Positions 1 through 33,316 of a stretch of DNA of 33,316 nt are shown one piece after another. The notes beneath the pieces are model-generated. The model was given only the letters and a program-made list of their open reading frames with translations, ran no database searches and was not told where the DNA came from. Numbering within the stretch: position 1 is the first letter of the stretch; each line of letters starts with the position of its first letter. Made by a program: the position numbers and the translations under genes. The DNA is from an uncultured Thalassotalea sp. (GTDB lineage Bacteria; Pseudomonadota; Gammaproteobacteria; Enterobacterales; Alteromonadaceae), in assembly GCA_938075435.1 (NCBI GenBank), contig CALJHL010000061.1, forward strand, positions 1 to 33,316, written 5' to 3'.

Positions 1-211
1 CTTGCGCCGTGTTGGCAATGGCTAAATCGTCTGATTTTAAGCGTTTTTGGATATCTTGCTGTTGTTTATTGGTTTTCTGTATTTCATTTTTTTGCTGTTG
101 AATTTGTTTTTTCAGAACATTAAGTTCTTGCTTGTCATTACTCTGTTGCGCATAGCTCGGCGAAATAACAAGCAGCAGCAAGATTGCACAAAACCTGGTG
201 GTTTTTTGCAA
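1..211 (-). CDS. envC: Murein hydrolase activator EnvC, N-terminal part (runs off the left edge); start codon uncertain (TTG at 211, or an upstream non-ATG codon)
   Basis: Reverse strand reads LQKTTRFCAILLLLVISPSYAQQSNDKQELNVLKKQIQQQKNEIQKTNKQQQDIQKRLKSDDLAIANTAQ: signal peptide plus coiled coil as in EnvC; immediately downstream of gpmI as in the E. coli gpmM-envC order. No in-frame ATG seen. Confidence 0.75.
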   Translation of the reverse strand, partial: MQKTTRFCAILLLLVISPSYAQQSNDKQELNVLKKQIQQQKNEIQKTNKQQQDIQKRLKSDDLAIANTAQ

Positions 212-254
212 TGTGTTTGCGAGTCGTACGGATAGCTCAATGAATAAAATAATA

Positions 255-1799
255 TTAATCGCTTAGTTGCATTAAAGATTTACCAGTCATTTCTGGTGGC
301 TGTTCCATCGCCATTATTTTTAACAGGGTTGGAGCGATATCGCTGAGCGCGCCAGTGTCACTTGGTATCGCCTTACGACCAACATAAATTAACGGCACAG
401 GTTCACATGTATGAGCTGTGTGAGCTTGGCCACTTTCGCTATTAACCATCATTTCTGCGTTGCCATGATCGGCAGTAATTAAGCATTCACCACCGGTTTT
501 TGCAAGTGCCGCAACAACTCGGCCAATGGCCTTGTCGACAGCTTCACAGGCTTGAACGGCAGCTGAAAATTTACCGGTATGACCGACCATATCGCCATTT
601 GGGTAATTGCAGACAATTAAATCATGCTCGCCACTTTCAATCGCAGCAACTAATTTATCGGTTAATAACACAGAATTCATTTCTGGTTGTAGGTCGTAAG
701 TTGCAACTTGTGGTGATGGAATTAATATTCGTTGCTCGCCAACAAATGTATCTTCACGGCCGCCACTAAAGAAAAATGTCACATGCGCGTATTTTTCAGT
801 TTCAGAAATTCGCAATTGGGTTTTATTATGTTTTTCTAACCACTCACCTAAAACATTATTTAATTCCGTTGGAGGAAAGGCGGCTGGAGCATCTATATCT
901 GCAGCATATTGAGTTAACATTACAAACTCAGCTAATTTTGGTTGTACTTTGCGATTAAAACCTGAGAAATCAGCTTCGGTAAAACAACGAGTAAATTGGC
1001 GAGCTCGATCAGCTCTAAAATTCATAAAAATCATCGCATCGCCATCGTTTATGCTAATGGCTTTTCCTTGCTCATCTACTATGGCTGTGGCGGCAACAAA
1101 CTCATCGTTTTCATCGCGTTGATAAGCCGCGTCTAAGGCTGAAAGTGAGTTAGTTGCGGTGTGCACTCCTTCGCCACTGACCATTAGGTTATACGCCGCT
1201 TCGACTCGGTCCCAGCGTTGATCACGATCCATGGCGTAATAACGACCAATAATTGAAGCAATTTGGCCATTACCTAATTCTGCAAATTTTTGCTGAGCTT
1301 TCGCTAATGTTGGTTTAGCACTGCGTGGTGCAGTATCTCGACCATCTAAAAAAGCATGCAAGTAGACTTTCTTGGCGCCACGCTGTTTGGCCATATCTAA
1401 TAAGGCTAAGATATGATCTTCATGGCTGTGCACACCACCCGGCGACATTAATCCGAATACATGTAAGGCGGTATCGTTATTAACCACTTTATCGATGGCG
1501 GTTTTCAAGGTTGGATTTTCAAAAAACTCACCGGTAGCAATGGCTTTTGTAATACGGGTAAAGTCTTGGTAAACAATTCGACCGGCGCCTAAATTTACAT
1601 GGCCAACTTCGGAGTTACCCATTTGCCCATCGGGTAAACCAACAGCCATTCCGGAAGTTTCAATAAGCATACTTGGACAACGTTGCATTAAACCATCCAT
1701 TACTGGTGTCTTGGCATGAAAAATCGCATTCGACTCAATATTTTCTCTATAACCCCAACCGTCGAGGATTAGTAATACAGTCGATTTTTTATTGCTCAT
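255..1799 (-). CDS. gpmI: 2,3-bisphosphoglycerate-independent phosphoglycerate mutase
   Basis: 514 aa; [40 protein letters not shown] and ADHGNAEMM motifs of iPGM. Confidence 0.97.
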
Positions 1800-2096
1800 T
1801 GTTGTACCTTATTGATGTGAGTTCGTTTAATAGCCGTTGATTAAGTTTATCACTGTTTAAATTGTTATTGATTCTGCCAAATATTCACTCTTAGGGCTAT
1901 AGCTGACGGCAAATCAACTAGTATTATTTTAAATATCTTATGCAGGCTAAGTTTTTTGTCATGATATGCTCCGTCCCTACATAATAAAAGCGTTATAGAC
2001 TTGTTATCGTTACAGACGGTATACTTGAGCCGAAAAATATTTTAAGAGCGCGAACTACTGATTTTCGTGGCCGTATGTTAATAAGAGTATAAATAA

Positions 2097-2528
2097 ATGA
2101 TGGAACAACTAATCACTTTTGCTGAAAATAATGCAATGTTGGCTATGGCATGGTTTGCCATTGTAACTTTGTTGGTATTTATAACGGTTAAAAGTAAATT
2201 ATCACCGATAAAAGAAATTAATCCGCAACAGCTTACTTTGCTGATGAATAGAGAAGATGGCTTAGTTATTGATATTCGAAGCGAAAGTGACTTTAACAAA
2301 GGTCATATCCTCGGAGCTAAACAGTTTTCTGTGGAAAAAATTAATAATAATGAGTTAACAAGCCTTGAAAAAGCAAAAGCTAAACCCATTATTGTAGTAT
2401 GCGCCGCCGGAATGACAGCATTACCTGCAGCGAGAAAGCTCCTTAAAGCTGGGTTTACTCAAGTAACCACACTTAAAGGTGGTTTTTCAAGTTGGCAATC
2501 AGCAAGTTTGCCGGTAGCTAAAAAATAA
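2097..2528 (+). CDS. yibN: Membrane-anchored rhodanese-like protein (YibN family)
   Basis: N-terminal TM segment, rhodanese domain with candidate active-site Cys (VVCAAGMTA); precedes grxC-secB-gpsA as in E. coli. Confidence 0.88.
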   Translation: MMEQLITFAENNAMLAMAWFAIVTLLVFITVKSKLSPIKEINPQQLTLLMNREDGLVIDIRSESDFNKGHILGAKQFSVEKINNNELTSLEKAKAKPIIVVCAAGMTALPAARKLLKAGFTQVTTLKGGFSSWQSASLPVAKK

Positions 2529-2545
2529 ATCTAGAGGTTACCTTA

Positions 2546-2803
2546 ATGGCAAATGTTTTGATTTTTACTCGCGGTCATTGTTCTTATTGTTTAAGGGCAA
2601 AAACTTTGCTAACGCAAAAAAAAGTTGCCTTTGAAGAAATTAACATTGATTTGCAGCCAGAAAAACGCGCTGAGATGATTAGCCTGAGCCAAGGTGGGAT
2701 GACAGTTCCACAAATATTCATAAACGCTCAAATAGTTGGCGGTTGTGATGATTTAATGGCTCTTGAATATCGTGGTGAACTTGATAACTTGCTCATCAAT
2801 TAA
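2546..2803 (+). CDS. grxC: Glutaredoxin 3 (CSYC active site)
   Basis: 85 aa, CSYC near N-terminus, TVPQIFINAQIVGGCDDL motif typical of Grx3. Confidence 0.94.
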   Translation: MANVLIFTRGHCSYCLRAKTLLTQKKVAFEEINIDLQPEKRAEMISLSQGGMTVPQIFINAQIVGGCDDLMALEYRGELDNLLIN

Positions 2804-2860
2804 AAATATTAAGTCATGTAAATGACCATTAAAAATTATATAACATTAGGAAGTACAACA

Positions 2861-3370
2861 ATGTCTGAAGAAAATCAAAACCCAGCAGCAAATGGTGCAG
2901 ATGCACAAGCAGAGCAACCACAATTTTCAATCCAACGTATCTACACTAAAGACGTGTCTTTTGAATCACCTGCTGGTCCAAGCATTTTTCAAAAAGAATG
3001 GCAGCCAGAAATCAAGTTAGATCTTGATACTAAATCAAACAAGTTAGGTGGTGATACTTATGAAGTAACATTGTCTTTAACGGTTACTGCTAACCTTGGT
3101 GAAGAAGTTGCGTTTTTATGTGAAGTTCAACAAGCAGGTATATTCACGGTAGGCAGCATGCCAGAGCCGCAAATAGCTCACACTTTAGGTGCTTTCTGTC
3201 CGAATACTTTGTTCCCATACGCTCGTGAAGTAATAAGCAGCTTAGTATCTCGTGGCACTTTCCCACAGTTAAACCTAGCACCAGTAAACTTTGATGCTTT
3301 ATTCGCATCATACGTACAAAAACGTGCTGCTGAAAAGCAAGCCGTCCAAGAATCAACTGCAGACGCATAA
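2861..3370 (+). CDS. secB: Protein-export chaperone SecB
   Basis: [20 protein letters not shown] and [37 protein letters not shown]. The ORF opens at 2822, but ATG 2861 (MSEENQ) has an upstream AGGAAG and is the better start. Confidence 0.96.
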
Positions 3371-3375
3371 TTATT

Positions 3376-4374
3376 ATGCATGCTGATATCAGTGTGATTG
3401 GAGCAGGGTCGTATGGCACTGCTCTGGCTTTTTGTTTAGCTCGTAACAAACATAAAACCTTGTTATGGGGGCGTAGTACTGAACATGTCGAAGCTATGGC
3501 CGCGAGTCGTAGTAACGAGAAATACCTTTCTGGTTTTACTTTTCCGCCATCATTAGAACTGTGTGATGAGTTAGAGCTCGCGATTAAATCCAGCCATAAC
3601 ATCTTAGTTGTGGTGCCGAGTCATGCCTTTGTTGACATTCTTAAACAAATTAAACCATTTTTGACTGCCGAGCATAAAATTGCCTGGGCGACAAAGGGGC
3701 TTGACCCAATTAATGGTCGTTTATTACAAGAAGTGGCCATTGATATCCTCGGTAAAGACACTAGCTTAGCGGTATTGTCTGGGCCTACTTTTGCAAAAGA
3801 AATGGCCGCAGGTATGCCTACTGCAATTTCATTATCGGCCACCGATAACGCCTTTGCTAATACTTTGTCTGAGCTGTTACATTGTGAAAAATCTTTCCGG
3901 GTTTACCTCAATGATGACATTATTGGTGTGCAACTTGGTGGAGCAGTAAAAAATGTAATCGCCATAGGTGCCGGAATAGCTGATGGTATTGGTTTTGGTG
4001 CCAATGCTCGCACGGCGTTAATTACTCGAGGTTTAGCAGAAATGACTCGTCTTGGTGTTGCCGTCGGTGCAGATCCATCAACCTTTATGGGCATGGCTGG
4101 TTTAGGTGACTTAGTACTTACTTGTACCGATAATCAATCGCGAAATCGTCGTTTTGGCCTAGCCTTAGGTGCAGGTGAAAGCGTTGATGTAGCCATTGCT
4201 AATATTGGTCAAGTGGTTGAAGGTTATCGTAATGCTAAAGAAGTCTATATGTTGGCACAACGGCATCAGGTTGAAATGCCCATTGTCGAGCAAGTATACC
4301 AAGTACTGTACCAAGGAAAACCGGCTAAAAACGCAGCACTACAATTATTAAGCCGCGATAAAAAAAGTGAATAA
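3376..4374 (+). CDS. gpsA: Glycerol-3-phosphate dehydrogenase [NAD(P)+]
   Basis: [10 protein letters not shown] nucleotide-binding motif, [37 protein letters not shown]. Confidence 0.97.
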
Positions 4375-4394
4375 TACTTTTACTGGTAAAGAAT

Positions 4395-4418
4395 AAACGC
4401 CCTCAGAGGCGTTTTTTT
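4395..4418 (+). terminator. Rho-independent terminator after gpsA
   Basis: AAACGCC-CTCAGA-GGCGTTT stem followed by a T tract. Confidence 0.85.
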
Positions 4419-4464
4419 GTACCTGGAGGTACTTATCCTCGGCAGGCAGGGATTTGCCTGAGGA
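4419..4464. repeat. Two consecutive inverted repeats just after the gpsA terminator
   Basis: GTACCT-GG-AGGTAC (4419-4432), then TCCTC(ggc)AGGCA-GGGATT-TGCCTGAGGA (4436-4464), an imperfect stem with a 3-nt bulge. Confidence 0.6.
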
Positions 4465-4586
4465 GAATGTTTGTGCCTGAAATTATCTTTTTAAAAGGCC
4501 AAAGCACACTCTTAATTGCCCGCTTGCTTATCTATGGTTTGCTGTTTATTATTTAAGTCATCAGGTCTCTAGATAAATTGAGCTTA

Positions 4587-6428
4587 ATGAAAGCATTTCT
4601 CCTCGCTGTTATTGTCATCAGCAATTGCTTGTTGTTTTCAACTTGCTTTCCAGCTCAAGCATTAACAGCAGTTCACCCTGAACTAGCTAGCTCGGCAAAA
4701 ACGGCACATTTGCCTCGAGAAATTATTGTATTAGGCGATGTTGATCGCACATTCACTGAAGTTACCGAACTTTTAATGGAACTTGCGCTAATTGATGCCA
4801 ATTTCAATTGGATCGCTATCAATAAGCACTTAATTAGCTTGGGTAACTTAGCCAGTGGCGGTAAAGATTCTCGTCGACTAATTGAATTATTTATGAAATT
4901 GCATAAGCAGGCTTTCGATGTTGGTGGCGAAGTCAGCTTAATTTTTGGTGATAATGAAATCAAGTTAATGACCTCAGATTTTTCTCAAGTGAGTAAACAA
5001 GAGTTTAGTTGGTATATTGATCTTGAAATTCCTCAGGCTCGGCAATGGTTATTTGAGCAATTTCAAACCGCTAATGAGGGTAGTAATTATAGTGATTTTA
5101 ACCGGCTCTACCCGCCGGGGTTTATGGGCCTAATACAGGCATTTTCAATAAACGGTCACATTGGCCAATGGCTGCGCTCTAATGGCAAAGCGGTTATAAA
5201 AATTGCAGACAGTTTATTTGTGCATGGCGGTATATCAAAACAGACCCTAGCAATGTCGATATCTGAAATTAACCAAACCACAGCGGCGCTTATTACTGAA
5301 TACGATCAATTAAGTGGGCAATTATCTCCATATCATTTTTTACCGGTTAATAGCCAAGCCCCTTCTGAGCAGTTAGTTAAGTTGCAGCGATCTAAGCTGT
5401 TCTCGGCAACTGGGCCATTTCGTTATCGAGGTAATGTTTATTGCCCGGAAATTTCAGAATCTTACGCCATTGAGAAAATAAAGAATAAATTTTCTGTAGC
5501 GCAATTATTTGTCGGGCATAGCGTTAACCATCACCGCATAACCGCTCGCATTAATCATGCGGTAATTATGGCCGGTTTCGAGAGCAGCAACGGCCAATAT
5601 CAAGACCTCCCCGCGGCTGTTATCATTACTAAAGATAACATCAAAGCTCACTATCTAGGTAAGGCCGCTGAGCAAGATATTGGTGTATATTTCAACAGTT
5701 TTAAAAACAACCCCGCAGCGATGACTGACGCCGACGTTGAAACATTTTTACAACACGCTGATATTATCGACAACCGTCCGATTGGCGCCGGGATAACTAA
5801 GTCTAGAGTGTTAACGCTACAGCAGGGTGACAGGCAATTACGGGCATTATTTAAAACCTTTGATGCCAAACCTAATTTTGAAAATAAGCAGACTTCTAGT
5901 TTTTCTGACGTTAATTATGATCGTTATGGTTATGAAATAGCAGCCTATAAGCTTGACCGTTTGCTCGGCCAGTATCTTGTGCCGCCGACAACAATGCGAG
6001 TGGTTGAAAGTAAACAAGGCGCTATACAGTTGTGGGTTGAGGATGTTATAACCGAAAACAATCGTCTCGATAACAACATTGCTTATCGTGGTGAGTGTTC
6101 AATGCTTGGGGCATTACGAACCCGGGGGTTATTCGATGTACTAATTTATAATGTCGATCGTAACAATGGTAATTATCTTTGGGATAAGGACTTCGCCATG
6201 GTGTTGATTGATCATTCGCAAGCGTTTGGCACTAAAGTTGGGCTACCAGCCATGTATCGAAAAAGCAAAATGCACATATCAAACTTTTATAAAGCTAAAC
6301 TGCAGGCACTAACTAGCGAATTATTAACCGCACAACTTGGCAGCCTGCTTAATACAAATCAAATTCAGTCGATTCTTAAACGCCGTGATTATATCATTGC
6401 CAGAGATGAAAAATATTTTACTAAGTGA
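4587..6428 (+). CDS. Predicted exported fusion protein: degenerate PPP-type metallophosphoesterase-like domain plus C-terminal atypical kinase-like domain (HipA/FAM20/PI3K-like)
   Basis: ORF 4578-6428 (TTG start) or ATG at 4587. N-terminal hydrophobic signal MKAFLLAVIVISNCLLFSTCFPAQA. PPP-like framework IVLGDVDRTF...GNLASGG...IFGDNE...FVHGGIS...FRYRGN...LFVGHS. C-terminal FKTFDA, YEIAAYKLDRLLGQYLVPPT, LIYNVDRNNGNYLWD and VLIDHSQAF, resembling kinase Lys, Glu, catalytic-loop and metal-Asp motifs. Confidence 0.72.
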   Translation: MKAFLLAVIVISNCLLFSTCFPAQALTAVHPELASSAKTAHLPREIIVLGDVDRTFTEVTELLMELALIDANFNWIAINKHLISLGNLASGGKDSRRLIELFMKLHKQAFDVGGEVSLIFGDNEIKLMTSDFSQVSKQEFSWYIDLEIPQARQWLFEQFQTANEGSNYSDFNRLYPPGFMGLIQAFSINGHIGQWLRSNGKAVIKIADSLFVHGGISKQTLAMSISEINQTTAALITEYDQLSGQLSPYHFLPVNSQAPSEQLVKLQRSKLFSATGPFRYRGNVYCPEISESYAIEKIKNKFSVAQLFVGHSVNHHRITARINHAVIMAGFESSNGQYQDLPAAVIITKDNIKAHYLGKAAEQDIGVYFNSFKNNPAAMTDADVETFLQHADIIDNRPIGAGITKSRVLTLQQGDRQLRALFKTFDAKPNFENKQTSSFSDVNYDRYGYEIAAYKLDRLLGQYLVPPTTMRVVESKQGAIQLWVEDVITENNRLDNNIAYRGECSMLGALRTRGLFDVLIYNVDRNNGNYLWDKDFAMVLIDHSQAFGTKVGLPAMYRKSKMHISNFYKAKLQALTSELLTAQLGSLLNTNQIQSILKRRDYIIARDEKYFTK

Positions 6429-7759
6429 AGCCTAATATGAAAAATGAAAATATCCTGGTAAAAATATTAAAATTAGCGGCACCGATCAAGCCGGGAGAGG
6501 AGCGTAATGTTATTGCGCTTTTTGTGATGCTGTTTATGTTGATGGTTACCGCATATATATTAAAACCAGTCCGCGAGGAATTGATCTTAATGCAAGGCGG
6601 CTCTGAAATTAAGAGTTATGCAACTGCCGTTCAAGCGTTATTCTTATTAGTATTGATCCCTATTTATGGTTACTTTTCTCGTAAATATCAAGCTCGCAGT
6701 TTTATGTTAAGGGTGATTTACTTCAGTATTTTTAGTTTTCTAGGATTTGTCATCGCGGGCTTAAATGGCGTTAAAATAGCGGTATTATTTTATATTTGGT
6801 TGGGGGCCTATGGCGTTTTAGTGGTGTCACAGTTTTGGGCTTTTGCTTCTGATTTTTATCGTGAGGAAGATGGTAAACGGCTGTTTGCTCTCATCGCTTT
6901 TGGCGCTTCTAGCGGCGCCTTAGTTGGCTCTATTATTTCGAAAGCGATCCCCAATAGTTTAAATACCTACCTGTTATTAAGTATTGGCATTGTGACTTTG
7001 TTTTTATCAGTGGTGCCAGTGTACTTTACTAAAGCTGCAGATATAAAACGGCAGTTAGACAAACCAGCAGCAAAAAAATCTTGGTTAAATGCGTTTTTAT
7101 TGTTGAAAAAAAGCCGCTATTTAATGATGTTAGCCGCCTTTGTATTACTCAATAACTGGGTTAACAGCCTAGGCGAGTATTTGATCAGTTTTTTTGTCGA
7201 ATATCAATACGATATGCAGTTAGCCGCAGGAACGATGGCGGTGTCAAAAAATGCCTTTATTCGCGATTTTTACAGTGACTTTTTTCTGGCGGTAAATATT
7301 ATCGCAGTGTTTGTACAGTTTTTCTTGGTTTCGCGATGTATCCAGTATCTTGGCGTAAGGGTGGCGTTGATGATTATACCGAGCCTGTTGTTTTTCGGTT
7401 ATGCGACTATTATCTTTTTACCGATAATGCTGCTATTTAAGGTATTAAAAATTATTGAAAATAGTCTAGATTATTCATTACTAAATACCGTAAAACAGGT
7501 GCTGTATTTACCAACCACACGTGAGGAAAGGTATGAAGTACGGTCGGTTATTGAATCCTTCGGGGTACGTTTAGGTGATGTACTGCAAGGGGTTACCGTG
7601 TTTGCTGGGTTAAATATATTGTCACTTGCACCGCCTGACTTTCTTTGGTTTATCGTTATAGTTGCAGTAGTGCTTATGGTGTTAGCCGTTAAAATAGGCA
7701 ATAAGTATCGCGTATTGGAAGCCGAACATGCCAGCCAAGGAGAGCTTACCAAAGATTAG
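6425..7759 (+). CDS. NTP/NDP exchange transporter-like (ATP/ADP translocase/NTT-related) membrane protein
   Basis: 444 aa polytopic protein with PIKPGEERNVIALFVMLFMLMVTAYILKPVREELILMQGG near the N-terminus, typical of bacterial NTT-related proteins. GTG start at 6425 overlaps the upstream stop (GTGA); ATG at 6437 is an alternative. Confidence 0.72.
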   Translation: MKPNMKNENILVKILKLAAPIKPGEERNVIALFVMLFMLMVTAYILKPVREELILMQGGSEIKSYATAVQALFLLVLIPIYGYFSRKYQARSFMLRVIYFSIFSFLGFVIAGLNGVKIAVLFYIWLGAYGVLVVSQFWAFASDFYREEDGKRLFALIAFGASSGALVGSIISKAIPNSLNTYLLLSIGIVTLFLSVVPVYFTKAADIKRQLDKPAAKKSWLNAFLLLKKSRYLMMLAAFVLLNNWVNSLGEYLISFFVEYQYDMQLAAGTMAVSKNAFIRDFYSDFFLAVNIIAVFVQFFLVSRCIQYLGVRVALMIIPSLLFFGYATIIFLPIMLLFKVLKIIENSLDYSLLNTVKQVLYLPTTREERYEVRSVIESFGVRLGDVLQGVTVFAGLNILSLAPPDFLWFIVIVAVVLMVLAVKIGNKYRVLEAEHASQGELTKD

Positions 7760-7800
7760 CTCTACTTGCTTGGTATGTTGCCGGCTATTTCGAATATAGG

Positions 7801-8265
7801 TTAGGTGGCGTTAGCAAAACCTAATTGTCGCCAAGATTCATAGATGATAACAGCCACCGAATTAGAAAGGTTCATACTTCTTGAGTCGGCAGTCATCGGG
7901 ATGCGAATTTTATGTTGGTCGGGAATTTCATCTCGGACAACATCCGGTAAGCCACGAGTTTCAGCACCAAATATTATGTAATCGCCAACTTGATAATTCA
8001 CTTCTGTGTGAAAGCGAGTTGCTTTGGTAGTTGAAGCAAATACTCTTCGCGGCTGCTCGCTAGTGACAAAATCTTGGTAGCTTTTATGAATTTTAAGGTT
8101 AGCAAATTCATGATAATCGAGCCCTGCTCGGCGTAAGCGTTTATCGTCAATATCAAAGCCTAATGGTTCAATTAAATGCAAACGAAAGCCACTATTAGCA
8201 CAGAGGCGAATAATGTTGCCAGTGTTCGGTGGTATTTCAGGTTCAAACAGCACAATATCTAACAT
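7801..8265 (-). CDS. trmL: tRNA (cytidine(34)-2'-O)-methyltransferase TrmL
   Basis: 154 aa SPOUT methyltransferase: [57 protein letters not shown]. Confidence 0.96.
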
Positions 8266-8412
8266 AGGTGATTCGCTTGGTTAATAAATTATTGGTTATT
8301 ATACAATGCTCTTAACCTCAGCTTAAAGTATAATTGTAATTTATCGTCAGGCGATGAATGCCAAAATGATGAAGATTGATATTAAGCCGAAAATTTCAGG
8401 AAAATAACCACC

Positions 8413-9318
8413 ATGACAGAACGAAGTTACGCAAATTTAGTGATGTGGGCCAGTAAAGCCGCTGTATGTGTTGCTAGCATTTTAGTTATTAGTAAACTTT
8501 ATGCTTGGTGGCTGTCAGGCTCATCGGCCATGCTCGCTTCAACCACAGATTCATTGCTCGATGTATTTGCGTCCTTGTGCAGTTTTATTATGATCCGCTT
8601 TTCGCTAACGCCCGCCGACGAAGAGCATCGTTTTGGTCATGGTAAAGCCGAAAATTTAGCGGCATTAATGCAATCATCTTTTATTCTAGGCTCGGCATTA
8701 TTATTAATTTTTCATGGTGTCAATCGGGCCATTGCTCCACAACCGATTGAACATAGCAGTTTTGCGATAGGCATCAGTGTGCTGGCAATCGCGCTGACCT
8801 TTGCGTTGGTTTGCCTACAAAAATATGTTATTAGTAAAACCAAGTCGGTGGCCATTAGTGCTGATTCAATGCATTATCAATCGGATTTGTTGCTCAATGC
8901 GGGGGTGATTTTAGCACTGGTTTTACACCAATATAATTGGCCGCAAGCTGATGGCGTATTTACCGTTTTAGTTGGTTTATTCTTACTCAGTGGTGCGCTA
9001 AAAATAATTTATCACAGTGTTCAAGATCTTATGGACCGTGAATTGAGTGCACAAGACTTGCAAAGTATTAGAGCGGTAATTCGCTCACACCCAGAGGCGA
9101 TTGGCTTTCATGAATTAAGAACCAGACAATCAGGAAAAATGCGCTTTATTCAATTCCACCTCGAACTCGATGATAATTTAAGTTTATTACAAGCCCATCG
9201 GATTTCTGATGAAGTCGAGCGGCAACTATTAGCAATCTTTAACGATACCGAAGTATTTATTCATCAAGACCCGCAATCTGTGGTACAAGCTGAACTAGCT
9301 GATAAAGAAATATATTAA
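8413..9318 (+). CDS. fieF: Cation diffusion facilitator, FieF-like divalent metal efflux
   Basis: TM segments with DSLLD and HYQSD metal-site motifs, FGHGKAENLAAL, C-terminal cytoplasmic domain. Confidence 0.93.
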   Translation: MTERSYANLVMWASKAAVCVASILVISKLYAWWLSGSSAMLASTTDSLLDVFASLCSFIMIRFSLTPADEEHRFGHGKAENLAALMQSSFILGSALLLIFHGVNRAIAPQPIEHSSFAIGISVLAIALTFALVCLQKYVISKTKSVAISADSMHYQSDLLLNAGVILALVLHQYNWPQADGVFTVLVGLFLLSGALKIIYHSVQDLMDRELSAQDLQSIRAVIRSHPEAIGFHELRTRQSGKMRFIQFHLELDDNLSLLQAHRISDEVERQLLAIFNDTEVFIHQDPQSVVQAELADKEIY

Positions 9319-10370
9319 TTGCTGTAACGCTTAAACCAATCAAGGCTGGCTGATAATGCTTGATTGCGGATTGAATCTATTTCAAACAGTAATTCGTGCC
9401 GAGCATTGGCTAATACTAGGGGTTGTCCGTGGGGGCAAGATTGCGGTTGTAAGTTATGCAACTGTTGGCAAAATAGGTCTTGTTGGTAATTACTTACTAC
9501 GCTTTCATGCTCTGATTGTAAGACCAAAACTGGGCAGCTAATTTTATTTAATTCAGTAAAAATTTGCTGTTCAGCGCGAATGGCTTGTTTAAGCCAGGTA
9601 AAGGTAACACCACCCAGCTGTAATTCAGGTTGTTGCTGATACAAGCGTTTAAATATTTTGAAACGCAACTCTGATTGCATTAAATCATTACCGGCAAATG
9701 GTTTGTTTTTATAAGGGCCATGACCAAAGAAATAAGCCGATTGCTGGCTAAATAAACTATTAAGCCATTCACATACCATTATCAATGGTTTGGCCAACCA
9801 TCTTGGCACGGCACCGCTATTTATTGCAATCATTGGCGAGGATAGAACTACAGCAGTAAAGGTATCGGCAAATTGTTGGATATAGCGAATGGCAATCGTT
9901 GCGCCCATTGAATGCGCTAATAGCAATAACTCTGCCGAGCACCTCGGCTTGACAATAGTGCTGACAAACTGCTGTAAATCTAGGACATAATCATTGAAAT
10001 CGGCGACGTAGCCTTTATGTTTATCCAGTAACAGTCGCTGTGATAACCCTTGGCCACGATGGTCAATAATGGCTACATTGTAGCCTTGTTGATGTAAGTC
10101 AAAGACCACTTCCTGATACTTTACATAGCTTTCACCGCGGCCAGGAGAAATTACTATACAGGGTCTGTTTGGCAGTGAAATGAATAACGCATAATGAATC
10201 TCTAAGGCATCAAAACTGCTAAAACTAGCAAATATACCTGTTTGCCAGTGTTGCTGTATTTGACCCTTAAAAGCTTGTGGCAATTGCTGTTCTTGGGTGA
10301 ATTGATAAGGACTTGCCATGGTGATCGAGGACCCAAAAATAAATACTAAAATAAACGGCAGAGCTATCAT
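9315..10370 (-). CDS. Alpha/beta hydrolase, PldB/monoacylglycerol lipase-like, with N-terminal signal
   Basis: VISPGRGESYVKYQEV, IIDHRGQGLSQR, LLAHSMGATIA nucleophile elbow, C-terminal NARHELLFE. N-terminal hydrophobic segment. Confidence 0.85.
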   Translation of the reverse strand: MIALPFILVFIFGSSITMASPYQFTQEQQLPQAFKGQIQQHWQTGIFASFSSFDALEIHYALFISLPNRPCIVISPGRGESYVKYQEVVFDLHQQGYNVAIIDHRGQGLSQRLLLDKHKGYVADFNDYVLDLQQFVSTIVKPRCSAELLLLAHSMGATIAIRYIQQFADTFTAVVLSSPMIAINSGAVPRWLAKPLIMVCEWLNSLFSQQSAYFFGHGPYKNKPFAGNDLMQSELRFKIFKRLYQQQPELQLGGVTFTWLKQAIRAEQQIFTELNKISCPVLVLQSEHESVVSNYQQDLFCQQLHNLQPQSCPHGQPLVLANARHELLFEIDSIRNQALSASLDWFKRYSN

Positions 10371-10438
10371 GGCATTATGCCAACTCCAGCAAGTTGGCCG
10401 CTAGAGTTAATGCTTAATAATATCTACCGGCAATGATC

Positions 10439-11857
10439 TTATTGTTCACAGGAGCTAATCGGCAAAGTAATATTAACGACTAATCCCGGGTTTTCTTTTT
10501 TATTAGTGGCTAGCTTGGCATAAATATGACCATGATGGCAATTAATTGCTCTACTGGCAATTGCCAATCCTAGACCGGTTCCGCCACTTATTCGATCTCT
10601 GGCTTCGGACGTTCGAAAGAAAGGCTTAAATATATCATCAATAAATTGTTGTTCAACGCCAGGACCTTGATCCTTTACCTCGATTGATATCTGTTGTGCA
10701 GATTTTGCTAACGTCAGTTCAATTTCAGCATCATTAGGGCTATAACGAATAGCATTATTTAAGATATTTTCAATGGCACTGCTTAATAATTGTTGATCGC
10801 CAGTAAAACTAATATCAGTGGTTATAGTGGTCGTTATGGTGATATTTTTTTGCTGGCTAAGAAACCTTGCATCAGTGACAATGTTAGCCACCAATTTACT
10901 TAAATCAAATTGACTAAAATGCAGTTGCTGCAATTGGTTTTCTAAGCGAGAAAGTTGTAAGGCCTGACCAATCATTAAATCTAAGCGATTAATTTCAATG
11001 CTGAAGCGGTTTAGATATTTATCTAATTCAGGGTTGTTATTTTGCAAACGCTCGGCCAAAGTCAGCGCCAATTGTAGACGGGTAAGCGGCGAACGTAATT
11101 CATGCGATATATCGCCCAATAATCGTTGCTGAGCACTAATTGAGTTTTGTAATCTGTCGGCCATGCCATTGAAAGCCTGGCCTAATTTTCCAACTTCATC
11201 AAAACGTTTTTCAAATTCTGGTAAGCGGGTAGAGAGCTCTCCTTTGCCAAATTTTTTGCTGGCTTGAGTTAACGTCTTTAAAGGTCGTATTAAATACCAA
11301 GATAACACCCAAGATAAAATACCAGTAATTGCCAGAGTGGTTAACAATCTTAACCAAAATGGCATTTGTTGCAATAAGCCAGCAAGATCTCGACGGGTTA
11401 AAGGTTTACCCATAAATAATTGGTAGTTTTTATTATTGTGGTCAATGGCAATAGGACCGGTGAGTTGGTAGCCAGACATGAGTACTTTAACCGGTTGTGA
11501 AAATTTTAGTTGCTGAATTTTATCAACAATAAACGCTTGTCGAAAGTTAGTATTGCTAATGACTTCTTCTTTGCTTAAAGACTTTATCCATAAGCCGCGC
11601 GGTAAATGGCGGTTACTTTTAAATATTTTAGCGATTGAGTCATCGGACTGACGGATGAATAATTTTTGTATACGCACCGCTGCTTTATCCAGTTTTCTGA
11701 GCTCTTCAACACTAATTGCCTCTACCCGGTTATAGTCGATAAATTGCAGTGAAATCCAGCGGGTAGTGCCCATTGCGGTTAAAGCAATTATCCAAAAGCC
11801 TAAAAATACCTTGATGGCTAAAGAGGAAAAAATCGATTTTAAGCTGCTGCCGTTCAT
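10439..11857 (-). CDS. cpxA: CpxA-like envelope-stress sensor histidine kinase
   Basis: Two TM segments, HAMP, LLGDISHELRSPLTRLQLAL H-box, ENILNNAIRYSP N-box, GGTGLGLAIASRA. Overlaps the regulator gene by 4 nt. Confidence 0.85.
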   Translation of the reverse strand: MNGSSLKSIFSSLAIKVFLGFWIIALTAMGTTRWISLQFIDYNRVEAISVEELRKLDKAAVRIQKLFIRQSDDSIAKIFKSNRHLPRGLWIKSLSKEEVISNTNFRQAFIVDKIQQLKFSQPVKVLMSGYQLTGPIAIDHNNKNYQLFMGKPLTRRDLAGLLQQMPFWLRLLTTLAITGILSWVLSWYLIRPLKTLTQASKKFGKGELSTRLPEFEKRFDEVGKLGQAFNGMADRLQNSISAQQRLLGDISHELRSPLTRLQLALTLAERLQNNNPELDKYLNRFSIEINRLDLMIGQALQLSRLENQLQQLHFSQFDLSKLVANIVTDARFLSQQKNITITTTITTDISFTGDQQLLSSAIENILNNAIRYSPNDAEIELTLAKSAQQISIEVKDQGPGVEQQFIDDIFKPFFRTSEARDRISGGTGLGLAIASRAINCHHGHIYAKLATNKKENPGLVVNITLPISSCEQ

Positions 11858-12552
11858 TCGCTCTCGCCGCTGATAAATACATAGCCAACGGCACGTATTG
11901 TTTTTATTTTTTCGTCTTCGCTATGCATGTGCAACTTTCGACGAATATTTGATATATGCATATCTATACTACGATCAAATGCCATTAATTGCCGGTTTAA
12001 CACTTGCAAAGATAGCTGCTCTTTACTCACTATGTTGTCGACGCTTTCCATCAGTAATTGCAACATTTCAAATTCAGTGCCAGTTAAAACAATTGCCTGA
12101 TGGTGGCAAAATACTTCCCGAGTGGCGGGATTCAATTGCACATTATTAATGAGCACCGGCGTTTTTCTACTTTTATTGGTAAGAATATCTACTCGTCGTA
12201 AAATTGCTTTAATCCGCGCCAGCAACTCTTGCGGGTTGTAAGGTTTGGCTAGGTAGTCATCGGCACCAAGTTCTAAGCCTAATACTCTGTCGGTTTGATC
12301 GCCTTTTGCGGTTAACATAAGTATTGGTGTCGGGTGTTTATCGCCCAGATTTTTTAATACCTCGAAGCCATTTAAACCCGGCATCATTACATCGAGCAGG
12401 ATAAGATCATAACCGCCTATTTTGGCTTTTTCTAAACCGGATAGGCCATCATAACAACAATCGAGAGCGTAACCTTCACTGCCTAAAAATTCAGTTAAAA
12501 GCTCACTAAGTTCCTGATCGTCATCGATTAGTAATAGTTTTAGTTTGGTCAT
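11854..12552 (-). CDS. cpxR: CpxR-like OmpR-family response regulator
   Basis: [64 protein letters not shown]. Winged-helix C-terminus with RSIDMHISNIRRKL. Divergent from a Spy/CpxP-like gene. Confidence 0.88.
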   Translation of the reverse strand: MTKLKLLLIDDDQELSELLTEFLGSEGYALDCCYDGLSGLEKAKIGGYDLILLDVMMPGLNGFEVLKNLGDKHPTPILMLTAKGDQTDRVLGLELGADDYLAKPYNPQELLARIKAILRRVDILTNKSRKTPVLINNVQLNPATREVFCHHQAIVLTGTEFEMLQLLMESVDNIVSKEQLSLQVLNRQLMAFDRSIDMHISNIRRKLHMHSEDEKIKTIRAVGYVFISGESE

Positions 12553-12625
12553 TGTTATTAATACCTGCAGGTTAGTACCCGTTTGTTTATAACTACAATC
12601 ATAACTAGTTAGTTAATTTTAGTCA

Positions 12626-12646
12626 GTAAATTTACCAAATCTTTAC
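12626..12646 (-). promoter_or_regulatory. Candidate CpxR box in the cpxR/cpxP intergenic region
   Basis: Minus strand reads GTAAAGATTTGGTAAA (GTAAA-N6-GTAAA), embedded in GTAAATTTACCAAATCTTTAC on the plus strand. A TTGACA hexamer follows at 12663-12668. Confidence 0.55.
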
Positions 12647-12732
12647 CCTAGCTTTGCAGTTCTTGACATAATATTTAGCTATGCTTGTTGGGTAAAAGAA
12701 ATTCATTGGCTAATAATTTTAGGAATCTAAAT

Positions 12733-13236
12733 ATGAATATTAAAATAAACAAAAAAGTGATCGCTACATTAGTTTTTTCACTAACTACCTTGTTAATGAG
12801 TGGCAATTCCTTGGCGGGCCCTGAAAAGCAAAAACGTCATGGTGATGATATGCAGCGAGTTATGCGCGGCGTAATGGCTAAACTTGATTTAAGCGAGCAA
12901 CAAAAAGTTCAAATTAAAGAAATCCAAAGCGCTAAAATGGCACAGTTAAAAGCGTTAAAACCTGCTGAGAAAGTCGATAAAAAACCGCAGTTACAGGCAT
13001 TAATTACAGCGGATACATTTGATGAAACAGCGTTTGTACTTATGCAAGAGCAAAGGGCTGCCAAGCTTCAGCAAGTTGGATTAATTTCAGCAAAGTCTAT
13101 GCATAAGATCTATCACGTCTTGAATGTTGAACAGCAAGCCAAATTTAGTGAGTTATTAGCAAAGCAAAAACGCAAGCACCAGCGTGGTAAAAAAAGACCG
13201 AAAAATCAGCCTCAACAAGATGAGTCTGAACAATAA
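12733..13236 (+). CDS. cpxP: Spy/CpxP family periplasmic protein
   Basis: Signal peptide (MNIKINKKVIATLVFSLTTLLMSGNSLAG), LDLSEQQKVQIKEIQ LTxxQ-like motif, basic C-terminus. ORF opens at 12685; ATG 12733 starts the signal peptide. Confidence 0.78.
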   Translation: MNIKINKKVIATLVFSLTTLLMSGNSLAGPEKQKRHGDDMQRVMRGVMAKLDLSEQQKVQIKEIQSAKMAQLKALKPAEKVDKKPQLQALITADTFDETAFVLMQEQRAAKLQQVGLISAKSMHKIYHVLNVEQQAKFSELLAKQKRKHQRGKKRPKNQPQQDESEQ

Positions 13237-13374
13237 AACTTAACCACAACAGTGAAATAAAAAATATTTTAATAAATTTGTAATAAATTTAGTTTTTAAC
13301 CGACTATTAAGATTATATTAACAATAATGCCAATTCAACTTGGTGTGATCTTATCTTAAAAGGTTTTTAAGCTG

Positions 13375-14742
13375 ATGAAATATCTAAAATATTTTTTGTC
13401 TTTTGGTTGTGTTGTACTGACTGTGCAAGCTGTCGCATCTGTTCCTGATGAGACGGCTTGCTTCGTTCGTGGGCTCAGCCAGAAAGTAAGTTGCTTTACC
13501 CTTGAAGTACCAAAAAACTATAACGAGGCTGAACTTGCCAGTCGCAAAATTAATGTGATCCAAGTCAAAGCAAGATCCGCGAATAATAATCCTCCCTTGT
13601 TTGTTTTAGCTGGTGGCCCAGGTCAGGCTGCAGGTGAGATGACTGCCTATGTAAATTCTGCTTTTAAACAAGTACTTAAACAACATGACATTATTTTTGT
13701 TGATCAACGTGGCTCAGGAAAAAGCCTACCATTAGGCTGCGAGACCAGTAAATTAGTTACCGTTGTTGAGATTGAAGCGGCAATAAAGCAATGCAAAAAT
13801 GACGTATTGCCATATATGGCGGAGTTAACTACCGAAACCTATGTACATGATCTGGAACAAGTTAGACAACATTTAGGGGTTGACACAATTTCGTTATGGG
13901 GTGGTTCCTATGGCACTTTTGTCGCCCAAGCCTATGCCAGCTACTATCCGCAACATGTTAATGTATTACTGCTTGACGCAGTGTTAGCGTTAACCGGCAA
14001 CCCCTTGGTAAATGGCGGCCCGTATGCCGAAAATTCTTTGCAACGCCTGTACCAGATTTGCCAACAAGACAGCCGCTGCCAACAACGCTTTGGAAATTGG
14101 CCAGCACAATTAGTAGCCTTAAAAAACCAATTTGAGCAGACGCCAGTGCCGTTAAATGCCAAGCAAATGCTTGGTGGTGATGATTTAGTACATTTAGTTC
14201 GCTCAGCTCTGTATTCGCCAGAAATGGCGGCTCGACTGCCCCTAGCTATAGAACAAGCGGTGGCTGGTGATATGGCTATTTTTAATGCGCTTTCGCAAGC
14301 GACCACTGGTGCTGCCAGCGACACCATGTATTTAGGCTTAACCATTGGCGTATTATGTCAAGAGCATGTATTTGTTGGTCAGGGTGAGTTAGCTGCAGAG
14401 TTAGGTAAGGACACTTTTGTCGGTGCCAGTTATTATACTCTGTGGGCAGATATTTGCGGCCAAGAAACCCCACAAAAAACCGTGCAAGTAAAAATCCCTA
14501 AAGCTTTGACTATGCCGACTTTGCTGATCTCTGGAAATTTAGACCCGATCACTCCTGAGCAAAGTGCGGAACAAGCTTTACGCTATATCACCAAGAGTAC
14601 GCACTTGGTTATCCCTAATGCAGGTCATACTAATTCCAGTCGAGGTTGTATGCCGGACCTTATTAACGAATTCTTATTAACCCAACACATTATTGATAGC
14701 AGTTGTGTGTTGGACAATAAATTCCCACCATTTGCTTTATAA
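13375..14742 (+). CDS. Secreted alpha/beta hydrolase, proline iminopeptidase/TAP-like
   Basis: Signal peptide, PLFVLAGGPGQAAGE oxyanion region, IIFVDQRGSGKS, LWGGSYGTFVAQ nucleophile elbow, C-terminal TLLISGNLDPITPEQSA and NAGHTNSSRGC. Confidence 0.9.
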   Translation: MKYLKYFLSFGCVVLTVQAVASVPDETACFVRGLSQKVSCFTLEVPKNYNEAELASRKINVIQVKARSANNNPPLFVLAGGPGQAAGEMTAYVNSAFKQVLKQHDIIFVDQRGSGKSLPLGCETSKLVTVVEIEAAIKQCKNDVLPYMAELTTETYVHDLEQVRQHLGVDTISLWGGSYGTFVAQAYASYYPQHVNVLLLDAVLALTGNPLVNGGPYAENSLQRLYQICQQDSRCQQRFGNWPAQLVALKNQFEQTPVPLNAKQMLGGDDLVHLVRSALYSPEMAARLPLAIEQAVAGDMAIFNALSQATTGAASDTMYLGLTIGVLCQEHVFVGQGELAAELGKDTFVGASYYTLWADICGQETPQKTVQVKIPKALTMPTLLISGNLDPITPEQSAEQALRYITKSTHLVIPNAGHTNSSRGCMPDLINEFLLTQHIIDSSCVLDNKFPPFAL

Positions 14743-14751
14743 GGACCGACA

Positions 14752-15492
14752 ATGATTGAATTTAATCAGGTTAGTAAGAAGTTTTCAGGAATATTGGCCA
14801 ATCAGGATATTAGTTTTTGTTGTCAACCTGGACAAATTACCGGCTTACTGGGTATCAATGGTGCAGGTAAGTCGACAGCATTAAAGATTTTAGCTGGGTT
14901 ATTAAAGCCCGATACTGGTGATGTTCTGGTTAATGGTTTGAGCGTTAGAGAAAACCCCAAACAGGTTCAGCAACAAGTGGGGCTGTTTTTAACGTCGCAA
15001 GGTTTGTATAGCAATTTAACCACCCGTGAAAACATCGATTTTTTTGCAGCATTACAGGGAGTTAAAAACCACCAACAAGCCACAGATGAGGTTATTGAAC
15101 GCTTACATATAAGCAGTTTGGCTAATCGAAAAGTCGGCGGATTTTCTACCGGAGAGCGAATGAAAGTTGGCTTAGCAAGAGCTCTGGTTCATCAACCAAA
15201 ATATTTGGTGCTCGATGAACCCAGTCGAGGCTTAGATGTGTTAGCAATTAGGGTGTTACGTGATTATTTGCTCGAACTTAAAAGTCAGGGCTGTTGCATT
15301 TTATTTTCCAGCCACGTGATGCAAGAAATTGACAAGTTATGTGATCAATTGGTGATAATTGATCAAGGCCAAGTTTGTTTTAATGGCCCTATCGGTGAAT
15401 TGAAACAGCAACAAGACGATCTCGAGCAAGCTTTTATCAATTCGATATCAAAAAAATCGCTCACTAATTCTGCAGTCCTGGAGAGTAAATAA
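14752..15492 (+). CDS. ABC transporter ATP-binding protein (NatA-like)
   Basis: Walker A GINGAGKST, signature FSTGERMKVGLARAL, Walker B YLVLDEPSRGLD. Confidence 0.93.
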   Translation: MIEFNQVSKKFSGILANQDISFCCQPGQITGLLGINGAGKSTALKILAGLLKPDTGDVLVNGLSVRENPKQVQQQVGLFLTSQGLYSNLTTRENIDFFAALQGVKNHQQATDEVIERLHISSLANRKVGGFSTGERMKVGLARALVHQPKYLVLDEPSRGLDVLAIRVLRDYLLELKSQGCCILFSSHVMQEIDKLCDQLVIIDQGQVCFNGPIGELKQQQDDLEQAFINSISKKSLTNSAVLESK

Positions 15493-16640
15493 TGTTATTG
15501 GCTTTAGTAAAAAAAGAATGGTTTGAGCTGTTTCGCGATAAGCGCTCTTTATTAGCAACGTTTGCCTACGCACTGTTTGGTCCGATTTTATTATTCATTG
15601 TCTTAAAAGGCATAATTGCCACAGTGACGACGCAAACCGATGTAAGAGTAGGGCTTTATCAGCAACATCCGCAAGTTGAGTATTTGCAGCAGTTTTTGCA
15701 ATATAAGCAGTTATCTACTGAGTTTATTGACCTTGAAGCCAGTCAGGCGTTAGCCGAAAATTTGGTGGATGTTGTCCTCGAAATCAATAATAAAACCACC
15801 GCGTCTGGTTATGAATTGCTGCAAATAAATGTTTTTGGTAATAGTGAAAACAGTAAAGGTGAACAACAATTAAGAAAAATGAAGCAAGTGATGGCCAGCT
15901 TTATGGCGCAACAAGCGACCGACGATTTAATAAAGCAAGGCGCTAGCCCGTTCTCTAGTGAGTGGCAACTCAACGTCCATGAAGTTAATGAATATACCAT
16001 GCGTGGTAAAAGATTACTTGATAGCTTATTGATCTTCTTATTATTATCGCCATTCATTATTAGTTTAAATTACATTAATGACGCTACTGCCGGTGAACGT
16101 GAGAGGGGATCGTTAATGCCATTATTATCGCAGCCAGTCGCGCGGTTGAAAATTGTTATTGCTAAATGGCTAGTTGGTGGTGCTATTGGCATAGTTGGCA
16201 CGGCAATCACAATGGTGTTAGGTTTCAGTTTAATTAATTCGTTACCCATTTACGAGTTAGATATGCAAATTCAGTGGTCGTTGTCAGTTATGCTGACCGG
16301 CACCCTGATCTTATTGCCATTAGCTCTGTTAGTGACCTCTTTACAAATGTGGGTGGCCATTACCGCTAAAACTTATAAGGAAGGGCAAAGTTATTTAACG
16401 ATGTTAAGCTTTTTGCCTATGCTGGCAGTTTTTATGGCCGATAAATGGTCGGAACTAAGCTTTGCTCATGCCTTGCCTTTAATTGGTCAACAACAACTAT
16501 TACAACAAATATTCTCTGGGCAAATTGTTAATTTTCCTGCCTTGATGCAAGTGTCGATATTATCGCTAGCATTGACGGCGATTTGTTTACTGGGTGTCCG
16601 TAATCGACTTAATCAGGAAAGTATAATCTTCGAACGATGA
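15492..16640 (+). CDS. ABC-2 type permease (NatB-like)
   Basis: N-terminal KKEWFELFRDKRSLLATF, large extracytoplasmic loop, NDATAGERERGSLMPLLSQPV motif, multiple C-terminal TMs. TAATG overlap with the ATPase gene. Confidence 0.88.
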   Translation: MLLALVKKEWFELFRDKRSLLATFAYALFGPILLFIVLKGIIATVTTQTDVRVGLYQQHPQVEYLQQFLQYKQLSTEFIDLEASQALAENLVDVVLEINNKTTASGYELLQINVFGNSENSKGEQQLRKMKQVMASFMAQQATDDLIKQGASPFSSEWQLNVHEVNEYTMRGKRLLDSLLIFLLLSPFIISLNYINDATAGERERGSLMPLLSQPVARLKIVIAKWLVGGAIGIVGTAITMVLGFSLINSLPIYELDMQIQWSLSVMLTGTLILLPLALLVTSLQMWVAITAKTYKEGQSYLTMLSFLPMLAVFMADKWSELSFAHALPLIGQQQLLQQIFSGQIVNFPALMQVSILSLALTAICLLGVRNRLNQESIIFER

Positions 16641-17152
16641 TGTTTTTTAAAAGTTGGCGAACTAAGTCAAAATTAGAGCAGCAACTACAAACTCATCTGC
16701 CGATGTTAGAGCGGATTGTCGCCTCTTATGAGGCCATTCCCGCCATTCAACAGGAGTTGATGCAAGAAGTTGTGCTTGCCATTTGGTCGGCTTATCAAAA
16801 TTATAAAGGCGATGCCTTGGTCAAAACTTATTTTGCCCGCATTGCCCATAACCGTTGTATTAGCCATGTTGATAAAGCGGTTAAAACGTTATCAGGGCAA
16901 CAACTCGATGGCGATATTATCGCACCAATGCAATTAGATAAAGAACTCGATGATGCGCAGAAATATCAACTGTTAGTCGAGCAAATACGGTTGTTACCTT
17001 TGCTGCAAAAACAAGTTATCTCATTATTTTTAGAAGGTTTTAGTTATGCTCAAATTGCTGATATCTGTAGTTTATCAACCAGTAATGTTGGCGTTATGCT
17101 AACGCGTATTAAAGGCCGTCTCGAACAATTTTTTTCCGAGGAATTATTATGA
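16637..17152 (+). CDS. Sigma-70 family (ECF-like) RNA polymerase sigma factor
   Basis: Region 2-like EAIPAIQQELMQEVVLAIWSAYQNYKG...YFARIAHNRCISHVDK; region 4-like LPLLQKQVISLFLEGFSYAQIADICSLSTSNVGVMLTRIKGRLEQ. Confidence 0.85.
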   Translation: MMFFKSWRTKSKLEQQLQTHLPMLERIVASYEAIPAIQQELMQEVVLAIWSAYQNYKGDALVKTYFARIAHNRCISHVDKAVKTLSGQQLDGDIIAPMQLDKELDDAQKYQLLVEQIRLLPLLQKQVISLFLEGFSYAQIADICSLSTSNVGVMLTRIKGRLEQFFSEELL

Positions 17153-17709
17153 ATTTCGATCCATTAAAATCACTTTGGCAAGCGCAGCCAGCCAGTATGG
17201 AAGTTGGTGAATTAATAAAACAAGCCAAGCGTCGACAAAAACGTATGCTGTTATTGATGGTATTCGATTTTGTTGTTTGGTTAGGGGGTGTGGTCTGGGC
17301 ATGTTTTATGATCAGAGCTAATCAGCGCCCTGATAGCCTTGCCATAGGTATTTTTCTTATCATTGCCATTAGCTTGGCTACCGCTTATATGCTTTGGCTG
17401 CGAACCACAACATGGGGAGCTGGGGAGTTAGATGGTAAAAGTTTATTAAAACTCTCTATTCATCGCTGTGAAGCCGGGATACAGCTTGTTTATGTGACTT
17501 ATATTTTTACCTTTATTACATTTATTGGCTTTATCGTTCTAGAAATGTATTTTCCTTCATCGACGGCTAAATTTTCACGGGTCATTATTTGGTATAGTGG
17601 TTATAGCCTCGGCACCCTAGTGCTTGGCCAATGGTATCGAAATAGGCAACTAAAGAAAAAGCAGCACTTACAAGATTTGTTGGCTGAACTCGAACAAGAC
17701 AGCAGTTAA
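17149..17709 (+). CDS. Small polytopic membrane protein, possible sigma-factor partner
   Basis: Starts with ATGA overlap after the sigma gene; about 4 predicted hydrophobic segments; short N-terminal cytoplasmic segment MNFDPLKSLWQAQPASMEVGELIKQAKRRQKRM. Confidence 0.6.
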   Translation: MNFDPLKSLWQAQPASMEVGELIKQAKRRQKRMLLLMVFDFVVWLGGVVWACFMIRANQRPDSLAIGIFLIIAISLATAYMLWLRTTTWGAGELDGKSLLKLSIHRCEAGIQLVYVTYIFTFITFIGFIVLEMYFPSSTAKFSRVIIWYSGYSLGTLVLGQWYRNRQLKKKQHLQDLLAELEQDSS

Positions 17710-18290
17710 TTATTACTGTTATCGTTAAATTTTTCTAATAACAAGTGTAAGTTGGCGCCGAGTTCACTGACTTCATGATGCTTAAATTCATCGACAAGTT
17801 TGCCTTGCTCAAACGCCGCATACGCTTTAGCAATGGCAATTTGGCTTGGCGCTAAAGTGACGCCCATATTGCCAAGTAGCATGCGTAAGCTAACTAAGCC
17901 TCTTAGTCCGCCTAAATTTCCTGGTGAGGCGGCCATTAAGGTAGCGAACTTGCCTTGGAATGCGCTAAGCGGAATTTCATCGGGCGTGGTTGCTCTTGAT
18001 GCCCAATCTAAGGCGTTTTTTAATAAGGCGCTAAATGAGCTGTTGTATTCAGGTGAAGCAATTAAAAAACCATCGTTTTCCAGTAATAATTGTTTAAACT
18101 CTGCCGCTTTAGCTGGCATGCCATGCTCGTTTTCATAATCTTGGCAGAATATTGGCATCGGATAATTGCCCAAATTAATAATGGTCACTTCACTGCCTAA
18201 TACTTGCGCGCCACGAGCGGCAATACGCACTAATTGTTGGTTGAATGAACCTTTACGGCTACTGCCCGAAAATGCAAGAATTTTGCTCAT
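17706..18290 (-). CDS. NADPH-dependent FMN reductase
   Basis: ILAFSGSSRKGSFNQQLVR flavin-binding start, IASPEYNSSFSALLKNALDWASR. Start set at MSKIL (18290); ORF opens at 18335. Confidence 0.9.
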   Translation of the reverse strand: MSKILAFSGSSRKGSFNQQLVRIAARGAQVLGSEVTIINLGNYPMPIFCQDYENEHGMPAKAAEFKQLLLENDGFLIASPEYNSSFSALLKNALDWASRATTPDEIPLSAFQGKFATLMAASPGNLGGLRGLVSLRMLLGNMGVTLAPSQIAIAKAYAAFEQGKLVDEFKHHEVSELGANLHLLLEKFNDNSNN

Positions 18291-18500
18291 AATAATTAGA
18301 CTTGTATTAGTAAATAATGCAAATTGATAGAGCATACAATAGAAGGTATTTTCTGAGTTTTCTAGTTTTTATCTTTAAAAAACAAAAATATTATAGTGCA
18401 AATACTCAAGCTCAGGACAAATGGTTTTTGCCGACAAAAATTACGGTAATGCTAATAAACTGACTATATTTCTTAGCGTTACAGTTAAATAATGGCCAAT

Positions 18501-18596
18501 AATACCAGCTTGTTTGCACCGCGCTTTAAGGCGTCAACAGCTCAGATAAGGCAAGGCTTCTAAGGAATTGGCTGCCAAAAGCAGCCGTTGGTATAG
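18501..18596. repeat. Candidate intergenic repeat or MITE-like element with short terminal inverted repeats and an internal hairpin
   Basis: ATACCA (18502-18507) and TGGTAT (18589-18594) as inverted ends; internal GGCTGC-CAAAA-GCAGCC hairpin (18570-18586); sits downstream of tex. Confidence 0.4.
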
Positions 18597-18611
18597 GATA
18601 TCTTTTAAATT

Positions 18612-20960
18612 TTATTTCTTCGCCTTAGCGAACGCATCGGCAAAGGCATTGCCCATCATGCTATTTGCTGGTTGGGCAGGCTTATTACGAGCCGGCTTAT
18701 TTTGATTGTTGTGGTTTTGGCCGGCGTTTTTAGGACTTGCTTTAGCATCAGGTTTAGGTCTGTTTTGTGACATCTTAGCTTGGCTTTGAGCATTCTCATC
18801 GAGACGCATGGTTAAGCTAATGCGTTTGCGCGGTGCGTCAACTTCTAACACTTTTACTTTAACGATATCTCCGGCTTTTACGACTTCTCGCGGGTCGCTA
18901 ACAAATTTATTCGTTAACGACGAAATATGCACTAAGCCATCTTGATGCACGCCAATATCAACAAAAGCGCCAAACTTGGTAACGTTGGAAATTACCCCTT
19001 CGAGGATCATGTTGAGTTGCAAGTCAGCAATTTTATTAACCCCCTCTTTGAAGGTTGCCGTTTTAAACTCAGGGCGTGGATCACGTCCTGGTTTGTCTAG
19101 TTCGCTGATAACGTCGCTAATGGTTAATAAACCGAATTGGCCATTAATAAAGTCATTGCCATCGATAGTTTTCAACACCTCACTGTTGGCCATTACTTGT
19201 TCAATTGGCAACTGTAAACTATTGAGTATTTTTGCTACTAAAGGGTAACTCTCCGGATGAACCGCACTGCTATCAAGTGGCTCTAAACCACCGCGAATAC
19301 GTAAAAATCCAGCGGCTTGCTCAAACGCTTTAGGGCCTAAACGGGCTACTTTTTGCAATTGACTACGTTGTTCAAAGCGACCATTAAGCTCACGATAGTC
19401 GACAATATTTTTTGCCATGGTTTTATTTAACCCCGACACTCTGCTGAGTAAGGCACCTGATGCACTATTTAAGTCGACGCCAACGGCGTTTACACAATCT
19501 TCGACAACCGCCTCAAGCGCTTTACTTAATTGACTTTGACTGACATCGTGTTGATATTGACCGACCCCAATCGCCTTGGCTTCAATTTTTACTAATTCGG
19601 CTAATGGGTCTTGCAAGCGACGAGCAATGGATACCGCGCCACGCAGTGAAACATCGAGATCTGGAAATTCCTTGGCGGCAAATTCACTGGCAGAATAAAT
19701 GCTGGCGCCAGCTTCAGAAACGATCATTATATTGGGTTTATTGGTTTCGAATGTCGCTATTGCCTCGGCGACTAATTTGTCGGTTTCGCGCGAACCAGTA
19801 CCGTTGCCAATGGCGATTAATTCAACTTTGTGCTGCTGAGTTAAGCTGATAATGGTGCGCATTGATTTGTCCCAATGCTTTTGTGGCTCGTGCGGAAAAA
19901 TAGTCGTGGTATAAATTAGCTTACTTGTGGCATCAACAATGGCGATTTTACAACCAGTGCGAATGCCAGGATCGATGCCCATCGTCACTTTGGCACCTGC
20001 GGGGGCAGCCAAGAGTAGATCTTTTAAATTATCAGCAAAAACCTTTATTGCTTCGCTTTCACTGCGTTCACGCAGGGCAGCTAATAATTCATTTTCAAGG
20101 GACAGTGCTAACTTTGCTCGCCAACATAAGCGGACAACTTTATTTAACCATGAGGCGGCATTTTGGCCACTTAGACGCAGGTTGAAATGATCGCGGATTA
20201 ATTGTTCACAACTAGACTCACTACCTTGTTGATAATTCGGGTCAACGTCTAACGATAACTGTAAAATATTTTCATTACGACCTCGTAACATTGCTAATGC
20301 ACGATGCGAAGGCACTTTTGCTAATAGCTCCGAGTGAGTAAAGTAATCTTTAAACTTAACCCCTTGCTGTTCTTTACCTTTGGCAACTCGACTAACTAAA
20401 TGTGCTTGCTTAATAATGTGATTACGCAGTTTTCTTATTAACGCGGCATTCTCGGCAAAGCGTTCCATTAAAATGTAGCTAGCACCTTCGAGGGCCGCTT
20501 TGGCATCGTCAATACCTTTCGCCGGATTTATAAACGCCAAGGCTTGGCTGTCCGGTTGTAACTGCCAATCATTGTATAATTGCTCTGCTAGCGGCGCTAA
20601 CCCCGCTTCAGTGGCAATTTGACCTTTAGTACGGCGTTTAGGGCGGTAAGGTAAATACAGATCTTCCAACTCGGTTTTGTTATCAACGCTGTTAATTTGT
20701 TGTTCTAGTTGGCTGGTTAATTTGCCTTGGGCGTTAATGTTTTTTAATACCAATTGTTTGCGAGCCGTTAATTCCCGCAAGTAACTTAAGCGTTGCTCCA
20801 GAAATCGTAAATGATTATCATCAAGACCTTGAGTGACTTCTTTACGGTAACGGGCGATGAAAGGTACGGTTGCGCCATCGTCGAGCAAGGCGATAGCAGC
20901 ACTGATTTGCTTGTCGTTAACGTTTAATTCTTGAGCAATCTGTTGCGAAATATTTAACAT
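18612..20960 (-). CDS. tex: RNA-binding transcriptional accessory protein Tex
   Basis: 782 aa; [36 protein letters not shown], helix-hairpin-helix region, S1 domain [28 protein letters not shown]. Confidence 0.96.
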
Positions 20961-21129
20961 GAAACATTGATCCTGATTTACGATGTAATCGATACGATAG
21001 AGCTGGGCTTAAACTGATAGCGGCATAAGCATTAATATGGCGATTTATTATCACTTTGACCATAATACAGTTTAATATCATCCAACTAAATAAATTTTCA
21101 ATAACATTACAATTTAAAGCAGTTAACTA

Positions 21130-21615
21130 ATGGCTAAATCAAATTATATCACTCGCGAGGGCTGGCAAGTACTTGATGATGAATTGAAGTATTTGTGGAA
21201 ACAAGAACGCCCTCTTATTACCAAGTCGGTTTCAGAAGCTGCGGCACAAGGCGACCGTAGTGAAAATGCCGAATACATTTATGGTAAAAAACGCTTGCGC
21301 GAAATAGACCGACGAGTGCGCTTTTTAATGAAGCGTTTGGAAGCTCTAAAAATTGTCTATCCAGAAAAACAACAAGAAGGTAAAGTTTTCTTTGGCGCCT
21401 GGGTGACCTTAGTTGATGAGCAAGACCAACAGGTGTGTTATCGCGTTGTTGGGCCGGACGAATGGGATGTTAAAAATGGCAGTATCAGCATTGACGCCCC
21501 CTTAGCAAGGGCATTGATTGGTAAGCAAGTAGATGATGAAATTGTGGTAAAAGTGCCAGATGGAGAACGAATTTTCGATATTGTTGCCATTAGCTACCAA
21601 AAGCCAAATGAGTAA
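21130..21615 (+). CDS. greB: Transcription elongation factor GreB
   Basis: YITREGWQVLDDELKYLWKQERPLITKSVSEAAAQGDRSENAEYIYGKKRLREIDRRVRFL; next to tex as in E. coli. Confidence 0.96.
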   Translation: MAKSNYITREGWQVLDDELKYLWKQERPLITKSVSEAAAQGDRSENAEYIYGKKRLREIDRRVRFLMKRLEALKIVYPEKQQEGKVFFGAWVTLVDEQDQQVCYRVVGPDEWDVKNGSISIDAPLARALIGKQVDDEIVVKVPDGERIFDIVAISYQKPNE

Positions 21616-21762
21616 TAACCATCATGTTAACTGTCAAATTAACTATTTCATTAATACCTTGTAACAAAAGCAAACCCTATTAAAGAATGTTAGCTTTTGA
21701 TTATTCGACAAATTCGCTTATAGTGCTATGTAGTTTATTAATAAATTTTATAAGGTTTAGCT

Positions 21763-22488
21763 ATGGGACAGGAAACCCCGAAAATACTGGTTGTTGATGA
21801 TGATATGCGTTTACGCGCTTTATTGGAGCGTTACCTAGTAGAGCAAGGCTTTGTGGTACGCAGTGCCGCCAATTCGGAGCAAATGGATCGTTTGCTCGAA
21901 CGTGAGAACTTTCATTTGTTGGTACTAGACTTAATGTTACCGGGCGAGGATGGCTTATCTATTTGTCGTCGATTACGTCAAAACGAAAACGAAATTCCAA
22001 TTATTATGCTTACCGCTAAAGGTGATGAAGTCGACCGAATTATTGGTCTTGAATTAGGTGCCGATGATTATATGCCGAAGCCATTCAATCCTCGGGAGTT
22101 ACTGGCGCGAGCTAAAGCCGTGTTACGTCGTAAAACTCAAGAAGCTCCAGGAGCACCTTCATTAGCCGAAGAAGTCATTGAATTTGGTGAATTCTCTTTA
22201 AACTTAGCAACTCGAGAAATGCGCAAAGGTGAGCAATCTATGCCGCTAACCAGTGGTGAATTTGCGGTATTAAAATCTTTAATTACTCACCCCCGAGAGC
22301 CGCTGTCGCGGGATAAGTTAATGAATCTGGCTCGGGGTCGAGATTACTCGGCGCTCGAACGCAGTATCGATGTCCAAGTGTCTAGATTACGACGTATGTT
22401 GGAGCAAGACCCGGCAAATCCAAGATATATTCAAACGGTATGGGGTTTAGGTTACGTATTTGTGCCGGACGGTTCCGCTGTTAACTAA
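21763..22488 (+). CDS. ompR: Osmolarity response regulator OmpR
   Basis: [61 protein letters not shown]. greB-ompR-envZ synteny. Confidence 0.96.
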
Positions 22489-22499
22489 TTGATTTATTA

Positions 22500-23792
22500 A
22501 TGACAATATTACCTCGCAGTGCTTTTGGGCAAACAGTGTTACTTATTGGTTTTTTATTACTAATCAACCAAGTTGTCTCATACCTTTCGGTTGCTGTTTA
22601 TGTGATCCAACCAAGCCTACAACAAATTAATCAGTTACTGGCTAAACAAGTCAAAGTGGTTTTTATTGATGGTGATGATGCTACATTCAGTCCTGATTTA
22701 GCTCAGGCCTTTCACAAAGAGACTGGCATCGGCGTTTATCGTGAACGCGATGCATTAATGCTGGGCCTCGCTGAAGCAGAATATTACCCTTATTTATCAA
22801 AACAAATGGGCGAGCTGCTCGATGGTGAAGCGGAAGTTCGAATTTTTCAAGGCGATGAATACTTATTTTGGATAAGACCTCCTCAAGCCCCTAATGTATG
22901 GGTGAAAATTCCTTTATCTGGTTTTGAAGAATCAAATTTTTCGCCTTTAATCTTCTATCTAGTCTTAATTGGCGTGCTTAGTGTTGCTGGCGGCTGGCTA
23001 TTTGTAAGGCAGCTTAATCGACCATTAAAAGCATTGCAAAAAGCCGCGGAAGATGTCGGTAAAGGCAAGTTTCCAGAGCCGTTAAAAGAACAAGGCTCAA
23101 CTGAAGTTGTGGCGGTAACTCGAGCTTTCAATCAAATGTCAGGTGGTATTAAACAGCTTGAAGCGGATCGAAGTTTACTGATGGCGGGGATATCGCATGA
23201 TTTACGCACGCCATTAACTCGCATTCGTTTGGCCAGTGAAATGATGTCTGAAAATGAAGATTACCTTAAAGAGGGTATTGAAAAAGACATTGAAGATATG
23301 AATGCCATTATCGATCAATTTATCGATTATATTCGCCACGACATGATGGAAAAATCGGAACCGGCTAGATTAAATGCCTTAATTAAAGACGTTATTGCTC
23401 TGGAAGCGGTGGATGATAGAAAAATTAATGTAATTTACGGTGATGAAATTGAACTGCCGATGGTTTATGTGGCTCTTAAGCGGGTGCTTGCAAATTTAAT
23501 TCAAAATGCCTTTAAATATAGTGACCAGGATATTGAAATTACCAGTGGTTTAAATCAATCAACCCAAATGGCTTATATAAAGGTTGCTGATCATGGCCCT
23601 GGTATTGCCGAACATGAAATGGCCCGGTTATTTCAACCTTTTACCCAAGGGGATACCGCTCGAGGAACTCAAGGAAGCGGTTTAGGGTTAGCAATTATTA
23701 AGCGTATCGTCGACGGTCACGGCGGCCATGTTTCTTTACATAATCGCATTTCAGGAGGTTTAGTCGCCACCGTAGAGTTGCCAATAAAATAA
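22500..23792 (+). CDS. envZ: Osmolarity sensor histidine kinase EnvZ
   Basis: [25 protein letters not shown]-box, [22 protein letters not shown]. Confidence 0.95.
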
Positions 23793-23903
23793 CGCGATAA
23801 ATTATTTAATTCGGTTTTTGCAATATTGGCATGGTCTGCCTAGGTAGACCTACTTGAAATAACCGACTCTTAGATATACCTCCTCGTGTAAAACTACAAC
23901 CTT

Positions 23904-23918
23904 TGACATATTATGTCA
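23904..23918. promoter_or_regulatory. Operator-like palindrome upstream of the yqiJ/flotillin operon
   Basis: TGACATA-T-TATGTCA perfect 15-nt palindrome; overlaps TTGACA; TATAAT at 23935-23940. Confidence 0.45.
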
Positions 23919-24018
23919 CTAAGTGTAGCTTGAATATAATAATAAAAATTTAACGTATTGACCTTTCATTACGCTTCTAATAAATTTGCAGTCAGATGTA
24001 GATAAAGGATTGAAACAT

Positions 24019-24666
24019 ATGATGGAATTTCTCCTCGCGGATATCAATATAGGCTTTGCTATAGCCTTATGCTCGGTATTAGCTTTGGCCATGCTTGAAG
24101 GCGTTGGCATGCTTATAGGGCTAAGTATGATGAATTTACTTGACCATATTTCACCCATTGATCTTGATATAGACATAGATAGCGATGCGGATTTAACTGT
24201 GGGAGGAATAACACCTCTGTTAGGTTGGTTATGCCTAAACCGTTTACCTTTATTGATATGGCTGGTGTTAATTTTAACTAGCTTTGGAATAATCGGTTAT
24301 ACATTAAATTACATGCTGTTAAATAGTTTTGCAATCAGTTTTCCTGAACTTTTAACCTATGCTTTAGCTCTTCTCTTGTCGTTATATGTCACCCACCATA
24401 TTGGTGTTCCGTTAAGTCGTTTACTGCCTAAAAACGAATCCTCAGCGATTTCAAATAATAGTTTTAATGGCCTAGTTGCAACGATAACTATAGGCACAGC
24501 TAAGCAAGGTAGCCCGGCAGAAGCGTCGTTAACAGATAGCTATAAACAAAAACATTATGTGTTGGTAACACCAGATAGTGACAATGAAGAATTTACCCAA
24601 GGTCAACAAGTTGTGCTAGTTGAGAAAAAAGCGACTTTCTGGCTTGCCGTAAAATTTAATCAATAA
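24019..24666 (+). CDS. yqiJ: YqiJ-like inner membrane protein (OB-fold domain, flotillin partner)
   Basis: Multiple TM segments, C-terminal beta-rich NGLVATITIGTAKQGSPAEASLTDSYKQKHYVLVTPD. Directly upstream of a flotillin gene. ORF opens with TTG 23986; ATG 24019 follows AAGGA. Confidence 0.72.
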   Translation: MMEFLLADINIGFAIALCSVLALAMLEGVGMLIGLSMMNLLDHISPIDLDIDIDSDADLTVGGITPLLGWLCLNRLPLLIWLVLILTSFGIIGYTLNYMLLNSFAISFPELLTYALALLLSLYVTHHIGVPLSRLLPKNESSAISNNSFNGLVATITIGTAKQGSPAEASLTDSYKQKHYVLVTPDSDNEEFTQGQQVVLVEKKATFWLAVKFNQ

Positions 24667-24696
24667 TTAATAGAATAATAAAAAAGGAAATTTAAT

Positions 24697-26451
24697 ATGG
24701 AAAATTTGGACTCTAATAGCACTTTTATTTTAATGATGGTCGGTGTTGGTCTAGTCGCGTTCATTACGATAGGGATGATCTTTGCTAAGTTATATGTTCG
24801 TGCGACCAAAGAAATTGCTTTTGTTCGTACCGGTATGGGTGGCGAAAAAGTTGTAAAAGATGGAGGGGCTATTTGCTTACCTGTTTTACATGAAACGATC
24901 CCTGTCAATATGAACACCCTACGTATTGAAGTAGAGAAAACAGAAAAAGACTCTCTTATCACCAAAGATAGAATGCGTGTTGATGTAAAAGCCGATTTTT
25001 ACTTGCGCGTGGCGCCTCATACTGAAGGTATTTCTATGGCGGCGCAAACACTTGGTAGTCGTACCATGCGAGTTGAAGAATTGAAAAAATTAATGGAATC
25101 GAAATTTGTCGATGTGCTTCGTACTGTTGCTGCGGAAATGACAATGACCGCCATGCATGAACAACGTGCTGATTTTGTACAAAAGGTTCAGCAAAACGTC
25201 GCTAATGATTTAGAGAAAAATGGTCTTGAATTGGAGTCGGTTTCATTAACCGGCTTTGATCAAACTGATTTGCATTTCTTCAATGAAAACAATGCGTTTG
25301 ATGCTGAAGGTCGGGCAAGGCTAACTAAGATAATTGAAGAAAAACGTAAAGAAACCAATGATATCGAACAAGATAATCGTGTTAAAATTCAACGACGCAA
25401 CCTTGATGCAGAGCGAGAATCACTAGAAATTCAAAAAGAAGAAGAAGAGCTGCGTATCGCCCAAGAACAAGTTTTAGAGTTTAAACGTGTAGAGCAAAAA
25501 GCTGAAATTGCCAAAACCCGCGAATACAAAGAGCAAGAAGAAAGAGAAGCTCAAATATCTAAAGAGCAAGCGATTGAAGTCGCTGAAATTTTAAAAAGTA
25601 GAGATGTAGAGTCTCGTGAAATTGATAAACGTACCGCTTTAGAGCAAGCGCGTATTCAGCAGCAACGCGACATTGAAGTAGCAGAGCAAGATAAGCAAAT
25701 TGCGGTCGCAGAAAAATCTGAAGCTGAGTCTGCAGCAAGAGCCCAAGCCGCAGGCGCCGAAAAAGACCGCGTCGAAAAAGAAGAAGCCGTAACAACCGCT
25801 AGACAAGTTGCAGAAGCAAATCGTCGCAAAGAAATTGAAGTAATTGATGCTAAGAAAGAAGCCGAGCGAGATGCTGTAGGTATCACTGTTCAAGCCGATG
25901 CTGAAAAACGAGCTGCTCAAGATAAAGCAACTGCTGTGCTGACCGAAGCGAAAGCGAGTGCGGATGCTAAAAAGTTAAAAGCAGAAGCGGATGAGAAAAT
26001 ATATGCGGTTGAAGCCGCAGGTAAAAAAGCATTATATGAAGCAGAAAATACCCTGCGTGATGAACAAATTGAATTACAAAAATCGTTAGCTATTTTAAAT
26101 ACCTTGCCTGAAATGATCGCGAACTCGGTGAAACCATTAGAAAATATTGATGGCATCAAAATCCTTCAAGGTTATGGAAACTCAAATTCTGCAATGGCTA
26201 CAAATGAGGCTGCAGGAAGTGGTGGATTAGCAGAGCAAATTACTTCAGCAGCTTTAAATTACCGAGCTAATGCACCTATGATCGATTCTATGCTGCAAGA
26301 GCTTGGATTAGTAAATAAGGGATCAGGTACATTGAATGATTTGATCACGGGTAAGCATTCGTTAATTGATGATGCTAAATCAGTTGTTCAACAATCTAAC
26401 ATTATTAAGACTAATTCCGAAGTGAATGGTCATCAGAACTCAGCAGAATAA
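24697..26451 (+). CDS. yqiK: Flotillin family protein (YqiK-like)
   Basis: Single N-terminal TM, SPFH domain (KEIAFVRTGMGGEKVVKDGGAICLPVLHETIPVNMNTLRIEV), long charged coiled coil, C-terminal flotillin tail (LQKSLAILNTLPEMIANSVKPLENIDGIKILQGYG). Confidence 0.93.
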   Translation: MENLDSNSTFILMMVGVGLVAFITIGMIFAKLYVRATKEIAFVRTGMGGEKVVKDGGAICLPVLHETIPVNMNTLRIEVEKTEKDSLITKDRMRVDVKADFYLRVAPHTEGISMAAQTLGSRTMRVEELKKLMESKFVDVLRTVAAEMTMTAMHEQRADFVQKVQQNVANDLEKNGLELESVSLTGFDQTDLHFFNENNAFDAEGRARLTKIIEEKRKETNDIEQDNRVKIQRRNLDAERESLEIQKEEEELRIAQEQVLEFKRVEQKAEIAKTREYKEQEEREAQISKEQAIEVAEILKSRDVESREIDKRTALEQARIQQQRDIEVAEQDKQIAVAEKSEAESAARAQAAGAEKDRVEKEEAVTTARQVAEANRRKEIEVIDAKKEAERDAVGITVQADAEKRAAQDKATAVLTEAKASADAKKLKAEADEKIYAVEAAGKKALYEAENTLRDEQIELQKSLAILNTLPEMIANSVKPLENIDGIKILQGYGNSNSAMATNEAAGSGGLAEQITSAALNYRANAPMIDSMLQELGLVNKGSGTLNDLITGKHSLIDDAKSVVQQSNIIKTNSEVNGHQNSAE

Positions 26452-26459
26452 AGATTAAC

Positions 26460-26495
26460 TGAACCTCTGCTTTAAATCGCTAGAGGTTCATTTCT
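26460..26495 (+). terminator. Probable terminator after the flotillin gene
   Basis: TGAACCTCT (26460-26468) / AGAGGTTCA (26482-26490), 9-bp perfect stem followed by TTTCT. Confidence 0.65.
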
Positions 26496-26780
26496 AATGT
26501 TAAAAAGCTTATATAAATAAAGTCTACTCTTTGTATAACCCTGCCATTTATAGATCAGTTTGTAATAGAGTTTTAAAACACCTTTATGAGTTAATTTTAC
26601 TAGGATTTATTATGAGAATTTTAGTGGTATTACTATTTTTTATCGTTTCAGGCCCGCTTCATAAAGTTCCGGCTAAATTCATTTAAATTCATTTTAATTT
26701 ATTAGTATTTATCTCTAAAATTTAACTTATCCGAATGAATATTTCAGCAAAAACTTAATTACTATTGCAAGGATAAATCA

Positions 26781-27207
26781 ATGAAAAATTACAGCCTTGG
26801 CTTAATATAGGCAGCGAGTTTATTAGTTGCAACAACCGTTAATGCAGACACTCAAGTTGGGGTGGGTGTTGACCAAGGATTTGGCGTTAGCGCACAATTT
26901 GACAATATTAATGTATTTGTTGGTAACGATGGTTTTAGTGCCGATTATCTGTTTGAGCAGGGCTCTTTTAGCAAAGATATCCCATTTAATTGGTATCTAG
27001 GTGCTGGCGTATTTATTGATAATGATGAAGGCTACGGCATTGCGAATGCCATTAGGATTAAAATTATATTTTGCTAAAAATTGGAATGCATACGCACATA
27101 TCTCGCCGGAGGTAGATTTTGATAGCAATAATCATGGCAATAACAAGGATGATGACAACGTTGAATTTGGCTTAAGTGGTTCGTTGGGCGTACGCTATTC
27201 ATTTTAA
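26781..27207 (+). pseudogene. Decayed small outer-membrane/beta-barrel-like protein gene (in-frame TAG in the signal peptide plus a frameshift)
   Basis: MKNYSLGLI*AASLLVATTVNADTQVGVGVDQGFGVSAQFDNINVFVGNDGFSADYLFEQGSF...GAGVFIDNDEGYGIANAIR, then a frame change near 27050 to LGLKLYFAKNWNAYAHISPEVDFDSNNHGNNKDDDNVEFGLSGSLGVRYSF*. Confidence 0.75.
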
Positions 27208-27293
27208 CCGTAATAAGTAAAGTATAATCAGGGTTAAAAGACTATAGCGATGATATGAGCGCCGGTAAGTGCCACACAGCAGACCTACTTACC

Positions 27294-27629
27294 TTAAACG
27301 GTATTAATATATATCGCCAAAGAATTAAGTAAGATCAACAATAATAAAATTGTCCGTGACAGGTTTCGTGATAGTGCGCAAAAAGCAAGACCTGAAAAAA
27401 GCTGTAAAACCTTACCTATAAAGACACCTTCAAAAATTCCGAATTGGTAAGCTAGTTGACGAATGATCAAGTTAGCTTCCATAGAAATATCGCCATGGAT
27501 CATGAAATTTAAAGTCGTAATATAATCGAGAGCAGCCGTTAAGCATAGCAATAACCAGAAAATTCTATACCTTTGCAAGGCATAATATACATTGGTCGTT
27601 AATGGCACGTTTTGATTTAAAATGATCAT
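27294..27629 (-). CDS. Small polytopic membrane protein of unknown function (DUF5658-like)
   Basis: 111 aa with about three hydrophobic segments; LLLCLTAALDYITTLNFMIHGDISMEANLIIRQL. Confidence 0.6.
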   Translation of the reverse strand: MIILNQNVPLTTNVYYALQRYRIFWLLLCLTAALDYITTLNFMIHGDISMEANLIIRQLAYQFGIFEGVFIGKVLQLFSGLAFCALSRNLSRTILLLLILLNSLAIYINTV

Positions 27630-27815
27630 AAATTAAGTCGGCAGGGCCCCTGCAGAAGAGTTAAAGTAAGACTTAAAGCCTAGTGCAAAAAGCTGGGAAA
27701 TCAAATACAGTGCGCAAGTGATATTGCTGAGAAAGCCATCCTAAGCTAGTTTTATAGTGATTTTATTTCGAATTGTTAGTGACTTAGCTTTTATAAAAAA
27801 CATTAACAAACAAGC

Positions 27816-27840
27816 AAAAAAAAGCCGCTACAAGCGGCTC
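27816..27840 (-). terminator. Rho-independent terminator of pckA
   Basis: Stem AGCCGCT-ACA-AGCGGCT with an A run at 27816-27822 on the plus strand (U tract for the minus-strand transcript). Confidence 0.85.
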
Positions 27841-27870
27841 TATATAATGATAAATATTGAGTTTAAGCTA

Positions 27871-29478
27871 TTATAGCTGTGGTCCGGCAGCGACTAGGTT
27901 AGTTCCGTGCTCATTGTCGGTGAATTTATCAAAGTTGTTAACGAAGCGCTTGGCCAAATCATTAGCTTTACTATCCCAATCACTCGCTTGTGCATAAGTA
28001 TCACGAGGGTCGAGGATGCTGCTATCAACATCATGTAAGGCTTTAGGAACACTTAAATTGAATAATGGTAAAGAGTGCATTTCAGCATTATCAATAGAGC
28101 CATCAAGGATTGCGTCAATAATGGCGCGCGTGTCTTTAATTGAAATGCGTTTACCAGTACCATTCCAACCGGTGTTAACCAAGTAAGCTTCGGCACCAGC
28201 TGCTTGCATACGCTTTACTAAAACTTCGGCATATTTAGTTGGGTGTAAGCTTAAGAAAGCGGCACCAAAACAACTTGAAAACGTTGGTGTCGGTTCGGTA
28301 ATGCCACGCTCTGTACCAGCAAGCTTGGCGGTAAATCCAGACAAGAAATAATACTCTGTTTGCTCTGGAGTTAATTTAGCTACTGGAGGTAATACACCAA
28401 ACGCATCAGCGGTTAAAAAGATAACTTTTTTGGCATGACCGGCTTTAGAAACAGGTTTAACAATATTTTCGATGTGGTGGATCGGGTAAGAAACACGAGT
28501 GTTTTCAGTTTTTGAACCGTCGTCATAATCGATAACGCCTTGCTCATTAACTACCACATTTTCAAGTAATGCATCACGACGGATAGCATTAAAAATATCA
28601 GGTTCATTTTCTTGGCTTAAATTTATGGTTTTTGCATAGCAACCACCTTCAAAATTAAATACGCCATTTTCATCCCAACCGTGTTCGTCATCGCCGATAA
28701 GTTGACGTTTAGGATCTGTAGAAAGGGTAGTTTTACCGGTACCTGATAAACCAAAGAATACTGCGGTATCGCCATCTTCGCCGACGTTGGCACTACAGTG
28801 CATAGAGGCAATACCTCTAAGAGGAAGTAGGTAGTTCATCATTGAGAACATGCCCTTCTTCATTTCACCGCCATACCAAGTACCACCAATTAACTGCATT
28901 TTTTCAGTTAAGTTAAAGGCAACAAAGTTTTCAGAATTTAAGCCTTGCGCTTGCCAATCTGGATTATTAGTTTTTGCGCCATTCATAACAATGAAGTCAG
29001 GTTCATAACTGGCAAGTTCAGCATCAGTAGGACGAATGAACATGTTTTTAACAAAATGTGCTTGCCAAGCGACTTCGGTAATAAAACGCACTTTTAAGCG
29101 GGTATTGTCATTGGCACCACAAAAAGTATCGACCACAAACAAACGTTTGCCAGATAATTGCTCAGTGACTAAGCCTTTAAGATGATCCCATGTTTCTGGA
29201 GTCATTGGTTTATTATCGTTTTTACCTTGATCAGACCACCATACAGTGTCACGGCTTACATCATCGCGAACAATGTATTTATCTTTTGGTGAGCGGCCAG
29301 TAAAAATACCGGTATCAACAGCAACTGCCCCTGAAGTGGTCACTTTACCTAACTCATAACCTTCTAAACCAGCTTTTGTTTCTTCTGCAAACAATACTTC
29401 ATACGAAGGATTGTGAACGATTTCAGTGGTTTGGTTAATGCCGTATTTTGATAAGTCGATGGTTTTAGCCGTTGTCAT
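27871..29478 (-). CDS. pckA: Phosphoenolpyruvate carboxykinase (ATP)
   Basis: 535 aa; [12 protein letters not shown] kinase-1a, [27 protein letters not shown], envZ-pckA neighbourhood. Confidence 0.97.
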
Positions 29479-29586
29479 TATTACTAGCTCCCGAGGGCTG
29501 GTTAGAGTAAAAATTCTAATAAATCGATTGATTGTGTGAATATTAACGAAAATTTAGAAGCTTGAAAAGGTAATAATAGCTAAAAA

Positions 29587-29610
29587 TGAAAGTTTTTTGT
29601 AAAACTTTCA
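29587..29610. promoter_or_regulatory. Perfect inverted repeat upstream of pckA
   Basis: TGAAAGTTTT-TTGT-AAAACTTTCA: two 10-nt arms with a 4-nt spacer, about 110 nt upstream of the pckA start. Confidence 0.55.
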
Positions 29611-29720
29611 TCAACAGTCTCAAAATTACTAGTTATAACTCGCTACCAAGTGATTTACTTAGCTTTCGCTAGCCAATTAATGAATTTTTGAGCACTAAAA
29701 AGCTATAAGATATAACCAGT

Positions 29721-30587
29721 TTAGTGTTGAGCCTTGGGGTTCAAAAGTGGCTCGAGTAATTGTTGATCAAATTGGTATTTGGTTTTACAAAAATCACACG
29801 TCATACTAATATTTTGATGTTCAGCCAAATGCTCTAAAATCGATTCTTTACCCATGTTGGCAATAGCCGACAAACATTTATCGGCAGAACAACCGCAAAC
29901 AAACGTAACAGGTTGCGGATCAAACAATAATACCTGTTGTTCATGGTATAAACGATACAGCAAGTCATTGGCGGAAAGTGAATAGACTTCTTCGGCTTTT
30001 AAGGTGGCGGTGAGCTGGGCGATATGATCAAAATCTTGTAATTGTCGCTCTTTATCGTCAGAGTCTGGAACCACTTGTAATAAACTGCCACCAGCTTGCA
30101 AGGTATTAGCATCGGCAAATAGCCAAATTTTAGTCGCTAATTGCTCTGAAGAGGCAAAATAATGCTCTAAACATTGCGCTAACGTTTGTCCTTCTAAGGC
30201 AACCACCCCTTGATAACGTTCACCTTTTTTCGGAATGATGGTGATAACCATATTGGCTTTGCCCATTAACTGCTGCAAACTGTCGCCCGTTAATTCGCCT
30301 TGTACTTTGGCAATGCCACGCATTTGTTGTAAGTTGTTGCCATTGATTACCGCATATTTTACTGGTCCATCACCTTGCAATTGCACCGAAATCTCGCCTT
30401 CAAATTTTAATGTGGCGGTTAATAAACAACTAGCGGCTAATAATTCCCCTAACAGTTGCGTCACTGCCGGCGGGTAGTCATGTTTATCGATAATGTCTTT
30501 GAAACTTTTATCAAGTTGTACGAGTTCGCCACGGGCGTGAAGATCTTCGAAAAGGTAGCGATTTAATACATCGTTGTTAAGGGCCAC
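29721..30587 (-). CDS. hslO: Redox-regulated chaperone Hsp33 (HslO)
   Basis: RYLFEDLHARGELVQL and C-terminal CGCSADKC...CDFC zinc cysteines. GTG 30587 preferred (MALNNDVLNRYLF, SD GGAAA), giving no overlap with hslR; ORF opens at 30650. Confidence 0.95.
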   Translation of the reverse strand: MALNNDVLNRYLFEDLHARGELVQLDKSFKDIIDKHDYPPAVTQLLGELLAASCLLTATLKFEGEISVQLQGDGPVKYAVINGNNLQQMRGIAKVQGELTGDSLQQLMGKANMVITIIPKKGERYQGVVALEGQTLAQCLEHYFASSEQLATKIWLFADANTLQAGGSLLQVVPDSDDKERQLQDFDHIAQLTATLKAEEVYSLSANDLLYRLYHEQQVLLFDPQPVTFVCGCSADKCLSAIANMGKESILEHLAEHQNISMTCDFCKTKYQFDQQLLEPLLNPKAQH

Positions 30588-30588
30588 A

Positions 30589-31014
30589 TTATTTCCTTTG
30601 TTTAAATTGTCGAATCTGTCGACGTTGTTTTTTATCGGGTTTAGTATCACTAGCCGGGCTTAATAAAATTCCTTGCCGTCTTGCTTCAGCCGTTTTTTCA
30701 CGAGTTTCGATGCTGGCAGAGGTTTCTACATATAAAGTTTGGGCAAAAGCTGCATCTCGACGTTTATCGGCAAGAATTAAGATACTCACTTCTTTTTCGT
30801 CAAAGCCTTGTCTGATTTTTATTTTGTCCCCCAGCGCTACAGTTTTACTGGCTTTGGTGCGCTGACCGTTATAAAACACTTTACCACCATTAATCATTTG
30901 CTTGGCAATCGCTCGAGTTTTATAAAACCGCGCCGTCCACAACCACTTATCGAGCCGCACCGGTAAGGGGGATTCAGAGTCGTTAGTCAGTGCTTTATTG
31001 GCTGTTTTAGTCAT
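30589..31014 (-). CDS. hslR: Heat-shock protein 15, S4-domain (HslR)
   Basis: VRLDKWLWTARFYKTRAIAKQMINGGKVFYNGQRTKASKTVALGDKIKI. Confidence 0.95.
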   Translation of the reverse strand: MTKTANKALTNDSESPLPVRLDKWLWTARFYKTRAIAKQMINGGKVFYNGQRTKASKTVALGDKIKIRQGFDEKEVSILILADKRRDAAFAQTLYVETSASIETREKTAEARRQGILLSPASDTKPDKKQRRQIRQFKQRK

Positions 31015-31196
31015 AAATTAGTCTGCTCGGATTTTCGCAAAAAGTAACATAAAGCGCAAATTTTTGCCAGTCGCTGATGTTAACGGTATGTAACGGTTTA
31101 AATTTTAGCAAAAAATTACGTTATGGTCTTGTTGATAAGGCGCTGCTGACGTATTATCAGAGCAACAAATATTGCTAGTTATTTAAATAAGCCATC

Positions 31197-32159
31197 ATGG
31201 ATTTAGTGTTAATTACAAATAAGTTAGAAACTTTATGGGCTAAGGTGCCGCAAGAACGCATAACTAAAGCGTTAATACTTGCTTTACTGGCCTATATTGC
31301 TTTTTGGTTTGCAGACTTTACTTGGAATTTAATGCCCAGTTCGGTAGATAAAATAGTAACTGTACAACAACAAAATGCTAATCAATCGGCCAATACCCTG
31401 CAAGTTGATACCAGCGCCTTAAAAAAGCTGAATTTATTTGGCGAATATAATAAGCAACCGGTGGTAGTACAACAAACGGTCAAAACAATTGCATCAGCAC
31501 CTGAAACTAAATTGCAATTAACTCTGACCGGTTTGGTGGCTTCAGATGAGCCTGAAATTGCGGCGGCAATCATTGAGTCGAAGGGCAAACAAGAAACCTA
31601 TGGTATTGATGATAAAATTGAAGGTACCAGGGCTATTCTGAAACAAGTCTATATTGATCGAGTTATTATTGAAAGTTCTGGTCGCTTAGAAACATTGATG
31701 TTGGATGGTTTCGACTATACTAAGGATGTTTTAGCAGAACAACAACGTCCGGTAGAGGCAAATAATAGCCGGTTAAAAATGAAAACTGATCAAGGGTTAA
31801 ATTTGCGGACTTCGCCTAAGGTTGATCTTGCCAAGCAAGCTAGGATCAAAGAACGAGTTTCAAAAGCACGAGCCGAGATCCTTGAAAATCCGGGTAAACT
31901 AACGGACTACATTAAAATTTCACCTTATCGAAAAGATGGCAAAGTAGTTGGTTATCGACTCATGCCAAATAAAGATCCGGAATTTTTCACCGAGGTTGGC
32001 TTAGTTGCTGGCGATGTCGCCGTACAAATAAATGGTAAAGACTTAACGGATATGCGCCAAGCTCAACAGGCGTTAATTGAGTTAAGAAAAGCCGAACATG
32101 TAGATTTATTGGTTAATCGTGACGGTGAGTTACACGATATTTCATTAGGCCTAAAATAA
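31197..32159 (+). CDS. gspC: Type II secretion system protein GspC
   Basis: Single N-terminal TM, HR domain (LTLTGLVASDEPEIAAAIIESKGKQETYGIDDKIEGTRA), PDZ-like C-terminus (GLVAGDVAVQINGKDLTD). Confidence 0.94.
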   Translation: MDLVLITNKLETLWAKVPQERITKALILALLAYIAFWFADFTWNLMPSSVDKIVTVQQQNANQSANTLQVDTSALKKLNLFGEYNKQPVVVQQTVKTIASAPETKLQLTLTGLVASDEPEIAAAIIESKGKQETYGIDDKIEGTRAILKQVYIDRVIIESSGRLETLMLDGFDYTKDVLAEQQRPVEANNSRLKMKTDQGLNLRTSPKVDLAKQARIKERVSKARAEILENPGKLTDYIKISPYRKDGKVVGYRLMPNKDPEFFTEVGLVAGDVAVQINGKDLTDMRQAQQALIELRKAEHVDLLVNRDGELHDISLGLK

Positions 32160-32181
32160 TTAAATTTTTTGGAGAGACTTC

Positions 32182-33316
32182 ATGCGCCTTATTTTAAGCG
32201 CTAAGCAAATAAAACGGACAGCGATTAATATATTAGCTGCCCTTTCAATAACTTTTACCTTCGGTATAGTGTCCGTGTCTGCGGCACAATACTCCCCTAA
32301 TTTTAAGGGAACAGAAATAACTGAATTTATTAATATTATTGGTAAAAATCTGAAAAAGACCATTATCGTTGATCCCAAGGTTCGCGGTAAAATTAATGTT
32401 CGAAGTTATGATCTACTAACCGAAGACCAGTATTATCAGTTCTTTTTAAATGTGCTAGAAGTGTATGGATTTTCGGTAGTGGAAATGGACAATAATGTCC
32501 TAAAAGTGATACCCAATAAAAATGCTAAAACGGCGGCTATTCCGGTTGTAGGTGATGAAAACCCAGGCCAGGGTGATGAAATGGTTACCCGGGTAGTAGA
32601 AGTTAAAAATGTTTCGGTGCGTGAGTTATCGCCATTATTAAGACAGTTAAGCGATCAAGCTGGTGGTGGTAATGTAGTTCATTATGAGCCTTCTAATGTA
32701 ATTATGTTAACTGGCACGGCAGCAGTGGTGAATCGTTTAGTTAATATTATCACTCGGGTTGATAAAGCTGGTGACCAAGGTGTGCAAATTATTAAGTTAA
32801 AACACGCCTCTGCCAGTGAAATTGTCCGCATTATTGAAAACATTAATAAACCAGCTTCTGGTAAAAGCGATACTCCTGCTTTTTTAATTCCTAAAATTGT
32901 TGCTGACGATCGCTCTAACGCGGTTATTATTAGTGGTGAAGGCCAAGCACGGGACCGTATCGTTCGGCTAATTAGTCGCCTTGATACCGAGTTAGAAACC
33001 GTCGGTAATACTCGAGTTTATTATTTAAAATATTCAAAAGCTGAAGACTTGGTGCCGGTTTTACAAAATGTTAGTGCCAGCATACAGGTGACTACCAGCT
33101 CAACAGCCAGCACCTCCTCTAACTCAGCTGCTAGAAAACGTAGTGCCTCAAAAAGTGATGTTAGCATTGAGGCTCACGATGACACTAACGCGCTGGTTAT
33201 AACCGCAGAACCCGATATGTTACGTTCTCTAGAATCGGTTATTCGTCAACTTGATGTCCGCCGCGCACAAGTTTTGGTGGAAGCAATTATTGTCGAAGTG
33301 TTTGAAACTGAAGGTT
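32182..33316 (+). CDS. gspD: Type II secretion system secretin GspD, N-terminal part (runs off the right edge)
   Basis: Own translation from ATG 32182: signal sequence then FKGTEITEFINIIGKNLKKTIIVDPKVRGKINVRSYDLL (N0), N1-N3 repeats, VIRQLDVRRAQVLVEAIIVEVFETEG. No stop in window, so absent from the ORF track. Confidence 0.95.
   Translation, partial: MRLILSAKQIKRTAINILAALSITFTFGIVSVSAAQYSPNFKGTEITEFINIIGKNLKKTIIVDPKVRGKINVRSYDLLTEDQYYQFFLNVLEVYGFSVVEMDNNVLKVIPNKNAKTAAIPVVGDENPGQGDEMVTRVVEVKNVSVRELSPLLRQLSDQAGGGNVVHYEPSNVIMLTGTAAVVNRLVNIITRVDKAGDQGVQIIKLKHASASEIVRIIENINKPASGKSDTPAFLIPKIVADDRSNAVIISGEGQARDRIVRLISRLDTELETVGNTRVYYLKYSKAEDLVPVLQNVSASIQVTTSSTASTSSNSAARKRSASKSDVSIEAHDDTNALVITAEPDMLRSLESVIRQLDVRRAQVLVEAIIVEVFETEG

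Follow-up and report, generated by a model that had tools for sequence, protein, structure and literature searches.

How could a bacterial protein that appears to be exported, and that joins a phosphatase-like half without its catalytic motifs to a kinase-like half, phosphorylate anything outside the cytoplasm? The question is raised by a gene near the start of the window, the 33,316-nucleotide stretch of DNA from an uncultured Thalassotalea sp. analysed here. The periplasm is usually regarded as free of ATP, so kinases acting there are unexpected. Our reading, to which we assign a probability of roughly 0.6 with no biochemical data at hand, is that the product of this gene is exported, has an active kinase and a dead phosphatase, and works with the ATP/ADP-carrier-type transporter encoded directly downstream. 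The folds, the loss and conservation of residues, the gene linkage and the co-occurrence on which this reading is built come from sequence analysis and modelling. A preliminary description, made from motifs alone, had proposed an exported pseudophosphatase fused to an intact kinase; the gene translates as one open frame, and every motif coordinate in that description matches its translation.

4587..6428, + strand: putative exported pseudophosphatase / FAM20-like kinase fusion (613 aa; ATG at 4587, in-frame TTG at 4578 possible)
4587..4667, + strand: signal-peptide-like N-terminus, MKAFLLAVIVISNCLLFSTCFPAQA followed by LT (hydrophobic 12-mer with mean KD 2.77; the cleavage site is an inference)
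4704..5637, + strand: pseudophosphatase half, residues ~40-350, with a PPP / Shewanella-like fold and without the metal-site residues (phmmer against the PDB, alignment, Foldseek)
5733..6425, + strand: FAM20-like kinase half, residues 383-613 (phmmer against the PDB, profile search, Foldseek)

Both halves resemble proteins of solved structure. In phmmer searches of the PDB the N-terminal half matched a Shewanella cold-active phosphatase (2z72) at 3.6e-14 and the C-terminal half a FAM20-type kinase (5xom) at 3.7e-8, so the motif resemblance in the two halves is not due to chance. An AlphaFold model of the fusion, built from an 11-row alignment (mean pLDDT 78.8, pTM 0.75), was compared with known structures by Foldseek: ranks 1-3 were 1v73, 2zbm and 2z72, which met our test for a PPP fold, and ranks 4-18 were FAM20 chains (E ~1e-8). 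These sequence and fold matches together rule out a fortuitous likeness.

The N-terminus is hydrophobic and ends in AQA, and in the model residues 2-24 form a helix followed by a low-confidence stretch (22-41). A hydrophobic N-terminal stretch was likewise found in 117 of 130 kinase-bearing frames of relatives, as judged by a simple hydropathy scan rather than by signal-peptide prediction. Absence of an export signal, which would have refuted the original proposal, is not what we observed, and these data support export of the window protein, which remains an inference.

If the kinase half acts outside the cytoplasm, the gene that follows it may bear on the supply of nucleotide.

6425..7759, + strand: NTT/TLC ATP/ADP-translocase-family transporter, 444 aa (GTG at 6425, 4 bp overlap with the kinase stop; ATG at 6437 as an alternative)

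The kinase and transporter genes share an operon, in which their frames overlap or lie within 8 bp of each other. The transporter reached 36.8 bits with Pfam PF03219 (TLC) against a cut-off of 21, passing the test for family membership, and MFS_1 scored slightly higher than TLC on the same protein. A Foldseek search with its model (mean pLDDT 85.0) placed NTT1 structures at ranks 1-4 (9j3n, 9j3l, 9j3m and 9j3o, two of them ATP-bound), ahead of all other MFS structures, and its profile matched Chlamydia NTT1 at 1e-19. In the transporter tree the kinase-linked canonical transporters formed a clade of 57 rows (support 99) that excludes the order's unlinked transporters; here the window and Neiella transporters were sisters, as their kinases are in the kinase-half tree. 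By sequence and model the downstream product is a putative ATP/ADP-carrier-type transporter; ATP/ADP exchange and its direction are inferred. It shares its Pfam family and an overall 12-helix structure with the NTT/TLC translocases Chlamydia NTT1 and Arabidopsis NTT1, but unlike those it belongs to free-living bacteria, where it lies next to a kinase inferred to be exported, and the ATP would be expected to leave the cytoplasm instead of entering it. Free-living bacteria carry NTTs widely, with functions described as unknown (PMC5381601).

Counts at three taxonomic scales tie this transporter to the kinase. Within the genus of the window the kinase was present in 6 of 17 genomes and the transporter in the same 6 (Fisher 8e-5). 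Among 296 genomes of the order, a close transporter occurred in 17 of the 18 with an intact kinase and in no other genome, and three genomes with decayed kinases only (G042, G067 and G107) lacked the transporter at the locus. The count across phyla took in 73 loci, each flanked by 2.5 kb or more: a transporter lay within 300 bp at 44 of 69 intact-kinase loci versus 0 of 4 loci with decayed kinases only, and anywhere in the locus at 46 of 69 versus 0 of 4 (exact test, 0.016). It is the intact kinase, not the phosphatase, that the transporter tracks. These counts are not phylogenetically independent. An origin of the linkage in inherited synteny alone is weakened by the varied gene orders and orientations, the 44 close transporters being co-directional and downstream (21), convergent (19), co-directional and upstream (3) or divergent (1). 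The carrier is not always adjacent, because 23 of the 69 intact-kinase loci showed no transporter in the stretch examined, the rest of those genomes being outside the count; nor did we find one near the locus of a second fusion in the window genome (L031).

A competing account retains the exported kinase but has the transporter move another nucleotide or metabolite, for instance by reclaiming ADP or nucleotides or importing a phosphorylated product, with ATP arriving from lysed cells or by leakage. The nearly equal score of the window transporter as a general MFS protein leaves room for this, its substrate residues not having been mapped onto NTT1, yet the four best structure matches are all to NTT1. 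The nucleotides carried differ among members of the NTT family (PMC5381601), and at about one third of the loci with an intact kinase no transporter is close by, but linkage goes with the intact kinase and not with the phosphatase. We consider this account unlikely, although of the alternatives it survives best.

The reading of an ATP-fuelled kinase depends further on the C-terminal half, whose catalytic loop, YNVDRNNGN, lies at 6147-6173.

5853..5855, + strand: Lys423 of LFKTFD, candidate ATP-binding Lys (translation, alignment)
5934..5936, + strand: Glu450 of YEIAAY, aligned with AEIAAF of FAM20 (5xom)
6156..6158, + strand: Asp524 of YNVDRNNGN, aligned with the Asp of NADRH in FAM20
6210..6212, + strand: Asp542 of LIDH (LIDHSQAF), aligned with the metal Asp of LDN in FAM20

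A profile of the intact kinase members matched Hydra Fam20 (5xom) in the PDB at 1.5e-12 and aligned Asp524 and Asp542 with the FAM20 base and metal Asp, the alignment that served as our test of the assignment; the catalytic base in Fam20B is Asp299 (PMC5865150). The kinase fold first proposed from motifs is borne out by the model, for which FAM20 and PI4KII were the closest solved structures to the C-terminal half. Among the folds then named, FAM20 proved the best choice and HipA did not hold: Pfam HipA_2 scored 16.6 bits against a cut-off of 27, and HipA was not among the best structure matches. The window protein had no match to Pfam PF06702 (Fam20C) even at E<=1, and no member tested reached the Fam20C cut-off, the best relatives scoring 14.5 and 18.3 bits against 26.8. 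The type of substrate therefore cannot be transferred from FAM20. The kinase half appears intact and, as far as alignment and model allow us to infer, would be active. It has in common with the animal FAM20 kinases (FAM20A/B/C and Hydra Fam20) the kinase fold, the positions of the base and metal Asp, the AEIAAF-type helix and, by inference, action outside the cytosol. It differs from them in being bacterial, in having a PPP phosphatase and an NTT transporter as fused or linked partners, and in falling below the Fam20C cut-off.

A kinase fold need not denote a kinase. The C-terminal half could carry out other chemistry, for instance AMPylation or glutamylation of the kind known from SelO and SidJ, while still using exported ATP; kinase-fold proteins with different activities are known (PMC10870513), and the catalytic loop of the fusions is DRNxxN instead of DRH. 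We find this improbable given that the base and metal Asp are conserved at the standard positions and that a PPP phosphatase partner fits the removal of phosphate.

The two halves, one of them a predicted kinase, may also be covalently joined beyond the peptide chain.

5442..5444, + strand: Cys286, proposed disulfide partner of Cys504 (Cys pair in 61 of 64 fusions; the bond is an inference)
6096..6098, + strand: Cys504, kinase-half partner of Cys286

Both positions are Cys in those 61 fusions and both lack Cys in the remaining 3, and position 504 is Cys in only 1 of 58 unfused kinases. Because the pair tracks the fusions and is rare at 504 in unfused kinases, an interdomain disulfide formed in an oxidising compartment is suggested by the alignment. 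Several conserved disulfides, a trait of FAM20, were not found: in contrast to FAM20, the mature window protein has only these two Cys after its N-terminal segment.

The N-terminal half retains FVHGGIS, FRYRGN and FVGHS in translation, and has lost three other motifs.

4734..4748, + strand: eroded GDxHG, reading GDVDR (residues 50-54; translation, alignment)
4842..4862, + strand: eroded GDxxDRG, reading GNLASGG (residues 86-92; translation, alignment)
4947..4958, + strand: eroded GNHE, reading GDNE (residues 121-124; translation, alignment)

Canonical GDxHG, GDxxDRG and GNHE are absent from the window N-terminal half and present in nearly all full-length relatives, making the window protein a lineage-specific pseudophosphatase. 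Full-length homologues align along its entire length. In the first set, from the same order, all kept residues of the three motif types in matching columns, and the window protein alone had eroded motifs. The canonical residues of homologues fall on GDVDR, GNLASGG and GDNE and not elsewhere, as the preliminary description required of a pseudophosphatase; misaligned motifs are thereby ruled out, and the eroded motifs are no error of reading. In fold and motif order this half resembles the Shewanella-like PPP, a cold-active protein-tyrosine phosphatase (1v73, 2z72, 2zbm), whereas it has lost the metal and catalytic motifs and the known enzyme has no kinase half.

In the wider set of homologues only four proteins had lost multiple motifs: the window protein, the second copies at L111 and L184, and L153. 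They occupy three places in the kinase-half tree. L190, truncated by a contig end, and L139, which differs in one residue only, were not counted as pseudophosphatases. In the same tree the window protein is sister to Neiella proteins (support 99) in which both halves are intact, so its phosphatase loss is recent. Its phosphatase half evolves faster, with 33-37% identity to L031, L035, L036 and L038 versus 40-42% for Neiella; its kinase half does not, the kinase halves of the window and Neiella proteins being equally diverged from outgroups. The window genome also encodes an intact fusion paralogue (the L031 locus, on contig C275). The gene could instead be a relic in decay, once bifunctional, now without phosphatase activity and disappearing as this intact paralogue does its job. 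That would suit the faster phosphatase half and the existence of the paralogue but is highly improbable, since the frame is open across 613 codons, the divergence of the kinase half does not exceed that in intact Neiella proteins, the fold and both Cys are retained, and at least two further, independent losses of the phosphatase left the kinase intact.

A fusion with an intact-looking kinase and a dead phosphatase is one of several states in the family. Scanning named genomes gave 216 relatives, of which 80 were kept, from Neiella, Halieaceae, Kangiella, Aliikangiella, Lysobacter, a deltaproteobacterial bin, Acidobacteriota and Aminicenantes; a plasmid search returned one weak phosphatase match only. 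Sixty loci spanned at least 9 kb, with a transporter in 36 and a phosphatase in 47, 37 of the latter having the fusion. In Acidobacteriota and Aminicenantes the kinase, phosphatase and transporter are separate neighbouring genes; in Aminicenantes the phosphatase comes first, followed by a kinase-like gene that lacks the base Asp, the transporter and a tandem of intact kinases. The L041 relative is a phosphatase with an fn3 domain and no kinase. Kinase residues have been lost as well: the base Asp, or both Asp, in L032, L033, L034, L040, the first copy of L111, L115, L175, the first copy of L184 and L211; the metal Asp in L114; and the Lys in some acidobacterial kinases. A separate intact kinase gene lies nearby at L032, L033 and L034. 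At L111 and L184 the order is a phosphatase with a dead kinase, the transporter, and a dead phosphatase with an intact kinase. Judged by these residues, several lineages show reciprocal decay of the kinase and the phosphatase. Either activity can go while its domain stays, because dead-kinase and dead-phosphatase fusions both occur. The ancestral form of the fusion family was probably bifunctional.

We propose that the fusion is exported and would fold in the periplasm with a Cys286-Cys504 disulfide between its domains. The NTT transporter would swap cytoplasmic ATP for periplasmic ADP, supplying nucleotide to the kinase outside the cytoplasm, and the FAM20-like half, through Asp524 and Asp542, would transfer phosphate to some protein, glycan or lipid of the periplasm or envelope; the substrate is inferred only in these general terms. 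In most relatives the phosphatase half would undo the phosphorylation, giving a bifunctional kinase/phosphatase. In the window lineage that half, its metal site lost, may be retained as a scaffold or, as is plausible though inferred, for substrate binding or regulation, and the intact C275 paralogue may supply the reverse reaction. Activation of an active partner by a pseudokinase is known from FAM20A (PMC5865150), an analogy that suggests, by inference only, that dead halves in this family may be regulatory.

The eukaryotic ER solves a like problem: SLC35B1/AXER imports luminal ATP for secretory kinases. The logic of an exported kinase with ATP/ADP exchange into its compartment is the same, but the transporter family is unrelated and the compartment different. 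AceK and HPr kinase/phosphorylase are bifunctional, cytoplasmic enzymes with one active site; they too combine opposing activities on one polypeptide, whereas the family of the fusion uses two unrelated domains, is inferred to be exported, and loses either activity reciprocally. The parts belong to known families, and the kinase-phosphatase-carrier combination is undescribed in the open literature searched, which leaves out most subscription papers and preprints.

We give about even odds to the broader proposal that bacteria of several phyla run a dedicated, ATP-fuelled phosphorylation cycle outside the cytoplasm, in which the FAM20-like kinase and the PPP phosphatase are both exported and an NTT carrier sends out ATP in exchange for ADP, with the pseudoenzyme phosphatase of the window variant perhaps steering or regulating the kinase. 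If true, the conserved linkage would signify reversible phosphorylation of bacterial envelope components, and it would provide a role for the NTT transporters of free-living bacteria, whose function has been called unknown (PMC5381601). The repeated reciprocal loss of either activity in one fusion family is a natural experiment on pseudoenzyme roles.

Several loci had additional features. Recurrent neighbours in Kangiella and Halieaceae were rejected as clues to the substrate, as they look like ordinary chromosomal synteny. In Aminicenantes an opposite-strand lipoprotein with phytase-like/SdiA-regulated matches lies between the transporter and the kinases (L195:4060-4923; also L181, L200, L202, L206 and L213) and is a possible substrate or sensor. 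A tandem of three FAM20-like kinases, all intact, is followed by a convergent HATPase_c_2 gene at L195:5044-7572 and its equivalents. A DUF3016 lipoprotein-like gene occurs near three fusion loci (L032:11050-11562, L035:4850-5353 and L036:5103-5747). The Kangiella and Parahaliea transporters (L103:6796-8478 and L137:8104-10779) carry an extra C-terminal He_PIG (Ig-like) domain, and some acidobacterial transporters have HEAT repeats. Elsewhere in the window, 26781-27207 looks, read by eye, like a decayed gene: the remnant of a small exported protein with an in-frame TAG in its signal-like N-terminus (MKNYSLGLI, stop, AASLLVATTVNA) and a frame that seems broken near 27060.
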